DNA of 45,454 nt from Nitrospirales bacterium. GTDB taxonomy: Bacteria > Nitrospirota > Nitrospiria > Nitrospirales > UBA8639. Both the position numbers and the translations under genes were made by a program. The notes beneath the pieces were generated by a model. The model was not told the DNA's origin, did no database searches, and saw only the letters and a list, made by a program, of their open reading frames with translations. This document shows, piece after piece, positions 1 to 45,454 of the stretch; position 1 is the first letter of the stretch, and each line of letters opens with the position of its first letter. Location: assembly GCA_012270585.1 (NCBI GenBank), contig JAAXIB010000053.1, positions 1 to 45,454 of the forward strand, written 5' to 3'.

Positions 1-430
1 GATGGATCCAGGGGCTTTGTTTTTCCCTTCGTTCACCGGGATACGGACTCTGGATTCCTGCTTCCGCAGGAATCCCCCATGCAGGCTTGCCGCCTGCACC
101 CCAAGGCATGAAAAAGAAGACATTGTCCCAATCTGTCATCCTCGACATTTTTAATCGAGGATCCAGAGTTTTTTGTTTCAGACGGGTCCGCATGAATGGA
201 GGGGCAGAAGAGCAAGACCCTGGATTCCCGATTACTAACGTCGGGAATGACAAAGGGAGGTTATTTTCATACCAATGACAGATAAGGAAAGTGAGGAGCC
301 TAGGTTTTTGCTTTTTCCTCCGTTGGTGAAGAGACCGACCCTGGATCCTCACGTTCGTAAGGATGACAAAAGGAGACGGCAGGAACTGTCAACGAATAAA
401 AGGGTAGGAGGGGAAACACGGGACAGCGGA
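1..430. repeat. cluster of dispersed palindromic repeats
   Basis: No gene is supported here. The stretch is a chain of short palindromic units of a family that recurs at 15500-15680, 20285-20430, 41100-41340 and 45330-45454. Clear hairpins are 52-75 (ggattcctgc, 4-base loop, gcaggaatcc) and 224-248 (attcccga ... tcgggaat). The units share flanking words such as 'ctttgtttttcc', 'ctgtcatcctcgac' and 'gggaatgacaaa'. The piece at 358-405 resembles the right half of the MITE-like element at 15461-15683. These look like REP/MITE-type intergenic repeats; no function is visible. Confidence 0.75.
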
Positions 431-468
431 TGCGGGAGATCGCACATCACCGGCCAATATGTGACTTC

Positions 469-933
469 TTAAGACGCTGAATTGTCCGTTCCGGAAGAGG
501 TGGCTGGGAGAGGCGTCGTATCGGGGCTTGGCGCTGCACTTGGAGAGGCTGAATCGCCGGCCGTCGTTGGGGCTACTGGCGCTATCGTAGCATCCGGCTT
601 CGGAGGAACCACAGTTTCGGGAGATGTTGGTGCTTCCGGCTTTGGAGCCGCCGGTTTTGGAGGGGGTTTGGGTTTTTCAGGTTTAATTCCCCCTTCCCAA
701 TGCGGCCCGGAGTACATCTCGGCGGCTAATTCACCTTGTTTCCATTTGGCATCGAAGTCCGCTGCCGCCTTATTCACGGTTTCGCCCACGCCCACCACCC
801 GGTTCCACGGATAAATAGTCGGAGCGATGGAGCAGGAGTCGCCCTCTTTTCGAAGATACAACCCAATGGGGTTGCCGCGATAGGGCCCGAAAAAAATATG
901 AATCGTACCGACAAATTCAGGAAGTGAGTTCAT
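469..933 (-). CDS. hypothetical protein with Pro/Ala-rich C-terminal tail
   Basis: A 154-residue protein that I do not recognise. Residues 1 to about 80 look like a small folded domain (start MNSLPEFVGTIHIFFG; a Trp-containing segment WNRVVGVGETVNKAAADFD; then YSGPHWEGGI). The last 75 or so residues are a low-complexity tail of Pro, Ala, Lys, Thr and Ser (KPKPPPKPAAPKPEAP and onward), as in disordered linkers or cell-envelope-associated tails. No signal peptide is seen. The ATG at 933 is the first start in frame, with only a weak ribosome site. It is downstream of cysNC on the same strand but 120 bases away, so it may be transcribed separately. Confidence 0.6.
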   Translation of the reverse strand: MNSLPEFVGTIHIFFGPYRGNPIGLYLRKEGDSCSIAPTIYPWNRVVGVGETVNKAAADFDAKWKQGELAAEMYSGPHWEGGIKPEKPKPPPKPAAPKPEAPTSPETVVPPKPDATIAPVAPTTAGDSASPSAAPSPDTTPLPATSSGTDNSAS

Positions 934-1056
934 GACAGGCCAAGGGCATCATAGTGCCATACCCGGTTTCGTGACGCAAGATCACGCACCTTCTCCTTGA
1001 GAATCAAGGCTTGGTTGGATGAGGAAGTGTACCGGGGAGGGAAGGCCGAGACAACC

Positions 1057-2958
1057 CTACCCTGCTGGATGCTCGAACCTCGATCGCAGATAGGCGATGA
1101 CCTGATCCGCGAGTTCGTCCACGCTTCGCTCGCCGGTCTTCAACACGATGTCGGGGTGCTCGGGCGGTTCATAGGAGCTGTCGATGCCGGTGAAGTTCTT
1201 GAGCTCCCCGGCGCGGGCCTTCCGGTAAAGCCCCTTGGGGTCGCGCCGCTCGCAGACCTCCAGGGGCGCATCGACGAAGACTTCAATGAACTCGCCTTCT
1301 TCCATCATCCGGCGAGCCATCTCGCGTTCATCCCGGAAGGGCGAGATCACCGAGACGAGAACGATCAAGCCGGCGTCGACGAACAACTTGGCGACCTCGG
1401 CGATGCGCCGCACGTTCTCGACGCGGTCGGCGGGGATAAAGCCCAGATCCTTGGTCAGCCCGTGGCGCAGGTTGTCGCCGTCCAAGACGTAACTGTGTCG
1501 GCCCAAAGCGTGCAGGCGCTGCTCAACGGCATTTGCCGTCGTCGACTTGCCCGCGCCCGACAACCCGGTGAGCCACAGAACACAGGCTTTCTGATTTTTC
1601 TGAGCTGAACGTGCCGGTTTGTCGACCGCAAACTTGTGACGGGTCAGGTTTGACGCCCGCCGCAAGGCAAAATCGATCGTGCCGGCACCCACCGTCGCAC
1701 GGGTGTAGCGATCGATCAGAATGAAGCCGCCGGTCTCCCTGAGTTCCCGGTAGGGATCGAAGGCGATCTGCCGGTCGAGACTGACGTTGCAGTAGGCGAT
1801 GTCGTTCAGTTCAAGCGCCTTGGCGGCAACGCGTTCGAGGCTCTCAACGTTCAGTTTGTATTTGAGAGCCGTGATCTGAGCCCCCACCACATGCGTCCCG
1901 ATTTTTAACAGATAGGGGCGATTGGGCAGCAGCGCATTCTCGTGCATCCAGATCAGGTAACAGGCGAACTGGTCGCTCTGACCCGGAGGATGCGTGGCCG
2001 ACGCGATGACGTCGCCGCGGCTCACGTCGATTTCGTCGGCCAGCGTGAGCGTGACGGCCTGGCCAGCTCTCGCGCACGTGAGATCGCCGTCGGCGGTCAC
2101 AATGCGACTGACGGTCGAGAGTTTGTGCGCGGGACAGATCAGAACGGAATCGCCGGGACGCACAAGACCCGACGCGATGGTGCCCGCGAAACCGCGGAAC
2201 CCGGTATCGGGGCGGTTGACCCACTGCACGGGCATGCGAAAGGGCAGTCGCTCACGATCGGTCGCGACGTCGGCCGATTCGAGGGCCTGGAGGAGCGTCG
2301 GTCCGTGATGCCAGCCCATCGCGGCGGACGGCTTGATCACGTTGTCGCCGGTCAGTGCCGAGACCGGAACGCACGTGAGGTCAGTCACGTCGAGCCGTTT
2401 CGCAAAGTCACGATAGACCTCCACGATCCCGTCGTGGACGGTTTGGGACCACGCCACGAGGTCCATCTTGTTGATCGCCAGGATCACGTGGCGGATGCCG
2501 AGGAGGGAAAGGATCGTGGTGTGGCGGCGGGTCTGCGGCATTACCCCTTTGCGGGCATCGATGAGGACGATTGCGAGATCGGTGGTCGATGCGCCGGTCG
2601 CCATGTTGCGCGTGTACTGCTCGTGACCCGGCGTGTCGGCGACGATGAAGGAGCGTTTGTCGGTCGAGAATGTACGATAGGCCACGTCGATCGTGATGCC
2701 CTGCTCGCGTTCCGCCTGAAGGCCATCGACCAGAAGCGCCAAGTCGAGCGCGCCGCCCAGAGTGCCGTGCCGCTTGCTGTCGGCCTCCAACCGGGCAAGC
2801 TGATCCTGGAAGATGAGTCGGGATTCGTAGAGCAAGCGGCCGATCAGCGTGGACTTGCCGTCGTCCACGCTGCCGCAGGTGATGAAACGCAGGATGTCCC
2901 TTTTCTCCCGGGCATTGACGTAGGCTCGGAATTCCTGAGTGGACGCGGACGGGCTCAT
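1057..2958 (-). CDS. cysNC: bifunctional sulfate adenylyltransferase subunit 1 / APS kinase (CysNC)
   Basis: A 633-residue fusion. The N-terminal CysN GTPase drives ATP sulfurylase (with CysD) to make APS. The C-terminal CysC domain (about residues 440-633) phosphorylates APS to PAPS. Visible GTPase motifs are GSVDDGKST (G1), DTPGHEQYTRNM (G3) and NKMD (G4). The kinase P-loop is GLSGAGKSTTAN, followed by DGDNLRHGL and the FTGIDSSYEPP segment. A longer reading frame begins at 3117, but the ATG at 2958 overlaps the cysD stop as TGATG and gives the usual family length, so that start was chosen. It forms a coupled operon with cysD. PAPS would feed the sulfotransferase at 6442-7488; no PAPS reductase is in the window. 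Confidence 0.95.
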   Translation of the reverse strand: MSPSASTQEFRAYVNAREKRDILRFITCGSVDDGKSTLIGRLLYESRLIFQDQLARLEADSKRHGTLGGALDLALLVDGLQAEREQGITIDVAYRTFSTDKRSFIVADTPGHEQYTRNMATGASTTDLAIVLIDARKGVMPQTRRHTTILSLLGIRHVILAINKMDLVAWSQTVHDGIVEVYRDFAKRLDVTDLTCVPVSALTGDNVIKPSAAMGWHHGPTLLQALESADVATDRERLPFRMPVQWVNRPDTGFRGFAGTIASGLVRPGDSVLICPAHKLSTVSRIVTADGDLTCARAGQAVTLTLADEIDVSRGDVIASATHPPGQSDQFACYLIWMHENALLPNRPYLLKIGTHVVGAQITALKYKLNVESLERVAAKALELNDIAYCNVSLDRQIAFDPYRELRETGGFILIDRYTRATVGAGTIDFALRRASNLTRHKFAVDKPARSAQKNQKACVLWLTGLSGAGKSTTANAVEQRLHALGRHSYVLDGDNLRHGLTKDLGFIPADRVENVRRIAEVAKLFVDAGLIVLVSVISPFRDEREMARRMMEEGEFIEVFVDAPLEVCERRDPKGLYRKARAGELKNFTGIDSSYEPPEHPDIVLKTGERSVDELADQVIAYLRSRFEHPAG

Positions 2959-3869
2959 CAAAAATAGCCTTCCTGCTTCTTGCGCTCCATGGAACCCTCC
3001 CCGTCGCGGTCGATGACGCGGCCCTGTCGCTCGGACTCCGTTGCGGAGAGCATTTCGCTGATGATCGCCGGCACGCTGTCGGCATCGGATTCGACGGCAC
3101 CGGTCAGCGGATAGCACCCCAGCGTGCGGAACCGCACCTGCTTCATCTCCGGCTCTTCACCGGGGTCCAGCTTCATGCGCTGGTCCGCCACCATGATCAG
3201 GGTCCCGTCCCGGCGCACCACTCGTCGCGGGGCGGCAAAATAGAGCGGCACGACGGAGATCTTTTCTCTGTCGATATAGTTCCAGACATCCAGTTCGGTC
3301 CAGTTGGAGAGCGGAAAGACGCGCATGGACTCGCCCTTACTGATATGGGTGTTGTACAGGCGCCAGAGTTCGGGGCGCTGGTTCTTGGGGTCCCAGCGAT
3401 GGGTCCGCGTGCGCAGCGAGAACACCCGTTCCTTGGCGCGGGAGGCCTCTTCGTCGCGTCGCGCCCCGGCGAGCGCTGCGTCGAAGCCGTATTTCTCAAG
3501 CGCCTGCTTCAACGCCTGCGTCTTCATCATGTCGGTGTGAAGCGCCGATCCATGGGTGAACGGGCCGATGCCCTGGGCGCGCCCCTCCTCATTGACGTGG
3601 ACGATGAGTTCCATGCCGGTCTCGCGGGCCATGCGATCCCGGAACTCGTACATCTCCGGAAACTTCCAGGTCGTATCCACGTGCAGCAGGGGGAAGGCCG
3701 GTACTGCCGGATGGAAGGCCTTCTGCGCCAGGCGCAACATGACCGAACTGTCCTTGCCGATCGAGTACAGCATGACCGGCTTTGCGAACGAGACCGCCAC
3801 CTCGCGCATGATGTGTATCGATTCGGCCTCAAGCTCGTCGAGATGGCTGAGGCCTCTCTGCTTCTCCAT
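2958..3869 (-). CDS. cysD: sulfate adenylyltransferase subunit 2 (CysD)
   Basis: A 303-residue catalytic subunit of ATP sulfurylase, the normal family length. It carries the PP-loop motif [13 protein letters not shown] near residue 41 and the conserved [18 protein letters not shown] and [16 protein letters not shown] segments. The C-terminus ends with the family-typical ERKKQEGYF. It converts sulfate and ATP to APS in the cytoplasm with the CysN GTPase, whose gene starts within the cysD stop codon. The ATG at 3869 has no strong ribosome site. The 250 bases upstream, shared with the divergent DUF1499 gene, should hold the promoters, but I see no convincing pair. Confidence 0.95.
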
Positions 3870-4122
3870 GGGGCACTATTTTGGCCGTTCCGACGTTCAA
3901 ATGTCCAGAAGCCATGGAACTTCTTCACGCTGAATGTTCAGAACGGCTCTTTTCCCCGCAGTAATCCACTGTTCACATGCCATGAAGCAAGCGGCACCGC
4001 CGTTCCTGTACGTCTACGCCATATCAATGGTGTATCACTGGACATGGCACTGCAGTCTAGTATAGAGTTTCTTACTTGAGACGCCGCCCGGCGGATTTTG
4101 GCCGTCCCGCGTAACCGACGCC

Positions 4123-4518
4123 ATGAAAGACCGAGACATCTTGTGCAAGCAACTCTCGCCCTGTACCTTTTTCCCCACCTGCGTCTGTAGTCGGGGCGAC
4201 GCCTTGCCTCGTCATCGCGGCGAGCCGTTCGTCGTATCAGGTGACCCCGGGGTCGGCTTCGGCAGGCTGAAGGCTCTCCTCGCTGGCCTGCCGCACGCGG
4301 TTATCCTCACGGCTACGGACGACTATCTCTACGCGGCCTGCCGGAACCGACTCGGGTTCGTCGATGACCTCCATTGCCGTCTCTGCTCGACCGGCCGCAT
4401 GATCCATGTCCGCTCGGCGTCGAGGCTCGCCCTCTGGGACTTCGGCGCGAACCAGCGGCAGGTCGAGACACTCCGCCGGCAGCTTCAGAGTGGGCAGACG
4501 GGGGGGGGCAATGCCTGA
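4123..4518 (+). CDS. DUF1499 family protein
   Basis: A 131-residue protein matching the DUF1499 pattern: an N-terminal Cys-containing SP-N-CVSS-like segment (here CTFFPTCVCS, residues 14-23), a central ATDDYLYAACRNRLGFVDDL block, and the hallmark IHVRSASRLALWDFGANQRQ near residues 93-112. The family has no established biochemical role. The stop codon lies inside the P450 start region (ATGCCTGA, 8-base overlap), so the two genes are translationally coupled. A run of nine G (4500-4508) sits in the last codons and could slip, changing this protein's C-terminus. The start has no clear ribosome site. Confidence 0.75.
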   Translation: MKDRDILCKQLSPCTFFPTCVCSRGDALPRHRGEPFVVSGDPGVGFGRLKALLAGLPHAVILTATDDYLYAACRNRLGFVDDLHCRLCSTGRMIHVRSASRLALWDFGANQRQVETLRRQLQSGQTGGGNA

Positions 4519-5905
4519 TTCGATTGCTGTAAACAACTCACTTCCTGTCGGCTCCAAGGAATTGAGTTTCAAACGATTGAGTTTCAACCGCTTTCTTCAC
4601 CGTCTGCGCGATCCGATCGGATTTTACGAGCAGATGCACAAGGAAGAGGGAGAAATCGCCTCTTTTCGAATCTTTAACAGAAAATTTTGCGTCGTCTACA
4701 GTCCGGAACTCATCGAAGAGCTTCTCGTCAAGAAACGAACGTCTTTCGAAAAAGGCCCGCTTTTCAAAGAGAAAAGAATTTTGAAAAATCCAACGTCCGC
4801 CACGGCTGACGGAGACGATCATCGGCGCATCCGAAAACTGGTTCAACCGGCTTTTCAACGTAAAGCGCTGGAGGGATATGCCCGGGTCATGATCGATGAG
4901 GCCCTGCAGTTGCGAAGTCGCTGGCGGGACGGCGAGACCGTCGACATCGATGCCCAGACACATCAAATGACTCTGGACATCATTGCCAAGACCTTTTTCG
5001 GAAGCGACGTGCACATAGATTCGAGTCTCATCAATGACCTGCTGGAATCCCTAACCTGGAGCCTGACACTCACCATGCTTCCCTTGGAAAATCTGATCGC
5101 CCGCCTGCCTTTGAACAAAAACCGGCAGCGCCACCATGTGATCGAGGCGATGGATCAAGTGGTTTACAACGTGATTCACAAAGCCCATACCGACCCTGAA
5201 ATGCGTGCCGACCTCGTCTCGTTTCTTGTTCACGCCAAGGATGAAGAAGGCATTGATCCGGCCTTGAACGATCAGGAGGTTCGAGACGAATCATACGTCA
5301 TGATTCTGGCCGGTCACGAAACGTCGGCAAATGCGCTGACGTGGTGCTTTTACCATCTCAGCCGAAATCCTGACGCGCGTGCGCGGCTGGAGAAAGAGGT
5401 CGACGAAGTTCTCGGTGGGCGCCCCCCCACGCTGGCAGACTACAACCGGTTGCCCTATACGCGTGCCGTATTCGACGAAACGCTTCGCGTGACCCCACCG
5501 TTCTACGCCTTCGGCCGAACGGCGTTGGAAGATTGTGTGCTTGGCGACTACCATATTCCCAAGGGAACGGTGGTACAGGTTTATATGCGGGTTCCGCATC
5601 GGGCAGAAAAATATTTTCCGCAGGCCACGGAGTTCAAACCGGAACGATGGTTGGGAACCAAGCAGCCAACGCATCCCAGGAACGCCTACTTTCCGTTTGG
5701 CATCGGGGTGCGGACGTGCATCGGCGCGGAGTTCGCCCGGATGGAAGTCATATTCGCCCTTTCAACCATCACTCAACGGTGGCGGATCACCGTTATAGAG
5801 GAGGAATACCCTGAAATAGTGAAGGTGATGGTTTATAAGTGTAAAAATGGTCTCCGGTGCACGGTACATGAACGCAAGCCTTCACTGAATGACTCTGTGG
5901 ATTGA
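4511..5905 (+). CDS. cytochrome P450
   Basis: A 464-residue haem-thiolate monooxygenase. The I-helix oxygen-activation motif AGHETSA is at 267-273, the K-helix ExxR is ETLR at 323-326, and the haem-ligand loop FGIGVRTCIG places the axial Cys at 403. The length and the FPFG-haem loop resemble soluble bacterial P450s of the CYP4/CYP102-like clan; the substrate cannot be told from sequence. The reading frame is open upstream to 4406, but the ATG at 4511 overlaps the DUF1499 stop and starts the conserved protein. No ferredoxin or ferredoxin reductase is adjacent. With the nearby oxygenase and sulfotransferase it may oxidise a lipid or terpenoid that is later sulfated (inference). Confidence 0.93.
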   Translation: MPDSIAVNNSLPVGSKELSFKRLSFNRFLHRLRDPIGFYEQMHKEEGEIASFRIFNRKFCVVYSPELIEELLVKKRTSFEKGPLFKEKRILKNPTSATADGDDHRRIRKLVQPAFQRKALEGYARVMIDEALQLRSRWRDGETVDIDAQTHQMTLDIIAKTFFGSDVHIDSSLINDLLESLTWSLTLTMLPLENLIARLPLNKNRQRHHVIEAMDQVVYNVIHKAHTDPEMRADLVSFLVHAKDEEGIDPALNDQEVRDESYVMILAGHETSANALTWCFYHLSRNPDARARLEKEVDEVLGGRPPTLADYNRLPYTRAVFDETLRVTPPFYAFGRTALEDCVLGDYHIPKGTVVQVYMRVPHRAEKYFPQATEFKPERWLGTKQPTHPRNAYFPFGIGVRTCIGAEFARMEVIFALSTITQRWRITVIEEEYPEIVKVMVYKCKNGLRCTVHERKPSLNDSVD

Positions 5906-6028
5906 ACGTTTGTGCCCCCCTGCACTCGCCGTATGGCCAGACAGAACGACGGCCAACGGTGTGAAGCCACGGCCACTTTTGCTGAATCCTGACCAGAAGA
6001 CCGCTGGAAAACGTGAGGTGAATCTCGT

Positions 6029-6295
6029 TCAGTGGCGAAACAGCCCACCGACCTCCTTGCACGCGATGATGGCTGTGATGGACAGGGCCAACAGGAATCC
6101 GGTGAGCGTACTCGTGGTGATGCCGAACCAGACACTCGTAGTCGATCTTTCCCACGCGAATAAGAACACGCCGATGAAAAACGACACGGCCAGGAGTCGT
6201 TCATAGAAGCTGATCCAGAAGACCCACGACGAATGCTGCAAAGCCTGCAGGAAATTGCTCAGCACAAGTTTGAGACACCAGGGTCGAGACCGCAA
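6029..6295 (-). CDS. possible small membrane protein
   Basis: An 88-residue frame with two likely membrane spans (ISFYERLLAVSFFIGVFLFA and FGITTSTLTGFLLALSITAI) and a short polar tail ending GGLFRH. I recognise no family. The only start available before an upstream stop is TTG at 6295, and no good ribosome site is seen, so it may be a decayed C-terminal fragment. It lies between the P450 stop and the sulfotransferase stop. The remaining bases around it (5906-6028, 6296-6441) show nothing else. Confidence 0.35.
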   Translation of the reverse strand: MRSRPWCLKLVLSNFLQALQHSSWVFWISFYERLLAVSFFIGVFLFAWERSTTSVWFGITTSTLTGFLLALSITAIIACKEVGGLFRH

Positions 6296-6441
6296 TACCG
6301 TTGAAGCCTATGCCCGCGAACCGCCCCTGAATGCCGTCCGGGAATCTGGTGGCTTGTGGATGACTTTGACGCCCGGCAAAAGCCCACGTGTTTCTTGCAC
6401 CCTTCAGGTTGGCGCCTGACGCCTGCGGCCTATCTGCAGCT

Positions 6442-7488
6442 TCAGAGCGAATAGCCGAGGCTCTCGAGTCCCGGGCGGCACGCTTCGGTGAGCGCGATCT
6501 GTTCGTCCAAGGCGAGTTGCGCGAACTTCGACGACGTTTGTCGCGGGATCGAGCATGCCTCGCGCAGCCAAGCCTCGTCCTCCAGAGCCGGAGCGATAAA
6601 TCGGACGAGGCGCCGGATCTGAGTGTCCGGCTCCGCCTGCATGTCCTCGAACCTGACGTTCAGCAGACGGTCTGACTGGAAATGGCCGAACAAGCGTTGC
6701 CCCCTCTCGATCATGCTGCTCCACAACGTCCCGAAATCCGTGAGCGTCAACTTGTGGTAAGGCAGCCGAGCGGGCTTGAACAACGCCATCCCCAACGACT
6801 CAAGCCGCAAGATGGCTATATCAAAGTACTTTCCCCTAGCCATCGATTTCATGGCGTCGTATCCGAGTGACCGGAACGCCAGGATATTCACCATGATCTC
6901 CCGGAAGATGTGATGACGACTCATCGAGATGGCTGCCTCACGTCCATCGCGATAGACGTGAATCACCCGCGCGTCGGGAAACTCTTCCAGCAGCTTGGCC
7001 GCGAATATCAGAGACCCTCCTGAACGTTCGACCCAGACATCGTGACCGAACCGTCTACACAGCCATTCGAAAAGAAATCGGCAGTGGTCAGCCGGCGACT
7101 GGCGTGGCTGCCCCCGAACCACTGGCTCAAGCTCATCGAACAACTCATCATGCCGTTCAGTGAGGTGCGGGAGCATGGCGCACAGAATGGGCGGTACATC
7201 GTGCCGCGTGAAGCGGGCCTTCGGATCGTCGAACGGATAGAGCAATTCCTCGTACTGTCCACCCAACATCACACGGGTTCTTTTGCTTTGCCGGCTGTAG
7301 ATTTCCCACATCCGATCTCCGGTCAGCCGGCGGTAGCGGAACGAACTGATCCCGATGTAGCTGACGAACTCGGAGAGGCTGAGCACGCGCGGGTGCCGGT
7401 TCAGGATGTTCGAGATCATCGTCGAGCCGCACCGTCCGCTGCTCAGGACGAAGACGGGGGGAATGGTGGTGGTTGTGAAGGTCACCAT
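6442..7488 (-). CDS. PAPS-dependent sulfotransferase family protein
   Basis: A 348-residue protein with the two PAPS-binding signatures of the sulfotransferase fold. The 5'-phosphosulfate loop is LSSGRCGSTMISNILNRHP at about residues 15-33, and the 3'-phosphate strand-helix is ARVIHVYRDGREAAISMSRH near residue 183. It should transfer sulfuryl from PAPS to a hydroxyl on a small molecule, glycan or lipid; the acceptor is unknown. Its first codons overlap the stop of the MpaB-type oxygenase gene (7482-7488), so the two are coupled. The nearby cysD-cysNC pair supplies PAPS. No signal peptide or membrane span is seen, so it is probably cytoplasmic. Confidence 0.88.
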   Translation of the reverse strand: MVTFTTTTIPPVFVLSSGRCGSTMISNILNRHPRVLSLSEFVSYIGISSFRYRRLTGDRMWEIYSRQSKRTRVMLGGQYEELLYPFDDPKARFTRHDVPPILCAMLPHLTERHDELFDELEPVVRGQPRQSPADHCRFLFEWLCRRFGHDVWVERSGGSLIFAAKLLEEFPDARVIHVYRDGREAAISMSRHHIFREIMVNILAFRSLGYDAMKSMARGKYFDIAILRLESLGMALFKPARLPYHKLTLTDFGTLWSSMIERGQRLFGHFQSDRLLNVRFEDMQAEPDTQIRRLVRFIAPALEDEAWLREACSIPRQTSSKFAQLALDEQIALTEACRPGLESLGYSL

Positions 7489-8660
7489 GGGGTCGCCTGC
7501 TCCGCCTTTAAATGATCAGGGATCCGGTAGCTGACGTCATCGAGCGCCGACGCTTCCAGTAGAAACACGAAGTTGTTTCCTCGCCACTTCCGGGCAAGAT
7601 TCGGAACCATACGGTGGGAAACCCTGACGAACTGGCGCATGCCCTTCATCCAGGTCAGCAGCCCCACTGTCGATTGACGGGGGAATTCAAGCTGGTCGGC
7701 GAGTTCGTCGCCGAGGAGAGCACGTGCAACCCGATACACGTGATTCACCATGGATTGCCGGGCGGCCGGATCGGTTTTGCCGGCAATATCGGGCAGGGTC
7801 TTGATCAACGCATGCGCGATCATAATCGCATCTTCGCCGGGCAGCGGTTCGCAGGCGAGGGCGATCCGGCACAGTTCGGCGGCCATGGCTTCGTCGCCTT
7901 CGAACAGGAGTTCCTCGGGAGTGCCGAGCAGCAACCCCGCACAACGCCAGATCTGCATGAAAGCGACCCGCGCTTCGGCGTCCAGGGATGCTCCAAGCCG
8001 CTCCGCATAATCCATCAACGTTGTGGAGAAATTGGCCGAAGCGAAGGCGATGTGCGCGGTGCTGAGTGGGGTCCCATAGATGGACTCGTCCCATGTGCCT
8101 GAGGCGCGGATCAGGTGCCTGATCTGCGCGTGTATCAGTCGGGTGCGGACAGACAGCTTCCAGCCGTCTCCCTGACGATTGAGAGCGCCCGGGAGCATGA
8201 TCTCGATCAAGTGCCGGATGTTCTGCTTGATTCGCCGGGAGCCGTACTTAGTCTCCACTCGGCCCGTCATGTGAAACGATTTGCCGATTAAGGTGGAAAT
8301 ATTCTGTAAGGTGACGACCACGAACGCGGGAATGAACAGGTCCGAGTATGCGTGGAAGGCTTGGCAACCGGCACGAACTGCGTTCGCATTATACCAGGGG
8401 GGGGGAGGGGGGATCTGATCAAAGAAGTCTCTCAACGGCTGCGGTGCGTTCGCAAGCGTCTTCTCGTCTTGGTCGATACCACCTTTGATCAACCGAGTCA
8501 TCTCTTCAGTGTCGAAGGGAACCAACGATTCGACGGCGTCGTCGGCTATTGGATCGTCGATGGTCGTGTATTCGATGTATTTCGCGGCAAGACTTGGATT
8601 GAGCGCAGACGCCTTCTCGTATCCGGCCTGATAGACCGAAGGGATCTTGATTTCCCTCAT
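7482..8660 (-). CDS. oxygenase MpaB/Lcp family protein (DUF2236)
   Basis: A 392-residue protein of the DUF2236 family, which includes latex-clearing protein and fungal MpaB, haem-b oxygenases acting on isoprenoid chains. Supporting features are the segment FHMTGRVETKYGSRRIKQNI, the conserved VRTRLIHAQIRHLIR (about residue 172), a GTPLSTAHIAFASANFSTT helix, and WRCAGLLLGTPEELL. The ribosome site GGAAGG stands 4 bases before the ATG at 8660. Codons for a Pro run near residue 86 are encoded by nine C (nine G on the plus strand, 8397-8405) next to a six-base run, a slippage-prone tract. It overlaps the sulfotransferase by 7 bases. Haem binding and substrate are inferred from the family only. Confidence 0.82.
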   Translation of the reverse strand: MREIKIPSVYQAGYEKASALNPSLAAKYIEYTTIDDPIADDAVESLVPFDTEEMTRLIKGGIDQDEKTLANAPQPLRDFFDQIPPPPPWYNANAVRAGCQAFHAYSDLFIPAFVVVTLQNISTLIGKSFHMTGRVETKYGSRRIKQNIRHLIEIMLPGALNRQGDGWKLSVRTRLIHAQIRHLIRASGTWDESIYGTPLSTAHIAFASANFSTTLMDYAERLGASLDAEARVAFMQIWRCAGLLLGTPEELLFEGDEAMAAELCRIALACEPLPGEDAIMIAHALIKTLPDIAGKTDPAARQSMVNHVYRVARALLGDELADQLEFPRQSTVGLLTWMKGMRQFVRVSHRMVPNLARKWRGNNFVFLLEASALDDVSYRIPDHLKAEQATPW

Positions 8661-8928
8661 ACCGCCTTCCTGTTTGCTTGAAACCGAGGCGTTGATGATT
8701 CTCTTCCTCCTTGGCGTTGCCGGAAGTGGCTGGAGCCACCCGCCCCTCCCGGATCAATGCCTGGGACGCGGCGAACGCCGGGGGGCAAGCCCTGTCCCCG
8801 CCTTGTCCGGGACTCCATCGGAGAGCCAGGACAGGCTTTGACACTTGGACCGTTCCCAAACAAAAAGTATGTCAAAACTTGGAGACCAAAGCAATATCGG
8901 GCAGCCGGACGTTGGAGGACAAGGCCCC

Positions 8929-9315
8929 TTAGGCGTGACCCGCCGGCCCTGTTTCAGGCAAGGGGCCTCGCCGCTCTTCGCCGTATTTAAATTCTTTCAT
9001 CGAATTGAGCCTGAGCGAATGGCCGCAACACCTGACTTCCTGAAACCCTTCACCTCCATCCATAATCATCACACGAAGCCCACAGGAATCCGGGTGCAGT
9101 TTTTTTTCATCCAGCAGCACGGCCGGCAGGAGTTTTCCACGTTTCCGTCCTCTGCCGCGTGAAAAGACAGGGATCACGTCTTCTTCCGTCAATTCATGGC
9201 CGCAGCACACGACTTTTTCAAACCCCTCGCCCCCGGCCATGACTTTGATCATCAAGCCGCAACTCTCCGGGTGGCGTTTGTGCTCGTCGATAATGTCGCC
9301 TTTTTTCAACCCCAT
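8929..9315 (-). CDS. tandem desulforedoxin-like (CCGH) domain protein
   Basis: A 128-residue protein containing two copies of one motif: HPESCGLMIKVMAGGEGF...VVCCGHEL (Cys19, Cys37, Cys38, His40) and HPDSCGLRVMIMDGGEGF...VRCCGHSL (Cys78, Cys96, Cys97, His99). The pattern xxCGxxxxVxxGGxG...VCCGxxL closely resembles desulforedoxin or the N-terminal domain of desulfoferrodoxin. The first Cys of the CxxC pair is missing and a His lies just before it, so a three-Cys/one-His metal site is possible (inference). A longer frame starts at 9360, but GGAGGAG just before the ATG at 9315 favours the shorter start. It is downstream of nagZ on the same strand. Confidence 0.7.
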   Translation of the reverse strand: MGLKKGDIIDEHKRHPESCGLMIKVMAGGEGFEKVVCCGHELTEEDVIPVFSRGRGRKRGKLLPAVLLDEKKLHPDSCGLRVMIMDGGEGFQEVRCCGHSLRLNSMKEFKYGEERRGPLPETGPAGHA

Positions 9316-9356
9316 GCGCTCCTCCGTCCAAACACGATACCGGCACCGGTTCAACC

Positions 9357-10451
9357 TCATTCAACGTCGTGAACCGGACTGCCATTTTGAATCTTCTCCA
9401 ACAGGGCCTTATGCCGCGGATGACCAACGGTTTGCGCGACCCGGGACGGGTCGACGGGTTGGAACGGCACAAGACGTTTCTCTTTCAAGGCCCGTATGCG
9501 AGCCACGCTGGCCGTGAGTCTCTCCCGGGAAAGCTCGCCGCGTTCAAGGGCCCGCTCGATGGCTACCACGGCCTGCCGTTGCCGTTCCTGCTGATGACAG
9601 ATCACGACCATATCGGCCCCGGCCTGTAACGCTCGAACCGAGGCGTCCCCGATGGACTGATGGTCGAGAATGGCGCGCATTTCCATGTCATCGGTGAGCG
9701 TGACGCCTTCAAAGCCCAACTTGTTCCGCAACAGACCGGTGAGAATGGGTTGGGACAGCGTCGCAGGCGCTTCCGCATCGAGCGCCGGATAGCGCACGTG
9801 CGCGGTCATGATCGCGGGCAGCCCCCGGTGGATCGCCTGCCGAAAGGGTTCAAGTTCCACGGCGTCGAGCCGGGCACGGCCGGCCTCCACCACGGGCAGG
9901 ACATGGTGGGAATCCGTCATGGTGTCGCCATGACCGGGAAAATGTTTGCCGCAAGGGATGATCCCATTGTCCACCAGACCCTGTATCACGGCCATGCCAT
10001 ACGTGCAGACCCGTTCGGGTCGGGTGCCATAGGCACGATCTCCGATAATGGGATTGGCCGGATTGCTGTTCACGTCCAGGACCGGCGCGAGGTTCATGTT
10101 GATCCCGACCGCCCGCAATTCCCGGGCCGTCACCTCCGCCACCTCATAGGCCGCGTCCGGAGGGTGACATGCCGCAACTCTGGAAGCGGCGGGAAACGTC
10201 GTAAACTCCTGGGGTAAGCGGGATACGCCGCCTCCTTCTTGATCGATGGCAATCAACAACGGAGGGTTGGGCGCATGCTCCTGGATGGCATTGGTCAGTC
10301 GCGCCACTTGCTCGGGATCCACGAGGTTACGCGAAAAGAGGATGACGCCGCCAGGCCGGCACTCCTGCAACCAATCGAGAATTTCCCGGGAGAGTTCGGT
10401 CCCCGGGAACCCCACCATCAAGAGTTGCCCGACGGTGTCTCGAATAGTCAT
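9357..10451 (-). CDS. nagZ: beta-N-acetylhexosaminidase, GH3 family (NagZ)
   Basis: A 364-residue glycoside hydrolase family 3 enzyme that removes GlcNAc from anhydro-muropeptides in peptidoglycan recycling. Characteristic segments are GGVILFSRN, IAIDQEGGGVSRL, the catalytic loop KHFPGHGDTMTDSH (acid/base His on the loop), and the nucleophile strand LTDDMEM. Length matches cytoplasmic NagZ and no signal peptide is present. The start ATG at 10451 has only a weak purine-rich ribosome site. It sits between pepA and the tandem CCGH gene on the minus strand, separated from pepA by a long perfect palindrome. Confidence 0.93.
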   Translation of the reverse strand: MTIRDTVGQLLMVGFPGTELSREILDWLQECRPGGVILFSRNLVDPEQVARLTNAIQEHAPNPPLLIAIDQEGGGVSRLPQEFTTFPAASRVAACHPPDAAYEVAEVTARELRAVGINMNLAPVLDVNSNPANPIIGDRAYGTRPERVCTYGMAVIQGLVDNGIIPCGKHFPGHGDTMTDSHHVLPVVEAGRARLDAVELEPFRQAIHRGLPAIMTAHVRYPALDAEAPATLSQPILTGLLRNKLGFEGVTLTDDMEMRAILDHQSIGDASVRALQAGADMVVICHQQERQRQAVVAIERALERGELSRERLTASVARIRALKEKRLVPFQPVDPSRVAQTVGHPRHKALLEKIQNGSPVHDVE

Positions 10452-10498
10452 GGAGGACTCACTTCTTGTTGGGGGACACGGTGACTCTTACGGGCCGC

Positions 10499-10540
10499 CT
10501 CTCCCCTTACCCCTCCTTTGTAAGGAGGGGTAAGGGGAGG
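10499..10540. repeat. perfect palindrome, 18-bp arms (REP type)
   Basis: Arms 10501-10518 (ctccccttacccctcctt) and 10522-10539 are exact reverse complements around a 3-base loop. It lies between nagZ and pepA, and a shorter relative with 9-bp arms is at 20285-20305. On the plus strand it is followed by gaaaaagg, not by a T run, so a simple rho-independent terminator is not obvious. It could still form a strong transcript hairpin between the two co-oriented genes. Confidence 0.85.
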
Positions 10541-10613
10541 AAAAAGGTCTGAGACCGGCACGTCCCACGTTCATCCCTTGAGGCGCAGGCGGCCAGCCTG
10601 CATGAGAGATTCC

Positions 10614-12119
10614 CTATCGACCCGCGCGATTGATCAACCACTGCACCAACAAGCGCGTTCCAATGGCCGTGGGGCCTTTGCCGATATACGGACGCTCGGA
10701 CGAACTCCAATCGGTGCTGGCTATATCCAGATGCACCCAGGGACAATCGCCGACAAACTTGCTCAAGAACATGCCGGCCGTAATCATGCCGCCTCCGCGG
10801 CCGCCGATATTACGCATGTCCGCCACGTCACTCTTGAGTTGTTCAAAATACTCTTCCCAGAGCGGCATCTCCCACACGCGTTCGCCGGCTTGCTCACCGG
10901 CTTTTTTCAAGTCGGCCTTGAGCGCGTCGTCATTCCCCATCATCCCGATCGCAAACTGCCCCAGGGCGATGATGCACGCACCGGTCAACGTGGCAATATC
11001 GACGAGACATCGCGGGTTGAACCGGGCGGCATAAGCCAGCCCATCCGCCAGGATCAACCGTCCTTCGGCGTCGGTATTCTGTACCTCCACGGTTTTGCCG
11101 TTGAGCATACGGAGGATGTCCCCCGGCTTCGTGGCCCGCCCGCCCGGCATGTTCTCCGTGGCCGGCAGGATGCCCACGATGTTGAGAGGCAACCGTAATT
11201 GCGCCGCCGCCCGGACCGTTCCCAACACTTCAGCCCCGCCCGTCATATCCGCCTTCATCTGTTCCATGTTTTCCGAAGGCTTGAGCGAAATGCCCCCGGA
11301 GTCGAAGGTAATCGTTTTCCCAACGAGCACCACGGGCCGTTCTTTCTTCTTGGCTCCGGTATATTCCAACACAATGAATTTCGGCGGCTCCTGGCTTCCC
11401 CGTGAGACGCCCAGCATCCCGCCCATCCCCAATTTCTGCTGGTCCTTGCGCTCGAGCACGGTCAGTTTGACGCTGAATTCCTTGGCAATGTTTTGCGCTT
11501 CCTGCACCACGCGGGAGGGCGTCATGACGTTAGCCGGGTGATTGCACAGGTCCCGGGCGAACCACGTGGCATTGGCACTGGCTTCTCCGCGCCGGACTCC
11601 CGATTTCATTGCACTCACCTGGTTCGCGCGATTTGCCAACAGGGTCATGGTCCGAACGTCTTTCGACGATTCCTCATTCTCGGACCGGTAATGCGTGAAC
11701 CGGTACCCGCCCAGAATGGCCCCTTCCACCATCGCCTGGGCAATATCGGAGGCAGGCGCCTTGAGGGCATCGGTTCCGAACACCGGCACGGAAAACGCGT
11801 GCGCCCCAATCTGTCGAACGTTCTTGAACGCCGTGCCCATGGCCTGTCGAATGCGGTCCAAGGTCACCTCGCCCTTCTTTCCCAATCCCATCAGCAGAAT
11901 TCGCTGGGCAGGCAGGGCCTTACGCGTATGAATCAACGCGGATTGTTGATTCTTGCCTGAAAACTCTCCGTTGTTTTTCAACTCCCGGAGTTGTCCGCCC
12001 AACGCCTGATCCAACGCCTGATGGGCCTTGGACCACGTGCTCTCGCCTTCATAGACCCCGACCACGAGTACGTCCGTGGCTTCCTGGGCAAGCTGACTTT
12101 CCTTGACCTGACACTTCAT
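10614..12119 (-). CDS. pepA: cytosol (leucyl) aminopeptidase, M17 family
   Basis: A 501-residue M17 metallopeptidase, the usual length. The metal-binding and active-site segments are clear: GKTITFDSGGISLKPSENM, the ADMTGGAEV helix, and NTDAEGRLILADGL with the bicarbonate-site Arg. It removes N-terminal residues from peptides in the cytoplasm as a hexamer with two metal ions. The frame is open to 12230, but an AGGAGGGAGAGGAG purine tract precedes the ATG at 12119, and the N-terminal family sequence starts there (MKCQVKESQLAQEATDVL). Confidence 0.95.
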   Translation of the reverse strand: MKCQVKESQLAQEATDVLVVGVYEGESTWSKAHQALDQALGGQLRELKNNGEFSGKNQQSALIHTRKALPAQRILLMGLGKKGEVTLDRIRQAMGTAFKNVRQIGAHAFSVPVFGTDALKAPASDIAQAMVEGAILGGYRFTHYRSENEESSKDVRTMTLLANRANQVSAMKSGVRRGEASANATWFARDLCNHPANVMTPSRVVQEAQNIAKEFSVKLTVLERKDQQKLGMGGMLGVSRGSQEPPKFIVLEYTGAKKKERPVVLVGKTITFDSGGISLKPSENMEQMKADMTGGAEVLGTVRAAAQLRLPLNIVGILPATENMPGGRATKPGDILRMLNGKTVEVQNTDAEGRLILADGLAYAARFNPRCLVDIATLTGACIIALGQFAIGMMGNDDALKADLKKAGEQAGERVWEMPLWEEYFEQLKSDVADMRNIGGRGGGMITAGMFLSKFVGDCPWVHLDIASTDWSSSERPYIGKGPTAIGTRLLVQWLINRAGR

Positions 12120-12168
12120 ACGACTCTCCTCTCCCTCCTGATCGAAGATAACACTATCCTGAAAAACG

Positions 12169-12294
12169 AGCAGGATGTTCAAAAAGGCCGTCCAGCACGG
12201 CCGCAGCAAGCGAGGTGGCGAGGCGTACATTGGGGGTACGTCGAGCCTCCGAGCGCCGCGAGAACAAAGCTGGCGGCTTTTTCAACATCCTGCT
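12169..12294. repeat. 126-bp element with imperfect terminal inverted repeats
   Basis: Left arm 12169-12196 begins agcaggatgttcaaaaagg. Right arm 12269-12294 ends cggctttttcaacatcctgct. The arms are near-perfect reverse complements and enclose a GC-rich core with repeated 'gag..cg' words. The right arm overlaps the stop codon of queE by two bases. It looks like a MITE or a large structured intergenic repeat between queE and pepA. The T run in the right arm read on the plus strand, and the matching run on the minus strand, could give terminator activity in either direction. Confidence 0.75.
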
Positions 12295-13060
12295 AGACCC
12301 CTCGCGTGTCCGGATCCCAGATAAACTTATGCAATTGAACCTGCAAGCGCACGGGTAATCGGTCCTGAAGCAGCCATTCCGCCAAGGATCGCAGCAGGGA
12401 ATCACGACCGTCGTGCTCTCCTGTTCCGAATACCGGACTGAACAATACGGGACACGTCTCGGTGAGTCGATATTGCGTGACCACGTCCACGGCCCACTCG
12501 TAATCGCGGCGGTCGCCGATGACGAATTTTACCTGATCTTTCTGACGGAGATGGTGGAGATTGTCCCAGCGCATGCGGTCCTGCATCTCACTGCCGGGGC
12601 ACTTGACGTCCAGAATGATGCTCGCCCGTGCATCAACCGGAGTAATGTCGATGGCCCCGCTCGTTTCGATTAACACCTCAAAACGTTCCTCGCACAGACG
12701 CGTAATCAGCTCGAACGCCGCCGGTTGCGCAAGCGGCTCCCCACCCGTGACTTCGACCAACGAACAGCCGTAACGTTTCACCTGATCCACCACGGTCTCC
12801 AGACTCATGTCGGTCCCTCCGTGAAAGGCATAGGCCGTATCACACCATGTGCATCGGAGAGGACAGCCCGTTAGACGAATAAAGACACACGGTTCTCCCG
12901 CACGGGTGGATTCCCCTTGAATACTATGAAAAATTTCCGTGACGCGCAGGGCAGACGGCTGAGTGATCGAGCATCTTCCCTCTCCCTCCGGGAGAGAGCC
13001 TGCCCCGGACTTGATCCGAGGGTCAGGGTGAGGGGGCGGTCCCACTGACGAAACCTTCAT
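12293..13060 (-). CDS. queE: 7-carboxy-7-deazaguanine synthase
   Basis: A 255-residue radical SAM enzyme of the queuosine/7-deazaguanine pathway, converting carboxytetrahydropterin to 7-carboxy-7-deazaguanine. Evidence: EIFHSIQGESTRAGEPCVFI, the cluster motif CPLRCTWC (CxxxCxxC) in the order typical of QueE, WCDTAYAFHGG and EVTGGEPLAQ. The core begins near residue 39. Residues 8-30 (PPPHPDPRIKSGAGSLPEGE) are encoded by a REP-type repeat (12978-13036). No other start codon lies between the repeat and the core, so the repeat seems to be translated as an N-terminal extension. The stop lies inside the 126-bp repeat. Confidence 0.9.
   Translation of the reverse strand: MKVSSVGPPPHPDPRIKSGAGSLPEGEGRCSITQPSALRVTEIFHSIQGESTRAGEPCVFIRLTGCPLRCTWCDTAYAFHGGTDMSLETVVDQVKRYGCSLVEVTGGEPLAQPAAFELITRLCEERFEVLIETSGAIDITPVDARASIILDVKCPGSEMQDRMRWDNLHHLRQKDQVKFVIGDRRDYEWAVDVVTQYRLTETCPVLFSPVFGTGEHDGRDSLLRSLAEWLLQDRLPVRLQVQLHKFIWDPDTRGV
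12978..13036. repeat. REP-type repeat inside the 5' end of queE
   Basis: The common 'ccctctccc ... gggagag ... agggtgaggg' palindrome, here with an inserted 'cctgccccggacttgatccg' segment resembling another dispersed unit. It encodes about 20 residues of the QueE N-terminal extension. Related copies are at 16252-16284, 35381-35414, 41051-41095 and 41269-41307. Confidence 0.7.
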
Positions 13061-13169
13061 ACGCTGACGTCTTACTCCATCACCGGGGCATGAAGCTGCG
13101 GGGAGGAAAGAACCGGAGAGGCCGCGGCGTCATCGCTTCAGCCCGTTCTACATGACATGGCTTCGGGGG

Positions 13170-13883
13170 TTACGCCCAAAGGGTCGTGGGCCACCGATGC
13201 CGACGCGCAATCCTCGCCATCCCGCGAATGGGATTCACCACGAGTGGATGTCCAACGGACTCCAAGACCTGAATATCGCCCGGACTGTCGCCGTAGGCGT
13301 AGCTTTGAGCAAGATCCACCCCATGACTGTCCGCGAACGTCTGGAGCAGACGCCGCTTGCCTTCACCGTACGGATAGGGCGAGAGGACCCGACACGTGTA
13401 CCCGTCCTCATTGGTTTCCAATTGTGCCGCCAGGACGTTCGGCACGTCCAGATAATGAGCCAGGGGTTTGATCAGGAACTCCGGGGTGCCGCTGACCAAG
13501 GCCACCTGATGGCCGGCTTGTTGATGCTGGGCCAAGGCCGCGGTTCCTTGCAGGGACAATCGAGGACAAATCTCTGATCGCACGAACCATTTCGCCAGGG
13601 GCTCGACGCCTTCCGGTCGTTTATTGGTCAGGTAAATCTTTCGTTCCCGCAGGGGCCTCAGGGAAAGCTCGAGGATATTGAAAAGTAAATACAGTGCGCT
13701 GTCGATCAACACGCGATTGGACAACAGGCCGGTTTTCCACAGATACCGGACAAAATGAATTTCAATGGATTGACCGGGAATCAGGGTATTATCGACGTCA
13801 AAAAATGCCGCAATCCTGCTCGGGTGAGAACGATCGGAAGGCGTGTGGTGAGAAGAATCAGACATGAAAAATTCTTGGACCAT
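13170..13883 (-). CDS. HAD-IB family phosphatase (SerB-like)
   Basis: A 237-residue haloacid-dehalogenase-fold hydrolase. Motif I is FFDVDNTLIPG with both catalytic Asp residues, motif II is ALVSGTPEF, the Lys of motif III is in GEGKRRLL, and motif IV is YAYGDSPGDIQVLESVG. A helical cap lies between motifs I and II. The family includes phosphoserine phosphatase and lysophosphatidate/lipid phosphatases of the PlsC-linked type; the substrate is not decidable. A GTG at 13886 and an ATG at 13865 are alternative starts; none has a strong ribosome site. It is divergent from the tRNA-Leu promoter. Confidence 0.85.
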   Translation of the reverse strand: MVQEFFMSDSSHHTPSDRSHPSRIAAFFDVDNTLIPGQSIEIHFVRYLWKTGLLSNRVLIDSALYLLFNILELSLRPLRERKIYLTNKRPEGVEPLAKWFVRSEICPRLSLQGTAALAQHQQAGHQVALVSGTPEFLIKPLAHYLDVPNVLAAQLETNEDGYTCRVLSPYPYGEGKRRLLQTFADSHGVDLAQSYAYGDSPGDIQVLESVGHPLVVNPIRGMARIARRHRWPTTLWA

Positions 13884-13923
13884 CACCAGGACAATTTATC
13901 AATTGTACCGAAGGGTCCGTTGA

Positions 13924-13953
13924 TTGACAACCATTTGAACCCCTACCTATAAT
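13924..13953 (+). promoter_or_regulatory. sigma70-type promoter of tRNA-Leu
   Basis: Perfect consensus boxes TTGACA (13924-13929) and TATAAT (13948-13953) separated by 18 bases. The tRNA begins 8 bases after the -10 box. A degraded copy (TTGCGC, CATAAT) precedes the broken tRNA at 15242. Confidence 0.9.
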
Positions 13954-13961
13954 CCTGTCAT

Positions 13962-14046
13962 GCCGAAGTGGTGGAACTGGTAGACACGCACGTTTGAGGG
14001 GCGTGTGGGGCAACCCATCCGGGTTCGAGTCCCGGCTTCGGCACCA
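13962..14046 (+). tRNA. tRNA-Leu (anticodon GAG)
   Basis: An 85-base class II tRNA. The acceptor arms GCCGAAG and CTTCGGC pair, the anticodon stem is CACGT/GCGTG with loop TTGAGGG giving anticodon GAG, a long variable arm TGGGGCAACCCA is present, the T arm contains GGTTCGAGTCC, and the 3' ACCA end is encoded. Confidence 0.97.
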
Positions 14047-14141
14047 TACGCGTAACAACTAATAAACAGTGTTTCCCACCAGCGGCAACACTATCGACAA
14101 TAGGCGGGAAGCAGGACGCGAACGGGGCTATGGAGAAAACG

Positions 14142-14546
14142 ATGATGCAAATCCTTAAACTGGCACCAATCCTCGGTGTCGTCACGATACTGGGCGCCTG
14201 TATGGAAACCCCTCAACCATTAACCCAGCGCAATTCCCAACTCACGCAGGGAAACGTCCAGATGAACCTGATCGTCGGTCAGACGACGAAAGCCCAGGTC
14301 CTGGAACATTTCGGAGCACCGAACATCACCACCCGAGACGGAACGGGACGCGAAGTCTGGACGTACCAGCGAGCGGCACAGATCTCTCAAGCTTCAGGCA
14401 AATCGGGCTATTGGACGATTATTCTCGCCGGCCAAAATTCACGGTCATCCGGGTTCGAAAGCAGTGCGAGCATGATTACCCTGATCATCAAATTCGATGA
14501 AAACGACATGGTGAATGATTTCCGAAGCCGAACGTCCAAGTTCTAA
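14142..14546 (+). CDS. SmpA/OmlA (BamE-like) lipoprotein
   Basis: A 134-residue predicted outer-membrane lipoprotein: hydrophobic signal (ILKLAPILGVVTIL) and lipobox LGAC with the acylated Cys at residue 20. The mature part has the BamE/OmlA fold signature LIVGQTTKAQVLEHFGAPN followed by EVWTYQ and a beta-rich C-terminus. An ATG at 14130 is also in frame, but GGAGAAAACG precedes the ATG at 14142, which gives a normal signal peptide. True BamE helps assemble outer-membrane proteins; this protein is longer, so a different lipoprotein of the same fold is likely. It is followed at once by another lipoprotein gene. Confidence 0.8.
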   Translation: MMQILKLAPILGVVTILGACMETPQPLTQRNSQLTQGNVQMNLIVGQTTKAQVLEHFGAPNITTRDGTGREVWTYQRAAQISQASGKSGYWTIILAGQNSRSSGFESSASMITLIIKFDENDMVNDFRSRTSKF

Positions 14547-14606
14547 GTGGCAGCGCTCCAAATCCATCGCTATCGACCACGCCGAGACATCCCGCAGGAG
14601 GACCAC

Positions 14607-15155
14607 GTGAACGTGTTCTATACAAACGTATTGGGCACTCTGACCGTCGTCGTCTTCACCATGACCGGCTGTGCGGGCCAACAACCACAGACACCTCCCA
14701 GGACCCCACTGGACATCCAAAGCATCCAGACACGAGAATATGAAGCTCCCAAAAAGATCGTGTTCGCCAGCGTCGTGTCGGTCTTTCAGGATCTGGGGTA
14801 CACGATCAAAGGTGCGAACCTGGACACCGGATTCATCAATGCGGAAAGTGCAACCCAGAACGCGACGAGTAACGCGGAAATCCTCGGCGGCGTCTTAGGG
14901 GGGGTCTTAGGAGGGATTTACGGCAATAGGGGTTTGCCTGCAGCCACCCAGAGTGTTGAACAGACGGCAGCGACGGCGTTCATAGAAGAAATCGGAGACA
15001 GGACACGGGTGCGATTGAATTTTGTGACGACGAGACAGTCGTCCTCAGCCTACGGCCAAAACAGCCGACAGGATACCCCGATCCTGGACGTCCAGGTGTA
15101 CACCAACGCGTTTGAAAGAATCGAAAACGCCGTCTTTATCCGGTTGGGGGAGTAG
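14607..15155 (+). CDS. lipoprotein of unknown function
   Basis: A 182-residue protein with a short signal (VLGTLTVVVFTMTGC) and lipobox Cys at residue 22. A perfect AGGAGG (14596-14601) five bases before the GTG at 14607 decides the start. After the Cys comes a Pro/Thr-rich linker, then a domain beginning REYEAPKKIVFASVVSVFQDLGYTIKGANLDTGFI, a Gly-rich hydrophobic stretch ILGGVLGGVLGGIYG, and a beta-rich C-terminus. This layout recalls small envelope lipoproteins that sense or bridge membranes, but I cannot assign a family. It probably forms an operon with the preceding BamE-like gene. Confidence 0.75.
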   Translation: MNVFYTNVLGTLTVVVFTMTGCAGQQPQTPPRTPLDIQSIQTREYEAPKKIVFASVVSVFQDLGYTIKGANLDTGFINAESATQNATSNAEILGGVLGGVLGGIYGNRGLPAATQSVEQTAATAFIEEIGDRTRVRLNFVTTRQSSSAYGQNSRQDTPILDVQVYTNAFERIENAVFIRLGE

Positions 15156-15186
15156 CCTTGTATGGGAAAAGACATGCGATGGCGAA

Positions 15187-15275
15187 TGATTGCGCAACCG
15201 TTTGAACTCTTATTCATAATCCTGTCATGTAATCCCACTATGCCGACGTGGTGGAACTGGCAGACACGCACGGTT
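15187..15275 (+). pseudogene. truncated tRNA-Leu copy with its promoter
   Basis: 15187-15225 aligns with the promoter region of the intact tRNA-Leu (gattg.caacc.tttgaac....cataatcctgtcatg), and 15242-15275 aligns with the tRNA 5' half (gccgacgtggtggaactggc agacacgcacgg). The acceptor reads GCCGACG rather than GCCGAAG, and no complementary 3' half follows, so this is a broken second tRNA-Leu. The remaining bases to 15460 are AT-rich with no gene. Confidence 0.8.
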
Positions 15276-15460
15276 GCTTACATGCCTTAGAATTTGGTTG
15301 ATCAGCCGCCATATACACAGAGCATCCTGTTAAGGAAACGCAACCTATTCCCACAAGATAAAAATTGATTGTTCCTTTTTTCCAATTAACTTTTTTATAA
15401 TTCATACATCTTGGTATGAAAATAGCTGTAATCTGTCATTCCTGCACCCCCAATTGTCAT

Positions 15461-15683
15461 TTGTATGTGTTCAGTAATTCGTTGACAGAATGCGGGGCTT
15501 AGTATCCTCCTCGCAGGCCTCTCCTGTCATCCTCGACGCTTGTCCTGGACGTTGGTAATCGAGGATCCAGGGTCTTTGTTTTTTCCTTCGTTCACCGGGA
15601 TGCGGACTCTGGATTCCTGCTTCCGCAGGAGGATGACAAAAGGAGACTGCGAAAATTGTCAACGAATTACTGAACATTTACAT
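15461..15683. mobile_element. MITE-like element with IS-type terminal inverted repeats
   Basis: The ends are inverted copies of the 20-base core TGTTCAGTAATTCGTTGACA (left 15461-15487; right, reversed, 15657-15683). The same end occurs once at 18015-18041, where it terminates an IS481-like transposase remnant. The 170-base interior holds no gene but contains dispersed palindromic units (ggattcctgcttccgcagga; tcgaggatccagggtc). This is what a non-autonomous derivative mobilised by that IS would look like. No clear target duplication is seen. It ends 4 bases before the ATG of the next gene. Confidence 0.75.
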
Positions 15684-15687
15684 TCCC

Positions 15688-16281
15688 ATGCAGAAAAAGC
15701 CATTCGACCCCGTCGTCAGAATAGGATTGACCGTATTGCTGGGAGGCTTCACGCTGATTGCGGGGGGCATGTTCCTGTCCAGGCCCGATCGCACGATTCC
15801 GCCCTTCAGTATTGGAGGACAGGAAGGCACGGTGGTGGCCGTGCACGTGCCGTCGTGGACGAGTGATCCGGACATCGAAACCCTCATCCGCCGGTTCCGA
15901 AAGGTCGGCCTGACCAACCATGATTTCCGATCCATGAAAGTGCGTCCCACCACACCGGACGATCCGACCACGCTCTATGGAGAAGTCGTCATCTACATCT
16001 TTTCCGATCCCCGTTTGACCGAACCGGATATACTGCATCGGTACCTGACAGCGCGTGACCCCGCGGGAGCGGGCAACCGGGTTGACGGCGAAGAAGAGGC
16101 GTTTCGCCGGCAATTCGAACGATCGGCCCGGGGAGGATTTATCTATATCCAAGGCAACACCAAGGGCTGGCTCGGCCCTATTCCCCAACCATCAATCCCC
16201 GAGCAACGCCAGAACATTCAGATCCTGTTCGACGACTTCGTCCCATCTTCTCCCTCTCCCTTTGGGAGAGGGCCAGGGTGA
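15688..16281 (+). CDS. membrane-anchored hypothetical protein
   Basis: A 197-residue protein with an N-terminal signal anchor (VRIGLTVLLGGFTLIAGGMF, residues 10-29) and a periplasmic domain I do not recognise (HVPSWTSDPDIETLIRRFRK, then EVVIYIFSDPRLTEPDILHR). The MITE-like element ends 4 bases before the ATG, so the native upstream region appears displaced and no ribosome site is visible. The last dozen residues (SSPSPFGRGPG) and the stop come from a REP palindrome (16252-16284), so the native C-terminus may also have been replaced. Expression is doubtful but the frame is intact. Confidence 0.6.
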   Translation: MQKKPFDPVVRIGLTVLLGGFTLIAGGMFLSRPDRTIPPFSIGGQEGTVVAVHVPSWTSDPDIETLIRRFRKVGLTNHDFRSMKVRPTTPDDPTTLYGEVVIYIFSDPRLTEPDILHRYLTARDPAGAGNRVDGEEEAFRRQFERSARGGFIYIQGNTKGWLGPIPQPSIPEQRQNIQILFDDFVPSSPSPFGRGPG

Positions 16282-16284
16282 GGG
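16252..16284. repeat. REP palindrome supplying a gene's stop codon
   Basis: Arms ccctctccc (16252-16260) and gggagaggg (16264-16272) with loop ttt, then ccagggtgaggg. The TGA in 'gtgagg' ends the upstream frame. Confidence 0.85.
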
Positions 16285-16609
16285 AACCATTCCCTGTTCT
16301 GCCAACGAACGAATGCTCGTTTAGTAGGCGTTGGTTAGCTGCATAATATTAATCGCTCATATATTGCTAATCTGACTCTGGACAGGATTGTGCTGATCAC
16401 TGGCGACACCAACTGTTTGCCAGCGACGAAATTGGAGTGCATCGACGACGATGGATTTCCCTGATCGTCGAGAAACAGACGTTTTAGGTCTTCCGCTTCC
16501 GTACCCGCAAGGTTTCCTTTACTTTCTTAATTCTCGGTTATTCCTTTTTGGCCACCTCGTTCTCACTCATTACCACCGGCCTTCTCTATCAAAATTCGGG
16601 TCTGTCGCA
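16285..16609. other. intergenic, no feature recognised
   Basis: About 325 bases between the membrane-anchored hypothetical and the VapC45-type toxin stop. Short frames exist on the plus strand but lack start signals or family resemblance. I see no tRNA, hairpin terminator or promoter worth reporting. Confidence 0.5.
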
Positions 16610-17035
16610 TTACGGCTGTATGAGGGTAACCTGCCCTTGCTTGGAGATACGTGCAATGAAGGGATGGTCGTTCTTGTGGACGCATCTTTGTATTGCCGGT
16701 AACGCCTTGACGAAGATTGCCGCCATCTCGAGCCCCCGTAAGTTTCCGGTCGTCAGCACAAACGCTTTGACGCGTGCATCCATCAGGGCCTTTAATTCCA
16801 ACCCGCGGTGTCTGATCCTTTGATCCTTGGTCAACACCACCCACCCCTTTTTCCCTACGGCCGGCAGCCATTCATTGTCCTGGGCCCCGACGGGAAAGTG
16901 GTCGTCATGGATTTCAACGCGTGCCCCGGCCTCACGGAGTGTGTTCGCAATGACATGTTTGCCAAGGTTCCAATCAAGAAAAAAGGTCAGAAGATCAGGC
17001 TGCTTTTGATCGAAGCTCGCATCGGATCGCCTCAT
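16610..17035 (-). CDS. PIN-like toxin candidate (VapC45-type)
   Basis: A 141-residue protein with the reduced PIN-like fold seen in VapC45/COG4634-type toxins: TFFLDWNLGKHVIANTLREA at the N-terminus (first acidic residue in LDWNLG), a DDHFPVGAQDNEWLP segment, and GWVVLTKDQRIRH with the conserved D. Such proteins are predicted Mg-dependent ribonucleases. The gene start overlaps the 3' end of the DUF433 gene (16995-17035), the usual toxin-antitoxin coupling. An ATG at 17059 is in frame, but the later start (17035) keeps a normal N-terminus. Unlike the three modules further on, the toxin here looks full length. Confidence 0.72.
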   Translation of the reverse strand: MRRSDASFDQKQPDLLTFFLDWNLGKHVIANTLREAGARVEIHDDHFPVGAQDNEWLPAVGKKGWVVLTKDQRIRHRGLELKALMDARVKAFVLTTGNLRGLEMAAIFVKALPAIQRCVHKNDHPFIARISKQGQVTLIQP

Positions 17036-17708
17036 CAAATTCTTCTCGCTTGAGCGCATAATCTTTTATGAGATCCGTGGAGGATTCTCCTGCCCATAAC
17101 CGTTCAGCGATCATCGCGGTGGCGACTCCTCTGCGAACAATGGCTGGCCGCCCATACGATACATCCGGGTCGATCACGATCGTCTTGGGCGGTGAATGGA
17201 GGTTCTTGACGGTAAACGGATACAGTCTCCGCGGCAGGCCGGACGCATCTCGGTCGACACGCTGGAGATACTGCTTGACGCATTCTCGAATCGCTAGTTG
17301 ACCGGCTTCGGTAATGTTGATCAAGTGGCCTAGTTCATCGATAAACAGGTTGACCCCGTCGGTTTCAAACGCTCTATCCACGAGGGGATGCGGGGTAGGA
17401 AATTTCTTCATGAGATAGTCGAGGGCTTTTCGGATTTTGGGCAAAGGCATGTGAAATCCGCGCCGGAGTCCATCAAGAACGTGCAGTTCGACCAGATTGA
17501 TGAAAGACAGCCCCCTGCCGGCTTGCTGGGGCTTTTGAATAACAGGCTTGGGATCGCGTACGGTCGGGTCTTGAGCCGAGGGCCGGCCCAATACCCAATA
17601 CGTAATCGTTGACCGGGGGATGCACAGATAGTGCGCGGCTTCGCTGATCGCGTAAGAGGGAATGTTGCGAAGATCGTCGTCTGAGAGATAGGCGGTTTGG
17701 CTCCTCAT
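16995..17708 (-). CDS. DUF433 / HTH antitoxin candidate (VapB45-type)
   Basis: A 237-residue protein. The N-terminal part (SYAISEAAHYLCIPRSTITY WVLG) looks like a MerR/excisionase-type HTH. The C-terminus is a DUF433 domain: VIDPDVSYGRPAIVRRGVAT, IAERLWAGESSTDLIKDYAL, EFDEAIRCE. DUF433 proteins commonly pair with PIN-like toxins. The frame is open to 17912, but the ATG at 17708 lies just downstream of a TATAAT (minus strand, 17721-17726) and a GC-rich ribosome-site-like stretch. Because the -10 box is so near, the leader would be very short. It is coupled to the downstream PIN-like gene. Confidence 0.72.
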   Translation of the reverse strand: MRSQTAYLSDDDLRNIPSYAISEAAHYLCIPRSTITYWVLGRPSAQDPTVRDPKPVIQKPQQAGRGLSFINLVELHVLDGLRRGFHMPLPKIRKALDYLMKKFPTPHPLVDRAFETDGVNLFIDELGHLINITEAGQLAIRECVKQYLQRVDRDASGLPRRLYPFTVKNLHSPPKTIVIDPDVSYGRPAIVRRGVATAMIAERLWAGESSTDLIKDYALKREEFDEAIRCELRSKAA

Positions 17709-17854
17709 CGTGCCCCGCTCATTATACCAGAGTTTGGTTGCGAGAAAAAACCTTGGGTGTAAGGCGCCACCAACGAGGCCATGCAATTGCCCGTGCTTGG
17801 TCGCGTTTTTTATATGGGGAGTCGCTAAACGCCTACAAGATGCCTCTTGATGTT

Positions 17855-17990
17855 GTATGAGTGTTACCAAAGCCCCGATACCGTAGCTGCTTCCCAATAA
17901 AGCCTGTGGCAATCACGGCCATTTGGTTCGCCGTATCTTGTTCCCAGACATTGTGCCGACCGGAAAATTCATTGATGAGGACGAGTCGTG
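17855..17990 (-). pseudogene. unidentified gene fragment, transposase-like
   Basis: On the minus strand one frame reads ARLVLINEFSGRHNVWEQDT, then ANQMAVIATGFIGKQLRYRG, before running into stops. The block has protein-like composition and reminds me of conserved GRHN..DT..QM segments in transposase-linked proteins, but I cannot name the family. It has no start or end and lies between the DUF433 gene and the IS481-like remnant, so it is best taken as debris. The rest of 17709-18008 shows nothing. Confidence 0.35.
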
Positions 17991-18008
17991 CTGACCTTCC
18001 CCAATCTG

Positions 18009-18425
18009 TCATTCTTGTATGTGTTCAGTAATTCGTTGACAAGATTCGTTCATTTGTTGCGGGGTCCGCCCCTAGAGTGCCTGATGCGGCCTGACCTCAT
18101 TGTCGTAGAGTAAATATTACTCCAATTCGTCCCAAAACTCCGCCAGGGAGGCAAACGTAGTGCCGTCGTTCAGGTCCTCGTTGAAGGTCCCTAGAACCGT
18201 TCCACTTTCCCTGTTGATCTTCGGCCGGTATGGCCGGGTATACCGATGCTTTAATGCCAAACTTCCGCAGCATCCGTTCAAACGGGTGCGTAACTGGCTG
18301 AGTCGGGGCCGCGAACTCCGATCCATTGTCCGTTAACACTTCCGCAAACTGGAGTTGGTAGTGCTGGTGTAACCATTTACAATCCTCGCGAAAGCGGGGA
18401 ATCAGGTGCTCCTTGCCCTGTCACG
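18009..18425 (-). pseudogene. IS481-like transposase remnant (C-terminal integrase core)
   Basis: Reading the minus strand in segments gives the DDE/integrase-core C-terminus: HLIPRFREDCKWLHQHYQLQ, FAEVLTDNGSEFAAP (catalytic D and E), HPFERMLRKFGIK, then after a frame change HRYTRPYRPKINR, NEDLNDGTTFASLAEFWDEL and LYDNEVRPHQAL. There is at least one frameshift and there are in-frame stops after DELE and HQAL. The translation continues into the terminal repeat (MNESCQRITEHIQE). The N-terminal half and the other end of the IS are missing. Confidence 0.85.
18015..18041. repeat. terminal repeat of the IS481-like element
   Basis: A 27-base sequence identical to 15461-15487 and inverted relative to 15657-15683; core TGTTCAGTAATTCGTTGACA. 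It marks the surviving end of the IS remnant. Diverged relatives are at about 41102-41127 (reversed) and 20411-20430 (reversed, partial). Confidence 0.85.
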
Positions 18426-18485
18426 GGTGTCATACTATCATTTTGCTATCACACGGGGCGTCTGCAAACGAATTGGTGGGGAAAC

Positions 18486-18719
18486 ATGGCACAGGTTCTC
18501 GTTCGGCAACTAGATGACAAACTGGTGGAACGATTGAAGAAGCGGGCCAAAGAACACGGCCGGTCGTTGCAATCGGAAATGAAGACCATTCTGGAAGAAG
18601 CGGTCCCCGACTATGAAGGCGCATGGAAACGGGTTACGAAGTTGAAGAAAGCCCTCGGACAGGCAGGAAGAACGTTCAATGACAGTACTCCCCTCATTCG
18701 AGAGGATCGGGACAGGTGA
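18486..18719 (+). CDS. FitA-like ribbon-helix-helix antitoxin
   Basis: A 77-residue antitoxin of the FitA/VapB type: the ribbon-helix-helix segment MAQVLVRQLDDKLVERLKKR followed by AKEHGRSLQSEMKTILEEAV, then a toxin-binding tail. A GGGG-containing stretch precedes the ATG. The stop overlaps the GTG of the truncated vapC that follows (GTGA), the normal arrangement of a vapBC operon. The toxin is broken, so this antitoxin is an orphan. Confidence 0.85.
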   Translation: MAQVLVRQLDDKLVERLKKRAKEHGRSLQSEMKTILEEAVPDYEGAWKRVTKLKKALGQAGRTFNDSTPLIREDRDR

Positions 18720-18805
18720 CCCGCTACGTGGTGGATGCGAGTGTGGGAATTAAGGAGTTTCTTTCTGAGATTGCCGCCACGACGAACCGTGACAAGAAGT
18801 ACTGA
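18716..18805 (+). pseudogene. truncated VapC (PIN) toxin, 29 codons
   Basis: Starts at GTG overlapping the antitoxin stop and reads VTRYVVDASVGIKEFLSEIA, matching the N-terminus of VapC toxins (first PIN Asp at residue 7). It diverges after about 18 residues and stops at codon 30. The other PIN acidic residues are absent, so it cannot be an active toxin. Confidence 0.8.
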
Positions 18806-18837
18806 AACGCTGAAAACCAACAATGGAGGATGAAATC

Positions 18838-19050
18838 ATGGCCCAAATTTACACGGCACTTATCCAACAACGTAAGGAGTGGTGGATTGGCTGGATAGAA
18901 GAGATCCCCGGCGTTAATTGTCAAGAAAGGACAAGAGACGAATTGCTTGATGCCCTTCGCATCACGCTTATCGAAGCCTTGGAATTCAATCGTGAGCAAG
19001 CAATCAGCGTTGCTGAGAGTGAGTATCAGGAAGTTGCAATCCAAGTATGA
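18838..19050 (+). CDS. HicB-like antitoxin
   Basis: A 70-residue partial-RNase-H-fold HicB protein: AQIYTALIQQRKEWWIGWIE, EIPGVNCQERTRDELLDALR and EALEFNREQA follow the family pattern of a short HicB. An ATG at 18823 is in frame, but GGAGG lies within that codon region and 8 bases before the ATG at 18838, so 18838 is preferred. The stop overlaps the hicA ATG (ATGA). Its toxin is truncated. Confidence 0.82.
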   Translation: MAQIYTALIQQRKEWWIGWIEEIPGVNCQERTRDELLDALRITLIEALEFNREQAISVAESEYQEVAIQV

Positions 19051-19109
19051 AACGAAAGGCCTTAATCGGGCATCTCAAAAAGCACGGCTGCAATTTGATT
19101 AGTTATGGC
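19047..19109 (+). pseudogene. truncated HicA toxin
   Basis: MKRKALIGHLKKHGCNLISY matches the N-terminus of HicA mRNA interferases, including the HGC segment. After about 20 residues the similarity ends, before the catalytic His strand, and the frame continues into unrelated sequence (to 19289). It overlaps the hicB stop as ATGA. Confidence 0.78.
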
Positions 19110-19274
19110 ATTACACTGGCTACTACTTCCTTCATTCTGCAAGCAGAGTTTCCTCGTCTCACCCCAGGCGTCGGTTGTGGCATCGGGAAGGGTATCGGCA
19201 GAGTCTACCGCCGACCCGATGCCTACCATCACCAGCACGGCCAAGCTGCAAAAGACGATTCGCATGTGTCGCAT
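19062..19274 (-). CDS. possible small secreted protein (or fragment)
   Basis: A 70-residue frame with a signal-peptide-like start (MRIVFCSLAVLVMVGIGSAV) and a short mature part containing two Cys (KLCLQNEGSSSQC). AGAGG precedes the ATG at 19274. Its 3' end runs through the truncated hicA on the opposite strand, so at most the first 55 residues are native. Family unknown. Confidence 0.3.
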   Translation of the reverse strand: MRHMRIVFCSLAVLVMVGIGSAVDSADTLPDATTDAWGETRKLCLQNEGSSSQCNAITNQIAAVLFEMPD

Positions 19275-19296
19275 AAAGCCTCTTTATAAGCTGACG

Positions 19297-19362
19297 GTTT
19301 CCATACAGTGCGATGTTCAGCAGGTCATGTTCAGCTTTTTGAGTAAGCCGATACTTAGGCAT
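19297..19362 (-). pseudogene. truncated ParE toxin
   Basis: MPKYRLTQKAEHDLLNIALYG matches the start of ParE/RelE-fold toxins (the xxYRLxxxAExDLxxI pattern). Similarity ends after 21 residues. The ATG overlaps the 3' end of parD (19355-19362), as in a parDE operon. Confidence 0.78.
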
Positions 19363-19609
19363 TTTGGGATCGATGGCGTTGCTGCGCTTCTTCCCAAATT
19401 TCGTCGACGATCTTATGACTTACGCCGCTTTGTTCGCCGTCAATGAGTGCGGCACGGAGAGCCGTGATTTCAGCGTCGCGGCTGATACGGTCGCGAATCA
19501 GGTCGCGGAAGATTTCGCTTTCGTTACCGTAGTTTCCGGTTTCAATCTGCGCCTTGATCCAGTCGGCTTGCTGGTCTGTTACTGATATACTCTTTTTCAC
19601 CATTCCCAT
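19355..19609 (-). CDS. ParD-like antitoxin
   Basis: An 84-residue ribbon-helix-helix antitoxin: VKKSISVTDQQADWIKAQIE, TGNYGNESEIFRDLIRDRIS, then EITALRAALIDGEQSG, the ParD hallmark. GGGAG stands 8 bases before the ATG at 19609; a longer frame to 19624 is less likely. It overlaps the start of a truncated parE, so its toxin partner is gone. Confidence 0.87.
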   Translation of the reverse strand: MGMVKKSISVTDQQADWIKAQIETGNYGNESEIFRDLIRDRISRDAEITALRAALIDGEQSGVSHKIVDEIWEEAQQRHRSQNA

Positions 19610-19724
19610 GATTTGTTCTCCCAAGGTTGAGGCGACCCTTCCTACTTAGTAGGATAAGCTGCCCCTTCTTGATTGACAAGTACCTGCCTCTGCACGGGGC
19701 GCGAAGCAGAACCGGATCAGGCAG

Positions 19725-20189
19725 TTAGGTTGGCTTTTGTGCAGACGACAGCGCCCTGGCAATGACTCTGGTAAGCGAATCCCGCAATTCATCGTCATTG
19801 ACGGATCGTGTATATTCACGGGCAGTCAGCCGCGCGTCGGGGGAAATGCGAATCTGCTCGGCAGGCCCGTCGGCGGCATCCTCGCGGGGTTCCGGTATTT
19901 CACCGATCCGGAAAATAATGTCTTCTAAATGAAGTTCTTCCATCCGCGCCTGAATGTTCTCCATTAGCGTGGTTTTGAGATAGAGGAGTTGGTGTAGCCA
20001 CACGGAATTGTCCACGGCCACGTACAGCTTTCGAAACTTGATCCGGGTCGGCCAGGTATGGGCAGCCACGACCTCGCCCACGAGCGCTTTCCACTGTTTT
20101 TGGAGACGATACTCGCAGAGGCGCACCGCAAACCCGTGGCTTTGAGAAACTTCCCTGATGAGTGATCGGGAGGAGGAAAAGGTGCGCAT
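19725..20189 (-). CDS. DciA-like (DUF721) protein
   Basis: A 154-residue protein with the DUF721/DciA core: LQKQWKALVGEVVAAHTWPT, FRKLYVAVDNSVWLHQLLYL and KTTLMENIQARM. DciA is the common bacterial loader of the DnaB replicative helicase outside lineages that carry DnaC/DnaI. The Trp-containing W..L(V)G..... H(T).P motif and the V.V.nSvWlHqL strand are intact. The C-terminal 50 residues (from EIPEPREDA) are acidic and probably flexible. The ATG at 20189 has no obvious ribosome site. Confidence 0.8.
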   Translation of the reverse strand: MRTFSSSRSLIREVSQSHGFAVRLCEYRLQKQWKALVGEVVAAHTWPTRIKFRKLYVAVDNSVWLHQLLYLKTTLMENIQARMEELHLEDIIFRIGEIPEPREDAADGPAEQIRISPDARLTAREYTRSVNDDELRDSLTRVIARALSSAQKPT

Positions 20190-20284
20190 GGAATGGTATT
20201 CTAGGCTGCTGGAAGATGAGGGTCAATTGATGACAGGCCGGTGAAACTCCGTGCTCCATGGACGTTCGGCTCTACCCCACCTGG

Positions 20285-20430
20285 CCTCCCCTTACAAAGG
20301 GGAGGAAAAAGAAAAGACCCTGGATTCCCGATTAGATCCTCGATTACAAATGTCGAGGACAGGCGTCGGGAATGGCAGATAGGATGGGGGTAGCCCTTGA
20401 TTATGGTAATGAATGAGTGAACATTTACAG
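20285..20430. repeat. compound palindromic repeat with nested hairpins
   Basis: Three palindromes occur in a row: 20285-20305 (cctcccctt, aca, aaggggagg); an outer attcccga ... tcgggaat pair (20324-20331 and 20366-20373); and inside it a tcctcga ... tcgagga pair (20337-20343 and 20353-20359). The block ends near 20430 with gtgaacatttaca, a partial relative of the MITE end. It lies between dciA and smpB; no gene is seen in 20190-20461. Confidence 0.75.
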
Positions 20431-20461
20431 TCTTCTTTCTCAATGAAGCGGGCATACCCTC

Positions 20462-20938
20462 GTGTCTCAAGATACAACGACCAAACTGATCGGGAGCAAT
20501 CGCAAGGCGTTTCACGACTATGCGATTGAGGAAAAGATCGAAGCGGGGCTGATCCTGAAAGGCACCGAAGTGAAGTCGCTCCGGGAAGGCCGGGTCAACT
20601 TGCGCGAAGCCTATGCCACGATGGCCGAGGGGAAAGCGGTCCTGCATAACTGTCACATCGGCGAATACAGTCATGGGAACATCACGAATCATGACCCCTT
20701 GCGGCCCCGCGGGCTGTTGTTGCACAAAAAAGAAATCCGGAAATTAACCGGAAAAGTTCAGCAGAAGGGGCTGACGTTGGTGCCCCTCCGCATGTATTTC
20801 AATCAACGCGGGATTGCCAAGGTCGAGTTGGGACTCGCGCGTGGGAAAAAGCACTATGACCGTCGGGAGACCGTGAAAGAACGCGAGGCCGGTCGTGAAA
20901 TGGAACGGGCCATGAAACGGGAATCCCGGAAACTATGA
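20462..20938 (+). CDS. smpB: SsrA-binding protein SmpB
   Basis: A 158-residue tmRNA-binding protein used in trans-translation to rescue stalled ribosomes. Family segments: KAFHDYAIEEKIEAGLILKG, TEVKSLREGRVNLREAYA, the NCHIGEYSHGNITNHDPLRP block, and the basic C-terminal tail KKHYDRRETVKEREAGREM. The start is GTG at 20462. engB follows 7 bases after the stop, so the two are likely co-transcribed. Confidence 0.96.
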   Translation: MSQDTTTKLIGSNRKAFHDYAIEEKIEAGLILKGTEVKSLREGRVNLREAYATMAEGKAVLHNCHIGEYSHGNITNHDPLRPRGLLLHKKEIRKLTGKVQQKGLTLVPLRMYFNQRGIAKVELGLARGKKHYDRRETVKEREAGREMERAMKRESRKL

Positions 20939-20945
20939 CGCCTGC

Positions 20946-21584
20946 ATGGGCGTCTTGAGTCAAAGCATGAAGATTCTGTCCGCGGATTTTGTGAAGAGTT
21001 GCCTGAAACCGGCGCACTATCCTCGCGAGCGCCTTCCCGAGGTGGCGTTCGTGGGGCGCTCCAACGTGGGCAAATCGTCGGCCATTAATTCGTTATTGAA
21101 TCGCAAGGGCATCGCCAAGGTCAGTACGACTCCGGGAAAGACGCAGACGCTCAATTTCTTTCGCGTGCTCACGAGCGACAAGGTGTTACCCACGATCTTT
21201 TTCGTGGATTTGCCCGGTTACGGCTATGCCAAAGCCTCCCGGTCGGTTCGTGAACAATGGGGCCCGATGATCGAGCGCTATTTGACGCAACGGACTCAAT
21301 TATGCGCCGTGGTCCAATTGGTCGATGCGCGAGGGATCGAAGAGCATGACGTGACCACGCTTGAATGGCTGACCCATCTCAGACATCGCCCCATCGTCGT
21401 GGTGACGAAGATCGACAAACTGTCTCGTGGCCGGCGCCGGCCGGGCCTGTTGCGCGTGTGTCAAACTCTGGGGGTGGAAAATCATGAAGAGGTGGTGGGG
21501 TATTCCTCAAAGACGAACGAGGGCCGTCAGGAACTCTGGAACGCATTGAGAGCGCGTCATGAATCGTGGAACAATCCCGGCTGA
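20946..21584 (+). CDS. engB: ribosome biogenesis GTPase EngB (YihA/YsxC)
   Basis: A 212-residue GTPase needed for 50S assembly. G1 is GRSNVGKSS, the STTPGKTQTLNFF switch region follows, G3 is DLPGYGYA, and G4 is VTKIDKL. ATG at 20946 or at 20967 (MKILSADFVK) could start the protein; the second gives the more usual N-terminus, but neither has a strong ribosome site. It is the last gene before the type III R-M cassette. Confidence 0.94.
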   Translation: MGVLSQSMKILSADFVKSCLKPAHYPRERLPEVAFVGRSNVGKSSAINSLLNRKGIAKVSTTPGKTQTLNFFRVLTSDKVLPTIFFVDLPGYGYAKASRSVREQWGPMIERYLTQRTQLCAVVQLVDARGIEEHDVTTLEWLTHLRHRPIVVVTKIDKLSRGRRRPGLLRVCQTLGVENHEEVVGYSSKTNEGRQELWNALRARHESWNNPG

Positions 21585-21715
21585 CTCGAATCATCGTATC
21601 CATGAAGAACGAATCGGTGTATATTGCCACCCCGGCAAGCATAGTATTTGGTTCAAGACAGCGCCGATGGCGGGCTATCCAGGAATGAGCGGAGCCTCAT
21701 TTGCATGGAGGATAA

Positions 21716-24037
21716 ATGCTGAAGCTGACTGACCAGGAAAAGCAGGAGATCGTCCGGTATCTGGAAGCGGATAAGCCGTTGCCCGAGAAATATCGCTTTT
21801 TGCTGTTCGGGGACAAGCGCGAGGTGGAACTGGTCTGGAACGGCAAGAGCAACGAGGTTTGCAACATCGTTTTGCCGTTTCAGACTATTGAACAGGTGGA
21901 TGAACCGCGGGCGGAAAAGCCGTCTGATGCGTCCTTGCAGATAGGTCTGTTCTCGACGGACGAACGCGGGCGGCAACTCAAGGGCTGGACCAACAAACTC
22001 ATCTGGGGCGACAACAAGCTGATTCTGTCATCGCTCAAAAACGGACCACTGCGCGAGGAGACCGAAGCACAGGGCGGCCTCAAGCTCATCTACATCGACC
22101 CGCCCTTTGACGTGGGAGCCGATTTTTCAATGGATATTGAAATCGGCGACGACACCTTCACCAAAAAACCGAATATCCTTGAAGAAATCGCCTACCGCGA
22201 CACTTGGGGCAAGGGCGCGGATTCGTTTATCGCCATGATTTACGAGCGGCTGGTGCTGATGCGCGATCTGTTGGCTGAAAATGGGAGTATTTATGTGCAT
22301 TGTGACTGGCGGGTGAATAGTCATTTGCGGCTGGTACTTGATGAAGTATTTGGTGCTGGGAATTACCTCAATGAAGTCACCTGGCAGCGAACGAGCGCTC
22401 ACAGCGACCCAGGGCATTATGGGGTAAATATTGACTCCATCTTCTATTTTTCAAAGTCGGAGCGCCGAACATGGAATCAGCAATATGGTCAGCACTCCGA
22501 GGAGTATCAAAAAAGATTTAGAAACTCTGATGCTGATGGCCGTCCTTGGACAGATGCTGATTTAACGGCCAAGGGCCTCAGTGGTGGCGGATACAACTAC
22601 GAGTACAAAGGTGTTACCTCTCTCTGGCGTTGCCCGATTGAGACCATGCAGCGCTTGGATGAAGAAGGGAAGCTACACTTCACCAAAGCTGGTGGTATAA
22701 GGCTCAAACGCTATTTAGACGAGACACCGGGAGTCCCTGTTCAGACCCTTTGGTCGGATATTTTTCCAGTCAATTCGCAGGCCAAGGAACGAGAAAATTA
22801 CCCCACCCAAAAACCGGAAGCCCTGCTCGAACGCATCATCAAAGCCTCGTCCAACGAAGGAGACCTCGTCGCCGACTTCTTCTGCGGCTCCGGCACGACC
22901 GCCGCCGTGGCGGAAAAGCTGGGCCGCAAATGGATTTGCACCGATCTCGGCAAGTTCGCCATTCACACCACGCGCAAGCGCATGATCGGTGTGCAGCGGC
23001 AGTTGAAGGCCGACGGCAAGGACTATCGTGCCTTTGAAATCCTCAACCTCGGCAAGTACGAGCGCCAGCACTTCATCGGCATCAATCCAAGCCTCCGCGA
23101 AGAAGAAAAGCAGAAGCAGTTGCAGGAGAAAGAAGCGGCCTTCCTCGAGTTGATCCTTAAAGCCTATCGCGCAGAAAAAATAGAGCATTTTTCTGCCTTC
23201 CACGGTAAAAAAGCCGGGCGGCTGGTGTCGGTAGGGCCGGTCAATCTCCCCGTCACCCGCCTGTTTGTGGAAGAGATTATTCTGGAGTGCCGAAAGCATC
23301 ACATCACCAAGGTGGATATACTCGGCTTCGAGTTCGAGATGGGGTTGTTTCCCCACGTGCTGGACGAGGCGCGTTCCAAAGGGATTGATATCGCCCCCAA
23401 ATACATCCCTGCCGAGGTCTTCGACAAGCGGGCAGTGGAGAAGAACCAGGTGGTGTTCCACGACGTGGCCTTTATCGAAGTCAAACCGCACGTGCAGGCG
23501 GGCAGGAAGAAACAGCCCGCCAAGGTGGTGGTGGAACTCACGGATTTCTCGGTTTTCTACTCGCAGGATTCGATCGCCAACGCCGAGGCAGCCCTGTCGA
23601 CGAACACGAAAGCCGGCAGCAAGATTGTGGTGGAAAAGGGCTGGATTATGAAAGTGACCAAGGATAAGAACGGTGTCATGAAACGCGAGATATTGACCCG
23701 GCATTGGACGGACTGGATCGACTACTGGAGTGTGGATTTCGACTTTGAGAGCAAGCGCGAGATTATCCGCGTCAAAAAAGAAGAGCTTTCGCCGGATGCG
23801 CAAACGACCCTCGAAGGGATGGGCGATGCCCAGCAAAATTTGCCGGTCTGGGAAGAGCAGTGGACCGGCGACTACATCTTCGAGAACGAATGGCAGAGCT
23901 TCCGCACGAAGAAAGATCGCTCGCTGGAACTCAAAAGCGTCGCCCATGAATGCCCGTCCGGACGACGTAAGATTGCCGTCAAGGTCGTGGACATCTTCGG
24001 CAACGACACCATGACTATCGTGGAGGTGACGGCATGA
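21716..24037 (+). CDS. type III restriction-modification system, Mod DNA methyltransferase
   Basis: A 773-residue beta-class methyltransferase. The catalytic motif DPPF (residues 128-131, in LIYIDPPFDVG) precedes the SAM-binding FFCGSGTT (388-395), the order typical of type III Mod enzymes, which methylate adenine N6. The stretch between them, about residues 220-360, should be the target-recognition domain. It is visibly AT-richer than the flanks (22400-22790), consistent with domain exchange. The long C-terminal part (about 440-773) has the Mod-family segments LGFEFEMGLFPHVLDEARSK and HWTDWIDYWSVDF. GGAGG lies a few bases before the ATG. It overlaps the next gene by 4 bases (ATGA). Mod would set the recognition site for Res. 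Confidence 0.95.
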   Translation: MLKLTDQEKQEIVRYLEADKPLPEKYRFLLFGDKREVELVWNGKSNEVCNIVLPFQTIEQVDEPRAEKPSDASLQIGLFSTDERGRQLKGWTNKLIWGDNKLILSSLKNGPLREETEAQGGLKLIYIDPPFDVGADFSMDIEIGDDTFTKKPNILEEIAYRDTWGKGADSFIAMIYERLVLMRDLLAENGSIYVHCDWRVNSHLRLVLDEVFGAGNYLNEVTWQRTSAHSDPGHYGVNIDSIFYFSKSERRTWNQQYGQHSEEYQKRFRNSDADGRPWTDADLTAKGLSGGGYNYEYKGVTSLWRCPIETMQRLDEEGKLHFTKAGGIRLKRYLDETPGVPVQTLWSDIFPVNSQAKERENYPTQKPEALLERIIKASSNEGDLVADFFCGSGTTAAVAEKLGRKWICTDLGKFAIHTTRKRMIGVQRQLKADGKDYRAFEILNLGKYERQHFIGINPSLREEEKQKQLQEKEAAFLELILKAYRAEKIEHFSAFHGKKAGRLVSVGPVNLPVTRLFVEEIILECRKHHITKVDILGFEFEMGLFPHVLDEARSKGIDIAPKYIPAEVFDKRAVEKNQVVFHDVAFIEVKPHVQAGRKKQPAKVVVELTDFSVFYSQDSIANAEAALSTNTKAGSKIVVEKGWIMKVTKDKNGVMKREILTRHWTDWIDYWSVDFDFESKREIIRVKKEELSPDAQTTLEGMGDAQQNLPVWEEQWTGDYIFENEWQSFRTKKDRSLELKSVAHECPSGRRKIAVKVVDIFGNDTMTIVEVTA

Positions 24038-26649
24038 GCAATTGGAATTTCCCCGGGGCCAAGTGGTGGAAATTTGACTTTCATACACATACACCTGCTT
24101 CAGCGGATTTTAGAAAGCCGGCTATTACCTGTGAAGACTGGCTGCGTGATTATATGGAGAAAGGCGTTGATTGTGTAGCAGTCACGGACCATAACTGCGG
24201 TACGTGGATTGATAAACTCAAACGGACACTGGCAAAACTTGAGAAAGAAGACCCTGAATGGTATCGCCCCTTGTGTTTGTTCCCAGGGGTAGAGATTTCA
24301 GCCAATGGTGGCGTGCATATACTGGCAATCTTTGATCCTAGCAAAAAGACAGCGGACATCGATTCATTATTGGGTGCGGTAGGGTATCGGGGAAGCAAAG
24401 GAAAAAGTGATTCCGAGACTGAAAAGAGCATTACCAAGGTTATTGACACAATTGTGGAAGCAGGCGGCATTGCGATTCCCGCCCATGTAGATAGAGATAA
24501 AGGTTTGTTTTCTATTACGGGGCAATCACTCCAACAAGTATTGGCGAATTCTAATATTTATGCGATGGAGTTGTGCGATAAGGATTTTGCCAAGCCTGAG
24601 CTCTATAAATCTACCAAGACTGACTGGACCGAAGTCTGTGGATCAGACTTCCACGGCAAGCCGACAGATGTTTTCACTTGGGTAAAGATGAAGTCTCCTT
24701 GTATTGAAGGACTTCGCCTTGCACTTATTGATGGTGATGCCTCGGTCAATCGGGACATGGATGCAGAGCCAAACCGGCATGCGGAATATGTGATCGAAGA
24801 AATCACCGTTGAGGAAGCCAAGTATATGGGACGCCCCGAGGCTCTAACCTGTCAGTTCAGCCCTTTCCTTAATACTATTATGGGCGGACGAGGTAGCGGT
24901 AAATCCACTTTGCTGGAATTTATGCGCTTAGTTTTGCGACGAGAACAAGAATTGCCTGAACGACTCGAAGGTGACTATCGAGGCTATTTCAGCACGGATG
25001 AAGACGGATTACTAACAGAAGGTACTATCCTGCGCCTTGTCTATCGTAAAAGAGACACTCGCTATCGTCTCAACTGGGACGCGAATTTTGATGCAGCTTC
25101 ATTAGAAGAGCAGGATGAAGAAACAGAAGATTGGCGGGAGGCAGAGGGCGAAATCGCATCGCTGTTTCCGGTCAGTATCTATAGCCAAAAACAGATTTTT
25201 GAATTGGCAAGTGAACCACAAGGATTGCTGGGGGTCATCGACAGGGCACCAGAGGTCGGGTTTGATGAATACTACAGGGCATTTCAGGATTGCATCAACA
25301 GTTGCAAACAAATCCATCAACATGGTGAGCAACTGCAGCAGAAAATCTCCGAAGAGAGCAAATTAAAAGGGCAGTTGAATGACCTTAAACGACAGATTGA
25401 ACAGGTGGAAAAATCCGGACACAAAGATGCTCTGCAGAAATATCGCTTACGACAACAGCAGCTAAATGAGATTAAGTACGTTGAACAGCACTGGATGGAG
25501 TTTTGGAATAGCTTGCGCGAGGGATTAGCTGAGGCAGATGACGCATCAGTTGATGAGAATCTTTTTACTCAACATCCAGAGATATTGACCACGTTGCAAG
25601 ACAAACAACGTCAATGGCAACAGCAGATCAACCAAATATATAAGATTGCTGAAAGTCAGATAGAAAACGTGAAGCAATGGCAGGAAGAAAAGCAAAGGCA
25701 GCCGTGGATGAAGGCACTCCATCGGGATTTGCAACAGTACAGGCAATTACGCGAGCAATTGGAGCAACAAAGAATTGATCCGCAAGTCTATCCCGATTTG
25801 TTACAAAAACGTTCGTGGTTAGACAGAGAACTCCAGCAAATAAAAAGTTCTACACAACAAAGGGATAAATTAAGGGAACAATACGAATCGAAACGTTCAG
25901 ATGCGAAACGCCACCGTGAAGAATTGACGGAACGCCGAACGCGGTTTCTAGGGCGTGTTTTGCAGGGGAACCACTCAGTTCAGATTAGCATTGTCCCTTT
26001 TGCTGAGCCTTGGATGGAAATGGAGAAAACAATCAGGGAAATATTGCAGGTCGGGGATCGTTTTGACAAAGATATTGAGGCCCTGAAAGAGGTTATTGAC
26101 GAAGAGGGATGGGAGCAAGCAAAACGGCGGTTATTTGATATTCGAAATGGCAAGCAAATAGCCAAAGACGCTCGATTTCAGACACATTTAAAAGGCTTGC
26201 CAAACGAATCATTAATAGATCTGCAACTGTGGTTTCCGGAAGATGCCTTACAAATCACCTATGGGAAGAATGGCAAACGAATCCGTGAAGGTTCCCCAGG
26301 ACAAAAATCTGCGGCATTGCTGACATTTATTCTTGCTCATGGCGATGAACCTCTCCTGCTGGATCAGCCGGAGGATGATCTGGATAACGACCTTATTTAT
26401 AGTTTGATCGTCCAGGCCATCAAGGCTACTAAAACGAAACGGCAGATTATTATTGTTACCCACAATGCCAATATTGTGGTCAATGGCGATTCCGAAATGG
26501 TGCACTGTTTGAACGTGACGAACGGACAGTCGTACCTTACATCTGATAGCCTTCAATCCGAGGCCATCAGACAGCGTATTTGCGATACAATGGAAGGCGG
26601 CAGCAAAGCCTTTGAGCAGCGCTACAAGCGCATCCATCTGGAGAGTTAG
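24034..26649 (+). CDS. PHP phosphoesterase / SMC-like ATPase fusion (TrlF-like)
   Basis: An 871-residue protein. Residues 1 to about 240 are a PHP domain with its metal ligands: FDFHTHTP (His17, His19), TDHN (Asp51-His53), PGVEIS (Glu87) with GGVHI (His95), PAHVD (His151) and GSDFHG (Asp205, His207). Then comes a split ABC/SMC-type ATPase: Walker A GGRGSGKST (284-292), coiled coils at about 420-690, signature GSPGQKSAALLTFILA (from 753), Walker B PLLLDQPEDDLDND and the THNAN switch. NCBI names similar PHP-AAA proteins TrlF; I recall no firm function. It is coupled to mod (ATGA) and 2 bases from the next gene. A hand-counted row is about 45% GC, against 57% in res. It is probably a nucleic-acid-sensing effector or regulator of the R-M cassette (inference). 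Confidence 0.88.
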   Translation: MSNWNFPGAKWWKFDFHTHTPASADFRKPAITCEDWLRDYMEKGVDCVAVTDHNCGTWIDKLKRTLAKLEKEDPEWYRPLCLFPGVEISANGGVHILAIFDPSKKTADIDSLLGAVGYRGSKGKSDSETEKSITKVIDTIVEAGGIAIPAHVDRDKGLFSITGQSLQQVLANSNIYAMELCDKDFAKPELYKSTKTDWTEVCGSDFHGKPTDVFTWVKMKSPCIEGLRLALIDGDASVNRDMDAEPNRHAEYVIEEITVEEAKYMGRPEALTCQFSPFLNTIMGGRGSGKSTLLEFMRLVLRREQELPERLEGDYRGYFSTDEDGLLTEGTILRLVYRKRDTRYRLNWDANFDAASLEEQDEETEDWREAEGEIASLFPVSIYSQKQIFELASEPQGLLGVIDRAPEVGFDEYYRAFQDCINSCKQIHQHGEQLQQKISEESKLKGQLNDLKRQIEQVEKSGHKDALQKYRLRQQQLNEIKYVEQHWMEFWNSLREGLAEADDASVDENLFTQHPEILTTLQDKQRQWQQQINQIYKIAESQIENVKQWQEEKQRQPWMKALHRDLQQYRQLREQLEQQRIDPQVYPDLLQKRSWLDRELQQIKSSTQQRDKLREQYESKRSDAKRHREELTERRTRFLGRVLQGNHSVQISIVPFAEPWMEMEKTIREILQVGDRFDKDIEALKEVIDEEGWEQAKRRLFDIRNGKQIAKDARFQTHLKGLPNESLIDLQLWFPEDALQITYGKNGKRIREGSPGQKSAALLTFILAHGDEPLLLDQPEDDLDNDLIYSLIVQAIKATKTKRQIIIVTHNANIVVNGDSEMVHCLNVTNGQSYLTSDSLQSEAIRQRICDTMEGGSKAFEQRYKRIHLES

Positions 26650-26651
26650 CC

Positions 26652-27899
26652 ATGCTCAATGCCGCACAGATCCTCGAAAAGATACGCACCGGGGAAAATT
26701 CCGGAGTTGATTTCAAGGAAGTCCGTATCGGAAATGACAAAGTAACTGATCCTCGTCGCGACGATTTGTCGGATGACGTGGCAGCCTTTGCCAATCACTA
26801 CGGCGGCACGATTATTTTTGGCGTCGCAGATAAACCGCGCCAGATTATCGGCATTGATCCTTCAAAAATAACGATTTTGAACAGGTATATAAGCGAAATT
26901 TGTCGTGATTCCATTGTTCCCCCTGTTGTGTATTTTTATTTGGACAGCGTTCAGGTCGTAGATGAAGCAGGCGAAGACAAGTATCTGGTTTATGTAGAGA
27001 TTGAACGAAGTCTATGGCTGCATAAGAGTAAAAAAGGCTATTTATACCGGCATGGAGATAGCAATAGGCCAATGAGTTCGGAACATCTGCTGCGCGTAGG
27101 GCAAAGTCGATCTCAAGCAAGAATCATGCCTTTTGACGAACAGGCCGTACCCGGCACTGGAAAAGACACATTGCAAATTCCTTTCTATCAACGTTTTCTC
27201 AAAGAACATGTTTCGGATAGCGAGGCAGAAGAAATTCTGATCAAAAGACGCTTGCTGGTCAAAGATGACAAAGGTGACTTACGTGCATCTGTTGCAGGTG
27301 TCTTAATGTGTCACAATAAGCCCGATAACTATTTATACAATAGCTTCATTCAAGCGGTCTGTTATGGCGGCAAAACCAAGGATGCAAATTATCAACTCGA
27401 TGCCAAAGATTTCTCCGGAACACTCGACCAGCAAATAGTGGATGCGTTCAGTTTTGTTACACGTTACAACAAGGTGTCTGCTCGTAAGGAAGTGGGAAGA
27501 GAGGAAAAACCTCAATACAGTATGAGAGCGGTGTTTGAAGCATTGGTCAATGCAGTGGTCCACAGAGATTACTCCAAGCATGGTTCAAAAATACGACTGT
27601 TTATGTTTGCTGACAGGCTGGAAATTTATTCCCCTGGCGAGTTGGCAAACATGTTGACAGTGGACAGTTTGCCCTTCAATCAGGTAACTCGCAATGAAAT
27701 ACTGGCTCGTCTGCTTTCAGAGATCAAACTGGAGGATAGTATGGCAGGGAGGGCTGGAAGAGGGTATTTTCTTGAGCGTCGAGGCGAAGGCGTTGGCATT
27801 ATTTTAAGAGAAAGCGAACGATTAAGCGGGAAAACGCCTGTTTATAAGTTACTGGGTGAGGAATTGCTTTTGACAGTCTATGCCGCAGAGCCTCATTAA
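26652..27899 (+). CDS. AlbA_2 (Schlafen-like) domain / GHKL ATP-binding protein
   Basis: A 415-residue protein. The N-terminal AlbA_2 domain (about 1-150) shows GENSGVDFKEVRIG and AAFANHYGGTIIFGVAD, the pattern shared with Schlafen core domains. The C-terminal half carries the HATPase_c_4-type segment FEALVNAVVHRDYSKHGSKI with RLFMFADRLEIYSPGELA, followed by RNEILARLLSEI. Family members are usually called transcriptional regulators or ATP-binding proteins, but AlbA_2 domains are also found in defence proteins and in Schlafen nucleases. It lies 2 bases after the PHP-SMC gene and shares its lower GC, so the two probably arrived together. Nuclease activity is not shown by sequence alone. Confidence 0.87.
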   Translation: MLNAAQILEKIRTGENSGVDFKEVRIGNDKVTDPRRDDLSDDVAAFANHYGGTIIFGVADKPRQIIGIDPSKITILNRYISEICRDSIVPPVVYFYLDSVQVVDEAGEDKYLVYVEIERSLWLHKSKKGYLYRHGDSNRPMSSEHLLRVGQSRSQARIMPFDEQAVPGTGKDTLQIPFYQRFLKEHVSDSEAEEILIKRRLLVKDDKGDLRASVAGVLMCHNKPDNYLYNSFIQAVCYGGKTKDANYQLDAKDFSGTLDQQIVDAFSFVTRYNKVSARKEVGREEKPQYSMRAVFEALVNAVVHRDYSKHGSKIRLFMFADRLEIYSPGELANMLTVDSLPFNQVTRNEILARLLSEIKLEDSMAGRAGRGYFLERRGEGVGIILRESERLSGKTPVYKLLGEELLLTVYAAEPH

Positions 27900-27922
27900 A
27901 AACAGCATCAAACGAATATTCA

Positions 27923-30634
27923 ATGGCCCTCCATCCCGACTTCCCTCATTCCCCCCACACGATTCTCTACCCCGAACTTCGTTGGTTTCCCGCCGATGAA
28001 GCTCTGCGCGACACGACGATGGATAAGCTGATGCCGCCGATGGTGGCTGAACTTCGGCGCACGGTGAAGGACTTCCGCGATAACGGTTACGTGGGGGCGT
28101 CCGACACCAGCCGTAGCCTGCTCAATTGGTGGTTTAAGTCACCGCATCTGCTCCCGAGGACGGACGGCAGCATGGAGCATTTCGAATACTACTTCGCCCA
28201 ACGGGAGGCGATAGAGACAATTATTTATCTCTACGACGTTGTCGGTGCCAAGGACAAGTACGACCTGATGCGCTTCGACAGTAGCGGGGCGGTGTCGACC
28301 GGTATGTTCGATGAAACCTGGCGGCGCTACGTGATCAAGATGGCGACGGGCAGCGGCAAGACAAAGGTCATGAGCTTGGCCCTGGCGTGGAGTTTCTACC
28401 ACAAGCTCTATGAACCGGAGTCGGCGTTGTCGCGTAACTTTCTGATGATTGCGCCCAATATCATCGTCCTGGACCGGCTTTATCGGGATTTTCAGGGCTT
28501 GCGGATTTTCTTTACCGATCCGGTCGTTCCCGGAAACGGCTTCGACGGACGCAACTGGCAAGATGATTTTCAGTTGACCCTGCACAAACAGGATGAGGTG
28601 CGGGTGACGAGCTCTACGGGAAACATTTTCCTGACCAATATCCACCGGGTGTATGCCGGTGAGGACATCCTCCCCTCGTTCGACGACGAGAACACGATGG
28701 ATTACTTCCTCGGCAAGCGGCCCACGGGATCCACAACCGATTCCAGCGTCGATTTGGGGATGATCGTGCGAGACATTGACGAATTGATGGTGCTGAACGA
28801 CGAGGCACATCATATACATGATCCGCAGATGGCTTGGTTCCAATCGATTCAAGACATTCACAACCGGCTGCTGCAGAAGGGCAACGGCCTGAGTTTGCAG
28901 GTGGACGTGACGGCCACGCCCAAGCACAACAATGGTGTGATTTTTGTGCAAACCGTGGCTGATTACCCCCTGGTTGAGGCGATTTCCCAGAACGTGGTCA
29001 AGCATCCCGTACTGCCGGATGCCCCGAGCCGTTCGAAGCTACAGGAGTGGCAGAGCGCGAAGTTTACCGAGAAGTATGCGGACTACCTTGATCTGGGCGT
29101 AATTGAATGGCGTAAGGCTGACGAGGAGCACCGCAAACTGGGCAAGAAGGCGATCTTGTTTATCATGACGGATGATACGAGGAATTGCGACGAGGTCGCC
29201 GAGTATCTGGAGAACCGACATCCTGATCTGCAGGGCGGTGTGCTGACGATTCATACCAAGAAGAACGGGGAGATCTCAGAGGCTTCCTCCGGCAAAGCCA
29301 AGGAAGAGTTGGAGAAATTGCGCAAGCAGGTGAACGAAATCGACGATCCGGCAAGTCCGTACAAGGCCATTGTCTCGGTGCTGGTGCTCAAGGAAGGCTG
29401 GGACGTGCGGAACGTCACGACGATTGTCGGGTTGCGCGCCTATTCGGCGCAAAGCAATATCCTACCGGAGCAGACGCTGGGACGCGGCTTGCGCAGGATG
29501 TACCCTGGCGATGCAGAAGAGTATGTCAGCGTGGTGGGTACAAATGCTTTCATGGATTTCGTCGAGTCTATCCAGGCCGAAGGTGTGGAATTGGAACGCA
29601 AGGCCATGGGTGAAGGTACGGGACCGAAAACGCCGTTGGTGGTAGAGGTTGATAAGGAAAGTAACCAGAAAAACATTGATACGCTGGACATTGAAATTCC
29701 GGTGCTCACGCCGCGCGTTTATCGGGAATACAAAAACTTGGCCGCTCTCGATGTCGGCGCGATGGAGTTTCAATCGTGTGATTACCGGCAATTCAGCGAA
29801 GAAGAGCAACGCGAGATTGTGTTCAAGGCCATCACCACCGGCGAAGTGACCCACACGACCATCCTACATGGCACAGGAGTTGCCGATTACCATAGTGTGA
29901 TCGGCTATTTCGCGCAGACGGTGATGAAGGAACTGCGGTTGGTGAGCGGCTACGATGTGCTGTACGGTAAGATCAAAAGTTTCGTACAGGACAGGTTATT
30001 TGCCCGATCAGTTGATCTGGAAGCACCCAACACCCTGCGGAATCTTTCAGAAGGAACTGCGACTAAGACCTTGATCGAAACGTTCAAGAAAGCGATCAAC
30101 GATCTGAGCGTGCGCGACAAGGGCGATGCGGAAATCCGCGACATCATCAAACTGCGCCGGACGCGGCCCTTTGTGGTGAAAAATCAGAGCTACGTGATGC
30201 CGAAGAAGTCGGTGTTTAACCGGATCATTGGTGACAGCCGTTTTGAGTTACAATTTGCCGACTTTCTTGAGCAGTGCAGCGATGTGGTTTCCTACGCGAA
30301 GAACTACCTGGCGGTGAATTTCAAATTGGATTACGTCAAAGCCGACGGTGACCTCTCGAATTACTACCCGGATTTCATTGTAAAATTGACCGACGGTCGC
30401 GTGGTGATTGTGGAAACCAAGGGGCAGCAAGATCTGGATGTGCCGTTAAAGATGGACCGCCTGCGCCAATGGTGCGAGGACATCAACAAGGTGCAGACTG
30501 AAACGGACTTTGGCTTTGTTTTTGTGGATGATACGGGGTTCGAAAAGTATCAGCCAATGACCTTTGAGGACCTGTTCACGATCTTCAGAGCATACAAGCC
30601 CCATTCTACCGAACGCACGAGTTCCTCCATTTAG
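27923..30634 (+). CDS. type III restriction endonuclease, Res subunit
   Basis: A 903-residue SF2 helicase-nuclease. Walker A is ATGSGKT (141-147), DEAH box NDEAHHIHD (293-296), motif III VDVTATPKHN, motif VI LPEQTLGRGLRRMYP. The C-terminal PD-(D/E)xK nuclease is YYPDFIVKL (Asp817) with VIVETKG (Glu831, Lys833). All catalytic elements are present, so restriction is probably active with Mod. The gap from the AlbA gene is 23 bases without a clear ribosome site, so translation may depend on read-through from upstream genes. The frame ends near an unusual AT-rich array. Confidence 0.94.
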   Translation: MALHPDFPHSPHTILYPELRWFPADEALRDTTMDKLMPPMVAELRRTVKDFRDNGYVGASDTSRSLLNWWFKSPHLLPRTDGSMEHFEYYFAQREAIETIIYLYDVVGAKDKYDLMRFDSSGAVSTGMFDETWRRYVIKMATGSGKTKVMSLALAWSFYHKLYEPESALSRNFLMIAPNIIVLDRLYRDFQGLRIFFTDPVVPGNGFDGRNWQDDFQLTLHKQDEVRVTSSTGNIFLTNIHRVYAGEDILPSFDDENTMDYFLGKRPTGSTTDSSVDLGMIVRDIDELMVLNDEAHHIHDPQMAWFQSIQDIHNRLLQKGNGLSLQVDVTATPKHNNGVIFVQTVADYPLVEAISQNVVKHPVLPDAPSRSKLQEWQSAKFTEKYADYLDLGVIEWRKADEEHRKLGKKAILFIMTDDTRNCDEVAEYLENRHPDLQGGVLTIHTKKNGEISEASSGKAKEELEKLRKQVNEIDDPASPYKAIVSVLVLKEGWDVRNVTTIVGLRAYSAQSNILPEQTLGRGLRRMYPGDAEEYVSVVGTNAFMDFVESIQAEGVELERKAMGEGTGPKTPLVVEVDKESNQKNIDTLDIEIPVLTPRVYREYKNLAALDVGAMEFQSCDYRQFSEEEQREIVFKAITTGEVTHTTILHGTGVADYHSVIGYFAQTVMKELRLVSGYDVLYGKIKSFVQDRLFARSVDLEAPNTLRNLSEGTATKTLIETFKKAINDLSVRDKGDAEIRDIIKLRRTRPFVVKNQSYVMPKKSVFNRIIGDSRFELQFADFLEQCSDVVSYAKNYLAVNFKLDYVKADGDLSNYYPDFIVKLTDGRVVIVETKGQQDLDVPLKMDRLRQWCEDINKVQTETDFGFVFVDDTGFEKYQPMTFEDLFTIFRAYKPHSTERTSSSI

Positions 30635-30648
30635 TAGATGCTAGTACG

Positions 30649-30734
30649 CAAATATGAGACAAATATGGAACAATAATACTACAAAATGATACAAAAATGT
30701 ATCAATACTAAACCTAAATGAAACAAAAATGCGC
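30649..30734. repeat. eight A/T-rich units phased at about 10.7 bp
   Basis: Units resembling CAAAWATG begin at 30649, 30660, 30671, 30682, 30692, 30703, 30714 and 30724, so the spacing is 10 or 11 bases throughout. The first two are caaatatgaga and caaatatggaa. The spacing equals one helical turn, as in intrinsically curved DNA. A small palindrome gatacaaaaatgtatc lies at 30688-30703. The array occupies the gap between res and surA; nothing else is seen in 30635-30834. Confidence 0.7.
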
Positions 30735-30834
30735 TTTCTCCAGAGAATTGGAGGCTTTTCCGACGTTAGGTGACGCTCTCATTCTACGGAACGTGCTCCA
30801 GCAGAAATTGGCGAGCGTGCGGGGACTACGGGGA

Positions 30835-31872
30835 CTAGGACGGAAGTAAAAAATGGATTTCGATGTAGGCCTTGTCTTTCAGCGACGACATCCACGCGTC
30901 ATGGGATTCCTGGATTTTCTTTTGATACAACCGGTTCGCAATCTCGTCTTTCACTTGCTCAAACGGTTGCGTGACTCCGGGTCGGTTTTCCTCGAGCCGG
31001 AGGATATGAATCCCGATTTCCGTTTCAATCAGCGGGCTGACCTCCCCCGGCTTGAGCTTGTCCATGGCTGCACGCAAAGGCGCCAATAAATCATCTTTCG
31101 TCACGAATCCCAGGTCGCCTCCCGTGACGCTTTCGGGCCCATCGGAAAAGAGTTCAGCCAATTTCTCGAAACTCGTGTTTTCGTCGAGTTGGCTCATGAG
31201 GACTTCAGCCCGGGTTTTCAGCATCTCCATGTTTTCACCCAGCTTCGGTAAGAGGAGAATCTGCCGGATGTGGTGTGTGTCGGGGGACGTAAACAGCCGT
31301 TGCTGCTCTTTATAGTAGGCGCGAATTTCTTCAGGTGAGACGAGGATGCCTCGGCGAATTTCCATATCCCTGACGCGGCGCACCATCAATTCTTCGCGCA
31401 GGACAGCCTTTGATTGAATGGCCGCCGGCGGGAACCCGGCGGGGTTTCTGCGCACCTGTTCCCACACTTTTTCCAATTCTTCGTCGCTGATCGAAATTTT
31501 CTTGTCCTTGGCTTCCTGGAGTTGGAGCTTGTGTTCGATCATCCGAGTCAGAATTTCATATCGTTTCTGAGAGAGACGCTCCGTGAATTCGTTCCCTTCA
31601 TACCGGGCTTTCAAGCGAAAGGTTTCATCCGCCATTTCCGTTTGAAGTTCGGAAACCGCAATAATCTCTGCATTGACGATGGCGGCGATCCCATCCACCA
31701 ATGGTTTGCCCTCGCCGTCTTGTATCGGGGATTGCGCGGACACGACGGGGACAAGCAACGCGACCACGCACAGCGCGATTGGCAGCATGGCCCTCGTCCT
31801 GCACACGTAGCGGGCCTGCGAGTGCCGACAGGGATGGGATGAGGAACCGTGCTGGCGAAGAGACAGCTTCAT
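30835..31872 (-). CDS. SurA-like periplasmic peptidyl-prolyl isomerase/chaperone
   Basis: A 345-residue exported protein. After an unusually long basic N-region, a signal segment (MLPIALCVVALLVPVVSAQ) leads into the SurA N-terminal chaperone domain (GIAAIVNAEIIAVSELQTEM, RYEILTRMIEHKLQLQEAK) and one parvulin domain (THHIRQILLLPK through VTGGDLGFVTKDDL and IGIHILRLEE). It probably helps fold outer-membrane proteins in the periplasm. The frame is open to 31959, but the ATG at 31872 overlaps the mfd stop (ATGA), giving a coupled start. The gene name surA is plausible but not certain because several parvulin-SurA paralogues exist. Confidence 0.88.
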   Translation of the reverse strand: MKLSLRQHGSSSHPCRHSQARYVCRTRAMLPIALCVVALLVPVVSAQSPIQDGEGKPLVDGIAAIVNAEIIAVSELQTEMADETFRLKARYEGNEFTERLSQKRYEILTRMIEHKLQLQEAKDKKISISDEELEKVWEQVRRNPAGFPPAAIQSKAVLREELMVRRVRDMEIRRGILVSPEEIRAYYKEQQRLFTSPDTHHIRQILLLPKLGENMEMLKTRAEVLMSQLDENTSFEKLAELFSDGPESVTGGDLGFVTKDDLLAPLRAAMDKLKPGEVSPLIETEIGIHILRLEENRPGVTQPFEQVKDEIANRLYQKKIQESHDAWMSSLKDKAYIEIHFLLPS

Positions 31873-34800
31873 GAGAGGGAAGGGGTTATGGTTTCCTCCG
31901 GTGAAGCACCCAACATGCCATTCAACATCGTCGTCAGGACGGACACAACAGTCGGCCAATCATCGAGGTCCATGGTAATGGCAAAGGAGACCGGCGAGAG
32001 GAATTGCAGGCGACCTTCGGAATAGTGCATTAACCAATCGAGGCTCTCTTGAGCAATCGCGGCGGCGGGAGCAAAAGTCACGGTCACGTTGCCATTCGCG
32101 GCTTCCAGCGACTCCACTTTCAGCTTCTTGGCGAGCAGGCGAATTTGCATCACTTCAAACAACTGCTCCACCGGTTCGGGCGGTGTCCCGTACCGGTCCT
32201 GCGTCTCCTCATGCAGCAGCGCGAGGTCGCCGACCTTCTGGCTGGCCGAGAGCCGTTTATACAAGGACAAGCGTTGATGGCCGTCCTCGACGTAGTCGTC
32301 GGGGATAAAGGCCGACACGGGAACATGCAACGTCGGATCGATCTCTTCTTCAACGGGTTCGCCTTTCCGCTGTTGCACGGCTTGTTCCACCATCTGCATA
32401 TACAGATCAAATCCCACCGCGGCAATGTTGCCGGATTGTTGTTTGCCCAAAAGGTTGCCGGCGCCTCGAATTTCGAGGTCGGCGGCGGCAATGCGAAACC
32501 CTGAGCCCAAATCCGCAAATTCCTGAATGGCCAGGAGCCGTCGTTGGGCATCGGTGCCCAGGATCTCTTCGTTGGGGAAAAAGAAATACGCATAGGCTTG
32601 GTCGCCGGCCCGGCCCACTCGCCCGCGCAGTTGATAGAGTTGTGCCAGGCCGAACAGATCCGCCCGATCCACCAGGATGGTGTTGGCGCGCGGAACGTCC
32701 AACCCCGATTGAATAATCGAGGTCGCCAGCAGGAGATCCGCCTCGCCATGAAAGAACTTCAACATGACGCCTTCGAGCACGTGTTCGTTCATCTGTCCAT
32801 GGGCCATGACCAGCCGGGCTTCGGGCACGAGTTCCCTAAGCCAAGCGGCCGTGTGCTCGATGGTTTCGACCCGGTTATGCACGTAAAAGACCTGCCCCTG
32901 TCTCGCCAGCTCCCGGCGGATCGCGTCGCGGATCAGATGGGAATTGAATCGGACGACCTGAGTGCGGATGGCCAGGCGTCCTGGTGGGGGCGTGTCGATG
33001 ACCGACAGGTCCCGGACCCCGGAAAAGGCCATTTGCAGCGTGCGCGGGATGGGAGTTGCCGTGAGCGTCAACACGTCGACTTGCGTGCGAAGTTGTTTCA
33101 GTCGTTCTTTATGGCGAACCCCGAACCACTGCTCTTCGTCGATAATGACCAGTCCCAGGTCTTTGAACCGCACGTTTTTGTGAAGAAGCCGGTGAGTGCC
33201 GATGACGATATCCACGACGCCCGATGCGAGGTCGGACAACAACGCTTTGACCTCTTTGGGACTTTGAAACCGCGAGAGTGTCCCCACGCGGATGGGAAAC
33301 GGCGCGAAACGGCGCGTAAACGTTTCCGAATGCTGTTGCGCCAGGAGGGTGGTGGGGACGAGCACCGCCACCTGCCGGTTATCTTGGACGGCCTGGAACG
33401 CCGCCCGCATCGCCACTTCGGTTTTTCCATACCCCACGTCCCCGCACACCAGCCGGTCCATGGGTTTGGGCAGCCGGAGGTCCCGTTGAATATCTTCGAT
33501 GGCTTTGAGTTGGTCGGGGGTTTCGTCATAATCGAACGCCGCATCGAATTCATGGGACAAGGTGCCGTCCTCCTGGTACGGTTGGCGAGTGACGACTTCC
33601 CGGTCGGCGTACAACTCGACGAGTTCGTCGGTCATATCTTCAATGGCTTTTTTGACGCGCGCCTTGGTCCTGGCCCAGGCCGTGCCCCCTAATTTATCGA
33701 GAGTCGGGGCCACATGATCGCTGCCCCGATATTTCTGGACCTGGTTCAACCGGTCGAGGGGGACGTAAAGGGTATCCCGTCCGGAAAATTCCAGGATGAG
33801 GTAGTCGCTTTCAAAGCCTTGCACGGACAAGCGCCGAAGCCCCTTGTACCGGCTGATCCCATGTTGCACGTGGACCACGTAATCCCCGACGTTCAAATCA
33901 TCCAACGAGGACAGGAAGGTCGCGGTCTTGCTTTTGGGCTGGGGACGATGTCGGGCAATCTTGGCGAATAAATCTTCTTCGGTGACCACCGTGAACGGAA
34001 ACGACGGCACCACAAACCCTGACGAAAGAAACCCTTGCAGAATATAGAACGGCGTTCGAGGATGGAGTGCTTGAGGGAAGGGGTTCTGTTCGGTCGTGGG
34101 GGCGTGGTGTTCGGCAAACAACCCCGACAATCGTCCGACTTGTCCGGAGGATCGAACCACGACCACGACCGGGCCTTCACGGCGCAGCCGTTCCAGGATC
34201 GCCAGGGTATCGGTAAAGGACGTTCCGCGGAGCCCCAACCCCACGCTCCTGGCCGACTGGAAAGGAAGGGAGATGACCGGCTCCCATGAGCCTTCAACGG
34301 GTGCGACGACGTCAAAAGCCAGGGATGGACCAGGCAGGAGTTCATCCCAGCTCGCGGACTGTTGAGAAGGATCGGGATACGGAGCCCCGGTACCCGTTGC
34401 GTCGTGTTCCTCCCATGCCGCCCGCAGCCGTTCCTCCCACTCCCGTGCCTGCCGGGCCAGGGTGACGGGACGATCCATGACCACAAAAGGCGAAGCCGGA
34501 AAGTAATCCAAAAGGGTGGCCATGGACGGATACATGTCCGGCAATCGCCATTCGGCATCCAGCGGGATCTCGGAAAGCGCAGCGTCGCCTTCGTCGGGCG
34601 GGAGCAGGTATTCCCGGGCAGGAAGCAGAACCGCGGAGAGAACGGATTCAGTGGATTCTTGCGTGCCCGGATCGAACCGGCGGGTGGACTCGACGGTATC
34701 GCCCAAAAATTCGATCCGGTAGGGTTCGGTCGTACCGGTGGAAAAGATATCCACGATGCCGCCGCGAATACTGAATTCCCCGGGAATGTCCACCACGGAA

Positions 34801-35354
34801 ACTCGTCGATACCCGGTCCGCAGCAAATAGCGGAGTAACGATTCCCGTTCAATCACACTGCCCACTTTGAGGGTTAAACACGATCCGGCGAAAACGGATT
34901 GCGGGACCAGGTACTGGGCCGCGGCGTGCGGCGTCGTGATGACCACCGTGGGGCGATGGGTTTGAAGGCAAAACAAGGTCCGCATTCGTTGTGTCACGAG
35001 ATCGATGGACGGAGTCCCGGCTTCATAGGGGGCCTGGCCCCGGTCCGGGAAAAACGCCAGGGATTCTGCGGGGAGGTTGAAGAAATCAAAGAAAAACGCC
35101 AGGTCCCGGCATAACGATTCCGCCTCTTCCCGGGTCGGCACCAGAATAAGCCAGTTGTGGGGAATGATTCCCTGGAACAGTCGAGTAGAGGCTGGCGCCT
35201 CGTCACGCTGCTCCGTCGTCCTCAACAGGCTGAGGATGAACGCGAGGCCGGGACCGTGTGGCCCAAGCACCAGGGGTTGAGCCCCGGGAGTGGTCAAAGC
35301 CTCAAACAGGGGCCCCAGCATTTGCTCGCAGGATTCCTGGAACGGGTTGTGCAT
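31869..35354 (-). CDS. mfd: transcription-repair coupling factor Mfd
   Basis: An 1161-residue Mfd, normal in length. It has the UvrB-homology N-terminus, the RNA-polymerase-interaction segment GDYVVHVQHGISRYKGLRRL, Walker A GDVGYGKTE, DEEQ box IIDEEQWFGV, TATPIPRTLQMA, and motif VI ITYQLRGRVGRA-like QLYQLRGRVGRAGDQAYA. It removes stalled RNA polymerase and recruits UvrA to lesions. The stop overlaps the start of the SurA-like gene, so both are in one transcript. A REP palindrome lies just upstream. Confidence 0.97.
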   Translation of the reverse strand: MHNPFQESCEQMLGPLFEALTTPGAQPLVLGPHGPGLAFILSLLRTTEQRDEAPASTRLFQGIIPHNWLILVPTREEAESLCRDLAFFFDFFNLPAESLAFFPDRGQAPYEAGTPSIDLVTQRMRTLFCLQTHRPTVVITTPHAAAQYLVPQSVFAGSCLTLKVGSVIERESLLRYLLRTGYRRVSVVDIPGEFSIRGGIVDIFSTGTTEPYRIEFLGDTVESTRRFDPGTQESTESVLSAVLLPAREYLLPPDEGDAALSEIPLDAEWRLPDMYPSMATLLDYFPASPFVVMDRPVTLARQAREWEERLRAAWEEHDATGTGAPYPDPSQQSASWDELLPGPSLAFDVVAPVEGSWEPVISLPFQSARSVGLGLRGTSFTDTLAILERLRREGPVVVVVRSSGQVGRLSGLFAEHHAPTTEQNPFPQALHPRTPFYILQGFLSSGFVVPSFPFTVVTEEDLFAKIARHRPQPKSKTATFLSSLDDLNVGDYVVHVQHGISRYKGLRRLSVQGFESDYLILEFSGRDTLYVPLDRLNQVQKYRGSDHVAPTLDKLGGTAWARTKARVKKAIEDMTDELVELYADREVVTRQPYQEDGTLSHEFDAAFDYDETPDQLKAIEDIQRDLRLPKPMDRLVCGDVGYGKTEVAMRAAFQAVQDNRQVAVLVPTTLLAQQHSETFTRRFAPFPIRVGTLSRFQSPKEVKALLSDLASGVVDIVIGTHRLLHKNVRFKDLGLVIIDEEQWFGVRHKERLKQLRTQVDVLTLTATPIPRTLQMAFSGVRDLSVIDTPPPGRLAIRTQVVRFNSHLIRDAIRRELARQGQVFYVHNRVETIEHTAAWLRELVPEARLVMAHGQMNEHVLEGVMLKFFHGEADLLLATSIIQSGLDVPRANTILVDRADLFGLAQLYQLRGRVGRAGDQAYAYFFFPNEEILGTDAQRRLLAIQEFADLGSGFRIAAADLEIRGAGNLLGKQQSGNIAAVGFDLYMQMVEQAVQQRKGEPVEEEIDPTLHVPVSAFIPDDYVEDGHQRLSLYKRLSASQKVGDLALLHEETQDRYGTPPEPVEQLFEVMQIRLLAKKLKVESLEAANGNVTVTFAPAAAIAQESLDWLMHYSEGRLQFLSPVSFAITMDLDDWPTVVSVLTTMLNGMLGASPEETITPSLS

Positions 35355-35380
35355 TCTCTAACCACTCACGCTAACCTAGA

Positions 35381-35457
35381 ACCCTCTCCCCACCGTGGGA
35401 GAGGGCAGGGTGAGGAGGGACCGACCGTAGGTCGGGTTAGCGTAGCGTAACCCGACA
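35381..35457. repeat. two palindromic repeats upstream of mfd
   Basis: A 'ccctctccc...gggagaggg cagggtgagg' REP unit (35381-35414) is followed by an inverted repeat gtcgggtta ... taacccgac (about 35432-35457) with perfect 9-base arms. Both are dispersed-repeat types; they lie between rfaE2 and mfd. Confidence 0.75.
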
Positions 35458-35499
35458 GCTAAGCCAGAGCCCTTCTCACGCGCTCAAGCCAAGCGCATT

Positions 35500-35991
35500 T
35501 CAATGTCCGGTCGGCTTCCGGATGCGTTCAATAATCCGACTCGTGGAAATCTCAGGCACAAGCGGAATGCTGACAACGGTGCCCCCTCGGGCCTCCACAC
35601 TTGACCGTCCGACGATCTGATCGATTGGCCAATCTCCGCCTTTCACCAGGACGTCGGGTTGTATCGTTTCAATCAGGCGCAGCGGATCGGGTTCCTCGAA
35701 CTTGACGACGTAGTCCACGCACGACAGCGCGCTCAGGACTTCCATCCGGTGCTCATCCGGCATAACGGGCCGGCCAGGTCCCTTTTGCAGAAGTCGGACC
35801 GAGGCATCGCTGTTGACGCCCACGACCAACAGGTCCCCCAACGCTCGTGCCACTTGGAGATACCGGATATGCCCGACGTGAAGCAAGTCGAAGCAGCCGT
35901 TCGTAAACACCACACGGGCGCCTTGTTCTCTTTGCCGAGTCAGAAGGAGAAGAAGTTCTTGTACCGTGACGATGTGCGTACCCAAAATCAA
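35500..35991 (-). CDS. rfaE2: D-glycero-beta-D-manno-heptose 1-phosphate adenylyltransferase
   Basis: A 163-residue nucleotidyltransferase equal to the C-terminal domain of HldE. The nucleotide-binding motif is [17 protein letters not shown] (HxGH), and other family segments are [19 protein letters not shown] and [29 protein letters not shown]. It makes ADP-heptose for the lipopolysaccharide inner core, so the host is Gram-negative. It is a stand-alone form (rfaE domain II), so a separate heptose kinase must be encoded elsewhere. Confidence 0.95.
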
Positions 35992-36168
35992 CCAGACCGT
36001 CCGTTTGGCTTAGACAGTCTATGATACCCCGTCTCCTGCCAAAATCCTAGCCAGGATCTTGCCCGGCCCTCCCTTGCCTGTGCCACGCCCTCCCAACCCA
36101 CAACTCCTTCGCCCCTGGCGGGAGAAGGCCGGGATGAGGGGGGCTCCCTTCTTGCCCCTTTTGCCTAT

Positions 36169-36387
36169 TTGCCGGCAAACAGTTTCCCATCACTGCCCTT
36201 TGGGGAAGTGCGGCACCGCATCGTCGCCAAGGTTGATAAACTGATGGTGCTGTGTGACCGATTGGAGGCGAGTCTTGTCGCGAGTGATGAAACGTGGGGA
36301 TGGCTGCTCCACGCCCTTCTGCACGAGGCGCTGGAGCCGACAACAACCGCTCCTGCGGTGAGTGAATCTAAATCAAGAGTTCTCTAA
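36169..36387 (+). pseudogene. 3' fragment of a type I restriction specificity gene (hsdS)
   Basis: The plus-strand frame reads LPFGEVRHRIVAKVDKLMVL, CDRLEASLVASDETWGWLLH, ALLHEALEPTTTA, which matches the conserved C-terminal coiled-coil end of HsdS (QhRIVAKVdeLMaLCDrLEasL...LLdALLaEAL). The N-terminal target domains and any hsdM/hsdR are absent. It abuts the CBASS effector tail to tail. The remainder of 35992-36168 contains only a REP-like sequence near 36100-36150. Confidence 0.85.
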
Positions 36388-37446
36388 CAATTGGTTCGTA
36401 CCGGCTTGCGGGTTCAGAAAGGAACACATTCGCCACGTTTTCTCCCAATTTATCAAGTGCCGATTCCGCCATGCCGGGGAGTTCAGAGACTGCCTGTTTC
36501 CAATCATCCAATTGAATTTTGTCCTCGCGTGTTGGAGGGCTGGCTCTGATGATCTTATCCGCACCGATCAGGAGCCCGGCTTGGCCTAAAGCGTTGAGGG
36601 ACTGAAGTCGCATGGCTGCATAAATACTATCCCGCCATGTCCACATGCCACCACGTAGTATCTTCGGGTGGTCAACGACGTACGGATCATCTCCGCACCC
36701 CAGGCTCAGAATTCGCACGCGCTCGCGGGGCACGGAAAAGCAAGACAACGCATCAACGAGGGCTATCATGATCGGATTGTTCGCCCAGACTCCGCCGTCA
36801 ACGAACGTGTAGCCGCCGCTGTAGCAGCAGCGACCTTTGTCATCCGCTCGCTGGCATCCTTCAGAAAATCTGGATGATGAGGGGTTTTAAAGATGTAGAC
36901 CTCACCATAGCGACCCTCGAACGAGGGGATACACAGTCGCACCTGCGCCTCGCCGAATCTTCGGTCGCTGAGAGTGTCACGCAGAATCCGCATCAGCGCT
37001 TCTCGGTCGTAGCGAAACTTGAAATATCGGCAAGCGTTTCTCAATCGACGTTCCACCTCCCCGGCAGCTCCTCTTCGGATGGGTGGGAAGATTTCGCGCC
37101 CGCGATCAATATAGAGGTCGCGCAGGTCTGCTGCCTTCAAACCTGCGGCAAGGCCAATGGCAATGACTCCGCCGGTCGAGGTTCCGGCAATGAGGTCGAA
37201 GTATTGAGCCACCGAGACTCCTCCCAAATAGCGTACCTCCAAGCCTGCCAGGAATGTGGCTGGGTAGATTCCACGGATACCGCCGCCATCAATGGAAAGA
37301 ATACGAAAGTCCCGATCTTTTGGCCAAGGAAGTGGAACTTGGCGTCGATTGAGTGCACCGGATGATCGTCTCGGTGGATAGTTTCCACTACTGCTATATA
37401 TCACAATGCCTACTCGACTGGTCCATGCCGTCCACCGCCCGTCCAT
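36368..37446 (-). pseudogene. CBASS effector, patatin-like phospholipase (CapV-like), frame-disrupted
   Basis: First part: ILSIDGGGIRGIYPATFLAG (oxyanion loop) and the nucleophile elbow IAGTSTGG with Ser90, through KVAAATAAA. The second catalytic element VDGGVWANNPIMIALVDAL (dyad Asp) and ILSLGCGDDPYVVD lie in another frame. The shift is at about 36808-36830, and the PTYF-like segment usual between these blocks is missing, which suggests a small deletion. The two halves total about 359 codons, near CapV length. Patatins in CBASS degrade membrane phospholipid when activated by a cyclic dinucleotide. As written the protein would end before the dyad Asp, so it should be inactive unless the shift is an error or is recoded. 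Confidence 0.85.
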
Positions 37447-37856
37447 TCACCCGTCGCGAGCCAGCCTTCGTAACAAGCAAGCCAATCTATTGTCCAGGCA
37501 ACAATGGTCCGGGCGACCGCAAGGCCGGGATGCCACTCTCGGGCATCTGGATCATAAAGGCAAAGAATAGGCAGCTCAGGATGGACTTGATTCGGATAGT
37601 GGTGCGGAATAGGGTCGTCTGGATCTTCTGATCTTCGGCGGAGCAGAGGATCAATTACGGTTACTTGTGGAATGGGAGAGATATCGGATTTGTTGTAATT
37701 TTTCTCGCGCTGCAACAACACCTGAACCGTGTAGGTCTGGCACAGAGGACGAAGTACCCCTTCCCAAAGTACGAGCCAGCGGGTGCGTTGGAGAACCTTG
37801 AACATCGGCCAGTTCTTTCGCATCAGTTCGACTTGCTTCCATGTCGACAAGATCAT
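37410..37856 (-). CDS. E2-like protein of short type II CBASS
   Basis: A 148-residue protein between the cyclase and the patatin. It overlaps the cyclase stop (ATGA) and the patatin start. The pattern VTVIDPLLRRR, then IPHHYPN, ILCLYDPDAREW (Cys99 in LCLY), VAWTIDWLACYEGWLATGEW and GGGRH at the C-terminus matches stand-alone E2-like proteins that I recall from short type II CBASS operons, where the Cys forms a thioester and modifies the cyclase C-terminus. No E1 or JAB gene is present. The assignment rests on motif memory and operon position. Confidence 0.65.
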   Translation of the reverse strand: MILSTWKQVELMRKNWPMFKVLQRTRWLVLWEGVLRPLCQTYTVQVLLQREKNYNKSDISPIPQVTVIDPLLRRRSEDPDDPIPHHYPNQVHPELPILCLYDPDAREWHPGLAVARTIVAWTIDWLACYEGWLATGEWTGGGRHGPVE

Positions 37857-39108
37857 CGTTCCCTCTGTTCCGCCCCGTAGAAAGTATGCCTGGGCGTTGA
37901 TCGAGGGACAGATGGAGCCGCTATAACCGCCGCCGATGCAGGAATAAACAAGCTTCCCTTTTGAGGATCGTACTGGCTACGTCCGCTAACAATCTCATTT
38001 CCAATCCGTTCGTTGAATGCTCGGACTGCCTCCATTGCAGGCACTTCGCCGAACAGGCTCGCCATGATTTTCTGCATTTCTTCTAAATCGCACCCCGCAA
38101 CCAGCCGCTCAACCTTTTGCACGAGGGTTCCAAGATCTCTGATGAATAGCTCCTGATCCTGTCGCGTTCTGGCCAGCGGTCGGTCAGTACATCCTCTGTA
38201 CATACCGGATTGACAATATGAACGAGTCGGCCTTGGTTGTGGGCTTGCTGGAAAACGGAGAGCATATACTTCGCTTGGAGAAGCAACTCCTCGGATAAAC
38301 GGTCTGTATGGTTGGCTGCATCGGCCACAAGTTTCGCGATCATAATCGATGGTGGACGTCGTCCCGATCGTGTGTCATACTGCACGTTGCGCCACCGCTT
38401 CAGGAGTTGCAGCACGATGACGGCTTTCGATTTCCTTAACGGCGGCTCCTGTGGAGGAACGGAATCTCTGGCCGCCTCCGCCAATATGTGCAGTCGTTCA
38501 TATTCCTCGACGCGCTTCTCAAAGATGTCGGCAAAGGCATCGTCTGGCGGCGTGTTGTTCTTAAACCATTCAGCGAAACCATAAGGGTTTGCGATAAGTC
38601 GGCGGCTTGGCTCCTGTGGTGTGTCTGGTCGGTGGTGGAATATCCAACTTTGACGTTCCAGGGTGCCCTTCATGCGCAACGCTGGCGTAACGTCAAGGTG
38701 CATGTTGTCGTCGTAATCGACGGTGACACAGCGTGTTCTGCGCTTTGTTTTCGAGTAGTACCGGGACCCAGGCTCTCCGCGAATCGCCTCATACAGCAAG
38801 TCGAGGGATTCCCGTGGTGATACGTTGAGCGGCAGAGCAAGTTGAGCGACCACATCAACATCGAACTCATCGGTTTTCAGTTTCGAGGTGATGGTTGTAC
38901 CAATCGCCATTGACCCTTGCGGGTAGAATAACTCGACGCGATCTTTCAATGGGCTCTCGTCACGCTCGATCCAATCGTTGATTGTCTGGTAACGTTGCAC
39001 AGCTTTGTCATAGTCCGTTCGGCTGAGTTGAACACGGATTGCAACGTCGGCCAGTAGGATATCTGCAGGGTCAGTGAGGGGTGGTCGCAATGGATTTATC
39101 TTCGTCAT
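37853..39108 (-). pseudogene. CD-NTase (DncV-like cyclase) of CBASS, one frameshift near the C-terminus
   Basis: The catalytic half is intact: GSMAIGTTI (Gly65-Ser66), DEFDVDVV (Asp83, Asp85) and HLDV (Asp139), the three metal-binding Asp of DncV-type enzymes. The frame is good through HIVNPVCTEDVLTDRWPE. A -1 shift near 38170-38180 moves the rest (QDQELFIRDLGTLVQKVERL, AGCDLEEMQKIMASLFGE) to another frame, ending TPRHTFYGAEQRER. Both parts together give about 418 codons, a normal length. Without the shift the enzyme would lose its C-terminal helices and the Gly-containing tail that E2 would modify. It could be real decay or a sequencing indel. Confidence 0.85.
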
Positions 39109-39133
39109 TTGAGTCCTCCCGATTTAAATTTTA

Positions 39134-39172
39134 AGTTTACAAAATAAAATTTATCATGTATTTTTGTAAACT
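39134..39172. promoter_or_regulatory. 11-bp inverted repeat in the divergent CBASS / XRE-ImmA promoter
   Basis: Arms AGTTTACAAAA (39134-39144) and TTTTGTAAACT (39162-39172) are exact reverse complements with a 17-base spacer in an AT-rich 85-base gap between the CBASS cyclase and the xre-immA gene. Size and place fit an operator for the XRE-family regulator starting at 39194; autoregulation and control of CBASS are inferences. Confidence 0.7.
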
Positions 39173-39193
39173 ATCAATATAGAGGGAAAATCA

Positions 39194-40276
39194 ATGATAG
39201 GAAAAAGGGTTAAGCTGGCTCGCTCTGCATCAGGTCTTTCTCTTAGAGATTTGGAAGAGAGAATTGGAAACCGTGTCACGGCTCAGGCAATCGGGAAGTA
39301 CGAGCGCGACGAATCGATGCCCGGTTCCGATGTCTTGATCGCGCTTGCCGATGCGCTTGATGTCTCAGTGGACTATCTGGTCGGCGACCAGGAAATAGTC
39401 CTCGAAGCAGTGGAGTTCAGGAAGAAGACGATCACGAGCAGACGGGAGGAATCCCAAGTTGAGGCCAAGGTCCTGCACTTTCTGGAGCGTTACCTCATGG
39501 TCGAGGAATTGCTCCAGCTTCCGAGTGTCGAATGGCACAGTCCGCGTGAGGCACCCTACCCCGTGCATGCCGTTTCGGAGGCCGACCACGCCGCCCGAAG
39601 CCTTCGGGATCATTGGGGCCTTGGCAACGACCCGATCCCAAACCTCGTCGAGTTGCTGGAGGAGCAGGGGATCAAAGTTCTTGCCGTCGATCTGACGAAT
39701 ATCGATGGCCTGACGGCTCGCGTCCATCGGGCAGGAAAAGCCACAGTGCCCGTCATTGTGGTGAACCGCAAGGAATGGGGAGAGCGTCAACGCTTTACAC
39801 TGGCCCATGAGCTTGGACACTTGGTTATGGACGTGGCGGCCAAAGTGGACGAGGAGAAGGCCACACATCGCTTCGCCGGCGCCTTCCTGATGCCTGCCGA
39901 GGCTCTGTGGGCAGAGATCGGTAAACACCGCAGGGCGATCGGTTGGGAAGAGCTTTTCGCGTTGAAGCAACTCTTTGGCTCGAGTGTTCAGGCGATCACG
40001 TATCGCTGCAAAGATCTTGGCATTTTCAGTGCGGCCACGTTCCGGCGGCTGTTCAATGACTTCAATCGGTTCGGGTGGCGCAGTCCACCATACGAAGAGC
40101 CATACGCCAGAAAAGGCGAGGAGCCGAAGCGTTTCGAGCGTCTCACGTTCCGTGCTCTTGCTGAGAGAGCCATTTCCGAAGCCAAGGCGGCGGAATTGCT
40201 CGGCATTTCGGTGCAGGAGCTAAATCGGCGGATGGAAGAACCGCCGGCTGATGAACACAAGGGGGCTGGGACCTGA
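39194..40276 (+). CDS. XRE-family HTH / ImmA-IrrE metallopeptidase fusion
   Basis: A 360-residue protein. Residues 4-62 are an XRE HTH (GKRVKLARSASGLSLRDLEE, KYERDESMPGSDVLIALADA). The middle is an ImmA/IrrE peptidase domain with the zinc motif HELGH (205-209) in RFTLAHELGHLVMD and FAGAFLMPAEAL. The C-terminal part (RALAERAISEAKAAELLGIS) holds another short helix-turn-helix-like region. A GAGGG ribosome site is 7 bases upstream. It is divergent from CBASS across an 11-bp inverted repeat and 5 bases from a PIN gene. It could be the antitoxin of that PIN protein, or a fused equivalent of the CapH (HTH) and CapP (peptidase) regulators known from other CBASS loci. Confidence 0.88.
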   Translation: MIGKRVKLARSASGLSLRDLEERIGNRVTAQAIGKYERDESMPGSDVLIALADALDVSVDYLVGDQEIVLEAVEFRKKTITSRREESQVEAKVLHFLERYLMVEELLQLPSVEWHSPREAPYPVHAVSEADHAARSLRDHWGLGNDPIPNLVELLEEQGIKVLAVDLTNIDGLTARVHRAGKATVPVIVVNRKEWGERQRFTLAHELGHLVMDVAAKVDEEKATHRFAGAFLMPAEALWAEIGKHRRAIGWEELFALKQLFGSSVQAITYRCKDLGIFSAATFRRLFNDFNRFGWRSPPYEEPYARKGEEPKRFERLTFRALAERAISEAKAAELLGISVQELNRRMEEPPADEHKGAGT

Positions 40277-40281
40277 GTCGC

Positions 40282-40785
40282 ATGCAGCAGGTACTGGTCT
40301 CCGACACCTCTGTTCTGATTGATCTCAGACGTGGATCCCTGCTGGAAGCCAGCTTCTGCTTGGCGTTCCGATTCGTCGTCCCTGACCTGCTCTACGAGCG
40401 CGAATTGAAGAACTGGGGTGGAGAGGACTTGATACGATTAGGCCTCGTCGTCGAGCAATTGGATGGCGACGGTGTAAGCCTAGCCTTGGCCTACCGGAAG
40501 CGAATGCCCGCCCTTTCGCTTCCCGATTGCTTCGCCCTCGCCCTCGCGCAAATCCGTTCTTGGATCCTGTTGAGCGGTGACAGTGCGCTCAGTCAACTTG
40601 CGAGCGATGAGATGGTCGAGTACCACGGCGTGCTCTGGCTTCTCGACAAAATGCACGATGCTGCCGTGGTGAGCATCCGAGAACTGTACGACGGTTTGAC
40701 CGCTATTGCGGAGCATCCACGCTGCCGTCTTCCAAAGCCCGAAATCCGTCGCCGTTTGGCCTGCTACAACGACCGTCTGCGTTAG
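40282..40785 (+). CDS. PIN-domain protein, probable toxin
   Basis: A 167-residue PIN-fold protein: VSDTSVLIDLRRGSL (Asp8), the acidic ER-E segment near 39-41, SLPDCFALALAQ (Asp82) and LLSGDSALSQLA (Asp100) give the expected acidic quartet of a Mg-dependent RNase. It starts 5 bases after the XRE-ImmA stop, so the two form an operon. It resembles the stand-alone PIN proteins that pair with HTH-ImmA antitoxins. The C-terminal helical extension (about 120-167) is unassigned. Confidence 0.82.
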   Translation: MQQVLVSDTSVLIDLRRGSLLEASFCLAFRFVVPDLLYERELKNWGGEDLIRLGLVVEQLDGDGVSLALAYRKRMPALSLPDCFALALAQIRSWILLSGDSALSQLASDEMVEYHGVLWLLDKMHDAAVVSIRELYDGLTAIAEHPRCRLPKPEIRRRLACYNDRLR

Positions 40786-41373
40786 CCCGGAAGGCGAATG
40801 AGCCTGGCGTCCTCCGACCTGTTCCAGCTCCTGTTTGCCCATTGTCGGTGTGACCCCTCCAGTGCCGGATTGAGAGGGGCGCGACGCTTGGTTAGCAAAT
40901 TTCCCCTCTGCTCAGACAGGGAGATGCTGTCATGCCAGGGTTGGTTTTTCCTCAATTCGCTGTGGTACAGTGCCGTTCCGTTGCTGTCGTCCGTCAAGGC
41001 TTGTCTCTCACGAGAGGCTGACCACACCATATCAGTTTCTACATCTCTCCCCCCTCACCCCGGCCCTCTCCCTCAGGGAGAGGGTGTTCAGGGGCGGGCA
41101 TTGTCAACCAATGAATGAACACATACAGGAATCCTTCATGCAGGCTGACCGCCTGCACCCCCAAGTGATGAAAATGGGGACATTGCACCAATCTGTCATC
41201 CTCGATAATAAGGCTTGGATCCCCGCTTACTACCTGCGGGGATGGATCCAGAGTTTTCTGGCTTTTTCCCCCTCACCCCAGCCCTCTCCCACGATGGAGA
41301 GAGGGGGAATCGGGAATGACGGATTCGGGAAGGGCGTTGATTATTTTCATATCGATGACAGGAGCGTAGCAGC
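40786..41373. repeat. intergenic region rich in dispersed repeats
   Basis: No gene is supported. 40786-41040 shows nothing recognisable. 41051-41095 is a 'ccctcaccccggccctctccctcagggagagggtg' type REP. 41102-41127 is a reversed, diverged copy of the MITE/IS end (tgtcaaccaatgaatgaaca). 41128-41250 resembles 60-175 of the window (catgcaggctg.ccgcctgcacccc, caatctgtcatcctcga) and includes an atccccgc ... gcggggat hairpin (about 41217-41247). 41269-41307 is another REP, followed by a gggaatgac unit. Confidence 0.75.
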
Positions 41374-42855
41374 ATGAAGAACGCAAACCGGCATGCTTGG
41401 GGAATGAGGCAACGAGTCGGCCTGTATGCGGCGCCCGGGCTGGCGCTCCTGGTGTATCTCAACCCGTTTTTCAGCCTGCCTCCTTCGGCGCATGTCCTCT
41501 CGGCCATTTTGGTGTGGGTCGTGGTGAGTTGGGCCACTGAAGCGCTTCCTCTGGCCGTGACCTCACTGGTCGGGGCGGCGTTGTGTATTGCCATGGGGTT
41601 GGGGTCGGCAAAGGAAGTGCTCGCAACGTTTGCCCATCCGATCATCTTTCTCTTTATCGGCAGCTTCTTTTTGGCCGAAGCCTTTGTGGTGCACGGGCTG
41701 GACCGACGGTTTGCCGTCTGGCTGTTGTCGCGAACGTGGATCACGGCCAGGCCGGTTGGGATATTCGGGGCCATGGGCGTCGGCACCGCGGTCCTGTCCA
41801 TGTGGATCAGTAACACGGCGGCGGTGGCGATTATGGTGCCGATTGCGCTTGGGATTCTCTCGACGATTCGTGGATCCCGGGAGGAGGCCGGATCCCATGA
41901 GCCCGGGGTCCTTCTTTTATTGGCCTATGGCTCAGCGGCCGGGGGGATTGCGACGATGATCGGCACGCCGCCTAATATCATCGGCGTGGGCTTGCTTTCC
42001 CAACAAGCGGGCATTTCCATTTCGTTTTTCGATTGGATGGCCATCGGGCTTCCGCTCGCAGGTGCGCTTGGGTTGGGCATTGCCGCGGTTCTCTTTTGGC
42101 TTCACCCGCCGCCCAAAACGTTTCCGGCTCTGGGCGATCATCTTCAGAATCTTCACCGGCAGCAGGAAGGCTGGACACGCGGCCAAAGGAATACCTGTCT
42201 CGCGTTGGTCCTGGCGATCGGGTGTTGGATCGGACCGGGGGTGCTGGGGATCGTGTTGGGACGGAATTCCGAGCTGGTGACGTTCATCAATGCCCGGCTT
42301 CCCAAGGAAATGGTTCCGATTTTCGCCGCGGGGCTGCTTTTTGTATTGCCCGTCGATTTCAAGGCCGGCGAATTTACGTTGAAGTGGACTCAGGCCGCGA
42401 ACATTAATTGGGGCACGATCCTGTTATTCGGCGGCGGCTTGACGTTTGGACATCTGATGGTACAAACCCATCTGGCCGAAATCATCGGAGAGGGTCTGGT
42501 GGCGCTCTTTGGGAGCAATACGTTGTGGACCTTGACGGCCGTCTCCATTGGCACGGCGTTGGTGATCACGGAGATTGCCTCGAATACCGCCTCGACCAGC
42601 ATGCTTGTTCCCGTGGTGATCTCCATTGCCACCGCGGCCGGGATCTCCCCTGTTCCCCCAACCCTGGGGATTTGTTTAGGAGCGAGCCTGGCGTTTATGA
42701 TGCCGGTCTCGACGCCGCCGAATGCGATTGTCTACGGCACCGGGTTCGTCCCGCTGCCGAATATGCTGAGAGCCGGGGTATTCTTGAATATCATCGGGGC
42801 CGCCCTCGTGTGGCTGACCCTCCGGCTCCTGTGTCCACTGATGGGGTTCGCATGA
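41374..42855 (+). CDS. DASS (SLC13) family anion:sodium symporter
   Basis: A 493-residue polytopic transporter of the divalent anion:Na+ symporter family, with about 11-12 membrane spans. The two substrate-site repeats show the SNT motif: SMWISNTAAVAIMVPIALGI and TEIASNTASTSMLVPVVISI. GIATMIGTPPNIIGVGLL and VSTPPNAIVYGTGFV are also typical. Likely substrates are dicarboxylates or sulfate/phosphate. AGGAG lies 9 bases before the ATG at 41374. The stop overlaps the ATG of a tiny ORF, and a Fis-type gene follows. Confidence 0.92.
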   Translation: MKNANRHAWGMRQRVGLYAAPGLALLVYLNPFFSLPPSAHVLSAILVWVVVSWATEALPLAVTSLVGAALCIAMGLGSAKEVLATFAHPIIFLFIGSFFLAEAFVVHGLDRRFAVWLLSRTWITARPVGIFGAMGVGTAVLSMWISNTAAVAIMVPIALGILSTIRGSREEAGSHEPGVLLLLAYGSAAGGIATMIGTPPNIIGVGLLSQQAGISISFFDWMAIGLPLAGALGLGIAAVLFWLHPPPKTFPALGDHLQNLHRQQEGWTRGQRNTCLALVLAIGCWIGPGVLGIVLGRNSELVTFINARLPKEMVPIFAAGLLFVLPVDFKAGEFTLKWTQAANINWGTILLFGGGLTFGHLMVQTHLAEIIGEGLVALFGSNTLWTLTAVSIGTALVITEIASNTASTSMLVPVVISIATAAGISPVPPTLGICLGASLAFMMPVSTPPNAIVYGTGFVPLPNMLRAGVFLNIIGAALVWLTLRLLCPLMGFA

Positions 42856-42908
42856 AAGAGGATCCGGCGTACTTCTTCTGCGAGGAACAAGGACCGTGTC
42901 GTACGTGA
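42852..42908 (+). CDS. possible 18-residue ORF coupled to the DASS gene
   Basis: The DASS stop overlaps an ATG (ATGA) opening an 18-codon frame, MKEDPAYFFCEEQGPCRT, that ends at 42908 inside the start region of the Fis-type gene (GTG at 42896). It contains two Cys and is acidic at its start. It could be a small peptide, or only a coupling leader carrying the ribosome to the next gene. Confidence 0.3.
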   Translation: MKEDPAYFFCEEQGPCRT

Positions 42909-43492
42909 AGCATATCGTCGTGGTGGGCGACCCGGCGGCGGGGTCTTTCAAGCGCCTGGAGGATAAGGCAGGCGTTCGCGTGGTGGTGGTGGTGGTGGAG
43001 AATCTTCAGCAGGTCAAACAAGAGGCACAAAAAGCCCCGATCGACGGATTGGTGCTTTCTGAAAAGACCTCGAAGGAAAGCCTCACGGAGTTGCCGCACA
43101 TCATCGATGTGTCACAAACGTTGATCATCGCCGGACCACCTTCCGTTCCGGCGGCCGTGGATACCATGAAATGGCTCCTCGGCAAGGGCGATGGGAGAGC
43201 GGCCAAGCGCGGATTACAGGAATTCCCGGAGTTGACGCTCGAAGATTTCGTGGAGTTGAAGTTCGGTGAGTTTGTTCGGGCCATGAAGGCGAGTTCGGCC
43301 AGGGGGTTGTACGTGACCCTCATCCAGGCTGTGGAACGGCCATTGATCCAACATGCGCTTCGTGAAACGAATGGGAATCAGGTTCAAGCCGCGCAGCTTC
43401 TGGGCATGAATCGAAATACCCTGCGAAAGAAAATTGTGGAATACCGCATCCCCGTGACACGTCGGTCTCACCAACACGCTGAATCCTCCTGA
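42896..43492 (+). CDS. Fis-type HTH regulator with degenerate receiver-like N-terminus
   Basis: A 198-residue protein. Residues 1 to about 85 look like a receiver-type alpha/beta fold (KHIVVVGDPAAGSFKRLEDK, DGLVLSEKT) but lack a clear phospho-acceptor context. The C-terminus is a Fis HTH: LIQHALRETNGNQVQAAQLL, GMNRNTLRKKIVEY. Such an HTH without an AAA+ domain suggests a DNA-binding regulator. The start is GTG at 42896 with AAGGA just upstream. It may control the transporter gene in the same operon (inference). Confidence 0.8.
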   Translation: MSYVKHIVVVGDPAAGSFKRLEDKAGVRVVVVVVENLQQVKQEAQKAPIDGLVLSEKTSKESLTELPHIIDVSQTLIIAGPPSVPAAVDTMKWLLGKGDGRAAKRGLQEFPELTLEDFVELKFGEFVRAMKASSARGLYVTLIQAVERPLIQHALRETNGNQVQAAQLLGMNRNTLRKKIVEYRIPVTRRSHQHAESS

Positions 43493-43605
43493 CCGCCTTT
43501 GCCTGGGCTCTCACGTCAGATGCCCGAGGCTCTGTGCCTGTATCAGTCCCCACGAGTATGTGCGTGACTATCCGCTGTCAACAGTACCTAATTCGACCTA
43601 TCCAC

Positions 43606-43633
43606 TTGACAATCATCGCTCCTACGCTACAGT
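43606..43633 (+). promoter_or_regulatory. sigma70-type promoter upstream of the HTH-methyltransferase
   Basis: TTGACA (43606-43611) and TACAGT (43628-43633) with a 16-base spacer, about 33 bases before the ATG at 43666. An AAAGGAATTTAAGAG ribosome site follows. Confidence 0.6.
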
Positions 43634-43665
43634 TGTATTTCTGGAAATTAAAAGGAATTTAAGAG

Positions 43666-45231
43666 ATGATACAGGAAGATACAGGAACTTCTGAGATTCT
43701 TACTCGCGCCGAGGCTGCGGCGTTTATTCGGGTCAGTGAAAAGACGCTTGGGGAGATGGCTCGGACCCGACGGATTCCATCACAGAAGGTAGGGAGGGAG
43801 TGGCGCTTTTTGCGTAGCGCACTTGAGGCTTGGCTGGTTGGAAAAGGCGTTCGTGATGACAATAGACGGATGGAAGCTGTCGTCCACGAGCAACCGGCCG
43901 TTGCCGAAGCGGTGGTGCAATACCAACTGCCGATCTCGGACTTTCGCGATACGGCTTTTTCCGAAAATCACGACCAGACCCTGCATCGTTGGACCCCCTG
44001 GATCGCTGGATTTTCTGGATCGTTTGTCGCCGGGGTGCTTGCAGGCGTGAGACGTGAGCGGCGGCGGTTGCGGGTTTTGGATCCGTTTGCCGGCGTCGGC
44101 ACGACGTTGATCGAAGCCCTCAAGTATGAATGCGATGCGACCGGATTTGAGATCAATCCGTACGCGGCGTTGGCATGTAAGGCAAAAGCCCAAGCTGCTC
44201 ACTATGATACAGACATACTGGCAGCAACGCTCGACCGCTTCGAAGAATACGGTGAGGAAAAACTGTCGCTTGCCGAAAGGGCTGCGTCTCTTCCTCCCAA
44301 GGGTTTTTCAAGCCGTGTCCCGTTTTTCAGTCCGGAGGTGGAGCGGCAAGTTCTGATGTGTCAGGATTTTATTGCGCAAGAAACGACGGGTTGGGTCACG
44401 GACTTGTTTCAGGTGGCTTTCGGAGCCGTCATGGTAAGTTTCTCGAACTACTCATATGAACCGAGTCTTGGAACGCGGGCTGGTGCGGGAAAGCCCAACA
44501 TCGACCATGCCGATGTGTTCAGCATTGTGAAGCGCAAGTTGCGCGAAATGCACGAGGATATCGTCACGTTCCAAAGGTGGATGAGCAAATCCAAACGCGC
44601 GCCGGAAGCAACGGTGTATCCCCTGTCATATTTGGACCATGCCCGGCGGGTTAGACCGAACAGTATCGACGTGCTCATCACCTCGCCTCCATATCTCAAC
44701 AACTATCATTATGTTCGCAACACGAGGCCGCATTTGTTCTGGCTCGGGATGGTGCAGACATCATCAGATCTGAAGACCATTGAACACAAGAGCTTCGGTC
44801 AATTTTGGCAGACGGTTCGGTCCGGACCGGAGGTTGCCTTACGGCCACACCTGCCTCTTTTAGCAGAACAACTCGAAGACCTCAGGTCACGCCACGCGGA
44901 AAGAGGTGCCTATGGCGGTCGCGGGTGGGCGAACTACGCCGCGACCTACTTTAATGATTGTCAGAGCTTTTGCACTCTCACACGAACCCGTATGCGGCCT
45001 GGAGGGAAGGTCGTCGTTGTCATCGGCAACAACATTCTGCAAGGCATAGAGTTTCAGACGGACAAGCTGTTTGCCGAGATTGCGGAACAAGAGGGATTTG
45101 AGATCGTCGCGCTGCATGAAGTGCGCAAGAAGCGCACGGGCAACAGCATCGTGAACTCGTCGGTCAGGAACGGGACGGTGACCCAGCGAACGCGATTATA
45201 TGAAACCGCGGTTGAGCTTCGGGCGCCTTGA
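43666..45231 (+). CDS. excisionase-type HTH fused to DNA methyltransferase
   Basis: A 521-residue protein. Residues about 10-60 are an excisionase/MerR-like HTH (LTRAEAAAFIRVSEKTLGEM, RRIPSQKVGREWRFLRSALE). After a linker comes a methyltransferase: SAM-binding LDPFAGVGTTLIEAL near residue 141 and ATGFEINPYAALACKAKA, then the catalytic SPPYLNNYHYVRNTRPHLFW near residue 343. SPPY is typical of N4-cytosine (or some N6-adenine) methylases. No restriction enzyme follows before the window ends. It could be an orphan methylase, or part of an R-M system whose partner lies outside. The HTH may target or autoregulate it. Confidence 0.85.
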   Translation: MIQEDTGTSEILTRAEAAAFIRVSEKTLGEMARTRRIPSQKVGREWRFLRSALEAWLVGKGVRDDNRRMEAVVHEQPAVAEAVVQYQLPISDFRDTAFSENHDQTLHRWTPWIAGFSGSFVAGVLAGVRRERRRLRVLDPFAGVGTTLIEALKYECDATGFEINPYAALACKAKAQAAHYDTDILAATLDRFEEYGEEKLSLAERAASLPPKGFSSRVPFFSPEVERQVLMCQDFIAQETTGWVTDLFQVAFGAVMVSFSNYSYEPSLGTRAGAGKPNIDHADVFSIVKRKLREMHEDIVTFQRWMSKSKRAPEATVYPLSYLDHARRVRPNSIDVLITSPPYLNNYHYVRNTRPHLFWLGMVQTSSDLKTIEHKSFGQFWQTVRSGPEVALRPHLPLLAEQLEDLRSRHAERGAYGGRGWANYAATYFNDCQSFCTLTRTRMRPGGKVVVVIGNNILQGIEFQTDKLFAEIAEQEGFEIVALHEVRKKRTGNSIVNSSVRNGTVTQRTRLYETAVELRAP

Positions 45232-45454
45232 ATTATCGCGCCTGTGTACCAATCTCCCACCAGCTTTCTCTCGCGGGATCAGGCAATCCAGTAGTGTCTC
45301 AGTTTGAATTTCCCTTTCCGCAGCAATGTCCTTTTTTGTCATCCTCGACACTTGTCCCCGACTTGATCGGGGATCCAGGCAATCTACAAGAATCCAGTGT
45401 CTTTGCTTTTTCCTTCGAGTGGAAAGACAAAAAACTCTGGATCCCCGTCGGGGT
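45232..45454. repeat. dispersed palindromic repeats at the window end
   Basis: No gene. Units seen are gtcatcctcgacacttgtcc, a ccccgactt gatcgggg hairpin (about 45356-45372) and a closing ctggatccccgtcgggg, all of the family present at 1-430 and 15500-15680. Confidence 0.7.

Follow-up and report, generated by a model that had tools for sequence, protein, structure and literature searches.

An excisionase-type helix-turn-helix fused to a predicted m4C methyltransferase in Nitrospirota, probably the orphaned modification enzyme of an Eco29kI-type restriction-modification system

HTH-methyltransferase gene and its product

The window, i.e., the whole stretch of DNA that was analyzed (45,454 nucleotides, contig JAAXIB010000053.1 of a Nitrospirales bacterium, assembly G000), contains close to its end a gene encoding a DNA methyltransferase with an N-terminal helix-turn-helix (HTH). 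It is preceded by a promoter and followed by the remnant of an endonuclease gene and a dispersed repeat (Table 1).

Table 1. Coordinates in the window of the HTH-methyltransferase gene and of the features around it.
Feature	Position	Strand	Basis or remark
Sigma-70-type promoter TTGACA-16-TACAGT	43606..43633	+	1 site found vs 0.4 expected in shuffles
Probable ribosome-binding site AAAGGAA	43651..43657	+	Kept within the genus
HTH-methyltransferase gene	43666..45231	+	Single ORF, 521 aa, ATG start; alpha-class amino-MTase, M.DraR1 type
HTH_17/excisionase-type domain, aa 12-57	43699..43836	+	Pfam and NCBIfam profile matches
Loosely constrained linker, about aa 58-92	43837..43941	+	dN/dS, pLDDT
AdoMet-binding motif VLDPFAGVGTTL, aa 137-148	44074..44109	+	Alignment of 12 rows
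Catalytic motif TSPPY, aa 339-343	44680..44694	+	Invariant in 12/12 alignment rows
Endonuclease gene remnant, last six codons (IGTQAR) and stop	45233..45253	-	Comparison with L034-L038 and L040
Dispersed repeat, MITE-like, about 20-bp inverted ends	45291..45454	.	At least 49 genome matches including itself; ends the contig

The N-terminal domain matches Pfam HTH_17 (aa 12-57; E 1.7e-11, 44.6 bits, cut-off 27) and, over the same residues, NCBIfam TIGR01764 "excise" (34.2 bits, cut-off 28.8). A partial match to Pfam N6_N4_Mtase was found at aa 137-167 (30.3 bits, cut-off 26.7), and the top PADLOC type II methylase profile spans aa 97-496 (8e-29). The Pfam and NCBIfam matches, together with TSPPY, confirm what an earlier reading of the letters alone (hereafter, the sequence-only reading) had claimed, namely an excisionase-type HTH at the N-terminus of an SPPY methylase. 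Residues D139, P140, G143, G145, T146, and T147 of the AdoMet-binding motif are invariant in the 12 aligned rows. The motifs are ordered DPFAGVGTT, a long middle region and TSPPY; an AdoMet motif placed before SPPY corresponds to the alpha class according to the M.DraR1 paper (PMC6712171; here and below, papers are cited for their available passages).

AlphaFold gave a usable model of the methylase body (mean pLDDT 74.6, pTM 0.74), with pLDDT below 50 at aa 55-87. The HTH region was unreliable in both models, made with 14 and 11 close sequences; two long helices appear in the second one (pTM 0.47). Foldseek against PDB returned generic methyltransferase folds, with one match at E <= 0.001, and comparison of the HTH with PDB sequences gave no significant match (best E 0.18, RdfS, 8dgl).

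Distribution and conservation of the fusion

Homologues were searched in the contigs of named genomes by one scan with six short peptides, which found 14 loci and will miss distant relatives, and a further survey was restricted to Nitrospirota (395 genomes). The 14 loci comprise seven Nitrospirota genes, two of Candidatus Binatia, one of a spirochaete and four without HTH. The seven Nitrospirota genes are full-length matches (91-93%), present in seven of the 13 same-genus relatives searched apart from the window, and those of Candidatus Binatia have the HTH and show 82-83% identity. The collection of homologues with the same fusion, as proposed by the sequence-only reading, thus yielded intact genes in 10 genomes of two phyla: eight Nitrospirota of one genus (the window's included) and two Binatota. 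Loci without HTH (L041, L042, L044, and L045) belong to two Entotheonella (70-72%) and to one Gemmatimonadota and one Planctomycetota (59%). The spirochaete gene has a recognizable HTH (70% over 47 aa) and a reading frame broken by frame changes, for which sequencing errors are possible, the genomes being mostly MAGs.

Among the eight Nitrospirota genes (28 pairs), mean dN/dS was 0.113 in the HTH (aa 1-62), 0.551 in the linker (aa 63-92) and 0.105 in the body. Between Nitrospirota and Binatota, the HTH gave 0.049, from the 13 of 16 pairs that could be used, and the body gave 0.069, from 16 pairs. No stop codon interrupts the fusion reading frame in the 10 genes, and the start codon of the Binatota genes is shifted by one codon into the gene relative to Nitrospirota. 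The methylase tree requires two changes of the HTH label, with a single change in 11% of 200 bootstrap trees. Since the deeper branches of this midpoint-rooted tree are all without HTH, the headless methylase is probably the ancestral form.

Endonuclease gene in relatives and in the window

An Eco29kI-type GIY-YIG endonuclease gene is adjacent to the methylase gene and convergent with it in eight of the 10 intact HTH-bearing genomes (six of the eight Nitrospirota and both Binatota, with the longest ORFs taken as neighbor genes). The stop codons of the two genes are separated by 1 bp in seven of these cases and by 4 bp in L035. In L034 and L036, the endonuclease start is about 195 bp from tRNA-Val, which leaves little room there for a separate C-protein gene. 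The four endonuclease proteins scanned match PF09517 with E-values of 2e-56 to 3e-59. That of L036 aligns with the solved R.Eco29kI (E 1.6e-41) and keeps residues matching Y49, Y76, R104, H108, E142, and N154, the six active-site residues of this enzyme (PMC1952068); the mapping uses a numbering offset of 21 that is our own interpretation, and position 142 is Q in the PDB chain used for the alignment.

Across 59 relatives, PF09517 was found in nine, one of which (G049) has no methylase match of the window's family. Headless methylases are paired with such endonucleases in both Entotheonella genomes, in G002 and in G051, and also at the methylase matches L070-L073; the G051 endonuclease has only 147 aa, and the L071 and L072 enzymes align in a similar way. 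The Gemmatimonadota, Planctomycetota, and spirochaete genomes gave no PF09517 match. In the record of the haloarchaeal virus HJTV-2, a single gene separates an annotated methylase from an annotated Eco29kI endonuclease, and the two viral contig stretches that matched the search pattern do not encode a relative.

In the window, the remnant sits one base from the methylase stop codon and corresponds to the endonuclease C-terminus of relatives (IGTQAG in L036, IDTQAR in L038), and the sequence past it diverges from all relatives. The sequence-only reading reported no nuclease up to the window end, which is literally true, yet six codons and the stop codon from the 3' end of a nuclease gene can still be read there. 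Its suggestion of a restriction-modification (R-M) origin is supported by this 3' remnant and by the partner endonuclease in relatives. No PF09517 endonuclease was found elsewhere in the window's assembly. Judged by sequence comparison, the endonuclease gene was lost in the window's lineage, leaving an orphan methylase and not a complete system.

The contig stops where the window stops. Contig C76 of the same assembly (4,808 bp) opens with the opposite end of a repeat of this kind, followed by tRNA-Val and thrS; its first 12 bases match neither the C17 nor the C58 copy. Because the two halves of the repeat adjoin in other copies (2 bases apart in C17 and C58, 56 in C22), the window contig and C76, which are separated by an assembly gap, probably meet within one repeat copy. 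The copy at C17:33039-33266 has about 230 bp and inverted ends, and the repeat also ends C76.

A separate endonuclease loss was found in G012, where about ten codons are left and the place is taken by an insert of about 7.6 kb that encodes a type I methylase and specificity proteins. HTH and methylase are intact in both endonuclease-less genomes. G009 is without the system, yet it has an HTH piece (78% over 32 aa) some 300 bp upstream of thrS. The R-M locus is flanked by a Fis-type gene and tRNA-Val(GAC)-thrS (G000:C76; L034:8350-8424), with the type I genes lying there in G012, and this site may be an integration hot spot.

Upstream regions of the methylase and endonuclease genes

The promoter ascribed to the methylase gene by the sequence-only reading was found (Table 1), and its -35 block CTTGACAATC (43605-43614) is identical in the 10 intact HTH-bearing genes of Nitrospirota and Binatota, 61-65 bp before the start in all of them. 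None of the 12 headless loci checked has this block, and neither does the spirochaete locus, where the broken copy has a recognizable HTH. Upstream of the methylase gene, 53 of 99 columns are invariant across eight genomes versus 89 of 196 fourfold sites, which is barely above fourfold-site conservation, except for the -35, -10, and ribosome-binding cores.

We read the endonuclease promoter as TTGACA-17-TACCGT, with TGCCGT as last hexamer in L036. Its core shows 37 of 39 columns invariant in six genomes versus 106 of 203 fourfold sites, and the spacer contains the palindrome TTCGTACGAA, exact in four of these genomes and with one mismatch in the other two, which is not kept in Binatota. From this pattern of conservation, the endonuclease promoter may be constrained by something beyond a bare promoter. 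No operator common to the methylase and endonuclease promoters was found in eight genomes, where shared 7-mers were scattered, two at most per genome, and no word recurred in several genomes. No CCGCGG lies near the endonuclease promoter. A methylation-sensitive promoter was also considered and rejected: among the 10 genomes, CCGCGG is found within 700 bp 5' of the methylase start only in L043 (-442).

Predicted chemistry and target of the methylase

The closest characterized relative of the window methylase is M.DraR1 of Deinococcus radiodurans (43% identity over aa 89-518); the aligned plasmid gene is M.DraR1, since the 10 residues named in its paper are all at the stated positions. Both proteins have in common the residues around TSPPY and a SNYSYEPSLG block. 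M.DraR1 makes m4C at the second C of CCGCGG, according to SMRT sequencing and knockout, and methylates 667 of the 696 CCGCGG motifs of its genome (95.83%; PMC6712171), while R.DraR1 cuts CCGC/GG (PMC10855626). In this last paper, from 2024, the putative CCGCGG systems of REBASE are given as 310 m5C and three m4C, and its available passages report no V, C, or H elements seen in the m4C systems; neither "HTH" nor "helix-turn-helix" came up when its main text was searched for these terms. Because of the core shared with M.DraR1 and the Eco29kI-type partner in sister genomes, the window methylase is predicted to make m4C at CCGCGG, and its gene is probably the methylase gene of a DraI/Eco29kI-type CCGCGG R-M system, orphaned here.

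Counted on samples of 119 to 443 kb, not on whole genomes, CCGCGG is not avoided in four HTH-methylase genomes (observed/expected of 0.98 in G000, 0.90 in G012, 0.97 in G010, and 0.96 in G005); values were 0.84 and 0.88 in G009 and G001, which are without the methylase, and 0.54 in the headless carrier G002. The lack of avoidance is a null result, which neither supports nor excludes m4C at CCGCGG. In the 119-kb sample of G002 (L166-L171), GGGCCC (0.05) and CCCGGG (0.18) are almost missing and both below CCGCGG. Furthermore, CAGCTG is strongly under-represented (0.09-0.35) in six of the seven sampled genomes (G000, G012, G010, G005, G009, and G001), a shortage possibly left by a system cutting CAGCTG that acted on these genomes over a long time.

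Comparison with known systems and role of the HTH

R-M systems must make the methylase before the nuclease. Antisense promoters, as in Eco29kI, are one timing route. Separate C-proteins are another known one (PMC12255303), and separate C and M genes are the subject of PMC2890505.

The DraI methylase, M.DraR1, has the same motif order and conserved blocks as the window methylase, and R.DraR1 is of the same GIY-YIG/Eco29kI family as the sisters' endonuclease (PMC10855626). However, M.DraR1 has 434 aa and no HTH whereas the window methylase has 521 aa with HTH, and the DraI endonuclease is encoded at the 10th ORF upstream (PMC10855626), whereas in the sisters the endonuclease gene lies next to the methylase gene and faces it, and in the window it is absent. 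In relation to Eco29kI, the sisters' endonuclease belongs to PF09517 and keeps in L036 the six active-site residues; while the 310 systems mentioned above are m5C, the window methylase is of the predicted m4C type.

A single chain with an N-terminal HTH of about 60-70 aa, a flexible linker and a methylase is likewise found in M.SsoII and M.Ecl18kI, where residues 1-71 contain an HTH on a flexible linker that inhibits the methylase gene and activates the endonuclease gene (PMC3978073; PMC3695355). SsoII is an m5C enzyme, with an HTH resembling C-proteins and the phage 434 repressor, whereas an HTH_17 is joined here to an SPPY-type amino-methylase. As its methylase domain is of this type and not m5C, the window methylase is not a member of the SsoII-like regulatory methylases, but by analogy it may work like them. 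The same HTH class as in the window is found in Mad1 (NF047737), the small HTH protein of the methylation-associated defence system MADS, whose profile gave 42.2 bits against aa 10-57 of the window methylase, below the curated cut-off of 80. Mad1 is encoded by a separate gene, whereas the HTH of the window is part of the methylase chain. A literature search for MADS gave, among the matches listed, unrelated work only.

We consider it probable on balance that the gene encodes the modification enzyme of a Type II R-M system of the DraI/Eco29kI kind, whose endonuclease was lost here, and that the HTH is most likely a built-in transcriptional controller. This reading starts from the fusion and its conservation, the sisters' endonuclease with six active-site residues, and the 3' scar, all of them observed. 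The methylase would put m4C on the second cytosine of CCGCGG and so shield these sites from the GIY-YIG endonuclease encoded tail to tail downstream, whose gene would have been lost in the window's lineage down to six codons, orphaning the methylase. The HTH, on its loose linker, would bind a promoter of the system (that of the methylase, that of the endonuclease, or both) and would couple the amount of methylase to the expression of both genes, in the manner of the unrelated HTH of M.SsoII/M.Ecl18kI. Self-repression or substitution for a controller protein, both proposed by the sequence-only reading, is our best idea for the role of the HTH. Against this explanation count the lack of a common operator, the methylase upstream region being little more conserved than fourfold sites apart from its cores, the spirochaete copy with HTH and without CTTGACAATC, and the headless relatives, Entotheonella among them, which keep the endonuclease without any HTH. 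It is also weakened by the intact HTH and methylase after endonuclease loss in two genomes, by CCGCGG not being avoided (0.90-0.98), and by the AlphaFold models, none of which is usable for the HTH.

Most HTH_17 proteins are excisionases or small regulators with sequence specificity, which counts against an HTH that only gives non-specific or local DNA affinity (or oligomerization) to aid the methylase, with no regulatory role. The missing shared operator, the HTH being retained in the window and in G012 although the endonuclease is gone, and a constraint on the HTH equal to that on the enzyme all favor such an aid; but headless relatives do without it and M.DraR1 reaches its 667 of 696 motifs with no HTH (PMC6712171), so that we regard it as rather unlikely.

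It is also unlikely that the orphan methylase is already drifting with no present function. Its endonuclease is lost, its body has five non-synonymous and eight synonymous window-specific codons, and some endonuclease-keeping sisters are lower in non-synonymous changes (non-synonymous/synonymous of 0/9 in L034 and 1/14 in L037); however, other such sisters show similar body counts (4/9 in L036, 4/4 in L040, and 5/12 in L038), and the HTH of the window has no non-synonymous and two synonymous specific changes in an intact frame.

The sequence-only reading had further proposed that the HTH directs methylation to particular sites. Although the gene is kept as an orphan in two genomes, steering to a subset of sites, or an epigenetic program outside R-M, is quite improbable: the Eco29kI-type partner of eight of the 10 intact cases demands full methylation of all sites, and M.DraR1 recognizes CCGCGG alone and methylates 95.83% of its motifs with no HTH (PMC6712171).

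Finally, the idea that the fusion is a gene-calling artefact, with the true start near residue 69-93, can practically be dismissed: the HTH-less homologues that the sequence-only reading would take as a sign of it, with a start near residue 75, do exist (four of the 14 loci, M.DraR1, G002, G051, and others), but the fusion stands because 10 genomes from two phyla have an intact HTH, which evolves under purifying selection next to a relaxed linker, with no stop in the 10 frames and with promoter, ribosome-binding site, and start codon conserved 5' of the HTH in the eight Nitrospirota genes.

If the built-in controller is real, the joining of HTH_17 to a methylase of m4C type would have given rise to one by a separate evolutionary route, besides C-proteins and the m5C HTH-methylases of SsoII type, and the headless relatives would be natural minus-HTH controls. 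The m4C-type CCGCGG systems, three in REBASE (PMC10855626), would extend to probable members in Nitrospirota, Binatota, Entotheonella, and a haloarchaeal virus record. Furthermore, two genomes show nuclease loss with methylase retention, one of them with a six-codon scar.

A second HTH_17-methylase fusion

Another HTH_17-methylase fusion was found in the same genus, in G009 (L058 4256-5830; HTH_17 2.1e-12). It shows 21-24% identity to the window methylase and is convergent with a NotI-family endonuclease gene (PF12183, 5.5e-14), the pair spanning L058:4256-6797 (G009:C1:166000-184000). Among the related methylases, 37 locus rows corresponding to about 29 distinct genes, the HTH was detected only in the G009 gene by a home-made HMM, which was built largely on Nitrospirota HTHs and may miss others; six of them were rescanned with Pfam and have no HTH_17. 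The weak mutual similarity suggests that the two fusions are independent, in which case HTH_17 would have joined this methylase class at least twice. Among the matches listed by a literature search, no title or abstract start reported an HTH fused to an m4C methylase. As a tentative proposal, somewhat less likely than not, alpha-class amino-methylases of one Nitrospirota genus would have captured HTH_17 at least twice, in CCGCGG/Eco29kI-type and NotI-type pairs, giving "controller-methylases" that protect the genome and time the convergent endonuclease, possibly via TTCGTACGAA.

Other defence-like genes in the window

Upstream of the methylase gene, the window contains other genes of this kind. 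Positions 21716-30634 (+) encode an amino-methylase of large size (N6_N4_Mtase) and an SMC/AAA-like ATPase, with a ResIII helicase one ORF further, which together look like another multi-gene defence system. Near the methylase gene, a SMODS/DncV-like nucleotidyltransferase gene (38083-39108, -; Pfam 3.3e-15) may serve in CBASS-type defence. Positions 39194-40785 (+) encode a protein with an HTH and an M78 peptidase domain (RmrA/spr1629-like), and directly after it a protein whose match to a PIN domain is weak and does not reach the cut-off, a toxin-antitoxin-like pair. The HTH-M78 peptidase protein has relatives in L037 and L038, and its weak-PIN neighbor has one in L038.
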